Virus record (IMG/VR): IMGVR_UViG_3300023178_000092 | Location: 1 to 44,404 of that record | Direction: 5' to 3' (one strand) | Length of the DNA stretch: 44,404 nucleotides | DNA from: a virus | Part shown: positions 1 through 44,404 of the stretch, piece by piece | How positions within the stretch are numbered: position 1 is the stretch's first letter | Layout of the letters: the number at the start of each line of letters is the position of its first letter | Notes under the pieces: model-generated | Told to the model about the DNA's origin: nothing | Seen by the model: only the letters and a program-made list of their open reading frames with translations | Databases searched by the model: none | Program-made: the position numbers and the translations under genes

Positions 1-2846
1 GGGTCTGTTGAGAAGTCTTTAATTTCTGTTTCTCGTATACCCATCGCACGTTCAGCATCAATAACCATGCTGTATGGCTGCAGAATACGTGCAGTAATAT
101 CACCAAGCAATCTACCAGCAGCTTTACCAAACTGTGCCTCTGTAGTAATCTTTGATTCGCTTTCTGCTAAGTCAGCAAGGTCATCTAACAAATTACCAAG
201 CCCTTGATTGTCTCTGAAGTTTGTTCCAGTAAACAGTTTAACAAACTCTTTACCACCACCACTAGACCTGAACCAATCTGCTGCTGCTCCTTCGCCACCT
301 TCCAGCCTCTTGTGGCCCCATTTAGCTATGTACATAAGTTGTGGCAGAGGATACTGTGCCGACACATCCACTACTTTATCACTTACTATGGTTCTAACTT
401 TGTTATAATCTTCTGGAGAGTTAGGGTCACGAACAGCCATATACGCCATGCCAAGACCTGCTATACCAGCAATGTTTCGTGAGGCAATTTCAGCATCACG
501 TGCGCGATTACCAACGCCAAACATTTTTCTAGTAACGGCAATAGGCATACCCATTGTTACTTCACCTACATATTCCATAGATTTAAACATAAAGCGTGGG
601 AATGGAATAATTATAGTGCCGCCGGGAATCTTATTGAGAATACCAAGCGCGGCTTTAAATGGGCCAAAAGAAGGTGACGCTGCGTATGTCTTTTCAAGGG
701 CTTTATCTGTAGCTTCTGCAAGTAGTTCATGGAAGTTACGAGCATCCTTTGGCTTGATACTAGGCGCATCGTTTACCATATTTCGCATTTGACCATTCAT
801 AATAGATTCTTCAAGACCAACGCCCCACTCACGTTTGAGTGCGTTATCTAAGTCAGTTAAGAAGTAGGCACGGCGAGTGACAAATTCTTGAAGTCTGTTT
901 GGCCCGTTAAGAAACTGAACAAAGTCCTCTATAGGTTCAAATATAGCGTCTGACAGTCCACCTTCTCCACGCCCAGTATACTTCTGTACCTCGTTTACTT
1001 GGTCGTAGAACCTTGTCCATTGCTCTTTATACTCTGGCTGTCCTAATATGTAATCTACAAACTCTGCTTTCTCTGAAGTGAGTTCACGAGAAGCTATTGC
1101 GCCATCTGCGCCAGTACGCCGTATCTTTGCACTATCTCCAAACGTATGTGCATACATTTGAAATGCATCTTTGTATCCATTACCACGTATAAAAGGTGTT
1201 ACATTACGAATACTTCCTTTTAAGTCTCCACGTGCGGCAAGGATAATGGATGTTTCCATTAAATTAGTAAGCCCTTCCATTGGATAACGTATTAAGGCAG
1301 ATTCAAAGTTACGTGCAGCAGTTGCAAAGGCACTGACCATAGCACCACGTATCACGTTTTCGCCACGGCGTATGTTCTTTCTAGCTTTTCCCAACATATC
1401 TACTGCATCATTAAGTTCTTCATCATTTTTTTGTGCAGCAGATTTTTTGCTGGCTTTGCCGCCCATTGCATCGCGCATTTGTCTAAATTTCTGCAGACCC
1501 CTACCATACTTTGAGCCAGAACCTACGGTCATCATAATGTAGTCGTCCATTGACAAGCCATACTTTTCTAGTATCTGAAGCAAGTCATCAGACGCAATTA
1601 AATTACCCTTTACAGATTCATCAAATAAAGTTTCTATTACATTTTTACTACCTTTAAAGGCATCAGGATTCATCTCCTTAACTTTAGCAATGGTAGCAAC
1701 TACACTATCTAATTTATCTGCATCAAGAACAATGTCAAGCAAACGGGCATCGTCAGGTCCACCCAGTTCATCAAACTGTGATTTACCTATTAGTGTTTCA
1801 TCAATGATACGCTTACCTTCTGACCTAGCCTTTTCATAATCAATACGCAGCTTGCCATCTTTTCCTTTAGAAGATATTTCTACCTTGTTTATTTCCTCAT
1901 AATTCTTAATTAAGTCTTCAAATATTTGCGTATTTTCTTTAGCTACTTGTCTTGCTTCTCTGCGCTTTGCTTCAGACACAGATTTTTCTGCAGCTTTAGC
2001 ACCAGCTAGATTAAACTTACCATCTGGTAATTTACTATCAATTAGTTCTCTTCCTCTTATTTCTTTTCTAGCTTGCTCTGCCGCTTCTCGTAATGGTTTT
2101 TCTGCAGCCCGTCTTGCTGTACCCCCTGCTATTCCAGTAAGAGAACCAACTGCAGGTACGGCTTCAGCCATTTCAACCATCATACCAACATCACCAGCAA
2201 ACTTACGTCCTGCTGTCTTTGGGTCAAAGGGCAACATTTCTTTACCTGTTACGCCTAACAGTTTATATACTGCACTATCTTCTGTAATACCTTCATGCAC
2301 TGCGCGAGTAAGCACTTCACCAAAGTCTGCCGTAGCTTCACCTGCTGCAGTAACGCCTATCGCTAGAGGTTTAACAACATACTTATCTGTACCCTTGGCT
2401 ACTACTCTTACTGAGTCTCGCATCCATTCAGGCACATATTCTACAAGAAGTTCTTCGTCAGCAAGAATATCTTTGTCTTTGTTATACAATAAGTCTTTAG
2501 CTGCTGCTGTTTGATTAAAGTCAAACACTTCTTCTGTTTGGTCATTTACTGTACGGGCTGGTGCGCCAATCTTACGCAGACGAAAAGAAGAATACTCTTC
2601 ACCTGTAGGTGCTTGCGGCACTAACTCATAACCCTCTGGCACTTTATTGTTGGCAATAAAAAAGTCCTTCGCTTCCTGCTCGTTTTGAGGAGAAGGCGAG
2701 GACTGTGTTATACTATCTTCAGTTTGCTGCACACGATTAGCAGCAGCTTGTTTCTTTCTTAGGCTGCGAGTAAGCGGCACATCAGCAAGAGGTTCTGATG
2801 TAGTGTCTTCTTCGGGAGCAATGTCCCTTCCCAATACTTTAACCAC
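1..2846 (-). CDS. Very large virion-type protein, 3' end outside window (over 948 aa seen)
   Basis: The minus-strand frame is open from a GTG at 2846 to the left edge, 948 codons, without a stop. The GTG is chosen because AAGGA sits 6 nt upstream and no ATG in this frame lies closer to the preceding stop at 2856. The N-terminal part (to about residue 130) is acidic and low in hydrophobics. The middle is charged and helical. Near residues 735-775 a segment rich in Gly, Pro and hydrophobics (GGTIIIPFPRF, then MEYVGEVTMGMPI) recalls the 'PF.R' segment of large polyvalent ejected phage proteins; that link is inference. It sits after two coiled-coil or repeat-rich proteins at the end of the late operon, the place of T7 internal virion proteins gp14-gp16. 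I see no lytic transglycosylase motif. A large DNA-ejection protein is the best guess. Confidence 0.85.
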   Translation of the reverse strand, partial: MVKVLGRDIAPEEDTTSEPLADVPLTRSLRKKQAAANRVQQTEDSITQSSPSPQNEQEAKDFFIANNKVPEGYELVPQAPTGEEYSSFRLRKIGAPARTVNDQTEEVFDFNQTAAAKDLLYNKDKDILADEELLVEYVPEWMRDSVRVVAKGTDKYVVKPLAIGVTAAGEATADFGEVLTRAVHEGITEDSAVYKLLGVTGKEMLPFDPKTAGRKFAGDVGMMVEMAEAVPAVGSLTGIAGGTARRAAEKPLREAAEQARKEIRGRELIDSKLPDGKFNLAGAKAAEKSVSEAKRREARQVAKENTQIFEDLIKNYEEINKVEISSKGKDGKLRIDYEKARSEGKRIIDETLIGKSQFDELGGPDDARLLDIVLDADKLDSVVATIAKVKEMNPDAFKGSKNVIETLFDESVKGNLIASDDLLQILEKYGLSMDDYIMMTVGSGSKYGRGLQKFRQMRDAMGGKASKKSAAQKNDEELNDAVDMLGKARKNIRRGENVIRGAMVSAFATAARNFESALIRYPMEGLTNLMETSIILAARGDLKGSIRNVTPFIRGNGYKDAFQMYAHTFGDSAKIRRTGADGAIASRELTSEKAEFVDYILGQPEYKEQWTRFYDQVNEVQKYTGRGEGGLSDAIFEPIEDFVQFLNGPNRLQEFVTRRAYFLTDLDNALKREWGVGLEESIMNGQMRNMVNDAPSIKPKDARNFHELLAEATDKALEKTYAASPSFGPFKAALGILNKIPGGTIIIPFPRFMFKSMEYVGEVTMGMPIAVTRKMFGVGNRARDAEIASRNIAGIAGLGMAYMAVRDPNSPEDYNKVRTIVSDKVVDVSAQYPLPQLMYIAKWGHKRLEGGEGAAADWFRSSGGGKEFVKLFTGTNFRDNQGLGNLLDDLADLAESESKITTEAQFGKAAGRLLGDITARILQPYSMVIDAERAMGIRETEIKDFSTD

Positions 2847-2855
2847 ATCAAATCC

Positions 2856-4517
2856 TTATTGCGTTTCTTCTTGCCCAATACCCCCAACAAATTCGCCAGC
2901 GGGTGTCATTACAAAATATGTTGTACGCCCATCAATAGTTGCAATAGCAACATCTCCGGGTTTAGCACCACCATCTTGACCAAAAGTTTGTTCCAATGAC
3001 TCAAGGTCTGCTTCAGACTTCATGCCATGATTGGTAAATTCGCCGTCTACAAAACCTTCACTATTTGCAAAGGCGCGAAGTTGTTTGTCAAATGATGTAG
3101 CAAAAGCTGTATATGCCCTTCTGCCCCGTGCGCTGTCACCAAACCTACTAGCAAATTCATCAATAGAATTAGAAACAGCAGTAAAGTATTGAGGCATTTT
3201 ACCTGTGCCAAGAGACAAGGCAATTTCTGCACCAAATGGACCCATCTCTCCACCAATGTCAAGAGCCTGTGCATTACGTTGAATCATACGATTAAAGATT
3301 TGGTCTTCGCTAGACTTGCTAAAGTAATTCGATGAATCAGTGGTATCTGACAAAGCTATTGCTGCGTCTGCTACACGTTTTTGTGAGTCTTTTAGCTGTT
3401 GTTCTAGGGCAGCTTTTTCTGTAGCTGGTGTTTCTGGATTATTTATTTTTGCAATCAAGTCATCCTGTTTACGCAACTGCATTACTTGATAACCTTCAAG
3501 GTCAGAAGCATTGCCCTTTTCATATATTTGCGCTTCAAGCAAATCAAGAGCAGCCTGTCGTTCTTGTTCGCCATACTTGTCTAATAGAGACAGTTCTTTC
3601 TCTAACTTGTCAGCAGAAAGCCCTTCTGTATCTGTACGTGCTTCTGTTAAACCTATATTCGCAGTAATTTGTCGGACTTCTTCACGAAGTTTATCCGCAT
3701 CCAAGTCTAGCCGTTCCTCTAAGTTTTTGTTTGTGATGTTTGCTGTCTCTATCTTAGCCCTAGTAAGGTCTGTTTCTGCAAATACGTTTTTAGCTTGCGC
3801 ACTGCGTAACTTTGCAGTTTCTGTTTCTGTACCAACTTGTGCAGTAGTCAAGTCTGCTTTAGCTTGCGCCTGTTCAAGAGCAATAAGGTCGGCAGGAGAC
3901 ATACCACCTAATCCTTTTACTGTCATACCTGTAGTCCCAAGTTCTGCACCTGTAAACTCTTGTGGCAACTCTCCGCCCAAGGCACGTGTTTGCGCAGCAA
4001 GAGATGATGATACAAAGTCATCTCCACCTCTAGCACCCATAGCACGTAGCTGTCCCATAATAGAAGAAGTAGAAGCCGTTTGGTCAATTGCTATAGGACC
4101 ACCAGACAGTGCTGCAAATGCTTCTGCTTGCTGCCCTATGCCACGTCCTTCCATTTGTTGTGTTGTTGTAAACAAACTCTGTGCGTATTGATTTGCGTCA
4201 AATGGTTTTGTTTTATCTGCGGCATATGCTCTAGCCTCACCCGCTTTAATAGCACTTGTAAATGCAGCAGCATTTTCTAATCCACCAGCTAACACAGTTT
4301 CAACTTGTCCATCAGATAAGTTATACATTGATTTTAGTTCTCTAGCTTTTTTACTGTAATCAAGTTTATCTTTAATGCGTTGCTTGCGCTTTTCTGCAAT
4401 TTCATTAGCGATACGCCCAGCCTCTGTTGTTATCAGGGTTTTGGCATCGTCCTCTAATGTTTTAAGTCTTTCTGAACCGCGCTTTGCTGCACCAGCTAGG
4501 TATGATTTTAAGCCCAT
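2856..4517 (-). CDS. Coiled-coil internal-virion-type protein (553 aa)
   Basis: The protein starts MGLKSYLAGAAKRG and has an N-terminal basic, Ala-rich helix. A long central region (about 200-400) is dominated by Ala, Glu, Lys, Leu and Thr with coiled-coil character, for example repeated T-A-Q/K-L-R-A-type segments. The C-terminal 150 residues look globular (ALSLGTGKMPQYF, then DGRTTYFVMTPAGEFVGG). No enzyme motif is visible. It lies between the 164-aa protein and the giant protein at the left edge, matching the T7 gp14-gp16 slot of proteins ejected with the DNA. The assignment to that class is from position and composition, not from a family motif. Confidence 0.8.
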   Translation of the reverse strand: MGLKSYLAGAAKRGSERLKTLEDDAKTLITTEAGRIANEIAEKRKQRIKDKLDYSKKARELKSMYNLSDGQVETVLAGGLENAAAFTSAIKAGEARAYAADKTKPFDANQYAQSLFTTTQQMEGRGIGQQAEAFAALSGGPIAIDQTASTSSIMGQLRAMGARGGDDFVSSSLAAQTRALGGELPQEFTGAELGTTGMTVKGLGGMSPADLIALEQAQAKADLTTAQVGTETETAKLRSAQAKNVFAETDLTRAKIETANITNKNLEERLDLDADKLREEVRQITANIGLTEARTDTEGLSADKLEKELSLLDKYGEQERQAALDLLEAQIYEKGNASDLEGYQVMQLRKQDDLIAKINNPETPATEKAALEQQLKDSQKRVADAAIALSDTTDSSNYFSKSSEDQIFNRMIQRNAQALDIGGEMGPFGAEIALSLGTGKMPQYFTAVSNSIDEFASRFGDSARGRRAYTAFATSFDKQLRAFANSEGFVDGEFTNHGMKSEADLESLEQTFGQDGGAKPGDVAIATIDGRTTYFVMTPAGEFVGGIGQEETQ

Positions 4518-4518
4518 C

Positions 4519-5013
4519 TTATATACCTCTACGTGACATTAGACCGCCAGATGGTTTTTCTTCTGGCTCTTCTTCTTCTTCGTCATCAATATCTTCTATA
4601 TCTGTTTTCTGCAAAGATTGCATAGCTTCCCGAAGAACAAAACCATCAGGTTCTTTTTCATCGTCATCTGTGTCGCCCAATTTATAGTCAATTTCAGCTT
4701 GTTTAGCCATACCTTCCATAAACTCTACTAGGATTGGGTTTAACAAAATTGCTACATCAATAGTATGCAAACCCTGCATCACCCCACCTAGAGTCATTGT
4801 TTCTGCCAGAGAAGTAATCGGAACACCACGCTCAATAATGTCCAGCATACGCTGTGCAAACTTGTTGTCTGCTAAACGAGGAATATAAAACTCTATTGCC
4901 TCTTCTATTGTGTTGTATTGAGATGGTTGTTGCCAAGGTCTATCGCCCAGACCATGTGTCATAGCCATGCCGGGAATAGGCGCATCAAAATCCTGTACTT
5001 TTCTAAATGCCAT
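4519..5013 (-). CDS. Conserved-type late protein with acidic C-terminus (164 aa)
   Basis: Residues 1-105 look folded (FDAPIPGMAMTHGLGDRPWQ, then helices ending in VEFMEGMAKQAEIDY). Residues about 112-155 are strongly acidic, with a DDDEKEPD stretch and later a run of Glu, before a short basic tail SRRGI. There is no clear Shine-Dalgarno site before the ATG. The upstream gene ends 4 nt away, so translation is probably coupled. It belongs to the internal-virion cluster. No function can be named; a structural or chaperone role is inferred from position. The gene ends one base before the next start. Confidence 0.75.
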   Translation of the reverse strand: MAFRKVQDFDAPIPGMAMTHGLGDRPWQQPSQYNTIEEAIEFYIPRLADNKFAQRMLDIIERGVPITSLAETMTLGGVMQGLHTIDVAILLNPILVEFMEGMAKQAEIDYKLGDTDDDEKEPDGFVLREAMQSLQKTDIEDIDDEEEEEPEEKPSGGLMSRRGI

Positions 5014-5017
5014 TTTG

Positions 5018-5236
5018 TTATACCGTTGTCATACTCTTTCTAATAGCTTCCATGTAATTTAACACACGCTGTGTTTCTGTCACATTTTCATCTTGCTTTT
5101 CAAGCGTAGGTTTTTGTGGCGTAAGAAGACCCTTTGTCGGTTTTTGTTTAGCAGCTTCAGATGTTTTCATCATAACATCAAGTTGCTTTCTAAGATTTAT
5201 AGTAGCAAGTCTACCGGGCTGTCTTTCAAAACTCAT
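5018..5236 (-). CDS. Small late protein, unknown (72 aa)
   Basis: This is a basic, Gln- and Lys-rich protein without hydrophobic segments (MSFERQPGRLATINLRKQLD, then a T/K/P-rich centre). GAGG lies at good distance from the ATG. It sits 4 nt from the 164-aa protein and 12 nt from the large internal virion protein, so it belongs to the same transcript. No motif is recognised. Confidence 0.65.
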   Translation of the reverse strand: MSFERQPGRLATINLRKQLDVMMKTSEAAKQKPTKGLLTPQKPTLEKQDENVTETQRVLNYMEAIRKSMTTV

Positions 5237-5248
5237 AACATTACCTCA

Positions 5249-7219
5249 TTAAAACAGGCTAAAGCCGCCAGTAAATGGACTCATAAACATATCCATAATA
5301 AATCCACCAATTGCACCGCTTTCTTCTGCATCAATTTGCATCTTGCCTAAATCCTTACGTGCTTTTGCATCCAGTTCTGCAATAGCCATTTGAACCAAGC
5401 GTTCTGCATTGTTTTCTGCAGATGTCCATGCCCACTCCATAGTGTCAGCATAATACCCCCACAGATTATCGTAGGCTTGTTTACTAATACCTAATACTGC
5501 TGAAGCATTTAGTTCATTAGCACGATTGATAGCTGCTGTATCTGCCGTAGCAATCTGCCTACGCCACTGAGCATTTGCTTGTGCAATTACAAGTTGGTTC
5601 TGTGCGTTGAACTGGTCACGCTGATTGTTTAGTTCTGCATTAAAACGTGCAATTGTATTTGCTTGACCTGCATTAAATTGCGCCTGTGCATTTTGCTGTG
5701 TAGCATTAAACTGTCCAACTTGGCTAGACAAGTTAGCAAAGAACTGGTCAACTTGATTTTGACTAGACGCATTAAATTGACGTGCCGCATTTTCTGCAGC
5801 TTGGTCTGTAAACAATGCTTGTACACGCTGCTGTGCTTTAAACAAATCTGTTTGCTGCCGATTAGACAGGTTAGCCATATCAACTTGCAAGAAGTTCTGC
5901 GCATTCTGTACAGCGGCTTGTTGACGATTATTTAAGTTAGCTGTATCAAGTTGTGCCAGTGCAGCAGCTTCAGCCATTACAAGAGCCTGTCTATTAGACA
6001 AGTTTTGCAGGTTCATCGTGTTAACAGCACGTGAATTTTCTAGCTGTACTTGCTGCTCTGCTGTAAAGTTCTGATTGGCAATGTCGCTAATCTTACTAGC
6101 GTTCATTACCTTTGCTTGGAATGTCTGGTCAAACTCTTGACCCATAAACTTAGCACGTTGCTCTGCAGCCAGCATTGACGCTTGTTGTCTATTAGATAAA
6201 TTTTGTGCTTCAAAACTAGCAATAGTCTGGGCATCTGCCTGTGCAATAGGCAGTGCAGACTCCATAGCAGCTTGTACAATGGCCTGACCAGCAAGAGATG
6301 ATGCACCTAACCCACGAGCAGCCATAGCTGCTGTAGCTGCCCTCATAGCCCCTGCAGCCCATGCTGGTGGATTAGCACCTTGAAACTGCTGCATCAAACC
6401 ATCAAGCTGGTTAGCCACCATAGTCTGTGCAGATGGATTAGCTGTGGCTGCAGCAGCTTGCGTTTGTGCAGTAAGTGCAGCAGCTTTAGCAGCATCAACA
6501 CCTGTGCCGCTAATTAGTTCACCATTTTGTAATTGTCTTTGTACGGGATTGTTTATTAGAAAGGCGTTGCCCTGTGCTGCCTGTAGATTGCCTACAGAAG
6601 ATTGTGTCTGCTGCGCTGCAGTTATTTGCGCACGTGGGTCTTGTGGATTAGCTTGTGCCGCACTTGTAGCATTTATAGCAGCATCGACATCTGCAGATAC
6701 AGTGTCAGCTTGCATTAGGTTAGCACCCGTAGGCGTAGGCATACCTGCTTGAGCAGTGCCTGTTATAGCTGTAGGTGTAGCTACCGTTCCATATACAGTT
6801 CCTGTACCTGCTTGTACGTCTTGTGATGTATCATACTGAACACCCGAAGCGATAGTTTCACCACCAAGCGGCACACCGGGGCTATACATTTGCTGTACAC
6901 TAAAGTCTGTTACACCGGGACCTTTATCAGTTCCTTCTGGTACTGTGGCAATAGGTGTACCGCCTGCACCTGTAACACCTGTAGTGGCTACGTTATCTGG
7001 TAAATCATTTTTTGCGGATGCGGAACCGCCTGTTTGAAACTTCTTAACTACACCACCTTTAGCCATCTGCATAGCTTTGCTAGTGTACATATCCATCTGC
7101 TGTTGTCTAGCAGGGTTAGTAGCCAGAAAGTTTTGGAACCCTTGCATATTACCCTGATAGCCCATAGAACGTGCTATCTTTTCCATGCCACTAGGCTTAA
7201 ATGCTTTGAACATTGCCAT
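5249..7219 (-). CDS. Ala/Gln/Asn-rich internal-virion-type protein with 22-residue repeats (656 aa)
   Basis: The N-terminus is basic and carries a KGGVVKKFQTGG motif near residues 54-65. It is followed by a Gly/Thr/Pro-rich linker of about 100 residues. From about 330 to 590 it is almost pure helix-former rich in Ala, Gln and Asn, with the phrase NL(S/N)NRQ recurring; three copies are 22 residues apart, which equals two 11-residue (hendecad) turns. The end has aromatic WGYYADTMEWAW and a Gly/Phe-rich hydrophobic tail (FIMDMFMSPFTGGFSLF). The start with AAAGGGA upstream is preferred. Composition and gene order fit an ejected protein that could form a tube or membrane-active channel; that is inference. 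Confidence 0.82.
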   Translation of the reverse strand: MAMFKAFKPSGMEKIARSMGYQGNMQGFQNFLATNPARQQQMDMYTSKAMQMAKGGVVKKFQTGGSASAKNDLPDNVATTGVTGAGGTPIATVPEGTDKGPGVTDFSVQQMYSPGVPLGGETIASGVQYDTSQDVQAGTGTVYGTVATPTAITGTAQAGMPTPTGANLMQADTVSADVDAAINATSAAQANPQDPRAQITAAQQTQSSVGNLQAAQGNAFLINNPVQRQLQNGELISGTGVDAAKAAALTAQTQAAAATANPSAQTMVANQLDGLMQQFQGANPPAWAAGAMRAATAAMAARGLGASSLAGQAIVQAAMESALPIAQADAQTIASFEAQNLSNRQQASMLAAEQRAKFMGQEFDQTFQAKVMNASKISDIANQNFTAEQQVQLENSRAVNTMNLQNLSNRQALVMAEAAALAQLDTANLNNRQQAAVQNAQNFLQVDMANLSNRQQTDLFKAQQRVQALFTDQAAENAARQFNASSQNQVDQFFANLSSQVGQFNATQQNAQAQFNAGQANTIARFNAELNNQRDQFNAQNQLVIAQANAQWRRQIATADTAAINRANELNASAVLGISKQAYDNLWGYYADTMEWAWTSAENNAERLVQMAIAELDAKARKDLGKMQIDAEESGAIGGFIMDMFMSPFTGGFSLF

Positions 7220-7222
7220 GAA

Positions 7223-7447
7223 TTAGTCCCTTTGTAAAACTCTGTCTAGTTTATCTTCGACACGGTGCAATGCTTCCATTACTTGGCGTACGTCACTGCG
7301 TACGTCTTCACGGGTAGCATACTCTTCACGTGTTTTGTTTAACAATATCTCTAATCTTTTTTGCTCACGGCTGGTGCTGTTAGCCCACCATGCACCACCT
7401 GCAGCAAGCAAGCCAAGCAGTATATCTACAAGGCTGGTCATTTCCAT
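7223..7447 (-). CDS. Small membrane-anchored coiled-coil protein (74 aa)
   Basis: The protein has one N-terminal hydrophobic segment (LVDILLGLLAAGGAWWA, residues about 6-22). A charged amphipathic helix follows, with heptad-like spacing (VRQVMEALHRVEDKLDRVL). This layout resembles small phage holin-accessory or spanin-like proteins, but no family motif is certain. Its ATG overlaps the stop of the 70-aa gene upstream (TAATG). A membrane role late in infection is the most that can be said. Confidence 0.7.
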   Translation of the reverse strand: MEMTSLVDILLGLLAAGGAWWANSTSREQKRLEILLNKTREEYATREDVRSDVRQVMEALHRVEDKLDRVLQRD

Positions 7448-7659
7448 TAGTCAGCATCCGCTATGGTAAAGGCATCGTCAGGGTCATTGTGTCTGGCAAG
7501 AAGATGGTCATATTCTTCATTTCCTACTTTAGCAGGAATTAGTGCCTGTGCGCCATCTGCATGTACAGCTTTCACTACATTATTTATTAATGGATTACCG
7601 TCTATATCTGTGCCGCTGATATATTGTGCTGATGCAAAATTAAACTTATTAGCAAACAT
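7447..7659 (-). CDS. Small late protein, unknown (70 aa)
   Basis: This is a soluble, mildly acidic protein (MFANKFNFASAQYISGTD). GGAGATATAG precedes the ATG, and it follows the fibre gene by 2 nt. Its stop overlaps the start of the membrane protein. It may be a fibre-associated or capping peptide by location only. I do not recognise it. Confidence 0.65.
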   Translation of the reverse strand: MFANKFNFASAQYISGTDIDGNPLINNVVKAVHADGAQALIPAKVGNEEYDHLLARHNDPDDAFTIADAD

Positions 7660-7661
7660 TT

Positions 7662-8729
7662 CTATATCTCCGCACTGACTGAAGCAACTGCATCTCCGTC
7701 ACTACCGCCTACTTTTTTAAACATCATTTGAGAAGTATGGTACAATGTTGCGCCATTGGTGCTTAAACCTAACCCTGTGGTGGTTGGCACAGTATACCCA
7801 TTAAAAGCAACTATAGATGTAGGGGCGGCTCGTTTTTCTACCATAAACGGTATGTCTGTCCATTGATTACCTGTTGCCGCATTAAAAGGTAAAGACATTA
7901 GGGAAAATGAGTCTGTAGTGCCACGCATAGCATGACCTAACAGTTCAAAGTATCTTTGACATTTTCTAAGTGTAGTGCCGTAGTCTTCATGTTCAAACGG
8001 CGTGGCTGTCGAGCCAACTTCTATTTGCATCCCTGTCACATCAAAAGTTGCGTTAGATGTTCCGGCCCAATCTGCTAAGTCATCAGGCAAATATGCTGTC
8101 GTGTCTTGTGCAACCCAACTATCTAAAGTTGCACCACTGTCTGTATAATCCGTTCCAAACCACGGAACAGGTTGAAAGCCCACACCAGCACCAGTATCAT
8201 TGTTAAACACTAAATTAGAATTGCCGGGAATTGTTTTAGTTATTTTTGTCCAAGTATTAGCCACTAATGTTTCTGTGAAAGCAAATTGATAACTTGGTGA
8301 ATCAAATGTAAGCAAATAAAAACCACACTTACCAGCAACACTTGAACGAACCCAGCAACTAACTGTTATATAACTGCTTGTACTTGTGTAATTCCAGCCA
8401 GATTTAGCAATGTTTTGCGATTCAATTTTGTGAATTAGTTGCCGATAATCAGCGGCACCAGATGTGGTAGCTGTATTTGTTTGTCTAAAGTAATTTCTAA
8501 AACCCAACGCATAAGGCGCATCACTTGATGTTAAACTTTCCTGTGAACCTGTTACAGTGCCACCACTATAACTATTTTCAAATCTATCAACGCTTCCATA
8601 ACCATTGGTTGTGCTACTGGTGCCACGCTGTGCCACAGTCATCGCACCATTAATAATGAGGTTGCGACCTGTCAGGCCACCCGCATCTGCGCTACCACCT
8701 AAATCTGCTAAGTCTCTGGCTCTGCTCAT
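7662..8729 (-). CDS. Tail fibre / adhesin-type protein (355 aa)
   Basis: The N-terminus MSRARDLADLGGSADAGG is a typical short phage fibre head. It is followed by LTGRNLIINGAMTVAQRG, a phrase that opens the beta-rich fibre tips of many marine phages. The middle is a beta-sandwich-like domain with carbohydrate-binding-module flavour (YITVSCWVRSS, then TGMQIEVGSTATPFEHEDYG and LRKCQRYFELLG). The last 100 residues are again beta-rich. GGATAAAGAT precedes the ATG. It is the promoter-distal member of the adhesin island and probably forms a host-recognition tip. Family naming is by recollection of pattern. Confidence 0.82.
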   Translation of the reverse strand: MSRARDLADLGGSADAGGLTGRNLIINGAMTVAQRGTSSTTNGYGSVDRFENSYSGGTVTGSQESLTSSDAPYALGFRNYFRQTNTATTSGAADYRQLIHKIESQNIAKSGWNYTSTSSYITVSCWVRSSVAGKCGFYLLTFDSPSYQFAFTETLVANTWTKITKTIPGNSNLVFNNDTGAGVGFQPVPWFGTDYTDSGATLDSWVAQDTTAYLPDDLADWAGTSNATFDVTGMQIEVGSTATPFEHEDYGTTLRKCQRYFELLGHAMRGTTDSFSLMSLPFNAATGNQWTDIPFMVEKRAAPTSIVAFNGYTVPTTTGLGLSTNGATLYHTSQMMFKKVGGSDGDAVASVSAEI

Positions 8730-8739
8730 ATCTTTATCC

Positions 8740-9870
8740 TTAAGTTGCGTGTACTAAGAAGCCGCTAAAAAATGATTTAACGTTAACTTGGTCACTTGCA
8801 GTCGATGCTTCTTCTGTATTGATAAATACATCAACGTAATCAGTTGAACCATTTAAATGTAGCATCCCACTAGGCAACGGATAATTACCATTATACAATC
8901 TGTCACCATCATACTGTAGCTGTATTCTTAAAAGATTATCCGCAGTAGTTAAACCGTTTTTAGAAACATTCAAACTAAGAACACCATTGATGGTACTCAT
9001 TACCAATCTAATTGCACCGCTAAAAAAGTACCAACCAGCAACTTGTGGTGTATATCTATGATTTGTAGCGTCCCAATACCCACCAGTATCAAACTCAGGC
9101 GTAGAATTAAATTGTATTATTGTATTCGTTGAAGCGGATATCGATTGGTCAATATCAGTCGCTGCTACTTGAAACGCTATTTGCTTTGGCTGGATTAGAC
9201 CGTTGCTATCAATAGTCATAGCTGTAGTTGTGCCAGTAGCATCTTTGATTGTGCCTACGTTTAGGCCGCCAGTAGCTGTAGCTGCACTGGTAAATGTAAC
9301 ACCGCCATTAAACGTACCACCACTTGCCTTACTTACTGTGTCAGCAAGCTGGAACTTCTCATATATAACAATCTCAACTACCTGCCCAGCAGTCAGCGCA
9401 GACAGACCACCTACAGTGTTTGCCGTTGTGGTGTTGTAGTCTGTACCAGCTACAAGTGAAATACCGTTTAGACTTACGTCAATCTCAGCGTTGGCAGCAA
9501 AGGACAGGCCAGCTATCTGTGCAGTACCAATAGATGTCTCACCACCTGTAGCTGTGTAATAGTGTCTTGCACGAACAGCCTCGCTGTTAATCTTAGCTAC
9601 ATTGTAAATGTCATACACTACAACTTCTACAATGTCACCGCTAGACAGGGCGGCTAGGCTGCTGATTGTGTTGGCTGTACCTACGCCATAGTCAGTGCCT
9701 TGCACAAGCAGGATACCGTTGAGGTATACATCAACATATTCACCGTCAGTGAACTTCAGTGTTTTGCTATTGTCATCTGCGCCAGACAGTGATGTTTCAC
9801 CGCCAGTAGCAGTGAAGTGATAGCGTTGTCTAACGCCTGAACCTGTTGGTGATTTACCTATGTATGGCAT
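8740..9870 (-). CDS. Tail fibre with tandem beta modules (376 aa)
   Basis: The fibre head MPYIGKSPTGSGVRQRY is followed by two tandem copies of a module of about 85 residues. Each copy opens with TATGGETS, contains VYLNG or VSLNG and GTDY, and ends in VEVVVYD or VEIVIYE. After a collagen-like or linker stretch, the C-terminal half is a jelly-roll-like domain (residues about 225-376, with VAGWYFFSGAIRL) of the C1q/TNF type seen on fibre tips; that fold call is inference. AAGGAAAAGC lies before the ATG. Its head is related to those of the genes at 10593-10640 and 11518-12447. Confidence 0.85.
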   Translation of the reverse strand: MPYIGKSPTGSGVRQRYHFTATGGETSLSGADDNSKTLKFTDGEYVDVYLNGILLVQGTDYGVGTANTISSLAALSSGDIVEVVVYDIYNVAKINSEAVRARHYYTATGGETSIGTAQIAGLSFAANAEIDVSLNGISLVAGTDYNTTTANTVGGLSALTAGQVVEIVIYEKFQLADTVSKASGGTFNGGVTFTSAATATGGLNVGTIKDATGTTTAMTIDSNGLIQPKQIAFQVAATDIDQSISASTNTIIQFNSTPEFDTGGYWDATNHRYTPQVAGWYFFSGAIRLVMSTINGVLSLNVSKNGLTTADNLLRIQLQYDGDRLYNGNYPLPSGMLHLNGSTDYVDVFINTEEASTASDQVNVKSFFSGFLVHAT

Positions 9871-9879
9871 AGCTTTTCC

Positions 9880-10071
9880 TTATGGTTTAGTAGGCCAATC
9901 ACTAGCCGCTAGGTCAGGCCAGTTAGCGTGGTCTGGTAAGTCACGCAACGCTTGGCGGTATGCAGTCTGTGCCGCAGTCATTGTATTATCTGATGCACCC
10001 CACCAATCTGTTTCATGAAGTAAACGATTGCGTTCACCTCTGTTTTGTTTTTCTGTTGTTAGGTCAGTCAT
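9880..10071 (-). CDS. Tail assembly chaperone-like protein, short paralogue (63 aa)
   Basis: The protein contains ERNRLLHETDWW and TAYRQALRDLP, the two hallmarks of the phage tail/fibre assembly chaperone family (Phage_tail_APC, PF16778). Such proteins are thought to help fibres fold or attach. It is half the length of the second copy at 10640-10966, lacking that copy's N-terminal 45 residues. It is translationally linked to the fibre-like gene upstream (TAGATGA) and lies directly before the 376-aa fibre, suggesting each chaperone came with its own fibre cassette. Confidence 0.85.
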   Translation of the reverse strand: MTDLTTEKQNRGERNRLLHETDWWGASDNTMTAAQTAYRQALRDLPDHANWPDLAASDWPTKP

Positions 10072-10596
10072 CTACGCATCCTCTGTTCTATATGTTCCAG
10101 TGACAAAAACTTCAGAATCGGCTTCGTCTATTGATGTGGTTAGAAACCTACTAGAAGTGTTTCCAGAATTGTAATAAAACCTTATGTAATCGGTATTATT
10201 TCTCACTAAGGGTTTTAAGGAATAGGATGCTGTAAAACTTATATTATCAAAAAAACTTACACTGCCAGACCACTGTTCAGAAGCACCGTTAGAACTTGCT
10301 GAAGTGAAGGGTAAACCGACTAGACGAACGCTCTGTCCAGTAGCACCACCGTTTGTATATGTCCAAGTAGTAGGCGATTTAATATGAATTTGATAAAACA
10401 CTAAATCACCAATTCTTATATAAACCCCATGTTGTACTTGGTATGTGCCTGTGGTTATTGATGCTGTTACATCTGTTGCATCATCAGATGACCAAACAGG
10501 AACAAAAGTGCCAGTGCGGTAAAAATTGCCTGTGCCACTACCTACGCCCTCAACAATGCTAGGATATAAATCTGCGGTTTCTCTTGCTTCACTCAT
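10072..10596 (-). CDS. Fibre-associated beta-rich protein (174 aa)
   Basis: This is a beta-rich, Ser/Thr/Gly/Tyr-heavy protein with no signal peptide and no membrane segment. It has a short N-terminal helix and a domain with HGVYIRIGDLVFYQIHI, a phrase typical of tip domains in phage tail fibres. Its ATG overlaps the stop of the 15-codon fibre relic (ATGA), so it is translated as the continuation of that remnant. It probably supplies the tip of a split or recombined fibre. The function is inferred from context. Confidence 0.75.
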   Translation of the reverse strand: MSEARETADLYPSIVEGVGSGTGNFYRTGTFVPVWSSDDATDVTASITTGTYQVQHGVYIRIGDLVFYQIHIKSPTTWTYTNGGATGQSVRLVGLPFTSASSNGASEQWSGSVSFFDNISFTASYSLKPLVRNNTDYIRFYYNSGNTSSRFLTTSIDEADSEVFVTGTYRTEDA

Positions 10597-10640
10597 CTAT
10601 CTACCCTCACGGCTGTTGGGGATTTACCTATGTATGCCAT
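10593..10640 (-). pseudogene. 15-codon relic of a fibre N-terminus
   Basis: The frame encodes MAYIGKSPTAVRVDR and then TGA. The first nine residues match the fibre head MPYIGKSPT of the 376-aa fibre and are close to the head of the 309-aa fibre. It starts inside the stop of the upstream chaperone gene (TAATG) and ends in an ATGA overlap with the next gene, so ribosomes should still pass through it. It looks like the leftover of a fibre gene whose shaft was replaced by recombination, kept because it preserves coupling. Confidence 0.7.
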
Positions 10641-10966
10641 TATGGTTTCTCCGGCCAGACTACATCATCTAGGCTACTATATGTGTTCGTGATATCACGA
10701 AGGGCTTGGCGGTAGGTAATCTGAGCCGAAGTCATTGTCGGCGTATCAGACATATCCCACCAGTCAGTCTCTGCAATTAAACGGTTACGCTCTGTGCGTA
10801 ATTCGTCCAGCTTATAAGCCGCCAGCAACTCAGCTTCTTTGGTTGTTACCGCAGAGGCATCCAAAGATACAATGTTGCCATCGGCATCCCTAGCAACAGC
10901 GTCAGGCCCATCGCCAATGATTGAAGATACATTGCTGTAGAGTGCGTAAATTGCTTCGTGTTGCAT
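10640..10966 (-). CDS. Tail assembly chaperone-like protein, full-length paralogue (108 aa)
   Basis: The C-terminal half has RTERNRLIAETDWWDMSD and TYRQALRDI, the Phage_tail_APC (PF16778) pattern, as in the 63-aa copy at 9880-10071. The N-terminal 45 residues (YALYSNVSSIIGDGPDAVARDADGN) form the added domain often seen before this motif. It lies between two fibre-type genes and is expected to assist fibre folding. Its stop overlaps the start of the fibre relic. Confidence 0.87.
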   Translation of the reverse strand: MQHEAIYALYSNVSSIIGDGPDAVARDADGNIVSLDASAVTTKEAELLAAYKLDELRTERNRLIAETDWWDMSDTPTMTSAQITYRQALRDITNTYSSLDDVVWPEKP

Positions 10967-10969
10967 TGG

Positions 10970-11518
10970 TTATGCCTCTATTTCTGTAAGAATTATCGTA
11001 CTAGACCCACGGTAATAACCTGAAATATTGTCATCTGTAGACGACGAATTGATAAAGGTCGTTCCTGACTCATGCCGTGCTTGGATGCCGTAGGTTACAG
11101 TTGTGTCTGTCCCAGTTTTGTCTAAGTAACTAAATGCTACAGGTTTTGGGCGATTGTACTGATGGTCGATAATTAGCATGATACCACTTTGCCTATTGCC
11201 AACATTAGTAGCATCTGCCAAAGCAGAACTATTACGTCTTAATCGGATGCCACGCCTAGTATTAGTTGTATTAGCGTCCCACGCACCTATAGAAATCTGG
11301 ATAAGGACATAATTTGCCGCATCAGACTTGGTAATAGAACAGTTATCTAAACCAGTAATATCCGTCCAAGTTGCATTAGTACTAAAACTGAATTGGTCGG
11401 TTAATTCAAAAGACTTTACCTGCAACACCTTACCGCCACCAGCCCCTGTTACAGTGCCAGTAAACGTATAGTCATCTGTTAAATCAATGCTGTCTGCATC
11501 TAATTTTGAAAGTGCCAT
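10970..11518 (-). CDS. Fibre-associated beta-rich protein (182 aa)
   Basis: The head MALSKLDADSIDLTDDYTFTGTV is of a kind common on marine-phage fibres. It is followed by a single beta-rich domain rich in Thr, Asn and Ser, ending SGYYRGSSTIILTEIEA. The ATG overlaps the stop of the 309-aa fibre (TAATG), so the two are made together. It likely forms a receptor-contacting or collar part of the fibre system. No enzymatic motif is seen. Confidence 0.77.
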   Translation of the reverse strand: MALSKLDADSIDLTDDYTFTGTVTGAGGGKVLQVKSFELTDQFSFSTNATWTDITGLDNCSITKSDAANYVLIQISIGAWDANTTNTRRGIRLRRNSSALADATNVGNRQSGIMLIIDHQYNRPKPVAFSYLDKTGTDTTVTYGIQARHESGTTFINSSSTDDNISGYYRGSSTIILTEIEA

Positions 11519-12447
11519 TAAGCTATCCTCACGATAGATAGAAAAGTCGGTCTGGCAGTTGCACCAAAAGTAATCGTACTATTTATTAGGTTTTCAACCT
11601 CATGGTTCATGTTATAATTTGCTCCTGCCATATTTGCGTAACCATAAAGATGCACTTTGGTTGTTGCGGTGGTAGACTTATAAATAAAAGTTCCGCTAAG
11701 TGTTATTGAACCAACTTCATTGTTTGAGTCAGTCATTAAATGTGCGCCGCTACCGTTTACATCAGCAAATGTTGTGCCGTCCGTTGCAATGCGTACCACT
11801 GCACCAGCGTCTTGCATTGTTTCTGTAGTTACAGCCGTTGATTTAAAACCTATTGAATAAGAAATTAAATAAACACCATCACTGCTATCAAGAAGATAAG
11901 CATCATTTGCACTGTCGAAATTGGATTTGGTGTCGTACTTTACAGTACCGCTACCACCAAAATCGACAATATGTGCAGTATCATCACCAAGTCCACTTTG
12001 GTTAGTTGTTAAATCAACGTGGAAGTATTCTTTGCCAGTAGGTTTAAAATCACCTGTAGTTGAAACATCGCCAGTAAACGTACCTGTTGTAGCAGATAAA
12101 GCACTGCTAAACGTACCTGTTGTGGCTGTAACTCCACTGCTAAACGTACCAGTACTTGCTTCAAGCGCACTACCAGAGGGATGACTTACTGTACCTATAG
12201 ACTTACCTTGAAACACAACGTAGAAATCATCAGTAGATGCAATGCTTCCTGTCATAGTTAGACCAGTAGAGCCAGTGATGTTATATGCTACACCCGGTTC
12301 TTGACGAACATTATTTACAAATACTTCGATATCCTGTGCGCTACCTACTGGACTATCAAGAGTAAAAGTTGTACCACTTTCACCTGTTAAATCTTGATAT
12401 GTAAGAGAAGCAAACTGTGTAGCAGGTGTGTTACCAATATATGGCAT
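11518..12447 (-). CDS. Tail fibre with MPYIG head (309 aa)
   Basis: The head MPYIGNTPATQFASLTYQ leads into one copy of the same beta module found twice in the 376-aa fibre (DIEVFVNNVRQEPGVAY, then FYVVFQG). A short shaft follows with repeated (T/S)TGTFSS phrases at intervals of 12 residues (residues about 100-130), typical of triple-stranded fibre shafts. The C-terminal 170 residues are a beta-rich tip. Start and stop both overlap neighbours by TAATG-type coupling. It is one of three fibres in the island that share the same head type. Confidence 0.83.
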   Translation of the reverse strand: MPYIGNTPATQFASLTYQDLTGESGTTFTLDSPVGSAQDIEVFVNNVRQEPGVAYNITGSTGLTMTGSIASTDDFYVVFQGKSIGTVSHPSGSALEASTGTFSSGVTATTGTFSSALSATTGTFTGDVSTTGDFKPTGKEYFHVDLTTNQSGLGDDTAHIVDFGGSGTVKYDTKSNFDSANDAYLLDSSDGVYLISYSIGFKSTAVTTETMQDAGAVVRIATDGTTFADVNGSGAHLMTDSNNEVGSITLSGTFIYKSTTATTKVHLYGYANMAGANYNMNHEVENLINSTITFGATARPTFLSIVRIA

Positions 12448-12776
12448 TAAGTTATCTCCATAATGCTCAAAGTTGTATCAGCACTATTGGCTGTATCTGA
12501 GATGACACTAATAGTGTGCGTAGCTTCCATGATAATCTTATTACCTGCCATGTATTCAAATGATGATGAAGCAGGAATAGGAATATCTTTTGCTAAGAAC
12601 ACAGTAGCACCAGCAGCCAGTTTAATATCTACAAGTATCTGACTGCTGGATGTATTAGCGATTGTTAGGCCAATAACAACAGTAGTAGTAGACGCTGGCG
12701 CAGTATACACGTTCATAGCTGCGTTAGCACCAGTGCTAGAGCCATCAAACGTCTTTACTTTAAAAGTATTAGCCAT
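12447..12776 (-). CDS. Small beta-rich structural protein (109 aa)
   Basis: This beta-sandwich-type protein has alternating hydrophobic strands (TTTVVIGLTIANTSS, QILVDIKLA, SSFEYMAGNKIIME) and no signal peptide. Its layout resembles that of the 122-aa protein at 32614-32982, both starting with a vaTf/T-rich strand and ending in a GDKI/GNKI strand. This kind of protein is frequent among head-fibre, collar or adaptor parts of phages. GGAG is placed well before the ATG. The structural role is inferred. Confidence 0.75.
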   Translation of the reverse strand: MANTFKVKTFDGSSTGANAAMNVYTAPASTTTVVIGLTIANTSSSQILVDIKLAAGATVFLAKDIPIPASSSFEYMAGNKIIMEATHTISVISDTANSADTTLSIMEIT

Positions 12777-12786
12777 TGTTTACTCC

Positions 12787-13233
12787 TTACGCTGTGTCGT
12801 CAATTAAAGCAGCGACAATGCAAGTAACTTCCGCTGTGTCTGAAATAGCTTCAACATTTTGTACAAGCGTCAAGTTAGGGCTAATCGCAATAGAATGACC
12901 AGCAGCTAGTTTAATTTCTGTTGCTGCTTTTGTTGCTGCACCATTCAAAGAAAGATAAATAGCATTGTTTGCATCTGTATTTTTAACAAACAAAAATTTA
13001 ACTGTGTCTGCTGCAGCATCAATAGCAGTCATACCAGTACCAGTATTTACACCATCATAATCAATGTAATTACCTGCAATTAAGTCTGCAGTCGTTGTTT
13101 GTACGTCAGTCTTTTTGTAATACCATTTATCGTTAGCGTCTGCTGGTGTAACAGTCATGCTACCAGAAATTACGCTTGCAATTTCATCAGGCAATACCGT
13201 TGCCTGTACGGTTACTGAGGCATCGTTTGCCAT
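12787..13233 (-). CDS. Small structural protein, first gene of the fibre island (148 aa)
   Basis: This is a beta-rich, Ala/Thr/Asp-rich soluble protein (MANDASVTVQATVLPDEIAS). It contains VKFLFVKNTDANNAIYLSLNG and AAGHSIAISP, repeating the strand pattern of the following 109-aa protein. It is the first gene after the perfect promoter at 13271-13299 and has GGAGACTAACAA before the ATG. High expression fits a multi-copy virion part. The exact role is unknown. Confidence 0.75.
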   Translation of the reverse strand: MANDASVTVQATVLPDEIASVISGSMTVTPADANDKWYYKKTDVQTTTADLIAGNYIDYDGVNTGTGMTAIDAAADTVKFLFVKNTDANNAIYLSLNGAATKAATEIKLAAGHSIAISPNLTLVQNVEAISDTAEVTCIVAALIDDTA

Positions 13234-13270
13234 TTGTTAGTCTCCTTCAATTGAGGCTTATAACACTATA

Positions 13271-13299
13271 ATTATACCACAATTATAATGTTTTGTCAA
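13271..13299 (-). promoter_or_regulatory. Consensus sigma70-type promoter P2 for the fibre island
   Basis: Reading the minus strand, TTGACA (13299-13294) is followed by a 17-bp spacer ending TTGTGG and then TATAAT (13276-13271). Both boxes are perfect and the spacer ends TGG, giving an extended -10. It lies in the 75-bp gap after the long fibre gene and ahead of the 148-aa gene. Expected transcription starts near 13264. Confidence 0.85.
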
Positions 13300-13320
13300 G
13301 CACTTTTTTATCCAAGTGCT
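13299..13320 (-). terminator. Hairpin enclosing the fibre stop codon
   Basis: AGCACTT (13299-13305) and AAGTGCT (13314-13320) form a 7-bp stem with an 8-nt loop holding the TAA stop of the 667-aa fibre. No U-tract follows, because the promoter P2 begins immediately. It may act as a weak terminator or mRNA 3' end stabiliser. It could also be an operator, since the arms are near the AAGTG/CACTT dyads found at the late promoter. Confidence 0.45.
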
Positions 13321-15311
13321 ATTGCTAATGCGGTGGGGTCGTCTGTGGAAAACCCTGCGCTTGTTAAGTATGTTTTAATTTGAGAAAATGTTGCTTTTAC
13401 ATTTACTGCACCAGAAGCATCATATACAATCATTTCATCTGCATCTGCAATCGGGTCAGCTAAAGCAGTTAAACCATTTATGGCTAGTTCTTCTGTGTTA
13501 CCTGTTGTGATAACTTTACCAGTTACATTTGGCAGTGTAATATCATGGTCTGCTGTTGGGTCTGCACTTTTCTTTAACGCAACTCTAAATGTGTCTGTAG
13601 AATCTTTAAAGTCAACAGCATTATCATGGGCAAGCTGTATATCACCACCGCTTACTGTAATACCGCCTGTAAATGACCCGCCAGCAATTTGACCATCTAC
13701 ATACGCTTTAACAGATTGTTGTGTAGCAAGAGCAGTATCACTATCTGATGTTAAGTCATCTTCATCAAGAATAGATGTAATGGCTGTCGCGCCAGAAGCA
13801 ATCTTTAACTTGCTAATGTCTACAGAACCTGTACCATTTGGTGTAAGTGTAATGTCTTGATTCGTTGTGGTGCTGATAATATCGTCATTAACTACAATGT
13901 CACCAGTACCATTGGTAGCAAGAATGATATTACCGTTGGTGTCTGTACTACTAATTGTGTTGCCATCAATAGTAATATTATCAATGTCAACTTGCGTGTC
14001 CATGACGATTGTACCATCGCCTTTAATACGCATACGTTCTGTTGCTGCACCTGATGTGTTTGTTTTAAATACAAGTGCTGTTGTATTTACGGCAGTAGCA
14101 AAAGTATCTTCTGCTACAGCTTCAATAGCTGCACCATCAAGAATAGCATCTCCACCACTAGCTTCATCTGGTGCATTAAATGTAATCTTACCAAGTATTT
14201 CACCTGACTCAACTGCCGTATCACCTGTTTGCAGGTTAAGTTCAAAACCGGATGCTGCTTTAGCTTGAATACCTGTATCTGCTTCATGTGTTAAAGTTAC
14301 ATCACCGTCAGCACCAATGTTAATAACAGCAGCATCTGATGACAGGGAAAGGTCATCACCAATATCAGCATCGCCTGTAACATTTAAGTCTGTGCTAATA
14401 TCAATTTGACCAGTTACGTTTACGCCATCAGCATCTGTAGCAAGTTTTAGTGCATTAGCATGATAAAATTCAGAACCAGCACCTTCTGTAAATGTAGCTA
14501 GTGCTTCTGTATTAGCAGCATTTTGAAATTGTAACAGATTACTAGAAATATAAAGATTTCCTGTGCCTGTATCTTGTATCCAACTATGAAGACCATTATG
14601 ATATATTTCTAAGTCAGGTGTAACACTATCACCAAACGTAATTTTTTCGTTGTCATCAAGGTGTATACCGTCTAGTGCAAGACTGCCTGTAATAGCAACA
14701 CCTGTTGCTGTTGTCTCAAACTTTTTACTGTTGTCGTAGTACAGTTCTACTGCACCATCTTTATCCATTGTAATATAAGTTTCGGTGTCGGTGTCACTAC
14801 GAAGTGTAATGCCATCACCCTGTATATATAGTTCACCTGCATTAGATTCAATATAGTTATCTGTGCCATCGTGATAGATTTGTAAATCTGGAGTAGTAGC
14901 GTCACCAAAAGCAGCTTTAGCGTTGTCAGCAAACTCTAGTGCGTTGTCACTGGCATCAAACACAATATTGTAGGCTGCACCTGTGAGCGTAACATCGCCA
15001 GTGGTAGTTACATCTGCAAGATTAGCTGTACCAGCTAGGTACATATCTTTAAACTTGAGGCCAGTAGTTCCTATATCAAGTGTATTGTTTGTTTTAGGTT
15101 TAATATCTGTAGTGCTTGCTACAAAGTCTTGGGCAGGTCCAAGCACAGTAACTGGACCACCCTCGCCTGACGTACCATCGTGCGAGTGTCCTGTGCTACT
15201 GTTAAACGCAGCTTCAATGGCATCATATTCACCATCAAAGTCAGCAGCGTTAATAATGTTACCATCAGCAATGTTGTTAATGGTATCGTTTCTAGTGTAG
15301 CCTGTTCCCAT
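13308..15311 (-). CDS. Long tail fibre (667 aa)
   Basis: The head MGTGYTRNDTINNIADGNII followed by NAADFDGEYDAIEAAFN and a HSHDGT motif is the standard N-terminus of virion-bound fibres in marine podo- and myoviruses. The shaft holds repeated blocks with FGD..TPDL(Q/E)IYH(D/N)G (about residues 130-145 and 225-240). Many TGTVDI- and DGT-rich beta repeats follow. The C-terminus (AFSQIKTYL..AGFSTDDPTALAIALG) is an oligomerisation or tip segment. It follows the tail-tube gene by 5 nt and is probably the main, directly tail-attached fibre. Confidence 0.9.
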   Translation of the reverse strand: MGTGYTRNDTINNIADGNIINAADFDGEYDAIEAAFNSSTGHSHDGTSGEGGPVTVLGPAQDFVASTTDIKPKTNNTLDIGTTGLKFKDMYLAGTANLADVTTTGDVTLTGAAYNIVFDASDNALEFADNAKAAFGDATTPDLQIYHDGTDNYIESNAGELYIQGDGITLRSDTDTETYITMDKDGAVELYYDNSKKFETTATGVAITGSLALDGIHLDDNEKITFGDSVTPDLEIYHNGLHSWIQDTGTGNLYISSNLLQFQNAANTEALATFTEGAGSEFYHANALKLATDADGVNVTGQIDISTDLNVTGDADIGDDLSLSSDAAVINIGADGDVTLTHEADTGIQAKAASGFELNLQTGDTAVESGEILGKITFNAPDEASGGDAILDGAAIEAVAEDTFATAVNTTALVFKTNTSGAATERMRIKGDGTIVMDTQVDIDNITIDGNTISSTDTNGNIILATNGTGDIVVNDDIISTTTNQDITLTPNGTGSVDISKLKIASGATAITSILDEDDLTSDSDTALATQQSVKAYVDGQIAGGSFTGGITVSGGDIQLAHDNAVDFKDSTDTFRVALKKSADPTADHDITLPNVTGKVITTGNTEELAINGLTALADPIADADEMIVYDASGAVNVKATFSQIKTYLTSAGFSTDDPTALAIALG

Positions 15312-15316
15312 AGTTT

Positions 15317-17494
15317 TTACCTTCTATCGTTTAATCCATATTCAACTGTCAGTGCATCAATTGAATATGGTGGGTTTTGGTCATTTGATTCAAACTGAAA
15401 TGACACTGTAAATCCTGAACCAACAACTTGCGTCTGAAATAGTTTAAGCAGCTTTGTACCAAACCGTGTAATACCAAATGTACCACTACCAAAGAAACCA
15501 ACAGTACCCTGCGTATTCAATATGCTAATTGGTGCGGGTTGAATTGTACCCTGACTATCAAAGTCTAACTTCAAACTTACATTAAATGCGACACTACCTT
15601 GCGGGTCAGTATACAAAAACAATTTATAAAATGTTTTACGTTTACGTGGGTCACTAATTGGCAAATGCGGTGTAGCAAATGTTGTTTGAATATTGGTGCC
15701 ATCAAACGAGTTGCCACTTTCCATTTGGTATAAGTAGCCATCATTATTTGCGAACAGTACCACTTCTACATTTTGGTTGTAGTCACTATCCGCTACGTAA
15801 GCCCGTATACCCCGTGTCTCTGCCCAAGCCATGCCCTCACCACCTTGAGGCGCAAACTGGGTTGCCAATATACCTTGAGCATTTTCTTGCGTAATATTAT
15901 TGTTATAACCAAGTATTCTGTACTGTGACTTCTCACGAATTACGCAACTTGTAAATGACGTGTTAGAAGAAATAAAACCTGTCATTGTACTTTGAATTGT
16001 TTTAGATACGGAAGCTAATCCAAAGTCGCCTATTCTATCTGTTCCGCTAAGTAGTCTCAACCCGTCTGGGCCAAGAAACATTACGTCACCACCTATTTCT
16101 TGTACAGTATCTGAATCAATACACCCAATGTCTACTGTAATCGGCTGCAGTGAAAAGTCTGCAATAGTAGTGCCTGTTAGCTGATGGATACTGTTTTCGG
16201 TAAAGATAATAAGTTGTTGTCTAAATACCGTCAGTGCAGTAATCGTGCCACCAACATTTATACTGCCTGAACCATTCGCTACTGAAAAATCTGTGTCTGT
16301 ATATGGCGCAGTAAATGTTACTGTTGTACCTTTAGCAAAAAATAAATGGTTCTTAACTTCCGCTACAAATGTAGCACCTATAACATCTGCAGGTGCATCT
16401 AGTAATACTTGAAACGTGGCATTGTCATATAATGCTGGCTCGTTTAGCCCATCAACAATTGCAATCTTTTCTGTGCCGTTAAAGTTATATTTAGCAAATC
16501 TAGTTTTGTTGGCACTTTCTCTGCTTGTTGATAAAAAAGTAATTACTGCATTGTCTGCTGGACTACTTGCAAGTGCTGGGTTTATTGCTAGTGTAGCACC
16601 GCCTGATGTTACTGTTGCGTTTGCTGTGACTGTGTATATTAAATCTACGCCAGCAATTTTAAATGCGTCACCTGCCTGTGGAGCAGAATCCAAACCGTCA
16701 ATTGCTAGACTTGTACCAGTTTGACTGCCGCCGTTTACAAGTGGTGTGCCATAATCAGGCACGTTAATTTTTGTAAAGCCACTGCCGCCAGTTTTAAATA
16801 TGTCAGCGTTCTTACAAACAATTGCACTGTCTTCCCATGCCGCTAGACCAAGTGCAAGATAATTAGATGTAGTGCTTATGAATGTAGCTGTATCTCCATT
16901 AGATGGATTAACAACCATTGTTTCATCTAGTGTAAGCGTTGCCCTATTATTTGTAGCATCAAATGTTACACCGCCAGATGCAATAGTATATCTAAATGTA
17001 AGCACTGCATTGTCAGCAGGTGATACCGTTAGTTCTGGACTAATAGTCAGCGTTGATGCTGTTCCTACTAAAGCAGTAGCGGCACTGACAGTATATACAG
17101 TTGTATCACCGTCAATAGTAAAAGTATCATTAGCAGAGGGTGCAACATCCAATCCATCTACGTCTAGTGATGTACCTGTCTGCGTAGCACCTGCTACTAA
17201 ACCACCATCTAACGAGAATACATCTCCAGCTTGTGGTGTAGTGTGTATGGCAGCTAGTATAAGCCCTGTGCCACTCTGTCCATCACCGTGTACTACAGGT
17301 GCGCCATAGGGTGGAATAATAGCACTGTCGTACTTATCATACCCTTCGATACGTCTGTAACCACCCTCAACAGAAGGTTCAAAGTTACGTAGTATCCTTG
17401 CGCTTCCCGGTGCGTTTGTACCTTGCTGCAGAGGAGAAAGGTTTGTTATAAGACCACCACGAAACTCAACTGGATAGGTTTGCCATGCATCCAT
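15317..17494 (-). CDS. Tail tubular protein B-like nozzle protein (725 aa)
   Basis: Order and length fit the T7 gp12-type nozzle: it follows the gp11-like adaptor. It begins with FRGGLITNLSPLQQGTNAPGSARILRNFEP, a phrase style shared by podovirus tail-tube B proteins. Inserted in the first half are three related beta modules at about residues 66-98 (degenerate), 103-169 and 256-320. Each has a QTGTSL..DGLD..P and GD.F.I.G..YTV pattern. The C-terminal half (FFAKGTTVTFTAP, then VFRQQLIIFTENSIHQLTG and DVMFLGPDGLRLLSG) carries the propeller-like core. It should form the distal tail tube through which DNA is ejected. Confidence 0.86.
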   Translation of the reverse strand: MDAWQTYPVEFRGGLITNLSPLQQGTNAPGSARILRNFEPSVEGGYRRIEGYDKYDSAIIPPYGAPVVHGDGQSGTGLILAAIHTTPQAGDVFSLDGGLVAGATQTGTSLDVDGLDVAPSANDTFTIDGDTTVYTVSAATALVGTASTLTISPELTVSPADNAVLTFRYTIASGGVTFDATNNRATLTLDETMVVNPSNGDTATFISTTSNYLALGLAAWEDSAIVCKNADIFKTGGSGFTKINVPDYGTPLVNGGSQTGTSLAIDGLDSAPQAGDAFKIAGVDLIYTVTANATVTSGGATLAINPALASSPADNAVITFLSTSRESANKTRFAKYNFNGTEKIAIVDGLNEPALYDNATFQVLLDAPADVIGATFVAEVKNHLFFAKGTTVTFTAPYTDTDFSVANGSGSINVGGTITALTVFRQQLIIFTENSIHQLTGTTIADFSLQPITVDIGCIDSDTVQEIGGDVMFLGPDGLRLLSGTDRIGDFGLASVSKTIQSTMTGFISSNTSFTSCVIREKSQYRILGYNNNITQENAQGILATQFAPQGGEGMAWAETRGIRAYVADSDYNQNVEVVLFANNDGYLYQMESGNSFDGTNIQTTFATPHLPISDPRKRKTFYKLFLYTDPQGSVAFNVSLKLDFDSQGTIQPAPISILNTQGTVGFFGSGTFGITRFGTKLLKLFQTQVVGSGFTVSFQFESNDQNPPYSIDALTVEYGLNDRR

Positions 17495-17506
17495 TGTGAT
17501 AGCCTC

Positions 17507-18226
17507 TTAAATACCGAAGCCTGTACTTGCTCCACCTGTAGCACCAGTAAGCATATACGACCTTACGTATGGTGTTCTATTGATAAGTTGTGAACGCATA
17601 TGCTTAATACCTTCGTCAAATTTTTCTTTCATTACCAACGCATCTTGTGTGTTACCTCTAAACAGATAACCGTAGTGCATTGCACCATCTACAATAATGT
17701 GTTGAAATCTTTCTGGAATTGTTGGAACGTCTGTTGCTGCAGACAAATCGGTTGGAAAGTTATAATACTCATATACCAGTTCATACGCTTTGTCTGGCTC
17801 TGGTGTCATAATAAACTCTAAGTTAGGTGCTTGTGCTACCTGTGTAGGTACACCCTGACCAGTAGATGTGCTATACTCTTGTTCTACATATCTATCTAAG
17901 TAATCTTCGTAAGCAATTTCTGTAATGCGTGTTGTAGCATTACCAAGAGAACTATTTTCTTTAATACGAAAAGAGTTAAAATTAATTACTTTAGCATCTG
18001 CAGGAAAAGCATAGCGGCTTGTATTAGCAACTAATGTTGTTTCTTGCGTGTTATGATTAAAGGGCCAAAAGTATTCTGATTGATTTAAATATCTAATAGA
18101 GGCATTGACTGCATCTTTAGCCTGTGAGTAAAAGCCTGTAGCTGAAGCAAAATTAGCTGAACTGAGTTCTACCTCATTCAGCCTTCTGTTCACTGCATTT
18201 ACTAAGCCAAGAAAATCATATGCCAT
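17507..18226 (-). CDS. Tail tubular protein A-like head-tail adaptor (239 aa)
   Basis: The protein has MAYDFLGLVNAVNRRLNEVEL and ASIRYLNQSEYFWPFNHN at the N-terminus. In the second half are YELVYEYYNFPTDL and ERFQHIIVDGAMHYGYLFRGN, a pattern of the gp11-type adaptor (tail tubular protein A). In the virion it should link the portal ring to the nozzle. AAGGATATAAC precedes the ATG. A hairpin at 18245-18274 lies in the gap before it, which may set its level relative to capsid proteins. Confidence 0.86.
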   Translation of the reverse strand: MAYDFLGLVNAVNRRLNEVELSSANFASATGFYSQAKDAVNASIRYLNQSEYFWPFNHNTQETTLVANTSRYAFPADAKVINFNSFRIKENSSLGNATTRITEIAYEDYLDRYVEQEYSTSTGQGVPTQVAQAPNLEFIMTPEPDKAYELVYEYYNFPTDLSAATDVPTIPERFQHIIVDGAMHYGYLFRGNTQDALVMKEKFDEGIKHMRSQLINRTPYVRSYMLTGATGGASTGFGI

Positions 18227-18244
18227 GTTATATCCTTAATGAAA

Positions 18245-18274
18245 GTGAAGGGGCAAGTTGCCCTGCCCCATCAC
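18245..18274 (-). terminator. Hairpin between capsid and tail genes
   Basis: The stem is GTGA and GGGGCA on one side, TGCCCC and TCAC on the other, with a single A-A-type mismatch and an 8-nt loop. On the minus strand it is followed by TTTCATT, too short for an efficient intrinsic terminator. It sits in the 54-bp gap between the decoration protein and the tail adaptor, so partial attenuation or RNA processing after the abundant capsid mRNAs is likely. Confidence 0.55.
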
Positions 18275-18280
18275 GTTATG

Positions 18281-18760
18281 TTAGGCGAGTGTGTCACGGT
18301 CTACTTCGTTAGCAGAAGTATCACCCTGTGAACTTACATCCATCATGATGGCATAAACACGAAGTTTACCAGCAGTGAATGATGCACCTGTACCTGCGAA
18401 GGTAAGGTCAAGAGTGTCTGCAGAAGCAAGAACAACATCAGCAGAGACAGTCACGCTAGGGGCGTAATCCCCATCAGACGCACCGTCAATGTCAAATGCA
18501 GTTACATACTCATCAGCATCAGCAGCACCAAGTGTTACTGTTGCGTCTGTGCCTGTATTCATGGTTGCGCTTTCAACAACTTCTACACCAGCAGCCAAAA
18601 TTTTGGTTCCTGCAGGAATAGTAATTGCTTGAACAACATCACCTGACGATGGGTCTACAGTAGTAGCCACGATGTCAATTGTGTTTTCAACCATGTATGG
18701 GTTGCGACCACGCTGGGAGTTACCAGTAGCGGCTTTAAGCAATGAAGTAATTGTAGCCAT
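18281..18760 (-). CDS. Capsid decoration-type protein (159 aa)
   Basis: This is a beta-rich, Ala/Asp/Thr/Val-rich acidic protein (VENTIDIVATTVDP, IPAGTKILAAGVEVVES, ATVTLGAADADEY). It directly follows the major capsid gene and has a strong AGGGAG ribosome site. Size, composition and position fit a head-decoration or minor capsid protein. No family motif is certain, so the role is inference. Confidence 0.75.
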   Translation of the reverse strand: MATITSLLKAATGNSQRGRNPYMVENTIDIVATTVDPSSGDVVQAITIPAGTKILAAGVEVVESATMNTGTDATVTLGAADADEYVTAFDIDGASDGDYAPSVTVSADVVLASADTLDLTFAGTGASFTAGKLRVYAIMMDVSSQGDTSANEVDRDTLA

Positions 18761-18774
18761 TGTTTAAGTCTCCC

Positions 18775-19848
18775 TTACGCCAAGTGGTAGATGGCATTAA
18801 CAAGAGCCTCTGGACGGAGAATCTTGCGACCATACAGATGCATACCACGGACAATATCAGCGAAGCTGTCCGGGTCGCGGTAAGTTTCAGTCTTATTAAT
18901 CTGCTCTGCAGTTGCAACAGCAGAAGAATGTCCTGCAACAATCACACCGTAGTTGGTGTTGCTGTTCGCGCCAGCGAATGACGGACCAGTACCAACTGAA
19001 GGCAAGTTGTTAGACTGATACACTTGGAAGCCGTGGATTTGAGTAGAAATCTGACCATTTTGCAGACCAGAACCACCAAAATCAGCGTTGAACAGACGAG
19101 AATCTTCGTCCTTCAATACTTCCATGAACACTGGGTCAAGAACAATCCAGCGACCTTGTGAGTCCACGTTTTGCTGGTCAAGAAGACGAGCCATACGTGC
19201 AATCAAAGTCAATGGGTGTGTATCACCAGCAGCAGGGGTTGCGTCAGTTGCACCACCAGTACGAGGCTGGATAGCAATTGCGTAACCTGCTGAACCTACT
19301 GAACCTGCACCGTCAGAGAAGTCAGATGCGTCCAACTTCATTGATGCAAGCAGTTCGTCAGTTGCAGAACCAACAGCGTTAGTACCGTTTACAACATCGT
19401 TAACGGTATCCGCATTAGAATGCAAAGCAGACTGTTTGTAGCCTGACATATAACCAAGAACGTCTTGGTCAAATTGGTCAGCCAAACGGTACGCAGCACG
19501 GTCACTTGCCAGAGACTGGAAGTTTACGTGGCTGTGTGCCTCTTCAATGTCATCAACCTTAAATGCAAAGTAGTTAGCTTTGTCAATTGTCAGGCTGAAA
19601 TCTTCATCGTCAAGGTCTTGCGGCGTGATGGTTGTACCACGGGCGTAAGCCTTAACGGTGATTTCGGGTTCCTTGATAATCTTAACGGAATCACCCATAG
19701 CAGCAATTTCACCAAAGTAGTCAGAGTTGGTGATTGCTTCAGCAACAGCAGACTTGCGGAAAGCAAGTTGCACCTGTTTGCTGTAAATTACGGGAGAAAA
19801 ATTACCGTTAGGAAGATTACCATAACCACTAGCAGTAGTAAATGCCAT
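18775..19848 (-). CDS. Major capsid protein (357 aa)
   Basis: It follows the scaffold gene and has its own promoter and leader. The sequence has an N-arm with FSPVIYSKQVQLAFRKSAVA, a FAFKVDDIEEAHS segment with SDRAAYRLADQFDQDVLGYM, a middle R-W-I-V-LDPVFMEVLKD strand (GRWIVLDPVFMEVLK), and a C-terminal domain with FQVYQSNNLP and GVIVAGHSSAVA. This is the layout of HK97-fold capsid proteins of the podovirus gp10 kind. AGGAGATAACATA ahead of the ATG is the best ribosome site in the operon. No frameshift extension is visible. Confidence 0.9.
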   Translation of the reverse strand: MAFTTASGYGNLPNGNFSPVIYSKQVQLAFRKSAVAEAITNSDYFGEIAAMGDSVKIIKEPEITVKAYARGTTITPQDLDDEDFSLTIDKANYFAFKVDDIEEAHSHVNFQSLASDRAAYRLADQFDQDVLGYMSGYKQSALHSNADTVNDVVNGTNAVGSATDELLASMKLDASDFSDGAGSVGSAGYAIAIQPRTGGATDATPAAGDTHPLTLIARMARLLDQQNVDSQGRWIVLDPVFMEVLKDEDSRLFNADFGGSGLQNGQISTQIHGFQVYQSNNLPSVGTGPSFAGANSNTNYGVIVAGHSSAVATAEQINKTETYRDPDSFADIVRGMHLYGRKILRPEALVNAIYHLA

Positions 19849-20049
19849 TATGTTATCTCCTATTTAGCATTTTACAGATACAAACTCGCAAGACTAATCA
19901 GGAGGCTGATTCACATTGGGTGCGTATTCTGGAGGGTGGCCGCCCTGCCATTCAACGGGCCATGTTCGTCAGGTAATCCGTAAGACTTGGCTGTTTGCGA
20001 ATGGTAGTGTAACCATATTGCGCTATACAGTTACACTAATCTGACTATA
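19849..20049 (-). promoter_or_regulatory. Long structured 5' leader of the capsid mRNA
   Basis: Transcripts from P3 would carry about 195 nt before the capsid ATG without any sizeable reading frame. Visible hairpins are AGTGTAAC/GTTACACT (20006-20013 with 20030-20037, 8 bp), almost at the predicted 5' end, and AATCAG-GAGG-CTGATT (19896-19911, 6 bp, 4-nt loop). A GC-rich segment with CCCGTT and GGCCACCC lies between. The rest of this operon has gaps of 0-75 nt, so this length stands out. A stabilising 5' hairpin or a translational control element is possible. Confidence 0.55.
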
Positions 20050-20077
20050 GTTATACTTATAAATAACTACTTGTCAA
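20050..20077 (-). promoter_or_regulatory. Sigma70-type promoter P3 for the capsid gene
   Basis: On the minus strand TTGACA (20077-20072) is followed by a 16-bp spacer and TATAAC (20055-20050). It lies in the gap just after the scaffold gene and provides extra transcription for the capsid and decoration proteins. One mismatch in the -10 and no TG extension make it somewhat weaker on paper than P1 and P2. Confidence 0.72.
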
Positions 20078-20092
20078 CACTTTTTTACATTT

Positions 20093-20965
20093 TTATCTAG
20101 CAGAGCCAGATACATCATAGATAAACTTACCAGAACGGATAGCTTCCATGATTTCGTCAGACCGCTTTTCATATTCTTGCGGTGACATTTTTTGTACAGC
20201 AGACTCTTTGAGATACGAGGTTGCCTCATTTTCCTGTGGCTTACTACGTGAGTCTTTTGTAGATACAGACTTGGCTGCAGCTTTATCTGACTTAGGTTTT
20301 GTTTTAGCAATGCCCATGTCAGCTTTGTACAAGTCAATGGCTCTAGCAGCAGAACGTGCGTCATTGTCATTGTCATACAGTGCATCTTGTACCCACTTAG
20401 GCTGCTCTTCTGCCCACTCGTGAAACTCATCACTGTCACGGATGTCACCAAAGTCAGGGTGTAACCGCATTAGTTCTGCTTCAGCTTTTTCTTTAGTAGC
20501 ACTAGACTGCAACTCATCAATTGCTTTCATACGTTCTTCAAGAGCAGATGATTGCTCACGTGCTTTTTTCATAGCAATTGTTTCAACGATAGCTGCTACA
20601 TCTGGATAATCTTTTGCCCATTGTTCAATGTCTTCGTCAGACTTAGGCAGTTTCATTTTTTTCTGTGCAGCTTGGCTGAGTTGAGATTTAAGTGTTTCTA
20701 TTTCTTTCTTAAACTCTTCAGCCTGTTGTTGCTGGTGCCTACGCAAATCAGAATAACGCTTCTTAAATGTTTTCTCTTCTGCGTTTGTAGGTTCCGCTTC
20801 TTGTTCTTCGGGTTGTTCTTCTACTTCACCCTTTTGTTCTTTTAGAAGCTGCTCTAGTTCTTCTTCTTCCATCTTGCGTTTTTCTTCGTTAGTGTATTTA
20901 CGATTTGCAAACGCAACTTTTTTTGGTGACTGCATTTCTTCAGCCATAATAGCTTGTTCCGCCAT
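20093..20965 (-). CDS. Head scaffolding protein (290 aa)
   Basis: This is a highly charged helical protein: residues about 20-70 are Glu/Lys/Gln-rich (EEKRKMEEEELEQLLKEQKG), then a coiled coil (SDLRRHQQQQAEEFKKEIET). An acidic middle and a short basic C-terminal helix-turn (SPQEYEKRSDEIMEAIRSGKFIYD) of the kind that touches the capsid shell follow. There are no cysteines. Gene order portal, scaffold, capsid is classic. The ATG at 20965 is chosen since AGGAAG lies 6 nt upstream; a longer in-frame start exists without a good site. No head protease was found nearby. Confidence 0.87.
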   Translation of the reverse strand: MAEQAIMAEEMQSPKKVAFANRKYTNEEKRKMEEEELEQLLKEQKGEVEEQPEEQEAEPTNAEEKTFKKRYSDLRRHQQQQAEEFKKEIETLKSQLSQAAQKKMKLPKSDEDIEQWAKDYPDVAAIVETIAMKKAREQSSALEERMKAIDELQSSATKEKAEAELMRLHPDFGDIRDSDEFHEWAEEQPKWVQDALYDNDNDARSAARAIDLYKADMGIAKTKPKSDKAAAKSVSTKDSRSKPQENEATSYLKESAVQKMSPQEYEKRSDEIMEAIRSGKFIYDVSGSAR

Positions 20966-21037
20966 TGTACTTCCTTTCGTTGGGGCCAACCGTAGCCACG
21001 CCGGGGTGGGGGATTAGGTAGCCAACATACTAGGTGT

Positions 21038-21253
21038 TTATCGTGTACCTAAACCACGTCTTGGTGTTGGAATATTGCGAGGGTCTGCTACTTGCAAACC
21101 AGCCAATAATTCAGCACCAAATACTTTTCTTAGCACAGCCGCGAAAGCTGTACCTTTAATCTGTCGTAAAGTATCTTGTTCTTCTTCCGACAATTCTTGA
21201 AACCTAGCACGTATCTCACTTTGAAGTTGTGCTATAAATTCTTCTCTATCCAT
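21038..21253 (-). CDS. Small helical protein between desaturase and scaffold (71 aa)
   Basis: The protein has a charged helical N-half (REEFIAQLQSEIRARFQELS) followed by a less polar segment (KGTAFAAVLRKVFGAELLAG) and a Pro/Arg-rich tail. No hydrophobic helix is long enough for a membrane. Its ATG overlaps the desaturase stop by 8 nt, so the two are translated together. I do not recognise a family; a head-assembly accessory role is possible by position. Confidence 0.7.
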   Translation of the reverse strand: MDREEFIAQLQSEIRARFQELSEEEQDTLRQIKGTAFAAVLRKVFGAELLAGLQVADPRNIPTPRRGLGTR

Positions 21254-22016
21254 AATAAGCTGAACCTTTCTTAGACATAATGTGTTTTATAAGCCATCCT
21301 GTCGGGTCTATCTGATACCATTTGTTTGATGTAGTGTAGTTTCTAGGACTATCGTGATGATTTTTATGCCAGCCATCTCCCCAACTGATTATGTTTATCC
21401 ACCATACATTAGATGCTTTGTGATTACCTACAGCATCTTCTGAATGATTTACATAATTAGTCAGTCCTTGTGAAATAAGTGTACAACAGGCAGGAAGACA
21501 GAAACCCATAACTAAACCCGTAAAACCAAACAACACAAACAAACTAATTGAATATATAAAAGCCGGAAGAAAAGTATACTTATGCATAGTTACAAGAAAT
21601 TTATCTTTAAGTAAATCCACTACAGTTTTTGGAGAAAAGTTAACACGATACTGCAATGTAACCATTTTCAAAAAACCATCTTGTGCATTATGTGGGTCTT
21701 CATCTGTGTCAGACAATTTGTGATGCATTCTATGTATACCTGCCCAACCAATAGGAGAGCCAGAACAAGATAGCAAACCAAACATAGTACATAATTTACG
21801 AAGCCATTCATACTTAAACTCAAAGGACTTATGGCTGTAGTATCTATGAAAAGTCATAATCATGCCAATAATATTCATCAAAATAAATACAACTGCAGCA
21901 ATACTAGCTTGCGCTGTAGTTATTCCATAAAGGTATAGATAGCTTCCAGATACTAAAAGATTTACGTAGAATATATACTGAACAGTTTTAATTCTACTTT
22001 CAAACGGATTAAACAT
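21246..22016 (-). CDS. Membrane fatty-acid (acyl) desaturase, delta-9 type (256 aa)
   Basis: Three histidine boxes of the membrane-bound di-iron desaturase family are intact: HRYYSH (residues 57-62), HRMHH (95-99) and HKNHH (217-221). An extra box-like NYVNHSEDAVGNH (188-199) is also present. Hydrophobic pairs surround them at about 13-53 and 147-185, giving the usual four-helix membrane topology with boxes in the cytoplasm. Known members insert a double bond into saturated acyl chains using O2 and electrons from a ferredoxin or cytochrome b5; no such donor is encoded nearby. The start at 22016 overlaps the previous stop (TAATG). It lies inside the head-gene block, so it is made late. At 256 residues it is shorter than typical bacterial members (around 300 or more) but lacks no motif. 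Confidence 0.92.
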   Translation of the reverse strand: MFNPFESRIKTVQYIFYVNLLVSGSYLYLYGITTAQASIAAVVFILMNIIGMIMTFHRYYSHKSFEFKYEWLRKLCTMFGLLSCSGSPIGWAGIHRMHHKLSDTDEDPHNAQDGFLKMVTLQYRVNFSPKTVVDLLKDKFLVTMHKYTFLPAFIYSISLFVLFGFTGLVMGFCLPACCTLISQGLTNYVNHSEDAVGNHKASNVWWINIISWGDGWHKNHHDSPRNYTTSNKWYQIDPTGWLIKHIMSKKGSAYYG

Positions 22017-24400
22017 TACTTGTTTACCTTTGTTAATACCCATCCCATAAATCTTAATGTAGGCCAAACAAATGCTTGCGTTACTTTATCGTAAACTTTT
22101 TGTTTTGCAGAAAGTGTGTTAGTATATCTTGCTGTGTAATACGAAGTAGCAAGATTAGATAGTTTAGCTGTCCATCCAGTAGCTTTTACCTTTGATGCTA
22201 GTTTAGGGCCAAACCAATCATATGCTTTCATTAGATATGGGTCATTTCTACGCAGTAGAATACCATATTTTTTAAGAGGAGTCAAGTCTGCATATGAAAT
22301 TATTCCATTGGCATAAGATGCGGTACAAATATAAGTGCCGCTGGAACCGCTATCAGAGCCACTGTCAGAGCCACTGTCTTGTCCTTCATTCATTCCTGTG
22401 CCTGTACCTTGTGCATCCATACCAGAAGATGTTTGTGACGGTTGACTTCCGTCATCAGCAATGTTACCAAACTCATCGGCATCATCTGACCTTGAGGCTG
22501 CATCTGCAGCTGCAAATGCCCTATCAACATCTGCTTGTGTAGGTGTGCCAAATACAGCGTCAGCTCTTTCAACATTTCCTTTAGCCATAGCTGCTTTTGC
22601 TTTAGGGTCTTGGACAGCGATAGCTTTTGCTTTTGCTGTTTGTCTAGCAATTTGTGCATTAATAGCATTTAATTGCGCACGTGCTTTAGCAGTCATAACG
22701 GGATTTTGGTCTCTATCTCTTACAGGCTCGTTTGTTAAAGCTGACCTAACAGTACCCTTGCTTTGAACTTCATTTGCCTGTGCCTGTAAACCTGCAACTT
22801 GTGCGCCATAAGCGGCGGCGGCTTTAGCTACAGCAGCAGGGTCATTAATTTGTGAAGAAGTGTATCCTAAATCTTGCATATGCGATATAGCACTTTGTGT
22901 AATAGCAGCTTGATGTTCAGGGCTTGCTATAGCGGCTTCAATAGCTGCAGCTACATCTTGGCCTTTTTTAGCAGCTTCGTGTGCGGCTGAAATAACATTA
23001 CCAAGCATAGTAGCTTGTTCACTAAAATTAAGTTGGCTATTACTATGTAATCCCATAGCAGATAAAGCCGCTTGTTGTCCTAAATTACCAGCAACAGCAA
23101 CATCATTAGCGGTAAATCCTGTAAGTCCTGCAGCTTCCATTACTGCACCATAGGGAGATAAACTACCTAATTGTGCTTTTGCTTGTTCCAATGTTGCTGC
23201 TCTTAGTGCCTCATTTGATGTACCAAAAGTGGCATGACCACCAAATGCATTTGAATGAACAGATTCATCGGACTTTGTAAAGCCTAAAGAAGACATTGCT
23301 TTAGCCGTAGATACACCAGTTGATACATCGTCAAAACCCGGACCATCACCACCGCCACTATCGTCTTGTTGTACTACCGTTGTTGGTGCGGTTGAGGTAT
23401 CATCAGGCGGTGGGGCAGGTTGTTCAGAACCCGGCGCACGACACACGAAACCCTCTGGAATAGGATATAGTGGTTTTCCATCTATGTGTGGAATTGTTCT
23501 TGTCTGACCTGCATCATTTGTACAAGTGTAGCTTTCATAAGTTCCGGGGTAACGGTCCCCAACAGTTTCAGCAAACGTAGGTATGTTAGTAGTCTGTGTT
23601 GCCGTAGTAAACTGTGGACCTGTAAATTGGACGGGCTGATAGTACGGAGCAGCACCGCCATAAGGCACATAACCTGTTTGACCGCCTGAAGGAATTAAAT
23701 ATCCCGAAATACCAGAACCAGAAATATTATATGTACCAGTGTTTGGATTAACTTGAGTAGGACTTCCGTATGGCATCTGCGGCTGTTGAGGTTGCATTGG
23801 ATTTACAAAACCACCAACTTGAAAATTTAATTCTCCTTGTTCATTTTCAGTTTCTAAATCATCCATGTTAAAAGGAACACCATCAGGAATAGTAGCTTCA
23901 TCCGCATTACCCATTTGTCCCATTGCTTCCATTCTTTGTAGACCAGCTTTAGCTTCATCTCTTAAAGCCATCATTTTATCTAGTCCATGATAACGAACCA
24001 CATCTGCTGGAAAAACAAACTCACCTTCACTCAGTTGAGCAGGAATATCATCACGTACTTCTTCACGTAATGAGCCGGGTGGTACTTCGTTACCTGACTC
24101 TTCGTCAACCATACCACCTTCGTCCATAAGGCCACCCTCATTGAAGCCTTGGCTTTTCATCATTTTATATAGCTTAATAAATTTTTGTTGTTTTTCTTCT
24201 GGCATATCTTTTATTTCGCCAGACATTAACATATCAGTTAACTTATCAAATTGGTCTTTTCTAGCTGCTTTTTTATCTGCTGCACTAGACTGTAAATCTT
24301 GCATAGCCGCATCTTTAGCGGAAGACGTATCTCCACCCTCATTAAAGCCACGTTCTACTGGCTCAAAAAGTTCCATTTGTTCTGCCGTGCGTTTAGCCAT
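22016..24400 (-). CDS. Large late protein with EGG motifs, virion-associated type (794 aa)
   Basis: The N-terminus (1-160) is charged, with FNEGG twice, EGGMVDEE and the segment 105-145 containing VPPGSLREEVRDDIPAQLS, EGEFV and a VVRYHGLDKM helix. I remember this segment from several marine-phage virion proteins. Residues about 170-350 are Pro/Gly/Gln/Thr-rich and probably unstructured. From 360 to 640 it is Ala/Gln-rich helix. A (S/D/G)-repeat linker precedes a basic C-terminal 110 residues with Tyr/Trp. It lies between portal-side genes and scaffold. ATG 24400 is preferred over the in-frame ATG at 24409 since AGGGA is spaced 8 nt from it. A DNA-ejection or head-completion role is inferred. 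Confidence 0.8.
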   Translation of the reverse strand: MAKRTAEQMELFEPVERGFNEGGDTSSAKDAAMQDLQSSAADKKAARKDQFDKLTDMLMSGEIKDMPEEKQQKFIKLYKMMKSQGFNEGGLMDEGGMVDEESGNEVPPGSLREEVRDDIPAQLSEGEFVFPADVVRYHGLDKMMALRDEAKAGLQRMEAMGQMGNADEATIPDGVPFNMDDLETENEQGELNFQVGGFVNPMQPQQPQMPYGSPTQVNPNTGTYNISGSGISGYLIPSGGQTGYVPYGGAAPYYQPVQFTGPQFTTATQTTNIPTFAETVGDRYPGTYESYTCTNDAGQTRTIPHIDGKPLYPIPEGFVCRAPGSEQPAPPPDDTSTAPTTVVQQDDSGGGDGPGFDDVSTGVSTAKAMSSLGFTKSDESVHSNAFGGHATFGTSNEALRAATLEQAKAQLGSLSPYGAVMEAAGLTGFTANDVAVAGNLGQQAALSAMGLHSNSQLNFSEQATMLGNVISAAHEAAKKGQDVAAAIEAAIASPEHQAAITQSAISHMQDLGYTSSQINDPAAVAKAAAAYGAQVAGLQAQANEVQSKGTVRSALTNEPVRDRDQNPVMTAKARAQLNAINAQIARQTAKAKAIAVQDPKAKAAMAKGNVERADAVFGTPTQADVDRAFAAADAASRSDDADEFGNIADDGSQPSQTSSGMDAQGTGTGMNEGQDSGSDSGSDSGSSGTYICTASYANGIISYADLTPLKKYGILLRRNDPYLMKAYDWFGPKLASKVKATGWTAKLSNLATSYYTARYTNTLSAKQKVYDKVTQAFVWPTLRFMGWVLTKVNK

Positions 24401-24605
24401 TGACTGCATCCCTTAATGTTTTAATGCTACGCAACACAGCAATCGCTCCTTGCGCACGATGCATTAAAACTGTGTTATCGCCTTGCTCTAATGTACGATG
24501 TTGCTGGTCAATCAGCACATCTAAATATTTATTGAAGTTGTCCCACTGGCGGCTGTTGCTGACTATTGGCTTCAGCTTGCTGAGTATTTCCTTGTCCATT
24601 TGCAC
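24393..24605 (-). CDS. Small helical protein overlapping the portal gene end (70 aa)
   Basis: This soluble helical protein (KEILSKLKPIVSNSRQWDNF) has no motif I can name. It overlaps the 3' end of the portal gene by 77 nt and the start of the 794-aa protein by 8 nt. Both a GTG at 24605 and an ATG at 24599 are possible starts; AAGGA lies 4 and 10 nt ahead respectively. The length of the overlap with the portal is unusual here, yet the frame is clean and the coupling to the next gene is tight. Confidence 0.65.
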   Translation of the reverse strand: MQMDKEILSKLKPIVSNSRQWDNFNKYLDVLIDQQHRTLEQGDNTVLMHRAQGAIAVLRSIKTLRDAVNG

Positions 24606-26670
24606 TAAATCCTTGTTCGCCCGGTACTGGAACTTGACCTGTACCTACATTGCCACCACCTGCGCCTGTTGGGTCCATTGCATCAGCACCCGGAGTTGGC
24701 GTCATGCTACCCTGCTCTGGTCCTGCTGGCTGTTGAAAGCCCTTCATAATTTCTGCTTGCAGTGCAGCTTCATCCATATTGTTGGTAACTTTGTCGGGGT
24801 CTAAGTCCATAGACTTTGCAATCTCACGTATTACATATTGGAACTTAGCAAAGGGTGCGAGTGCAGGGCTACTTGCAATTTGCAAGAACTGCATCAATCT
24901 TTGGCTACGTACTTCGTTAGCCATCAGACTTTCTGTACCACGTGCTTTAACTTCTAAATCACCTTTAATCTCTGGGTCAAAATCAAACTGCATATTGAAA
25001 CGGAAGAAACCTTCACCCAAAGGACGCAACAAATAATCGTCTACGTTTTTAATGACAGTCTTTGTGCTACCCTGCGCAGCACCCATCAACATTGAGATAC
25101 CAGAGGCTGTTCTGCCTACGCCCTGCACACCTGTCTGTCCGTGTGCAAATGATGGGAAGCCAGTGCTTTCATCTGCAAGTACACGTGCTTTGTCAAATAG
25201 CATCATGTTCTCTTGTGACACATTTGGGAACTTTGTACCAAAGATAGCTTGGCCCGGTGCGCCACCCTGTCTACGGAATACTTTACCCGGATACAGTGAC
25301 AAGTCTTGACCCGGCACCAAGTTTGTTTCATCTACCTCTACAATCAAGTTTCCTGACAGTACAGCATTATCAACAGCCATACGCATAAAGCCATTCATTA
25401 GTGTTTGTGTATCATCCATGTTTTCTGCAATACCAACACCAAAGAATGAGTATGGGTTCAGTTCGTATGGCGCAGCAGCATATGGAATTTTAGATGGCTT
25501 GAATGGATTAAGAACCATGCGAAGTAGTTTGCCATTACAAATCCAGACGTTGGCTTGCAGTTCGTCAAACTCTTTCAAGTCTTTTGGAATATCTACACCC
25601 TGCTCTTCAAGCAAGTCTGTATCCACCATGCCCCAATACTCAAGCACTTCAAAGCGGTCAACGCCATGCTCTGGTGCATAGTCAGCCAAGTCATCTTCCC
25701 AGTATTGCTTGGTGTAGTTCTCACCCATAGCAATTACTTCATTAATAACTTCACCACGGAAGTATGGACGCTTCTTTAGGTTACGCAGTTGTGTACGTGA
25801 CATCTTATGACGTTCAATTACATACTGTGCTTCATCCATGTTGTTTGCATCTGGGTCTGGATAGAAGTTCCAAACAGATACATGGTTTACTTGTGGCACT
25901 GTTTTAAACAATGGGTCATACTCACCATCGTCATTCCAGTTAGGGTATTCTTTGTCGAGGGCAAATGGCCCCTTCATAACACCAGTACCAAATAATGCCA
26001 TCTCAAATGCAGCATTACGCAGATGTTTATTTGCACCTGACTCTTCTAGCTGGTCATGTATTTTCTTTTGCATTTTCTTTGCAGCAATCATAGCTGGGCT
26101 AAATGCAATAGCGGTAGGTGTTTTACCCGGACCTTCTTTTAGTTTATCTTGTACTGGCTCAAGTTTGTTTTCCAACACCCCAAGTTTTTCTTGAAGAGTT
26201 TGTGCCGTGGCACCTGCTGGGAAGTCCATGCCATCCCCTGCAAAACCGTAGGGACTGGAAAGAGCAGTTTCACCACGCAATTGTTCTGGTTCTTGAGGGT
26301 CAAAATGTACATCGGCAACCACACCTTCAGGCAACTCCGTTGGTTCTACAGATAAAGGAAAACGCTGGTTAGCAAACAGAACATCAACAATCTGCCCGTA
26401 TGCTGCCAGCGTCTTAGTTTTTGTGACTTTAATAAAGACACGAGATTTTTCTGTTTCGGTAAATTGAACATCGGGACCGTACAAACCACGATAATTGCGG
26501 TAGGCTTTTAGCCAGCGTTCTTCGTCCTGATACCTATAGTCTTCAGACCGCTTATAGCGTTCCATAATAAATGGGATGATGTTACTTACGTCTACGTCCG
26601 AAACAGATGTATCGTCACTATCTTCTAGTGCGATAGCATCGTCTTCAATCATGATTTCATCTTCATCCAT
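24529..26670 (-). CDS. Portal protein (713 aa)
   Basis: The length and position directly after the large terminase fit a P22-sized portal. Visible traits are an acidic N-terminus, then NIIPFIMERYKRSEDYRYQ and YRGLYGPDVQF, a wing domain with FALDKEYPNWNDDGEYDP and HVSVWNFYPDPDA, the RHKMSRTQLRNL element, and a stem/crown part with YELNPYSFFGVGIAENMDD and TQTLMNGFMRMAVDNAVLS, all typical of podovirus portals. The last 70 residues are Gln/Gly/Pro-rich and probably disordered. The start at 26670 is set by AGGAAG six bases ahead and a TAATG overlap. It forms the DNA entry ring and binds terminase. Confidence 0.9.
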   Translation of the reverse strand: MDEDEIMIEDDAIALEDSDDTSVSDVDVSNIIPFIMERYKRSEDYRYQDEERWLKAYRNYRGLYGPDVQFTETEKSRVFIKVTKTKTLAAYGQIVDVLFANQRFPLSVEPTELPEGVVADVHFDPQEPEQLRGETALSSPYGFAGDGMDFPAGATAQTLQEKLGVLENKLEPVQDKLKEGPGKTPTAIAFSPAMIAAKKMQKKIHDQLEESGANKHLRNAAFEMALFGTGVMKGPFALDKEYPNWNDDGEYDPLFKTVPQVNHVSVWNFYPDPDANNMDEAQYVIERHKMSRTQLRNLKKRPYFRGEVINEVIAMGENYTKQYWEDDLADYAPEHGVDRFEVLEYWGMVDTDLLEEQGVDIPKDLKEFDELQANVWICNGKLLRMVLNPFKPSKIPYAAAPYELNPYSFFGVGIAENMDDTQTLMNGFMRMAVDNAVLSGNLIVEVDETNLVPGQDLSLYPGKVFRRQGGAPGQAIFGTKFPNVSQENMMLFDKARVLADESTGFPSFAHGQTGVQGVGRTASGISMLMGAAQGSTKTVIKNVDDYLLRPLGEGFFRFNMQFDFDPEIKGDLEVKARGTESLMANEVRSQRLMQFLQIASSPALAPFAKFQYVIREIAKSMDLDPDKVTNNMDEAALQAEIMKGFQQPAGPEQGSMTPTPGADAMDPTGAGGGNVGTGQVPVPGEQGFSANGQGNTQQAEANSQQQPPVGQLQ

Positions 26671-26858
26671 TATACTTCCTTTGCTCCCACTATGGTGCAG
26701 GTATAATCTACTGACTTCCAATGTCCGTCTTGCGGCAAATCTTCGTGCAGTATTTTCATTTCAATACACTGTGGCTTATCCTCAAACCACTGAATAGTCT
26801 GTGTAGCACAGTGGCTGGTATCACAAACAGTTAATAATAGTGTCCAAATAACTTGCAT
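26670..26858 (-). CDS. Small exported Cys-containing protein (62 aa)
   Basis: MQVIWTLLLTVCDTSHCATQ looks like a short secretion signal, followed by a mature part of about 45 residues with a Cys pair (KPQCIEM and DYTCTIVG) suited to one disulfide. It is squeezed between terminase and portal with one-base-type coupling at both sides. It shares its design, but not its sequence, with the proteins at 32081-32257 and 34636-34851. A periplasmic role such as lysis help or superinfection control is speculation. Confidence 0.65.
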   Translation of the reverse strand: MQVIWTLLLTVCDTSHCATQTIQWFEDKPQCIEMKILHEDLPQDGHWKSVDYTCTIVGAKEV

Positions 26859-26859
26859 C

Positions 26860-28419
26860 TTAATATCCAAAGGTTGCGTCTGCTACCTGCATACCGCCAC
26901 CGGGTCTACCCATTGGGTCATAGTCAAATATACTAAACCGTGGTCTGGACATTATACCATATCTAAGAGCATCATACAAGTGGTCTTCACTCTTTGTATC
27001 AATGTCTTCTGGGTTCTTTTTGTCCAGTGGTATTGAGGGAAGTTGGGCCGTGAGGTTTGTGCAAGTATCAAAGAAAACAAGTCTAGGCTCCTCTGTAAAC
27101 TCATCTATCTGTAGTCTACGGTGTATCTCGTTTTTACCTGCTACCCGACTACCTCTACTTCTATCTGATGGTCGCCAACGACAACCTCTACTAATCATTT
27201 GCTCTGCAAGAGAAGGCCCAGTATCACCACGCTTATGCCAAAGAGAACTATCCAGAACGCCGTACTTAATATTGCCATCTTCCGCTTCCAAATCCAGAAT
27301 CATATCTGCCAAGTCTGTGGCAAGGACTTTAGAAACGTAGAGTTCTCTATATACCACAAGTTGTTCGCTAGGCGCAACGGCAAACCACACAACAGCACTA
27401 TAGCTACCGTAGCCATAATCGCAAGCACGAAACTTAACCCAGTTACTAGGTATACGATAAGGTTCAACAACATGAACCCGCCTATCAAACTCAGTAAACG
27501 CTGCTCCTTCTTTGATATCCCAATCGCCTTCAAGAAGTTGTCTTCTTTGCTGTTCGGGAAGTGAAAGAAGCATTGCTTCGTAATCACCTGCTTCCGCAAG
27601 GTATGGGTTATCAGAAAGTCTTGCGGGTATAAATCTTCTTTTGAATAAAGGTTTTCCAGCTTTGCTATGTCCTGCTGGATATCGTAGGACTTCTGTTGTT
27701 TCAATATCGGTTGCATCAAAGGCTCTATTATACGGCGAAGGGTCAATGAACATCTTCTTAACCCAATGATGACCTCTGCCGCCGGGGTTGGTCGTAGCCC
27801 TCATAAAAATTGGCAAGTCGTTTGCAGTGGACCGTAGACGTGACCGCATGTAATTCCATGCATACGGTGTGGCCCATTGTGTCAACTCGTCAAAGCCTAT
27901 CCAGCTAAATGCCAGACCCTGATAGCGCAAGACATCCTCATCCCTATCAAGGTAGGACATCCACAACCTTGCACCAGATGGCGCAGTCCACTGCATCTTT
28001 CTTTCTGACCACTTTATACCGGGCCAGATTTTCGGGTACAACTCCTGCGACTTAAATATAAGTTCGCGCAACTCCTCTGTGGTGTGTCGCAGCAGAAGCC
28101 CACTGAACTGTGGATGCCCCATGTATCGTAAAGGGTCTGCAAGCATAGCATAGCTTTTGCCACCGCCTGCAGAACCACCGTACAAAACTTCTCTTTCACT
28201 TGCAGCCAAGAACTCCGTCTGTGGTCCGGGGTTTGGCTTAAACAACACATTAGCATGTTCTTCTATGCTCTGTGTTTTATATGAAACTTCTTCAATCTTA
28301 GCTGTTTGCTTTGGAGCCTGTTCTTTGGCTACTGATTTCTTCCGCTTTGGCGATTGCCGTTTTCGCATATTCTGCCCACTTGCGGAGGCTTGCAGCTTGA
28401 TTCTTACGTCTTCGCTCAT
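26860..28419 (-). CDS. terL: Terminase large subunit (519 aa)
   Basis: The packaging ATPase has an N-terminal basic tail, then the Walker A GGSAGGGKS (about residues 81-89), Walker B-like SWIGFDELTQW and the coupling motif ATTNPGG. The nuclease domain shows its acidic residues in RACDYGYGSYSAVVW, GVLDSSLW and the final EDHLYDALRYG. It cuts concatemers and pumps DNA into the prohead with the portal next door. The annotated start overlaps the upstream gene by 122 nt; a later Met (MRKRQSPKRK, about 16 residues in) is possible but lacks a good ribosome site, whereas GAGGAA precedes the first ATG at long spacing. Confidence 0.95.
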   Translation of the reverse strand: MSEDVRIKLQASASGQNMRKRQSPKRKKSVAKEQAPKQTAKIEEVSYKTQSIEEHANVLFKPNPGPQTEFLAASEREVLYGGSAGGGKSYAMLADPLRYMGHPQFSGLLLRHTTEELRELIFKSQELYPKIWPGIKWSERKMQWTAPSGARLWMSYLDRDEDVLRYQGLAFSWIGFDELTQWATPYAWNYMRSRLRSTANDLPIFMRATTNPGGRGHHWVKKMFIDPSPYNRAFDATDIETTEVLRYPAGHSKAGKPLFKRRFIPARLSDNPYLAEAGDYEAMLLSLPEQQRRQLLEGDWDIKEGAAFTEFDRRVHVVEPYRIPSNWVKFRACDYGYGSYSAVVWFAVAPSEQLVVYRELYVSKVLATDLADMILDLEAEDGNIKYGVLDSSLWHKRGDTGPSLAEQMISRGCRWRPSDRSRGSRVAGKNEIHRRLQIDEFTEEPRLVFFDTCTNLTAQLPSIPLDKKNPEDIDTKSEDHLYDALRYGIMSRPRFSIFDYDPMGRPGGGMQVADATFGY

Positions 28420-28699
28420 TGTTTAACCGTTTCCTCAAACCTACATGCGAGATGTATCTGCCAGTCTGTGTACTCAGCCAATTAGCTACTTCACGGTAGC
28501 TGTACTGATTTACGTGCTGTCTAGCTTTCTCTAGCAAATCCAATTCAATTGGTATAGGTTGAAGAATGTCGGGGTCTTCATCATCCTGCTTATATCCGAA
28601 TGGTACTGTACGTGCAATACGTGGAATAGGTATCCATTCATTTTCTTCTTTGATGTCTGTTGGCTGTGGTAGCTTCCACTTGCCTATACTGCGTGTCAT
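28298..28699 (-). CDS. Putative DNA-binding protein upstream of terL (133 aa)
   Basis: The N-half (GKWKLPQPTDIKEENEWIPI, RTVPFGYKQDDEDPDILQPI) is followed by a helix-turn-helix-like stretch, ELDLLEKARQHVNQYSYREV then ANWLSTQTGRYISHVGLRKR. This suits recognition of DNA by a resolvase/Hin-like HTH. The C-terminal 35 residues are basic and helical. The same arrangement directly before terL occurs in marine phages I recall, where it is sometimes called a small terminase. Since a better small-terminase candidate exists at 29461-29838, I call it only DNA-binding. Its 3' end overlaps terL by 122 nt. Confidence 0.8.
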   Translation of the reverse strand: MTRSIGKWKLPQPTDIKEENEWIPIPRIARTVPFGYKQDDEDPDILQPIPIELDLLEKARQHVNQYSYREVANWLSTQTGRYISHVGLRKRLNNERRRKNQAASLRKWAEYAKTAIAKAEEISSQRTGSKANS

Positions 28700-29388
28700 T
28701 TGTTTTTGCGGAACAAGCCGCCTTTTCTATAGTCTGTATTACCAAAACGATTTCTTGTAAACAACGCATCAAAGTCACTACCTAATCCACGAATAATACC
28801 ATCTGCACCACGTGAGCCACCACCGCCTTTAACTTTTGTTGGTGTTTTTGTATTTTTCTTTTTACTCCGACCCTCTGGGGTTGATATCATAGGGACACCC
28901 GTGCCACTTCTATAACCTTCTAATTTTTGTCCTTCTTTTAATTTCTGTATATCGCCAGAACCCATAATAAAAACACTTGGATGATTTTTAGTTGCATAAT
29001 CTCTAAGAGAAGATAATTTTTTATTTTTTTCCTCTCTTATTTTTTCTGACTGTTTTTGTGTTTCAAGTCTTAAATTTTTTCTTTCCTCTGAATTGCTAAA
29101 GGCTTTACGGGCTTTATCAGCAAACGCTTTTGTTATTTCTTTGTTTTTTACCATATCTGCTAAAAATGCAGAATAGCCGCCAGCAAAACCACGGCTAGAC
29201 TTTAAGTCTAAAGCAGTTAGTTGATTTCGTAACATTACACTTTTATTTGAAAGAGATTTAACCGCATTAGACATTGTAGTTAATTTGTCTGGTCCTGTTT
29301 TTATAGGAACACCTGTAGTAGCGACTGCTGCTGTTGCACCTAAACCTTTTAAAAAACTTCTACGAGATACTGTTTTTTTATCCGACAC
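28696..29388 (-). CDS. Phage protein with a twin-arginine (Tat) signal (230 aa)
   Basis: Residues 8-14 read SRRSFLK, a perfect Tat motif. They are followed by an uncharged stretch GLGATAAVATTGVP, so export of a folded protein across the inner membrane by the host Tat system is predicted. The mature part is Lys/Ser-rich and helical (70-140), with later GGGGSRGADG and a C-terminal KGGLFRKNK. I see no cofactor-binding or catalytic motif. The start is GTG at 29388 with AAGGA 8 nt upstream, sharing its G with the stop of the 26-aa gene. It is unusual to find this signal between terminase genes. A role in lysis, envelope change or exclusion is open. Confidence 0.8.
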   Translation of the reverse strand: MSDKKTVSRRSFLKGLGATAAVATTGVPIKTGPDKLTTMSNAVKSLSNKSVMLRNQLTALDLKSSRGFAGGYSAFLADMVKNKEITKAFADKARKAFSNSEERKNLRLETQKQSEKIREEKNKKLSSLRDYATKNHPSVFIMGSGDIQKLKEGQKLEGYRSGTGVPMISTPEGRSKKKNTKTPTKVKGGGGSRGADGIIRGLGSDFDALFTRNRFGNTDYRKGGLFRKNK

Positions 29389-29468
29389 TATAGTAATCCT
29401 TGAATAGTAATTAAAAAAGTAGCTAAAGCAATAATACCGTATGTAAAAGTAAATTCTTTTCTAGTCAT
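29388..29468 (-). CDS. Micro-gene: 26-residue single-helix membrane peptide
   Basis: ATG at 29468 lies 8 nt inside the end of the small terminase, and the TAG shares its last G with the GTG of the Tat protein. The product starts MTRKEFTFTYG and continues with about 14 hydrophobic residues (IIALATFLITIQGLL). It has the positive-inside charge expected for one membrane helix. Double coupling to both neighbours supports translation. It could be a small membrane regulator or lysis peptide. Confidence 0.5.
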   Translation of the reverse strand: MTRKEFTFTYGIIALATFLITIQGLL

Positions 29469-29838
29469 CGTCTTCTTCTATTACAGCTTTAGGTGGCATA
29501 AGCATGACGCCACCACTTGCTTCTACCTGCATCTTTTCTGTCTTCACCAAACCTACACGGTCAAGCAGTTCTTTAGCTGCAGACATCTTATCACGAATAC
29601 CCAGTTCAGTCGGGTCATACAATGCATGTGTCATCGCCATCGCAGCTTTCGGCGCATTACGAGCCATGTACATTTGTGTTGCTTCAAGAATCTCTTCTTT
29701 AAGACCTTTAATAATTTCGCCAGTGCTAGAAGTGTCAGCATACCCCGCCAGTTTCTTGGCAGCAACCATGTCACCACCAGCTTCATCAAACAAGACATCC
29801 AGAAACTTCTGTTGCCGTTCTGTTAGTTGTCTAGCCAT
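29461..29838 (-). CDS. terS: Terminase small subunit (125 aa)
   Basis: The protein opens ARQLTERQQKFLDVLFDEAG, then AAKKLAGYADTSSTGEIIKG, which is the helix-turn-helix of the phage small-terminase fold. Helices with AAKELLDRVGLVKTEKMQVE follow. It ends with an acidic tail EEDDD. It recognises the packaging start and recruits the large subunit encoded 1 kb downstream. It is coupled to the 27-aa gene upstream, one base away. Confidence 0.85.
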   Translation of the reverse strand: MARQLTERQQKFLDVLFDEAGGDMVAAKKLAGYADTSSTGEIIKGLKEEILEATQMYMARNAPKAAMAMTHALYDPTELGIRDKMSAAKELLDRVGLVKTEKMQVEASGGVMLMPPKAVIEEDDD

Positions 29839-29922
29839 TTACTTGCCTTTGTTTTGACACTTGCCTACAGCACCACAGTTTGCTGGTGTAGGACATCCTT
29901 TACACGGTTTAAATTTTTCCAT
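29839..29922 (-). CDS. Micro-gene: 27-residue Cys-rich peptide
   Basis: The product, beginning MEKFKPCKGCPTPANC and ending in Lys/Gly, has four cysteines at 7, 10, 16 and 22. The spacing is C-x2-C-x5-C-x5-C, suited to bind one metal ion. The ATG overlaps the stop of the 55-aa gene (TAATG) and the TAA ends one base before the small-terminase ATG. Such peptides sit in this place in other marine phages as I recall. The function is unknown. Confidence 0.6.
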   Translation of the reverse strand: MEKFKPCKGCPTPANCGAVGKCQNKGK

Positions 29923-30089
29923 TAGTCCATTAACCCCTTTACAAATTTAGATACATTTGCTGCAGCAATCCTAGCTTTCTCTTCAACGCTATGCGGAAGA
30001 AAACTTGTACTTTTTTTCGTTGGTCCTGTTCCTACTACTAACTTACCTTTTCTGGAAGCAGCAATTGTTTTAAGGTTTTTATTGCCCAT
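29922..30089 (-). CDS. Small basic protein (55 aa)
   Basis: The frame runs from an ATG that overlaps the lysozyme stop (TAATG) to a TAA that overlaps the next ATG. The product is basic and starts MGNKNLKTIAASRKGKLVVG, followed by a Thr/Lys-rich turn and a C-terminal helix (VEEKARIAAANVSKFVKGLM). There is no membrane segment. Coupling on both sides supports it as a real gene. No family is recognised. Confidence 0.6.
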   Translation of the reverse strand: MGNKNLKTIAASRKGKLVVGTGPTKKSTSFLPHSVEEKARIAAANVSKFVKGLMD

Positions 30090-30574
30090 TAAAATTCACC
30101 ATTATGCATTGCGTTAGCTAATTTTGTTGCGCGTGATTTTACCTGATTTGCCCACCTGCTGTCAAGCATTTCTTTTGCTGCGGTAGGATAATCTTCTTCG
30201 TGAATAGCGTTCCACATCTTTTTAAACTTACACAAGCGTGGCACACCCATATTGAAAGCCATATCCATCAATATAAGCTGACGTACAGAGTCTAACCTGT
30301 CCACGCAAGGGTGCGCTTGTAACAGTTCTTCCTCAACAATCTGTACGTCATTTGTTGCTAGATAGACCGCATCAGCTTCGGTGATTCCATATTCATAGAT
30401 GTGGTCAATAGTAGGAATGTCTAAAGCATCCAACTCTTCCTTGCTAATGCCACGGTCTTCTAGGTTTCGTCCGATACCAATAGTATCAATTCCAAGAGTG
30501 TCTTTGTACACTTGTAACTTCAAGCCTTCGTGCTTGATTAACTCTTCAATAAAATGTTCTCTGCGATATTTCAT
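30089..30574 (-). CDS. Endolysin, T4-type lysozyme (GH24, 161 aa)
   Basis: The T4-lysozyme catalytic triad is preserved with exact spacing: Glu16 in KHEGL, Asp25 in VYKDTLG and Thr31 in DTIGIG (E-x8-D-x5-T). The C-terminal lobe has LILMDMAFNMGVPRLCKFKK and SRWANQVKSRATKLANAM, matching the family. It cleaves the MurNAc-GlcNAc bond of peptidoglycan. No signal peptide is present, so it needs a holin, and two membrane proteins lie directly upstream with ATGA overlaps. Transcription from P4 is expected. Confidence 0.94.
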   Translation of the reverse strand: MKYRREHFIEELIKHEGLKLQVYKDTLGIDTIGIGRNLEDRGISKEELDALDIPTIDHIYEYGITEADAVYLATNDVQIVEEELLQAHPCVDRLDSVRQLILMDMAFNMGVPRLCKFKKMWNAIHEEDYPTAAKEMLDSRWANQVKSRATKLANAMHNGEF

Positions 30575-30777
30575 TTTTGTTCATGTCCCATCCACACCGC
30601 AAATGCACCAGTCATTGCACCAACTACTGTAGATACAAATGCTGTCTGCTGCGTAGTGGCTTCAGGACCAAGAGCCATGAACCACTGAACTACCTGATAA
30701 CTCATAAACGTCATCGCCAGCATCATAAGACGTGGCAGTATTTTCCACGCTAGAATCTTTTCCATTGTGTACGTCAT
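30571..30777 (-). CDS. Candidate holin with two membrane helices (68 aa)
   Basis: Two hydrophobic segments, RLMMLAMTFMSYQVVQWFMAL (about 16-36) and FVSTVVGAMTGAFAVWMG (about 47-64), are joined by a short polar loop (GPEATTQQ). The C-terminus HEQK is charged. The start overlaps the previous stop and its end overlaps the lysozyme start (ATGA), the usual holin position. Size and topology fit class II holins. Which of the two membrane proteins makes the pore cannot be read from the sequence. Confidence 0.75.
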   Translation of the reverse strand: MTYTMEKILAWKILPRLMMLAMTFMSYQVVQWFMALGPEATTQQTAFVSTVVGAMTGAFAVWMGHEQK

Positions 30778-31160
30778 TTTTTACCAAAGAATTTTGTAGC
30801 TGAACGTACGCCAAAAGAAGCCGCAACGATAACTCCAAGTGAGTACTGATACCATTCAGGCATTTCATTGAGCCTTGCGAAGCCATTACGTACTACATCT
30901 TCCATGCCGGGTACAAATGCCAATATTAATGGGATACTGAAAAGAATAGTTAGCCACTCATCTTTCCAAGAGTTGGATGAGCCTCTAGCCATCTCCAAAT
31001 CCCAGTCAATCTCACCAGTAGCTTTCTTCTGCATTACGATAGCTTCAGCTTCAGCTTTGGCTATGCGTGTCTTTGCTTGTGCTTTCTTTTCTTCTACCTT
31101 GCCAGACATCCATGTGCCAGCAAGTTCTGCAATAGGTCCAATCAATAAATTAAGCATCAC
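30774..31160 (-). CDS. Candidate three-segment holin-type membrane protein (128 aa)
   Basis: An N-terminal hydrophobic stretch (MLNLLIGPIAELAGTWM) is followed by a charged helix rich in Lys, Ala and Glu (KAQAKTRIAKAEAEAIVM). Two further segments come after it: EWLTILFSIPLILAFVPGM and YQYSLGVIVAASFGVRSA. This order recalls the three-membrane-segment holin family of gene transfer agents (GTA_holin_3TM); that match is by architecture only. It lies just before the small holin candidate and lysozyme. Pore former or antiholin are both possible. Confidence 0.72.
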   Translation of the reverse strand: MMLNLLIGPIAELAGTWMSGKVEEKKAQAKTRIAKAEAEAIVMQKKATGEIDWDLEMARGSSNSWKDEWLTILFSIPLILAFVPGMEDVVRNGFARLNEMPEWYQYSLGVIVAASFGVRSATKFFGKK

Positions 31161-31405
31161 ACACCTCTTCTGAACTGTGCAGTTTTCTTTTGTATCTTTT
31201 TAGGCTGGCTGACGAATTGCTTACCAGCACGAGTTCCTGCTCTTTTAGCAGCAGTGGTCGCTGCGTACTCTTGCGGCGATAACGCTTTGATGGCAGCGGT
31301 AGGAAGATAGCGTTCTCCTGTTTCACTGGATGGTCTGCCACTTTTAGTTGTCCACTTTTGCTTAGTCCAAGCCTTCAAACTTTTCTGTGGTGATTTTAAT
31401 GTCAT
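31157..31405 (-). CDS. Small basic conserved-type phage protein (82 aa)
   Basis: This very basic protein has TLKSPQKSLKAWTKQKW then TKSGRPSSETGERYLP and a helix AIKALSPQEYAATTAAKRAG, ending KIQKKTAQFRRGV. The 'KSPQ..LK.W..QKW.TKSGKPS...GERYLP' pattern is common to many marine phages; its function is unknown. It is the first gene after promoter P4. Its stop overlaps the next start (ATGA-like). Confidence 0.78.
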   Translation of the reverse strand: MTLKSPQKSLKAWTKQKWTTKSGRPSSETGERYLPTAAIKALSPQEYAATTAAKRAGTRAGKQFVSQPKKIQKKTAQFRRGV

Positions 31406-31411
31406 GTTTAA

Positions 31412-31440
31412 GTTATACCACTATCTTATGTATTTGTCAA
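31412..31440 (-). promoter_or_regulatory. Sigma70-type promoter P4 for the lysis block
   Basis: On the minus strand TTGACA (31440-31435) is followed by a 17-bp spacer ending GTGG and TATAAC (31417-31412). It therefore has a perfect -35 and an extended -10. The -35 lies inside the last codons of the 157-aa gene and the start point should fall just before the ATG at 31405, leaving almost no 5' leader. It would drive holin, lysozyme and terminase genes. Confidence 0.72.
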
Positions 31441-31899
31441 GAGAAAAATGAATAAGCCTACAGATATAGAAACTACTACGCCTATACCTGCGGCTATCTT
31501 AATTGTTTCCATTATTTCTTCTTGACGTTGTATTGCTTCACGTCTAGCTTGTGCTGCAGCTTCTTTAGCTTCACGTATACGCTTTGCTCTTTCATCTACA
31601 ATGCTTTGCCATGTGCCGGGGCCAAACCGCATATCAACTAGGGTTCGCATCTCCTGCACTTTTTCTTGTGCTAGTCTTGCATCTATTACTTCTTGTGCTA
31701 CAGACTGAATACCAAACTGGTCGCCTATACTGGAACCAGATTTTTTAGACCGTTGCTGCTGTACTTGCTTTTCACCCTCAAGTAGATTGTCTACATACTT
31801 TGCAATATCGCCTATGTCGTTGGCTGTATTGATGGCAGATTTAATACCATCCACGGCACTCTTTACTAGTGCGATACCCGCAAGGGTTTCTGCAATCAT
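31426..31899 (-). CDS. Membrane-anchored coiled-coil protein (157 aa)
   Basis: An N-terminal amphipathic helix (MIAETLAGIALVKSAVDGIK, then TANDIGDIAKYVDNLLEG) comes first. A Gln/Lys/Ser linker, a long charged helix (RIREAKEAAAQARREAIQRQ) and one C-terminal membrane helix (IAAGIGVVVSISVGLFIFLL) with a 3-residue tail follow. I recall relatives in T4-like cyanophages, where the function is also unknown. GAGG precedes the ATG. A tail-anchored topology is predicted. Spanin-like or membrane-scaffold roles are possible but not shown. Confidence 0.78.
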   Translation of the reverse strand: MIAETLAGIALVKSAVDGIKSAINTANDIGDIAKYVDNLLEGEKQVQQQRSKKSGSSIGDQFGIQSVAQEVIDARLAQEKVQEMRTLVDMRFGPGTWQSIVDERAKRIREAKEAAAQARREAIQRQEEIMETIKIAAGIGVVVSISVGLFIFLLTNT

Positions 31900-31908
31900 C
31901 TCTTAGCC

Positions 31909-32088
31909 TCATTTGTTGGTTGGTTTGCATACGGCTATTATTTTAGTTGAGCCACCGTCTGGTTGGGGTATTGACCGTTGTTGGGACAGTCTGGTGGCAA
32001 AGTACAGACATTTATCTATGTCTGCAAATCTTTGTGTTTGGTTTAGTATTTGCCCATTCATATATACTACAAGTATAAACTCAATCAT
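31909..32088 (-). CDS. Small conserved-type protein (59 aa)
   Basis: The frame runs from an ATG 8 nt inside the preceding gene to a TGA at 31911-31909. The product starts MIEFILVVYMNGQILNQTQR and contains FADIDKCLYFATRLSQQ and a final IIAVCKPTNK. This is a two-strand, one-helix pattern with two cysteines that I recall from small marine-phage proteins. It fits exactly between its neighbours, leaving 9 nt to the next start. The function is unknown. Confidence 0.65.
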   Translation of the reverse strand: MIEFILVVYMNGQILNQTQRFADIDKCLYFATRLSQQRSIPQPDGGSTKIIAVCKPTNK

Positions 32089-32257
32089 CTTCTTTTACAC
32101 AGAAACAACGAGCATCGGGGTTGCTGAATCCATGTTCCGTTATAGATAAGTGGCATTTTGATATCCACTCGTGCGTGTCATGCACTTTTGTTTCTACTTC
32201 TACTGCATTAGCAGATATGACGCAGAACATTACTATACTAGTTTTTATATCCACCAC
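32081..32257 (-). CDS. Small exported Cys-containing protein (about 58 aa)
   Basis: A signal-peptide-like start (DIKTSIVMFCVISANA, cleavage likely after ANA) is followed by a short mature part with three cysteines (SKCHLS, ARCFCV) and an acidic end. Candidate starts are a GTG at 32257 or 32254, a TTG at 32275 or an internal ATG; none has a strong ribosome site, so the start is uncertain. It overlaps the preceding gene by about 20 nt and the next by 8. Design matches the exported peptides at 26670-26858 and 34636-34851. Confidence 0.6.
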   Translation of the reverse strand: MVDIKTSIVMFCVISANAVEVETKVHDTHEWISKCHLSITEHGFSNPDARCFCVKEDD

Positions 32258-32600
32258 CAGCTTTTTTGTACTCAAGGGCTAGTAACTGCGCTTTACGTGC
32301 TGACCACTGACCGGGCTTACCGCCGCGTGAGCCAGCTTTAATCTTTTCAAATAATCTTTTTCTCAGTGCTGGCTTAGTGTAGTTGCCAGCTTCATTAACT
32401 CTACTTTTGCTCTTCGTTTTAGTGACCTTCGATTTGCGAGTTTTTCTAACTGCCCCACCTTTCTTGAGTTCTTGCTTTTTCTCCACGCCACTAATTGTTC
32501 CTTTGTTAGCTGATGCATAGAAGATTTGTTCACCCTTCTTCTCCCCATACTTCTTAGTCATAGCAGATTTAATCTTAGAACCTTTAGTTGTAAGGGGCAT
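32238..32600 (-). CDS. Two-module small phage protein (120 aa)
   Basis: The first module, residues 1-40, has PLTTKGSKIKSAMTKKYG then KKGEQIFYASANKGTISGVE. The second, about 62-120, has AGNYTKPALRKRLFEKIKAG then GGKPGQWSARKAQLLALEYK and a GGGY end. In other marine phages I know these as separate or differently joined proteins. A KKGGAVRKTRKSK-type basic linker lies between. The start at 32600 is set by AGGAGAT just ahead; a longer in-frame start reaching into the upstream gene is rejected. The function is unknown, but the strong basic charge suggests nucleic-acid binding. Confidence 0.75.
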   Translation of the reverse strand: MPLTTKGSKIKSAMTKKYGEKKGEQIFYASANKGTISGVEKKQELKKGGAVRKTRKSKVTKTKSKSRVNEAGNYTKPALRKRLFEKIKAGSRGGKPGQWSARKAQLLALEYKKAGGGYKN

Positions 32601-32613
32601 ATCTCCTGTTCTC

Positions 32614-32982
32614 CTAGTTACCACGTGCTGGATTATAGTATTCTTTGCATGAAATAGTAACGCCCATGTTGCCACCGCCATTAAATACAACAATCTTGTC
32701 ACCAGAGTGAAGATGAAGACGGTCAGATGTAATCATATTATATACATCATTACCTGCAACAGATTTGTTATTTACGATTGTGTAGTACGCATCGTCTTCT
32801 TTGTGATACCACTGTACTGATATATTGTCTGTAGAAGAAGAACCATTACTTACGTGAAAAAACTCTACAGTAGCATCGTGCAGATTTGGAACTGTGTACA
32901 GAACATTAGCACTAGCACCGCCTGATGTAGCGGTTACAGCTACACTTTCTGTTGCTGTATCATATGAAATGGGTTGTACCAT
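32614..32982 (-). CDS. Beta-rich structural-type protein (122 aa)
   Basis: This is a compact beta-sandwich-like sequence: ESVAVTATSGGASANVLYTV, TVEFFHVSNGSSSTDNISVQ, WYHKEDDAYYTIV, then HSGDKIVVFNGGGNMGVTI. It resembles in layout the protein at 12447-12776 near the fibres. Such folds occur in head fibres, collar proteins and decoration proteins. The ATG overlaps the stop of the 39-aa gene (TAATG). It is probably a virion part, by resemblance only. Confidence 0.75.
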   Translation of the reverse strand: MVQPISYDTATESVAVTATSGGASANVLYTVPNLHDATVEFFHVSNGSSSTDNISVQWYHKEDDAYYTIVNNKSVAGNDVYNMITSDRLHLHSGDKIVVFNGGGNMGVTISCKEYYNPARGN

Positions 32983-33101
32983 TACTTATTCCAGTCCAAT
33001 ACTTTACGATGCAACTTCCAGAACCAGTTGCCAATACAGGTAAAGGGCTTGCCCATATAAAGCAAAGCCCATCCCAGATATTTGATTGCTTGACGTTTCA
33101 T
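32982..33101 (-). CDS. Micro-gene: 39-residue basic aromatic peptide
   Basis: The frame starts with an ATG sharing bases with the TAA of the 106-aa gene and ends with TAATG into the next gene. The product has MKRQAIKYLGWALLYMGKPF followed by a Trp/Phe-rich, basic helix (GNWFWKLHRKVLDW). This is an amphipathic, membrane-binding look. Exact coupling at both ends supports it. The function is unknown. Confidence 0.62.
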   Translation of the reverse strand: MKRQAIKYLGWALLYMGKPFTCIGNWFWKLHRKVLDWNK

Positions 33102-33421
33102 TATTTCTTTTTCGCCACTCCGCCACGCATCATTTTCTTTTTAGCCATTTTAGCCATGCCGCCGCCACGCATACGCTTTGGTTGTGTTTTCTTAGCAACA
33201 CCACCACGCATCATTTTCTTTTTAGCTACGCCACCACGTGCCGCAACCATTTTCTTTGCTTTTTTCTTTGGTGCAGCTTTAACAAAGTAGTCCTGCATAA
33301 TTTGCTTGATTTCCATATCATCTAGTCCTTGGTCTTTAAGACGAGATTTTACAGCATTCATTTCTTCTTTCATACGTCTGTTAATTTCTGCAGCAGACAT
33401 TCCTTTATTATCATTAGCCAT
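33101..33421 (-). CDS. Lys/Arg-rich protein with RGGVAKK repeats (106 aa)
   Basis: An N-terminal helical part (residues 1-50, SAAEINRRMKEEMNAVKSRL, then DMEIKQIMQDYFV) is followed by 56 residues built from repeated (M)RGG(V/M)AKK units: at least four copies of RGG with flanking Lys/Met runs. This composition is histone-H1-like and suits binding to packaged DNA or RNA. The same short motif recurs in other late proteins. ATG overlaps the preceding gene by 8 nt. Confidence 0.78.
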   Translation of the reverse strand: MANDNKGMSAAEINRRMKEEMNAVKSRLKDQGLDDMEIKQIMQDYFVKAAPKKKAKKMVAARGGVAKKKMMRGGVAKKTQPKRMRGGGMAKMAKKKMMRGGVAKKK

Positions 33422-33938
33422 TTCTAAGTTCCCTTCTATCTAATACTAGGCTTTGATACACTTCCTCTGGAAAGTGTTTATAATAACCAGACTTCTCCAG
33501 ACTAAGTGCTGCATCGTCTAGCGTAGATAGTCTTTGTACAAACACCATGCAGTACACAAGACCGTCATCTTTTGCATCCTCGTTAATGAGAAAGTCCAGA
33601 CCCGCCTCTTCAGCGTCATAGTCTGGATGAAACACCATGAGGTGCATATCTTTACCTGCTATGGACATGGCTTCATTTATGCCATCGCAATATCCATCTA
33701 GGTATTCCATGTCGGGTAAGTATTGATTAGCCCATACTACTATATCATAGTTGTGCTGCTCAAACTTTTTAACTTCGTCTATCAATCCTTCTATACCAGT
33801 ATTAATACTGAAGGATACCTTATCGTCTAACCATGCTTGTTTTGCATAGGGGCAGGGTGGTAGGCCGTTAAGTTTTTTGTTGGGTACTTCTAGGAAATCA
33901 TGCGACCACTTACGTATGTCAGCTTCTACTGGATGCAT
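33414..33938 (-). CDS. Conserved-type protein of unknown function (174 aa)
   Basis: This soluble acidic protein has MHPVEADIRKWSHDFLEVPN, LNGLPPCPYAKQAW, EQHNYDIVVWANQYLPD, and HLMVFHPDYDAEEAGLDFL followed by MVFVQRLSTLDDAALSLEKS. The LNGLPPCPYA phrase is one I recall from T4-like marine phages without known function. An alpha/beta fold is likely. It is coupled upstream by TAATG. Host-directed rather than virion activity is possible given the lack of structural features. Confidence 0.78.
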   Translation of the reverse strand: MHPVEADIRKWSHDFLEVPNKKLNGLPPCPYAKQAWLDDKVSFSINTGIEGLIDEVKKFEQHNYDIVVWANQYLPDMEYLDGYCDGINEAMSIAGKDMHLMVFHPDYDAEEAGLDFLINEDAKDDGLVYCMVFVQRLSTLDDAALSLEKSGYYKHFPEEVYQSLVLDRRELRNG

Positions 33939-34330
33939 TACGAGTTTTTAATTTTGTTATAGGCTTCCAAACCTTTTGGGCCACTAGCTTTCAATGCACG
34001 TAGACCAGCATTGTCTGTCACTGAACCACCGTTAGAATACATATGTGCCTTACCATTTGCCATACCCCCACGCATCATCTGTGTTTTCTTTTTGCCTTTA
34101 GGAAACTCAGCCATGCCTACGCCAATTGTAATGACAGGAACTTTCTTTGTAAGCATACCACCTTTTTTCATTTTACGTCCACCCAATACGAGTGATGCAG
34201 GTGGAGTTTCTTCACCACGCTTCTTTAACTCATTGAGTGCAGACCGCACTTGTGTAGCTGTAGCACCGCTATTTTTATCCAGCATGGCACGTAGCTGACC
34301 TGTAGTTTTATCAGATAGTTTATCAGCCAT
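33938..34330 (-). CDS. Small protein with SAP-like helices and KGG motifs (130 aa)
   Basis: Residues 4-38 (DKTTGQLRAMLDKNSGATAT, then VRSALNELKKRGE) look like a small helix-hairpin-helix-type nucleic-acid-binding domain. The middle has KMKKGGMLTKKVP then GVGMAEFPKGKKKTQMMRGG and NGKAHMYSNGGS. The C-terminal 30 residues are a helix (GLRALKASGPKGLEAYNKIK). The GG-containing basic motifs link it to its neighbour at 33101-33421. GGAG lies before the ATG. DNA binding is inferred. Confidence 0.72.
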   Translation of the reverse strand: MADKLSDKTTGQLRAMLDKNSGATATQVRSALNELKKRGEETPPASLVLGGRKMKKGGMLTKKVPVITIGVGMAEFPKGKKKTQMMRGGMANGKAHMYSNGGSVTDNAGLRALKASGPKGLEAYNKIKNS

Positions 34331-34342
34331 AGTGTATTCTCC

Positions 34343-34636
34343 TTACCACTTAACTTTATGTGACCAATATTTAGCAGACAGCTTAGTGGTAGGTTTACCC
34401 TGCGCATTGTGCCGTGCATAGTACGACTTCTTACGTGCTTTATCCTTTGCTGTCGTAGGATTTTTGCCAGCACCTTTTACGCCCTGCTGACCGAAGCGTA
34501 TAAACTTATACTTGCCACCTTCTGATGCCATCACGCAGTGTGATTTAGTTGGGTGGTTAGGTGTCCGTTTGGGTTTGTTAACGCCAGACAGACCTTCCTC
34601 TTTCATTTTGTTTTTGACTCTCTCAGGTATAGCCAT
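34343..34636 (-). CDS. Conserved-type small basic protein (97 aa)
   Basis: The sequence has AIPERVKNKMKEEGLSGVNK, PKRTPNHPTKSHCVMASEGG, KFIRFGQQGVKGAGKNPTTA and a final YYARHNAQGK...SAKYWSHKVKW. This pattern is very widespread among marine phages (a family of uncharacterised proteins), and its Lys-rich, beta-hairpin look recalls nucleic-acid binding. The start overlaps the previous stop by TAATG. It has no membrane segment. Confidence 0.82.
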   Translation of the reverse strand: MAIPERVKNKMKEEGLSGVNKPKRTPNHPTKSHCVMASEGGKYKFIRFGQQGVKGAGKNPTTAKDKARKKSYYARHNAQGKPTTKLSAKYWSHKVKW

Positions 34637-34851
34637 TACGTGCTTAATCCTTTTTCGGGCATTGGCATGTCAAACGTATGCGGTGTACACTTGGCTCTCC
34701 AGTCAACTATCTCACCTGACGCTACCATAGACTGATGCCATTGCATCACCTGCTCTGTGGTAGGACATTGCTGTACAACTTCAGTGTGCGTTTTAACTTG
34801 TCCATCCACTGTGATAATCACAGATAGGTATAGGAAGAATGAAACCATCAC
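34636..34851 (-). CDS. Small exported Cys-containing protein (71 aa)
   Basis: The N-terminus MMVSFFLYLSVIITVDGQ is a short signal-like hydrophobic stretch. The remainder carries two cysteines (VVQQCPTTEQ and WRAKCTPHTF) about 25 residues apart, one disulfide at most. It is the second gene of the late operon and overlaps the first by 4 nt. Its design matches the peptides at 26670 and 32081. A periplasmic function is predicted, nothing more specific. Confidence 0.68.
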   Translation of the reverse strand: MMVSFFLYLSVIITVDGQVKTHTEVVQQCPTTEQVMQWHQSMVASGEIVDWRAKCTPHTFDMPMPEKGLST

Positions 34852-35060
34852 TCATCTTTCTCTGTCCACCCCTCTGCTCTCATCGCATCTTCTACATGCT
34901 TCAAAGTAAATGAACGCCCATAGTGGGCTTCAACAGCACTACGCACATAGAATACATCGCTATGCGGTATGTGCAGTCGGTCTAATGAATTAGTACGGAT
35001 AGCATCGTAAAATGCATCAAGTACATTGTCTGTGTATAGTTTTACAGATTTTTTAGCCAT
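34848..35060 (-). CDS. First gene of the late operon: small helical protein (70 aa)
   Basis: The sequence AKKSVKLYTDNVLDAFYDAI, VFYVRSAVEAHYGRSFTLKH and DAMRAEGWTEKDE suggests a small helical domain of the winged-helix or HTH kind, but no motif is conclusive. The ATG at 35060 is chosen over an upstream TTG in frame; the ribosome site is weak. It follows P1 by about 195 nt of leader. Being first in the operon it may act as a regulator; that is inference. Confidence 0.7.
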   Translation of the reverse strand: MAKKSVKLYTDNVLDAFYDAIRTNSLDRLHIPHSDVFYVRSAVEAHYGRSFTLKHVEDAMRAEGWTEKDE

Positions 35061-35115
35061 TGTCAAGCACTTTCTTGTACAAGGTACGAATTAGTTGGTA
35101 CGTGGGGTATAGTAC

Positions 35116-35246
35116 AAGTGTTATCACTTAGAGTGTATTAACAAAGAAAATTTAGTAGAGACTAACTTATGTACAGTTAAGTGTTATAGTTATAGAGTTT
35201 TTTAAGAATTATTATATAGACATTTAAGTGTATCACTTTAAGTGTG
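35116..35246. promoter_or_regulatory. Cluster of AAGTG/CACTT dyads downstream of the late promoter
   Basis: Two clean dyads, AAGTG-TTAT-CACTT (35116-35129) and AAGTG-TAT-CACTT (35226-35238), plus single half-sites at 35179-35184 and 35240-35246, lie between the late promoter P1 and the first late gene. The second dyad sits right at the expected start point of P1 (about 15-30 nt from the -10). This is the classic place for operators of a repressor. The first dyad with its flank (AAGTGTTATCACTTAGA) recurs with one change at 37075-37091. Confidence 0.6.
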
Positions 35247-35260
35247 TTTAGTTATACATA

Positions 35261-35289
35261 ATTATACCAGATTTTCTATTGGCTGTCAA
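35261..35289 (-). promoter_or_regulatory. Perfect consensus late promoter P1
   Basis: Reading the minus strand: TTGACA (35289-35284), a 17-bp spacer ending CTGG, TATAAT (35266-35261). Both boxes match the bacterial sigma70 consensus fully and the spacer gives an extended -10 (TGG before TATAAT). The bases after it (TATG/TATAG) are shared with P2. It should start the 35-kb late operon near 35254. Such a strong host-type promoter needs repression early, which fits the dyads just downstream. Confidence 0.88.
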
Positions 35290-35337
35290 CCCCCCTCTTT
35301 CAAAAAAGTTCAAATGGGTCCATACACCCCCTACAGT

Positions 35338-35715
35338 TGCCTATTTTTTAGGCAGTTGCACAATACTTGTGCATATAGGTAGTGTCAGTTGTTCCTGTGG
35401 TTAACACTTAATTTTCCTAATCTGTGTATTTCTCTGTATATATATCCACGCTACCCCCCGGTGGCCCCCGCCTACCCCGCCTTACCATGCCTGTATGTGC
35501 CGCATTATGCCTCTGCATAGCGTATGGTAAGAGCCAACTTAGTCCAACCTTGGACTTAAAGCATTGAAAATGCTGTATGTTTTCCAAAACAGTCAGTTGT
35601 AAACAACTGTTATGGTATCAGTTGCCATCCAAAGGATGACTTGTGAAGTCAGGTTTTACAGAATTGCAACGAAGTTGAATTGCTGATGCATCTATTTTGT
35701 ATAGCCATAGCTATA
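35338..35715. repeat. Series of short hairpins in the control region
   Basis: At least nine short perfect inverted repeats follow each other. They are TGCCTA/TAGGCA (35338-35354), TGCACAA/TTGTGCA (35357-35373), CTTACCAT/ATGGTAAG (35481-35488 with 35524-35531), AGTCCAA/TTGGACT (35541-35556), GCATT/AATGC (35561-35573), CAGTTGT/ACAACTG (35594-35609), CATCC/GGATG (35626-35638), GACTT/AAGTC (35638-35650) and TATAGC/GCTATA (35700-35715). A bulged AATTGCAAC/GTTGAATT lies at about 35662-35681. No reading frame with a ribosome site is present. Between 35440 and 35485 the plus strand is C-rich. A replication origin, a structured leader RNA or an integrase-linked site are open options. Confidence 0.6.
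35541..35556. repeat. 16-bp palindrome copy 1 (variant centre CC)
   Basis: AGTCCAA-CC-TTGGACT. The arms are identical to the six other copies and only the two central bases differ. It lies in the control region, about 365 bp ahead of the first plus-strand gene, and is not followed by a gene start. Confidence 0.8.
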
Positions 35716-35837
35716 CAGTCAATCCGAAACACCCTACCCCCTCACGCATACGCATGATGCACATACACACACAGGGAAAACTTCACGCCTGTTTCCCCAC
35801 GCATAATGCGCAGGAGAAATCGCGCACAGTTTTTTCG

Positions 35838-35867
35838 TTGACATTTCCAGCAAAATCAGGTTACGAA
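35838..35867 (+). promoter_or_regulatory. Possible promoter for the plus-strand block
   Basis: TTGACA at 35838-35843 is perfect, but the bases 17-18 bp further (TTACGA or TACGAA) match the -10 box poorly. It is about 55 nt ahead of the first plus-strand ATG. A phage activator or another sigma factor would be needed. I list it because it is the best -35 in the right place. Confidence 0.35.
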
Positions 35868-35919
35868 GTAAGGGCTTTCGAGGCAACGGCCTCACCAACC
35901 AACTAAACGGAGTTTAGAT

Positions 35920-36513
35920 ATGACGAAGAAAATTGCTAACGTAGTTAAGGCTGAAATCAACACATTGGAATCAGAGGGCAAAGCCCTTGCATCAATTTGG
36001 CGTGGCATTGCCAAAGGCAACTTTGAAAATGCTACCAAGGCTGATGGCTTCGACACACGGCTTGGAAAGCTGATGCAGAAGCTGAAAGCCGAAACTGATG
36101 CTGGTCGTATTTCTTCAGCTAGGCTGAAGGATTGCAACATTCACAACATTGACAAGCGGCGCAGAGCAGAGGCTCTGTGGTTTGTCGAGAATGAGACTGA
36201 GTGCCGTGAGTTTATGAAAGCCTCAAAGAAAGGCTTCAAGAGCCTCACAGCTTTACAAGCTGCAATGAAAAAAGCCAGCAAAGCTGAACAGTCAACTGAG
36301 CCAGAGGCTGACACACCTATTGAGCCAAAGGCTGACGACAAGTCCAATGTTGGACTAGACAAGCCAACAAAGTTGGATGCCGATACGATTGCAGAACAAG
36401 TCTTTGACTTGCTCGACACAAATGGTGTAAGCCTCAAAGAATTTGAGGATGCATTCGCCGCAATCAAAGCCATCCTTCAGGATGAAGACACAAACAAAAA
36501 GGCAGTAGCGTAA
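35920..36513 (+). CDS. First plus-strand gene, helical Lys/Ala/Glu-rich protein (197 aa)
   Basis: A helical N-terminal domain (residues 1-110: KKIANVVKAEINTLESEGKA, LGKLMQKLKAETDAGRISS, NIHNIDKRRRAEALWFVENE) is followed by a Glu/Pro/Ala-rich linker (120-145) and a short C-terminal helical domain. Palindrome copy 2 is embedded in the linker and reads as SNVGL. ACGGAG lies 7-8 nt before the ATG. Basic helices and a leading position suggest a DNA-binding early regulator, but no motif proves this. Confidence 0.78.
   Translation: MTKKIANVVKAEINTLESEGKALASIWRGIAKGNFENATKADGFDTRLGKLMQKLKAETDAGRISSARLKDCNIHNIDKRRRAEALWFVENETECREFMKASKKGFKSLTALQAAMKKASKAEQSTEPEADTPIEPKADDKSNVGLDKPTKLDADTIAEQVFDLLDTNGVSLKEFEDAFAAIKAILQDEDTNKKAVA
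36341..36356. repeat. 16-bp palindrome copy 2 (inside a gene)
   Basis: AGTCCAA-TG-TTGGACT inside the linker-coding part of the first plus-strand gene. It is read as S-N-V-G-L, the same frame as copy 7. The linker is a permissive place for a DNA or RNA element. No gene starts right after it. Confidence 0.8.
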
Positions 36514-36520
36514 GCTACTG
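36503..36520 (+). terminator. Hairpin with the stop codon in a GUAA loop
   Basis: CAGTAGC (36503-36509) pairs with GCTACTG (36514-36520) around GTAA, a GNRA tetraloop that contains the TAA of the 197-aa gene. A pyrimidine-rich stretch (TCTACCCTTCCCC) follows rather than a U-tract. It may protect the mRNA 3' end or pause RNA polymerase before palindrome copy 3. Confidence 0.5.
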
Positions 36521-36534
36521 TCTACCCTTCCCCA

Positions 36535-36550
36535 AGTCCAATGTTGGACT
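36535..36550. repeat. 16-bp palindrome copy 3
   Basis: AGTCCAA-TG-TTGGACT, 22 bp after the stop of the first gene. It is followed by AACCAAT, then ACGGAGT and the ATG of the small membrane protein 21 bp further on. Confidence 0.85.
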
Positions 36551-36571
36551 AACCAATACGGAGTATTGAAA

Positions 36572-36808
36572 ATGATTATCAACGAAATTATGCATGGTTT
36601 TTGTTGCCTGTTTATGTGGTGTGTAGCATTCGCATTCTTCTGCGCTGGTCCTGTGACAGCTTTGCTGATTGACCCAATGACTGGCGGAATGTGCTGGTGC
36701 GTAGCATTTGTGGCTTGGGCGGCTGGCTTGGCTTTCTACGATAGCCACTTGAGACTTCGCCAAAACCGTATTCACGAAAACATTTTGAGGCAGTACAATG
36801 GCTCGTAA
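36572..36808 (+). CDS. Small membrane protein with Cys/Trp-rich helices (78 aa)
   Basis: Two membrane segments are seen, FCCLFMWCVAFAFFCAGPVT (about 11-30) and CWCVAFVAWAAGLAFY (about 41-56), with a short PMTGGM loop. A charged C-terminus (RLRQNRIHENILRQYNG) stays in the cytoplasm. The ATG at 36572 has ACGGAG at proper spacing; an in-frame TTG two codons ahead is rejected. Early phage membrane proteins of this size often exclude other phages or alter the envelope, but nothing here proves it. Confidence 0.72.
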   Translation: MIINEIMHGFCCLFMWCVAFAFFCAGPVTALLIDPMTGGMCWCVAFVAWAAGLAFYDSHLRLRQNRIHENILRQYNGS

Positions 36809-37040
36809 ATTCATCACACCAATGGGTAAACACAAGCTGGTGCGTTCAAGCTGGGCGGCTATGGATAGCAAGGCTTTCAGCCGTAGCTATGAGCCTGAGA
36901 CACGGCCTGAGTTTCGGTGCTTTGTGACTGGTCAAGCTGATGCCGCCAATCGTGCTTATAAAGCACAGATTGAGAGCGAGGCCAAACAGCAAAGATTGCT
37001 GGCCTTGAAAGCTAGGATGCTTGCCAAGGGTTTACTTTAG
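36798..37040 (+). CDS. Small basic protein (80 aa)
   Basis: The protein is basic and rich in Ala, Arg and Lys (ARKFITPMGKHKLVRSSWAA, then FRCFVTGQADAANRAYKAQI and a C-terminal helix LLALKARMLAKGLL). GAGG precedes the ATG, which lies 11 nt inside the membrane-protein gene. There is no signal or membrane part. Nucleic-acid binding is likely from charge alone. It is followed directly by the hairpin element at 37051. Confidence 0.7.
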   Translation: MARKFITPMGKHKLVRSSWAAMDSKAFSRSYEPETRPEFRCFVTGQADAANRAYKAQIESEAKQQRLLALKARMLAKGLL

Positions 37041-37050
37041 TGTAACTTAC

Positions 37051-37086
37051 GTAATAACACTTGAAACTTTGTGAAAGTGTTATTAC
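37051..37086 (+). promoter_or_regulatory. Long hairpin element, copy A
   Basis: GTAATAACACTT (37051-37062) and AAGTGTTATTAC (37075-37086) form a perfect 12-bp stem around the 12-nt loop GAAACTTTGTGA. No U-tract follows, so a simple terminator is unlikely. The right arm and flank (AAGTGTTATTACTTAGA) match the dyad at 35116-35132 in 16 of 17 positions. TTGAAA in the loop region and TACACT at 37092-37097 could also be promoter boxes. Palindrome copy 4 follows 16 bp later. Confidence 0.65.
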
Positions 37087-37102
37087 TTAGATACACTTAC
37101 CT

Positions 37103-37118
37103 AGTCCAATGTTGGACT
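37103..37118. repeat. 16-bp palindrome copy 4
   Basis: AGTCCAA-TG-TTGGACT, between hairpin element A and the gene at 37139. It is followed by TAACATCA, then ACGGAGT and the ATG 20 bp downstream. Confidence 0.87.
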
Positions 37119-37138
37119 TAACATCAACGGAGTTGAAA

Positions 37139-37450
37139 ATGAAACAGATTGTTATTGCTGAATGGACTTCATGTGGCTGGCAAGCCATACCTGAAATTGC
37201 TTGGACGCAAGAGGATGCTCGTGCCATCATTGAGCCAAAGGCTACTGCCGCATGGGAAGATGCTGTTGGCTGGAAGTGGGAGTCTCGTGCCACGATTGTG
37301 GACACATGGGATTCCGATTGGTGTGACTGCGCTGTCATCAACCGCGAAACAGGCGAAGTGTGGGCGGCGTGGCAATGCTGTGAAATTGATGTGCCAAACA
37401 TTGATGAGGAAGAGGACTTGCGTAGATGCAGTTTGACTGATAACATTTAG
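37139..37450 (+). CDS. Trp/Cys-rich small acidic protein (103 aa)
   Basis: The protein is rich in Trp and Asp (IVIAEWTSCGWQAIPEIAWT, then AAWEDAVGWKWES, VDTWDSDWCDCAVI and EVWAAWQCCEID), with at least nine Trp and five Cys in 103 residues. ACGGAGTTGAAA gives the start at 37139, ignoring an upstream in-frame TTG. A compact beta-type fold or a metal site is possible. I recognise no family. Its stop codon overlaps palindrome copy 5. Confidence 0.72.
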   Translation: MKQIVIAEWTSCGWQAIPEIAWTQEDARAIIEPKATAAWEDAVGWKWESRATIVDTWDSDWCDCAVINRETGEVWAAWQCCEIDVPNIDEEEDLRRCSLTDNI

Positions 37451-37464
37451 TCCAATGTTGGACT
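37449..37464. repeat. 16-bp palindrome copy 5
   Basis: AGTCCAA-TG-TTGGACT. Its first two bases are part of the TAG stop of the preceding gene. TAACAA, ACGGAGT and an ATG follow within 18 bp. Confidence 0.87.
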
Positions 37465-37482
37465 TAACAAACGGAGTTTGAT

Positions 37483-37689
37483 ATGCAAACCGGAAAGATT
37501 GTTAAACTACAAGGCAAGACACGCCATGGCAAAAACCGTGTGAATGAACACGGCGAGTTTTGGCAGGTGCTTGACCTACCCAAGCGTATACCTGAATGGC
37601 CTACTGGCACATTCCGCTTGCAGTCTCTTGAGACTGGTGATATACGTTGGCTATCGGATGACTTTACTGCAACCATTGTTACGGAGTAA
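37483..37689 (+). CDS. Small SH3-like beta protein (68 aa)
   Basis: MQTGKIVKLQGKTRHGKNRV, FWQVLDLP and TGTFRLQSLETGDIRWLSDD suggest a small five-stranded barrel (SH3-like); this is inference from strand pattern. ACGGAGTTTGAT precedes the ATG. The stop is 4 nt before the next ATG, which has its own ACGGAGT. Such proteins can be host-protein inhibitors in early phage regions, but no target can be named. Confidence 0.7.
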   Translation: MQTGKIVKLQGKTRHGKNRVNEHGEFWQVLDLPKRIPEWPTGTFRLQSLETGDIRWLSDDFTATIVTE

Positions 37690-37693
37690 CACT

Positions 37694-38380
37694 ATGACTT
37701 ATCAAGTACACTTGACCCCGAAATCCAAGAATGAAAAGACTGGTGATATTCCTGTGTCTACTACAGAGGCACAGACTTGCCCACCAGCTTGCCCGTTCAA
37801 CAACGCAAACGAGGGCGGTTGCTACGCAGAATCCGGCCCTCTCAAGATGCACTGGATGAAAGTATCCGACAAGGCTCGTGGTGACACTTGGCCTGTGTTT
37901 CTTGACAAGATTGCCAACTTGAAAGCTGACACATTGTGGCGGCACAATCAGGCTGGTGACTTGCCCGGACGCAATGACCAGCTTGATGCCAAGGCTTGTA
38001 TGGAATTGACATCAGCCAATGACGGTAAGCGTGGCTTCACATATACACACTACCCTGTGCTTGACAGCAAGCGTAACCGTATGATTGTGACACACATGAA
38101 TCGTTCTGGCTTCACTGTCAATCTGTCTGCCAATAACTTGGCTCATGCTGACCAGCTTGCTGACTTGGATGCTGGCCCTGTGGCTACAGTATTGCCTATT
38201 GACCAGACAAAAAACACTACCACGCCACAAGGTCGCAAGGTAGTTGTGTGTCCGGCGGCTGTGCGTGATGATGTATCTTGTGCCACTTGCCAGCTTTGTC
38301 AAAGACAACGTGACTTTATCGTTGGCTTTCCGGCACATGGTACTAGCAAGAAGAAAGCTGATGCCGTGGCAAATGGCTAA
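37694..38380 (+). CDS. Cys-motif protein of unknown function (228 aa)
   Basis: The sequence has two Cys clusters: TCPPACPFNNANEGGCYAES near residues 29-48, and VCPAAVRDDVSCATCQLCQ near 190-208, so about seven cysteines suited to an iron-sulfur or zinc site. Between them lie HWMKVSDKARGDTWPVFLDK, LWRHNQAGDLPGRND and FTYTHYPVLDSKRNRMIVTH. I recall this protein type in many phages, always uncharacterised. ACGGAGTAACACT sets the start at 37694; a longer in-frame reading upstream overlaps the 68-aa gene and is rejected. Redox or nucleic-acid-related enzyme activity is speculation. Confidence 0.83.
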   Translation: MTYQVHLTPKSKNEKTGDIPVSTTEAQTCPPACPFNNANEGGCYAESGPLKMHWMKVSDKARGDTWPVFLDKIANLKADTLWRHNQAGDLPGRNDQLDAKACMELTSANDGKRGFTYTHYPVLDSKRNRMIVTHMNRSGFTVNLSANNLAHADQLADLDAGPVATVLPIDQTKNTTTPQGRKVVVCPAAVRDDVSCATCQLCQRQRDFIVGFPAHGTSKKKADAVANG

Positions 38381-38401
38381 ACCTCTTATGTATATCTTTG
38401 T

Positions 38402-38438
38402 GTATAAAACACTTGAAACTTTGTGAAAGTGTTTTTAC
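38402..38438 (+). promoter_or_regulatory. Long hairpin element, copy B
   Basis: AAAACACTT (38406-38414) and AAGTGTTTT (38427-38435) form a 9-bp stem around the same 12-nt loop as copy A, GAAACTTTGTGA. The flank continues TTACACTTAGATATACT, giving a possible -10 (TATACT, 38446-38451). It is placed between a gene end and palindrome copy 6, exactly as copy A. Stem ends differ while loop and core are kept, as expected for a recognised element. Confidence 0.65.
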
Positions 38439-38456
38439 ACTTAGATATACTAGATA

Positions 38457-38472
38457 AGTCCAATGTTGGACT
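38457..38472. repeat. 16-bp palindrome copy 6
   Basis: AGTCCAA-TG-TTGGACT, 19 bp after hairpin element B. It is followed at once by AACGGAG and the ATG of the 46-aa gene 16 bp downstream. Confidence 0.87.
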
Positions 38473-38487
38473 AACGGAGCATTTACA

Positions 38488-38628
38488 ATGCGTATTAGAC
38501 CTATCAATCCTGTGGCGAAGGCAGTGGCACAGTCACGCCGCAGGGCAACCGTTGTGCCAGACAAAACTAAATACAACCGTAAAAAGGATAAAGACCGTGA
38601 AAATAAAACACGAAAAACTAATGACTGA
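38488..38628 (+). CDS. Small very basic protein (46 aa)
   Basis: MRIRPINPVAKAVAQSRRRA is followed by a Lys/Arg/Asp/Asn tail (NRKKDKDRENKTRK). ACGGAG precedes the ATG and palindrome copy 6 lies ahead. The first 30 residues resemble small proteins I recall from other phages. The charge suggests binding to nucleic acid. It ends inside the next gene, overlapping it by 32 nt. Confidence 0.65.
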   Translation: MRIRPINPVAKAVAQSRRRATVVPDKTKYNRKKDKDRENKTRKTND

Positions 38629-38773
38629 ATTTGACCACGATTGGAATGATTTATCTCTCTTTGAGAAGTTGCCAGTGCGTAAGACTGCCAACCCAAAGCG
38701 TGACAACTGGAAGCGTGACCGCAAAGCGGCTCGTAAGATGAAACAGTCTATGCAGGAGAAAAACTATGCTTAA
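38597..38773 (+). CDS. Small basic protein (58 aa)
   Basis: The GTG at 38597 with AAGGA 8 nt upstream is preferred; an ATG at 38621 would give 50 residues but has no ribosome site. The product has an acidic-aromatic N-half (TEFDHDWNDLSLFEKLPVRK) and a basic helical C-half (RDNWKRDRKAARKMKQSMQE). It overlaps the next gene by 8 nt. No family is recognised. Confidence 0.6.
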   Translation: MKIKHEKLMTEFDHDWNDLSLFEKLPVRKTANPKRDNWKRDRKAARKMKQSMQEKNYA

Positions 38774-39149
38774 CATAGATGTTAAAACTAAAATAATGTA
38801 TACTTGTGAATTAACGTACTATGGTGCTGGCTGGCTTTATACGGATGAATTACACGAGGAATGGCACAGGCTTTTTCATTTGGAACTTGAAACTATAGCC
38901 AAATACTTTGGCGTAGTTTTTCAAGGCCAAGGACTATCGTGGGAGACTGATTATGTAGCAATCTTTGAAAGCACCGATAATGATAAACTTGTCAAATTGA
39001 AAAAATGGTTTGACGGTGACTGGTCTTCCGAACCCACACTTAAACATGAACTAGATGAAATCGCAACTGCAATGCGAGTTGCGGAGAAACTAGATGAAGA
39101 TGGATGCATCCGTGAATATCACCCAATGCAGGAGAACAAAAATGTTTAG
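38766..39149 (+). CDS. Unknown acidic protein (127 aa)
   Basis: The protein opens with MLNIDVKTKIMYTCELTYYG. It then has WHRLFHLELETIAKYFGVVF, DYVAIFESTDNDKLVKLKKW and a C-terminal helical, acidic part. An alpha/beta fold with a ferredoxin-like strand order is possible. GGAG is placed 7 nt before the ATG, and the start overlaps the previous stop. It overlaps the next gene by 8 nt. It was not recognised. Confidence 0.7.
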   Translation: MLNIDVKTKIMYTCELTYYGAGWLYTDELHEEWHRLFHLELETIAKYFGVVFQGQGLSWETDYVAIFESTDNDKLVKLKKWFDGDWSSEPTLKHELDEIATAMRVAEKLDEDGCIREYHPMQENKNV

Positions 39150-39534
39150 CATGAAATATAGACTTTACTGGAACCTACACAAAAAGAAGTGGTCACTGCA
39201 AGACCGCCAGACTGGACGTGTTCAACAGCACGTCACTGCATTCACAATGTATGACGCAAAGTTCGTGGTGCGTCCTGCTGGACAAGCCAAGGTGCGGCGT
39301 GAAGGCAAGAAGAATGTTCATGCCTTTGCCGTTGGCACTGGCGGCTTGCGTGATGGCATTGCTACCTGCTTGTCAGGTAGGCCAGTCACATACAACCCTT
39401 ATGTGAATGATACGTTTGTATTCGCTGACACTGGTGAGCCAGTGACTGAGGTGCAGGCTATCTCTGTGTACACTGAGAATGGTAGACCCAAAGTGTATGC
39501 AATCCCTAAGTCCAATGTTGGACTAACCAACTAA
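39142..39534 (+). CDS. Unknown protein with SNVGL palindrome tail (130 aa)
   Basis: MFSMKYRLYWNLHKKKWSLQ is followed by VQQHVTAFTMYDAKFVVRPA and QAKVRREGKKNVHAFAVGTG, a beta-rich basic pattern I recall from other phage early regions. GGAG lies 7 nt before the ATG at 39142; in-frame codons further upstream overlap the previous gene and are rejected. Its last codons contain palindrome copy 7 (SNVGL), so gene end and control site are merged. The function is unknown. Confidence 0.74.
   Translation: MFSMKYRLYWNLHKKKWSLQDRQTGRVQQHVTAFTMYDAKFVVRPAGQAKVRREGKKNVHAFAVGTGGLRDGIATCLSGRPVTYNPYVNDTFVFADTGEPVTEVQAISVYTENGRPKVYAIPKSNVGLTN
39509..39524. repeat. 16-bp palindrome copy 7
   Basis: AGTCCAA-TG-TTGGACT within the last codons of the 130-aa gene, reading SNVGL. 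The next gene follows 33 bp later, with AACCAACTAACCAACC and AAGGAG between. Nearly the same CCAACCAACTAA string precedes the first plus-strand gene. Confidence 0.85.
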
Positions 39535-39557
39535 CCAACCGAAAAGGAGATTTTATC

Positions 39558-39941
39558 ATGGCTATTCAAACAATTACATATCACAAGCGTTCAACAGGTA
39601 AGACAGGTCAGGTGCTTGCATCACCAGAGATTGAGCGTAAACTCGCAAAGGTAGAAGCATTGTATCGTGAGTATCACGGTGTGAAGCTGGGACGTTACAA
39701 GTTCTATGACCTTGCCTTGCAGTATGCTCGTGAAGCCAAGGCTGAATCAGGTGGGTACTTGCAGTATACGACTGAGGCTGTGGCTGGTATCTTCCTTGAC
39801 CATTTCCACAAGGAATTGGGTAAAGCTGTCAAGCGTAAAAACCGTGACCGTGATGTGTCGATTGAGATTGGCAGTGTGACAGTCAGCAACCTGCGTGACC
39901 TTGCCCGTCAGGGTCGTGGCAAAGCACGGAAAGTTGCATGA
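39558..39941 (+). CDS. Basic helical protein (127 aa)
   Basis: The protein contains LASPEIERKLAKVEALYREY, RYKFYDLALQYAREAKAESG, TEAVAGIFLDHFHKELGKAV and a final basic region (RDLARQGRGKARKVA). It is mostly helical, with strong net positive charge. AAGGAG is spaced correctly. It may bind nucleic acid. It overlaps the zinc-ribbon-like gene by 4 nt (ATGA). No family is recognised. Confidence 0.72.
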   Translation: MAIQTITYHKRSTGKTGQVLASPEIERKLAKVEALYREYHGVKLGRYKFYDLALQYAREAKAESGGYLQYTTEAVAGIFLDHFHKELGKAVKRKNRDRDVSIEIGSVTVSNLRDLARQGRGKARKVA

Positions 39942-40126
39942 GCAAGTGGGTTTGCTATGAGTGTGGCGGCACGGATGTATGGGAACTCTCATGGGTTCGT
40001 GCCAACCGCATTTCATGGATGCTGATGTATGATAATGATATATACACAGACTACGAGCATCCGCGAAGTCGATGTGATGATTGCGGTAAAGAAGTGCAAC
40101 TCATAGAGGAATACGAAGATGACTGA
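39938..40126 (+). CDS. Zinc-ribbon-like small protein (62 aa)
   Basis: Two CxxC knuckles, VCYECGG near the N-terminus and RCDDCGK near residue 47, can bind one zinc ion. The middle is Trp/Tyr/Asp-rich (ELSWVRANRISWMLMYDNDI). Early phage zinc ribbons often touch RNA polymerase or DNA; no target can be named. The start overlaps the previous stop and the end overlaps the 44-aa membrane peptide by 8 nt. Confidence 0.75.
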   Translation: MSKWVCYECGGTDVWELSWVRANRISWMLMYDNDIYTDYEHPRSRCDDCGKEVQLIEEYEDD

Positions 40127-40253
40127 GTGTGTAACACTACAATGCATATACAATCAGATACCGTGGGACAGTGTGTTCGTTGGCGGTTATCTGGTTGTAT
40201 CTGTAGTTGGAATATGTTATATAATATATAAACTGTTTAAGGATGGAGAATGA
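40119..40253 (+). CDS. Small single-helix membrane peptide (44 aa)
   Basis: After MTECVTLQCIYNQIPWDSVF comes one membrane helix (GGYLVVSVVGICYIIY) and a basic end KLFKDGE. It starts 8 nt inside the zinc-ribbon gene and its stop lies at the ribosome site of the next gene. The tight fit supports a real gene. The function is unknown. Confidence 0.6.
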   Translation: MTECVTLQCIYNQIPWDSVFVGGYLVVSVVGICYIIYKLFKDGE

Positions 40254-40255
40254 CA

Positions 40256-40744
40256 ATGCCTAATCATACAGACAACAGAGTAATCCTGTCACATGATGAC
40301 AGCCAAATGATTGATAACATTTACAATGTGATGAATACAGAGAACACAGAACTGTGCCATTACCTGATACCAGAGCCTCGTGATGATGAAGGTGAACCCA
40401 CATCAGGCTGGTATGACTGGCGGCTTGAGAACTGGGGTACTAAGTGGGATGTGTATGAAACACACTGCACACGAATGGATGCCAGCACACTTGTGCTGAA
40501 CTTCTATACCGCATGGTCGCCACCTATCCCTGTCTTTGATAAGCTGGTAGACATGGGCTTTGAGGTGACTGCTCGTTACCTTGACGAAGGCTGGATGTTT
40601 ATTGGTGAATACACAGATGGTGATGACTGGTGTACTGGTGATGTAGAAAATGTAGTCAACGACTACCCCGAACTAGATGATGAGTTTGGTATCAGTGAAT
40701 ATATAGCTGAACACGCAGAGGAGAATGAAGATGCTGTTGCATGA
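40256..40744 (+). CDS. Api92-like ferredoxin-fold protein (162 aa)
   Basis: The hallmarks of the Api92-like/DUF1281 ferredoxin-like domain are seen: MPNHTDNRV at the start, SGWYDWRLENWGTKWDVYET in the middle, and VLNFYTAWSPPIPVFDKL, then ARYLDEGWMFIGEY. The family is common in phages and mobile elements and has no known activity. The ATG at 40256 has GGAG 7 nt ahead; an ATG two codons earlier is also possible. The C-terminus is very acidic. Confidence 0.87.
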   Translation: MPNHTDNRVILSHDDSQMIDNIYNVMNTENTELCHYLIPEPRDDEGEPTSGWYDWRLENWGTKWDVYETHCTRMDASTLVLNFYTAWSPPIPVFDKLVDMGFEVTARYLDEGWMFIGEYTDGDDWCTGDVENVVNDYPELDDEFGISEYIAEHAEENEDAVA

Positions 40745-40937
40745 GTTTTACAGTGATGAAGATTGTAGTCGTGGCATGGGTGCATACCGCAAAGCGACTG
40801 TCTTTGTTGAGCCTGATGGTAGCTATACTGTGTACATGATGCAGGATGGTGCTATCATTGAGGAACGTAACATCAAAGGACACAGTGAGGTGTATGCCGA
40901 AAACTGTGCAGAGAACTGGGTATTAGGAGTGATATGA
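40731..40937 (+). CDS. Small acidic protein (68 aa)
   Basis: MLLHEFYSDEDCSRGMGAYR is followed by TVFVEPDGSYTVYMMQDGAI and a helix with VYAENCAENWVLGVI. A beta-hairpin plus helix is likely. The start at 40731 is chosen by GGAG 7 nt ahead, 14 nt inside the previous gene. No family is recognised. Confidence 0.68.
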   Translation: MLLHEFYSDEDCSRGMGAYRKATVFVEPDGSYTVYMMQDGAIIEERNIKGHSEVYAENCAENWVLGVI

Positions 40938-41227
40938 TGAGTGATAATTACGATAGCGGTTTTGGCCTTGTGTTATCCGACTATGAACGTGGCTATCTGA
41001 CAGCCTACTATGACACAGTTGTGTTTGATGCTATGGCAGGATGTTGTGACGAAGACTGGTTTGGTGTTCAGATAGGTGACAGAATGTTTGACCTTAATGC
41101 ATGGGCAGATGAAGACACAGGCAGGTTTGTCTGCACAGTCTATGAATGTGATTGGGATGGCAAGCAGAACAACTGGAAGACTAACTGCCGCCATAGCTGG
41201 ATACTGACAGAGGAGAATGACAAATGA
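40937..41227 (+). CDS. Small acidic Cys/Trp-rich protein (96 aa)
   Basis: The protein has SGFGLVLSDYERGYLTAYYD, FDAMAGCCDEDWFGVQIGDR and VCTVYECDWDGKQNNWKTNC. The five cysteines may bind metal. ATG at 40937 is spaced 7 nt from GGAG; the ATG one codon earlier is possible. It overlaps the preceding stop by one base and the next start by 4. No family is recognised. Confidence 0.68.
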   Translation: MSDNYDSGFGLVLSDYERGYLTAYYDTVVFDAMAGCCDEDWFGVQIGDRMFDLNAWADEDTGRFVCTVYECDWDGKQNNWKTNCRHSWILTEENDK

Positions 41228-41388
41228 TTGTTAAAAAAGCACAGCACTTGCTATGTCTTGTACATGAGATACAGATACTCAAGGAACGACTGCAACCACA
41301 CGACACAGGCCACATCAACACGGCTATCAGCGTGTTGCAACAGCGTGTGCAGGAAATGCAAAAGGAGATTGACAATGATAACACTTAA
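41224..41388 (+). CDS. Small helical protein (54 aa)
   Basis: The frame from ATG (ATGA overlap with the previous stop) gives MIVKKAQHLLCLVHEIQILK and a C-terminal coiled-coil-like helix (ISVLQQRVQEMQKEIDND). The ribosome site is AGAGGAGAATGACAA-like. It ends 14 nt inside the next gene. It is probably a small helical dimer. The function is unknown. Confidence 0.6.
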   Translation: MIVKKAQHLLCLVHEIQILKERLQPHDTGHINTAISVLQQRVQEMQKEIDNDNT

Positions 41389-41554
41389 CCTACCAAAGAA
41401 ACAAGTCAACGCCATACTGGTTGCGCTTGATGCAGAGATTGACCATCAGTGGAATTGTAGCAGACCTGATTGGGAAACATTCCCAGAGATTGCCGCAATG
41501 CTGATGGCATACTACACAGTACGTTGTAAATTTGACGAGGATGATTGCAGATGA
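41375..41554 (+). CDS. Small protein (59 aa)
   Basis: MITLNLPKKQVNAILVALDA is followed by EIDHQWNCSRPDWETFPEIA and a helix MLMAYYTVRCKFDEDD. AAGGAG is spaced well before the ATG. The fold is probably two helices. It overlaps its neighbours on both sides by 4-14 nt. It was not recognised. Confidence 0.62.
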   Translation: MITLNLPKKQVNAILVALDAEIDHQWNCSRPDWETFPEIAAMLMAYYTVRCKFDEDDCR

Positions 41555-42042
41555 ATAGATTTCTAATTGAGCATCACCCCGATGCTATAGCTAAGTCACT
41601 ATGTGACCAACACATTGTCAAGATGCCACTGGAAGAAGCACAGATGCTATGCACTGCACTGTGGCATCATGCCCCTGAGTATGCAGAGGCTCGTGGTTTG
41701 TACAAGCCTGTGCATCAGAAGCACCCCTGCACACTGTGGGCCATGAAGACACGGGCTAACTTCAAGTATGCCTATGAACTCTACTGCTCTATGCTGTGTG
41801 AATATCACGAGAGATACGGCAAGTGGCATGGTGCAGGTAAGCATAGCCAAGCTATAGCTGGTGGCATTGACCTGATACCAGACGGTCAGCTTACGCCACA
41901 CCCACAGTGTTTCAGTGGGCATGACCAATGCAAGACGGACGAGGACTGGCCTATCATGGCGTACCGTGCGTTCTACAAGGTAGACAAAAGTGCTTTCGCA
42001 CGATATAACAAGGGAAGGAGTATGCCAGAATGGATGTGCTAG
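41551..42042 (+). CDS. Conserved-type phage protein with CDxHxxKM motif (163 aa)
   Basis: The N-terminal motif AKSLCDQHIVKMPLEEAQML, then HPCTLWAMKTRANFKYAYEL and HERYGKWHGAGKHS, matches a protein type I recall from T4-like cyanophages and other large phages, sometimes loosely called pyrimidine-dimer glycosylase-like. The conserved Cys, His and Lys residues suggest an enzyme or metal site. The ATG at 41551 overlaps the preceding stop (ATGA-type). The end (MPEWMC) contains the next start. The function is not established. Confidence 0.8.
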   Translation: MNRFLIEHHPDAIAKSLCDQHIVKMPLEEAQMLCTALWHHAPEYAEARGLYKPVHQKHPCTLWAMKTRANFKYAYELYCSMLCEYHERYGKWHGAGKHSQAIAGGIDLIPDGQLTPHPQCFSGHDQCKTDEDWPIMAYRAFYKVDKSAFARYNKGRSMPEWMC

Positions 42043-42191
42043 ATATATTGGACAAAGAATATTGGGATAGTCTAGTTAAACTGCGTGATGATATGTTAAA
42101 CGAGTATAAAAAGGAGATTGAAAATGCCGAAAATGGAATACCACAACATGACACCCAAGCAACGCATGGCGTATTGGGAAAAGATACGTGA
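42030..42191 (+). CDS. Possible small acidic gene overlapping neighbours (53 aa)
   Basis: The ATG at 42030 has AAGGAG 9 nt upstream, inside the end of the 163-aa gene. The product (MDVLDILDKEYWDSLVKLRD, DMLNEYKKEIENAENGI) is a plausible acidic helix for its first 40 residues. The last 22 codons overlap the next gene in another frame. It is a real gene or a fortunate open frame; the good ribosome site favours the first. Confidence 0.5.
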   Translation: MDVLDILDKEYWDSLVKLRDDMLNEYKKEIENAENGIPQHDTQATHGVLGKDT

Positions 42192-42405
42192 GAAAGAAAA
42201 GCAAGAGCGTAGCAAGAGGGTAGACAAGCTATCCGATGAGCAACGTAAGGCAGTCACAGCAGTGTATGAACTGCTTGACAATATACTGGATACTGCACTA
42301 TACCCAGACATGGGTGGCATAGCGGCTGTATCTGCATATGAACTGCAGGAACTGTCTCATGCCAATGACACATTACAATTTCAATTCAACCTGAAAGGAG
42401 AATAG
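42124..42405 (+). CDS. Small charged helical protein (93 aa)
   Basis: MPKMEYHNMTPKQRMAYWEK is followed by a very charged helix (IREKEKQERSKRVDKLSDEQ) and a second helical part (YELLDNILDTALYPDMGGIA). AAGGAG is spaced 7 nt from the ATG. It lies directly before the DUF932 gene. No family is recognised. Confidence 0.68.
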   Translation: MPKMEYHNMTPKQRMAYWEKIREKEKQERSKRVDKLSDEQRKAVTAVYELLDNILDTALYPDMGGIAAVSAYELQELSHANDTLQFQFNLKGE

Positions 42406-42407
42406 AT

Positions 42408-43256
42408 ATGCCGTTTGATTTCCCTATGAGTAACATGATGCCGGATGAATTAAACTTTGACGTAATGTTTGAGCCTACTAAGGTGAAGGACAAGAAGTAT
42501 GTCATCAACGGTAACACAGGTGACTACATTGGTGTGGTAGGTGACACGTTCAACTGTGCCAGCCACGCTGATTTCTTTGAGGGTGTACATGACACCATCA
42601 CAGAGAACCTTGGCGAAGCTGAGTGCGAAGGCATGAACATGAAGTGGAACATTGCTCGACAGAATGCGTGGGCTATGCTCGACATGACACTGCCTAACGT
42701 GACTGCTCGTATTGAGACAGACAAGCACAGCACTACCATTGCACAGCGTATCATTGCTTTGCATGGTATTGATGGTAGCTGTTCCAACCAGACATTCTTT
42801 GGTGCTATAGATTTCTTCTGCACCAACGGTATGATTCGTGGCGAGCATGACAAGGTGCGGCGTAAGAACTCTGCCAACTTCAGCATGGACAGGTTTATCC
42901 GTGACTTGCGTGAATCTACGCAGTCATTCTATGCACAATCAGAACGCTTGCAGGGTTGGGCTAACAAGCCTTTGTTTGTTGGTGATGTCAAAGCTATGCT
43001 TGAGTCCCTGCTAAAGTCTGACCGCACAGCAGACAAGATGCTTACCTTGTACAACCAAGAGGCATCAGTGCGTGGACAGAATGTCTGGGCATTATACTCT
43101 GCATTCACCAACTATGCATCGTATGCCGATGAACGTAATGGTTTTGCCTTGCGTAACACTGGCAAGGATACCAACGCTGTGTCTATGTTCCAACGTGAGA
43201 ACAAGGTGTCGCAGTGGATTGAGAGTAAGCCATTCAAGGAGTTGATTGCAGCATGA
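42408..43256 (+). CDS. DUF932 protein (282 aa)
   Basis: The order of segments fits the DUF932 family (PF06067), found in phages and plasmids: YVINGNTGDYIGVVGDTFNC (the start of the core), then FFEGVHDTI, RIETDKHSTTIAQRIIALHG, SCSNQTFFGAIDFFCTNGM, RRKNSANFSMDRFI and NVWALYSAFTNYASYADERN. The biochemical role of the family is unknown, though it often sits with recombination or anti-restriction genes. GGAG precedes the ATG. It overlaps the nuclease gene by 4 nt. Confidence 0.88.
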   Translation: MPFDFPMSNMMPDELNFDVMFEPTKVKDKKYVINGNTGDYIGVVGDTFNCASHADFFEGVHDTITENLGEAECEGMNMKWNIARQNAWAMLDMTLPNVTARIETDKHSTTIAQRIIALHGIDGSCSNQTFFGAIDFFCTNGMIRGEHDKVRRKNSANFSMDRFIRDLRESTQSFYAQSERLQGWANKPLFVGDVKAMLESLLKSDRTADKMLTLYNQEASVRGQNVWALYSAFTNYASYADERNGFALRNTGKDTNAVSMFQRENKVSQWIESKPFKELIAA

Positions 43257-43720
43257 CACCCACAGAAAACACCAGTGATTACAAATCACCATCTAGGAAG
43301 GGAGACATATCGGAGATAGACATATGTCTCCACTTTCTAAACATGGGGTATGAGGTATTCAAGAACATGGGGTGTAGCGGCCCCGTGGATTTTATCGTCT
43401 TAGATAAAGATACAGGTGAAGTATTTTTATACGATGCAAAAACCCCTATAGTTTATGAAATGCAGAACTCAATGATTAGTGTTGGTACAAGTAATCTAAG
43501 TGCTGAACAGAAAAAACTAGGTGTTAAAATGGTAACACAATATAAGGGTGTTGTGTATGAAGATAGTGTCAAAGTAAAACTATTTTTTGACACCAATGGT
43601 GATAGAATAGATGGTGAAGTTAGACACCGTAATGAATACACGGTGGATGAAACCGGAACAGTGATACGCAACAACGTATATAAGGTGAGTAAAAATGAAG
43701 ACAGTGCAGCAACTAGTTGA
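43253..43720 (+). CDS. PD-(D/E)XK-type nuclease-like protein (155 aa)
   Basis: Residues GDISEIDICLHFLNMGYEVF, then CSGPVDFIVLDKDTGEVFLY and DAKTP match the core of the PD-(D/E)XK nuclease fold: Glu21 in helix 1, Asp46 after the first strand and Asp61-x-Lys63 in the second. This suits a Holliday-junction resolvase-like or restriction-type endonuclease. The remaining 90 residues are beta-rich and variable. It sits between DUF932 and integrase, so a recombination role is likely. The family assignment is from motif spacing only. Confidence 0.75.
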   Translation: MTPTENTSDYKSPSRKGDISEIDICLHFLNMGYEVFKNMGCSGPVDFIVLDKDTGEVFLYDAKTPIVYEMQNSMISVGTSNLSAEQKKLGVKMVTQYKGVVYEDSVKVKLFFDTNGDRIDGEVRHRNEYTVDETGTVIRNNVYKVSKNEDSAATS

Positions 43721-44404
43721 CAAGTACTACAATTCCAATGATTTCAAGATGTTACGAGACAGAACTAAGAAAGACTATCAATACTTTCTTAGTGTCATGT
43801 TAGATGATTTTGGCTCTGTGAATTTTTGTGAACTCACAAGTAAGCAAGCCAAACACGCATACGAAGCATGGGTTGAGCGAGGCATTAGCCTTGCCAACCA
43901 CGTATGTACTGTGTCATCTATTCTGTTTCGTTACGCTATTGACATGGAGTATGCTACAGTCAATCCCTTTGCCAACGTCAGACGCAAGACACCACCACAA
44001 CGCAAAGTTGTGTGGACTGAGGATGATGTACGCAACTTCCTTGACACTGCCTATGGTGAGTTTCAATGGCGTAGCATTGGCCTGATTGTACACATGGCAT
44101 ACGAATGGTGCCAACGTCTAGGTGATATGCGTCTGCTGACGTGGGACAATATTGACCTAGAGGAACGCAAGCTATATCTTGAGCAGTCTAAGCGTAGGGC
44201 AGAGGTAACTTTACCAATCGAAGATGACTTGCTTGAGATGCTGACACAACAGGAGCAAGACTTCGGCTTTCAACAGTACGTTGTTCCGCGCACAACGCCT
44301 GTGCAGGGCGAGTACCAGCCGTACAGCATGGAGAGACTGTCCAAAGCTGGACGGGCTGTCATGCGTGAAGCTGGGCTGTCTGAAGAACTACGCCTTATGG
44401 ACTT
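43695..44404 (+). CDS. int: Tyrosine recombinase (phage integrase), 3' end outside window (236 aa seen)
   Basis: Residues 1-95 form the SAM-like core-binding domain (RTKKDYQYFLSVMLDDFG, then ILFRYAIDMEYATVNPFANV). The catalytic domain shows the first Arg (Arg141 in WCQRLGDMRLLTWDNID) and the beta-hairpin Lys (Lys166 in QSKRRAEVTLP). The window stops at LRLMD, just before the expected second Arg box and the Tyr. It should join phage attachment sites to the host chromosome. The ATG overlaps the nuclease gene by 26 nt; I chose it because the domain begins at once. No attachment site can be located within the window. Confidence 0.93.
   Translation, partial: MKTVQQLVDKYYNSNDFKMLRDRTKKDYQYFLSVMLDDFGSVNFCELTSKQAKHAYEAWVERGISLANHVCTVSSILFRYAIDMEYATVNPFANVRRKTPPQRKVVWTEDDVRNFLDTAYGEFQWRSIGLIVHMAYEWCQRLGDMRLLTWDNIDLEERKLYLEQSKRRAEVTLPIEDDLLEMLTQQEQDFGFQQYVVPRTTPVQGEYQPYSMERLSKAGRAVMREAGLSEELRLMD

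Follow-up and report, generated by a model that had tools for sequence, protein, structure and literature searches.

In the early operons of phages lambda and HK022, the boxB/nut and put elements are sense-strand RNA hairpins with a conserved tip and a variable stem. The hairpin promoters of phage N4 carry a G/A-bearing tip on one strand and have a stem of 5-7 bp with a 3-nt loop. The RNase III site R1.1 of phage T7 is a 60-nt element with an asymmetric 4/5-nt internal loop, located between genes 1.0 and 1.1 (PMC6121014). Phages of the HMO-2011 type form a dominant group in marine waters (PMC9038755). Despite this dominance, little is known about the control of their early genes, and the words promoter, terminator, repressor and hairpin were all absent in a term search of the text of this comparative study.

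The window analysed here is a whole IMG/VR virus record of 44,404 b, which was identified as an HMO-2011-type marine phage from its protein matches. Its proteins match those of HMO-2011 (SAR116 host) and of CRP-1 and CRP-345 (roseobacter hosts), with 82-87% identity for the terminase. Late genes run leftward, early genes run rightward from ~35.9 kb, and a tyrosine-integrase-like gene is located at the right end. On the minus strand at 35261-35289, the leftward operon has a promoter that matches the extended sigma-70 consensus perfectly (TTGACA-17-TATAAT with TG), so host RNA polymerase is presumably used. The divergent intergenic region also contains, at 35115-35245, several AAGTG..CACTT inverted repeats (e.g. 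AAGTGTATCACTT).

Two hairpins reported in an earlier note on this DNA were both recovered from the early region, each with the palindrome described there. The 12-nt apical loop GAAACTTTGTGA is identical in both copies and occurs exactly at only these two places in the window. The hairpins are larger than previously noted and consist of an outer helix, an internal loop, a main stem of 12-14 bp and an apical loop, as follows:

37039..37097, plus strand: hairpin copy 1, whole element (from the sequence, RNAfold and the covariance model)
37039-37044 with 37092-37097: outer helix of copy 1, AGUGUA/UACACU, plus CU/AG at 37046-37047 with 37089-37090
37051-37062 with 37075-37086: main stem of copy 1, 12 bp; internal loop UAC/UU
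37063-37074: apical loop of copy 1, GAA-AC-UUU-GU-GA
37127..37141, plus strand: gene following copy 1, Shine-Dalgarno-like ACGGAG and start codon ATG (37139)
38390..38450, plus strand: hairpin copy 2, whole element (from the sequence, RNAfold and the covariance model)
38390-38397 with 38443-38450: outer helix of copy 2, GUAUAUCU/AGAUAUAC; internal loop UU/UU
38400-38404 and 38406-38414, bulged U38405, with 38427-38440: main stem of copy 2
38415-38426: apical loop of copy 2
38474..38490, plus strand: DUF7230-like gene following copy 2, ACGGAG and start codon ATG (38488)

The stem lengths given before, 12 and 9 bp, hold for copy 1 only; copy 2 pairs over 14 bp with one bulged U (GUGUA-U-AAAACACUU / AAGUGUUUU-UACAC). 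The outer helix in both copies emerges from unguided RNAfold of the region. Predicted energies are -20.0 and -24.5 kcal/mol for copies 1 and 2 (z = -4.4 and -7.1), and none of 200 shuffles was as stable. Both copies are also recovered, on the plus strand, by a covariance model from which the window sequences had been left out (E = 6.6e-7 and 4.5e-4). No U-tract follows either hairpin, in agreement with the earlier description.

A total of 203 distinct hairpin copies, chosen by pairing, were retrieved from ~280 related phage loci. Two main tips were found, class I with GA(W)ACTTTAGTGA and class II with GAGTATCTTACGA, together with rarer ones. The major tips conform to GA-(N)-RY-N3-4-RY-GA, in which the inner 2-3 bases pair and switch in matched pairs (AC/GU, GU/AC, AU/AU and GC/GC). 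The constancy of the loop thus applies to the two window copies, and the loops of relatives vary under constraint. Stems range from 9 to 20 bp and loops from 11 to 14 nt among relatives, and the class II hairpins are built of 11 + 8 bp around a defect. The internal loop is unconserved and appears as 3x2, 2x2, an A.G or U.G mismatch, or a bulge. The covariance model misses class II, so the two classes were grouped by their shared architecture and by contigs that carry both tips (e.g. L122, L130 and L176), on which they look like versions of one element.

Hairpin-bearing genomes carry one to five copies, placed in one stretch of the early region and in one direction. HMO-2011 has three copies, at 5-41, at ~1204-1243 and around a loop at 54112, and CRP-1 and CRP-345 each have one; the window-excluded covariance model also recovers copies in these three phages. 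The same model found none in CRP-2, -9, -13, phiM6 and CHOED, as scanned, and by the same criterion CRP-2, -3, -9, -13, -207 and -603 have no copy in the records scanned, some of them in part. With no copy seen in many HMO-2011-type phages, the element is dispensable. The third HMO-2011 hairpin (L295) is unannotated, lies 5' of the first early gene and has a different stem, GGGATAACCCCTT/AAGGGGATTATCCC; no counterpart of its tip was seen in the window. The class II genomes G001-G004 have no matches to the terminase and most structural proteins of HMO-2011, but they share its replication genes, including the family A DNA polymerase, which in HMO-2011 carries a DnaJ-like insert. This combination in G001-G004 (L311-L322) represents large-scale module exchange. 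Exact-pattern searches of cell genomes gave no match for class II and one for class I, in a Clostridia MAG, so that, within the reach of exact patterns, the element is one carried by phages. The Clostridia match (L349, 13-33) is a class I core near the end of the stretch, where the full stem is not judgeable.

The stems covary strongly, which is the opposite of the outcome named beforehand as refuting a functional element. In class II, 16 of 22 pairs change on both sides, with 212 double-changed cells against 66 in shuffled alignments and a covariation score of 0.553 against 0.175. In class I, two-sided changes affect 13 of 14 pairs, with a score of 0.752 against 0.171. These counts come from gapless alignments (A3 and A4), both drawn from pairing-selected copies, and lie well above shuffled and slid controls; the MAFFT alignments A1 and A2 were out of register and were excluded. 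Because the 203 copies had been picked by pairing, a selection-free test was added, in which the tip alone was searched in loci fetched only by protein similarity. All 39 distinct matches are in gene sense and lie between complementary arms, with at least 6 contiguous pairs in 38 of them and one shifted by a base. Of 60 class I copies, 37 also have an outer helix of 7 bp or more, compared with ~5.5 expected with swapped partners, and the exchanges in this helix include TATATCT/AGATATA, TATACCT/AGGTATA, AGTAGTTCT/AGAACTACT, GTATATCT/AGATATAC and GTATACCT/AGGTATAC. Near the tip, a loop-only recomputation gave no true G-U pair in ~450 cells, and the few non-Watson-Crick cells are shifted-register rows or single mismatches. 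G-U accounts for 4 of 473 cells in the class II main stem, in a set from which copies with two or more G-U pairs had been filtered, and a U.G wobble occurs in the tip helix in 6 of 43 class II rows. The same pattern is seen in A3 columns 12-20 with 34-42 and in the window main stems, where G-U is nearly nil though A-U/G-C exchanges are many.

The hairpins occupy a constant place between genes. They lie outside ORFs of 100 aa or more in 177 of 203 copies (background 41%), start a median of 6 nt past the stop codon of the upstream ORF and end a median of 37 nt ahead of a start codon with a ribosome site. Of the 35 distinct regions upstream of DUF7230 homologues, 20 contain a hairpin, which in 19 cases is placed between about -69 and -81; a palindrome lies at about -24 to -36 in most. 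The hairpin is kept at this orthologous place although the DUF7230 proteins diverge by up to ~40%, down to ~57% identity. Rfam 15 gave no match at the gathering score for the window and 14 hairpin-bearing loci, and a permissive search gave chance-level matches only. No intercistronic hairpin of this kind was found in a literature search. With its covarying stems, constrained loop, gene sense and intercistronic position, the structured RNA element proposed earlier, protein-bound or processed by an RNase, is well supported. The hairpin is a real structured element of marine phages, apparently undescribed, and very probably belongs to a conserved family read in the mRNA sense. An Rfam-absent RNA family with ~200 distinct copies and clear covariation provides a testable handle on mRNA processing in SAR116 and roseobacter phages.

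The palindrome AGTCCAATGTTGGACT that follows both hairpins is found exactly at six positions in the window, with a variant at a seventh (14 strand matches, compared with 0.42 expected):

35541..35556: variant form AGTCCAACCTTGGACT, in the intergenic (promoter) region between divergent genes
36341..36356: coding site in the first early gene (35920-36513), translated in frame as S-N-V-G within a linker modelled at low confidence
36535..36550: between genes
37103..37118: AGTCCAATGTTGGACT after hairpin copy 1, presumed dsDNA operator
37449..37464: intergenic, sharing bases with the TAG stop codon of ORF 37139-37450
38457..38472: after hairpin copy 2
39509..39524: within the 3' end of ORF 39094-39534, in the S-N-V-G frame

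Most window palindromes thus stand without a hairpin. Among the 109 class I hairpins with distinct downstream DNA, 53 are followed by a palindrome within 130 nt (0.04 expected each) and 56 are not; the most frequent spacing, exactly 17 nt past the main stem, is seen in 24 of the 53. The composite is therefore real but optional: the two-part cassette described earlier exists for about half of class I, and its parts are separable. The palindrome is confined to one sub-lineage, where its sites are found both within genes and between them, as well as in the divergent promoter region. It is near-uniform within a genome and differs between genomes (AGTCCG(ACAG)CGGACT in HMO-2011, TGTCCAACGTTGGACA in CRP phages and GGTCCGACGTTGGACC in G006), and its 6-bp arms are perfectly symmetric in the window and HMO-2011. 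Among the records checked, it is present in genomes with the first early protein and absent in those without. These patterns have the look of operators that co-evolve with a phage regulator.

Coding palindromes, at window positions 36341-36356 and 39509-39524 and in CRP-345 (L296) at 383 and 2131, were all in one frame where checked (S-N/D-V/I-G or S-D-S-G). Among the homologues of the first early protein, 63 after removal of redundancy, most have the palindrome in frame, and AlphaFold leaves the palindrome-coding stretch of the window protein unstructured. This reads as DNA sites housed in a tolerant protein linker that is predicted to be disordered. The first early protein was considered as a candidate palindrome-binding repressor, but its AlphaFold model (pLDDT 79) has no confident match among solved structures (Foldseek best E 1.2), and its best VIA hit, to a transcriptional repressor, has Z 3.7, below the meaningful level. 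Judged from its sequence patterns, the palindrome is most likely a separate dsDNA operator of a putative phage regulator, standing ~17 nt after the main stem where both parts are present. In that case the hairpin would probably work as RNA and the palindrome as DNA. A working analogy, with no family assignment, is provided by the stoperators of cluster A mycobacteriophages: these too are short sites that recur within genes and between them with a genome-specific sequence, and both lineages include integrase-bearing members. Unlike the asymmetric cluster A stoperators (PMC9283540), the palindrome is a symmetric site of 14-16 bp, has 5-8 copies mostly in the early region, and has at most a candidate repressor. 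An operator-like palindrome offers a handle on lysogeny control.

For the hairpin itself, our leading though still tentative explanation, drawn by analogy with the RNase III sites of T7, is an intercistronic mRNA processing or stability hairpin cut by a host enzyme. In HMO-2011-like phages and some relatives, the early polycistronic mRNA would fold into these hairpins right after the stop codon of one gene and right before the ribosome site of the next. Host RNase III, or another double-strand-reading host factor, would recognise the hairpin and cut close to its internal loop, so that the mRNA of the upstream gene would keep a protective 3' hairpin and that of the downstream gene would gain a new 5' end. 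Like T7 sites, the elements are intercistronic, lie between presumably co-transcribed genes of an early polycistronic region, measure ~60 nt (60-70) and occur in several copies per genome. They also share two helices around an internal loop or bulge, the upper one of 11-14 bp, with about two helix turns in total (12 + 8 and 14 + 8 bp in the window), and have no terminator tail. An ordinary intrinsic terminator or a chance inverted repeat, which the stable hairpin immediately 3' of stop codons might suggest, is extremely improbable: a U-rich tail follows only 5 of 185 copies and is missing in the other 180, and the constrained tip, the strong covariation and the z values given above contradict such an origin. 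A phage-encoded RNase III or dsRBD was searched for in 11 hairpin-bearing records with good positive controls, and none was found, so the enzyme would be the host's. Unlike T7 RNase III sites, the family conserves its tip (GA-RY-N3-4-RY-GA) and not its internal loop, and its stems are nearly free of G-U. T7 RNase III sites are not, to our knowledge, marked by a conserved tip. Such a tip suggests a specific reader and counts against RNase III, as does the near-absence of G-U, which an RNA helix does not usually require and which is hard to account for if the element acts only as RNA. In the processing scheme, the tip would serve as a cap for recognition, with GA..GA around a helix of 2-3 bp that perhaps forms tandem sheared G.A pairs. 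The hairpin may instead be bound and not cut, with a phage or host protein reading the tip on nascent or finished mRNA for antitermination, as a functional counterpart of nut/put, or for translation control of the downstream gene. We consider this rather unlikely, although the tip is the part most conserved and the stem is free to vary, a pattern known from RNA hairpins that bind proteins, and the one to five early-region copies nearly all lie close before a start codon. Beyond the shared replication genes, no protein family was found that fully tracks the hairpins, with presence in both class I and class II genomes and absence from hairpin-less ones; the nearest trans factor by gene co-occurrence, DUF932, is missing in G003 and G004. 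The likeness to boxB/nut and put lies in the sense-strand position within early operons, the conserved tip and the variable stem. The elements differ in having a stem of 11-20 bp plus an outer helix (boxB, ~5 bp) and up to five copies in one region, and no N-like or Nun-like partner was identified. A broader claim is possible but doubtful: that this is a new family of protein-recognised, GA-capped RNA hairpins for modular control between early genes in several marine phage groups, which in the HMO-2011 sub-lineage is paired with a downstream DNA operator in a ~85-nt cassette for RNA- and DNA-level control of the next gene.

The element could also act as DNA, with a single-stranded or cruciform hairpin serving a replication, packaging or recombination protein and its intercistronic position merely reflecting tolerance. 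The essentially complete Watson-Crick pairing near the tip is as expected for DNA, and the near-absence of G-U leaves some weight on a DNA-level role; the clustering of copies in one direction per genome could likewise equal one replication direction. Such a role is nevertheless unlikely given the U.G wobble in the class II tip helix, the bulges and mismatches tolerated at set places, and the sense-orientation sites between stops and ribosome sites, which are the prediction of an mRNA element; we infer that RNA is the acting molecule. The stems differ between copies of one genome, which makes a sequence-specific dsDNA operator role of the hairpin unlikely as well. A promoter, with TTGAAA or GTGAAA and TACACT/TATACT as -35 and -10 and the inverted repeat or palindrome as operator, is very improbable. 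Copy 2 does fit two weak sigma-70-like pairs (9/12, 17-nt spacers), but such pairs are near chance in relatives (class I, 32 of 110 against 20 expected; class II, 8 of 92 against 12.8), and no conserved -35/-10 pair was found there. The stretch TTAGATA(C/T)ACT, which the earlier note had read as containing a -10 box, is the 3' strand of the outer helix plus internal-loop bases, and the proposed -10 itself is a helix strand that covaries with its upstream partner. A T7-type RNA polymerase (PF00940) was detected in none of 8 records, a search in which the positive control was also silent. N4-type hairpin promoters resemble the element in having a hairpin with a G/A-bearing tip on one strand, but stems of 9-20 bp and loops of 11-14 nt do not fit the dimensions of N4, and the downstream sequence is here accounted for as a helix strand; the window has no giant ORF of the size of the N4 virion polymerase.

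Two further sequence types were observed in these phages. Stretches of the AACCAACC type recur just 5' of ribosome sites in several genes, at window positions 39525-39545 and in many loci. A related-looking hairpin type, CTCTC..TGAGAG with a tip that has no 5' GA, precedes the class I hairpin by roughly 1 kb in several loci (L022 2960, L029 2639, L030 2895, L032 2647, L094 504 and L104 2167).
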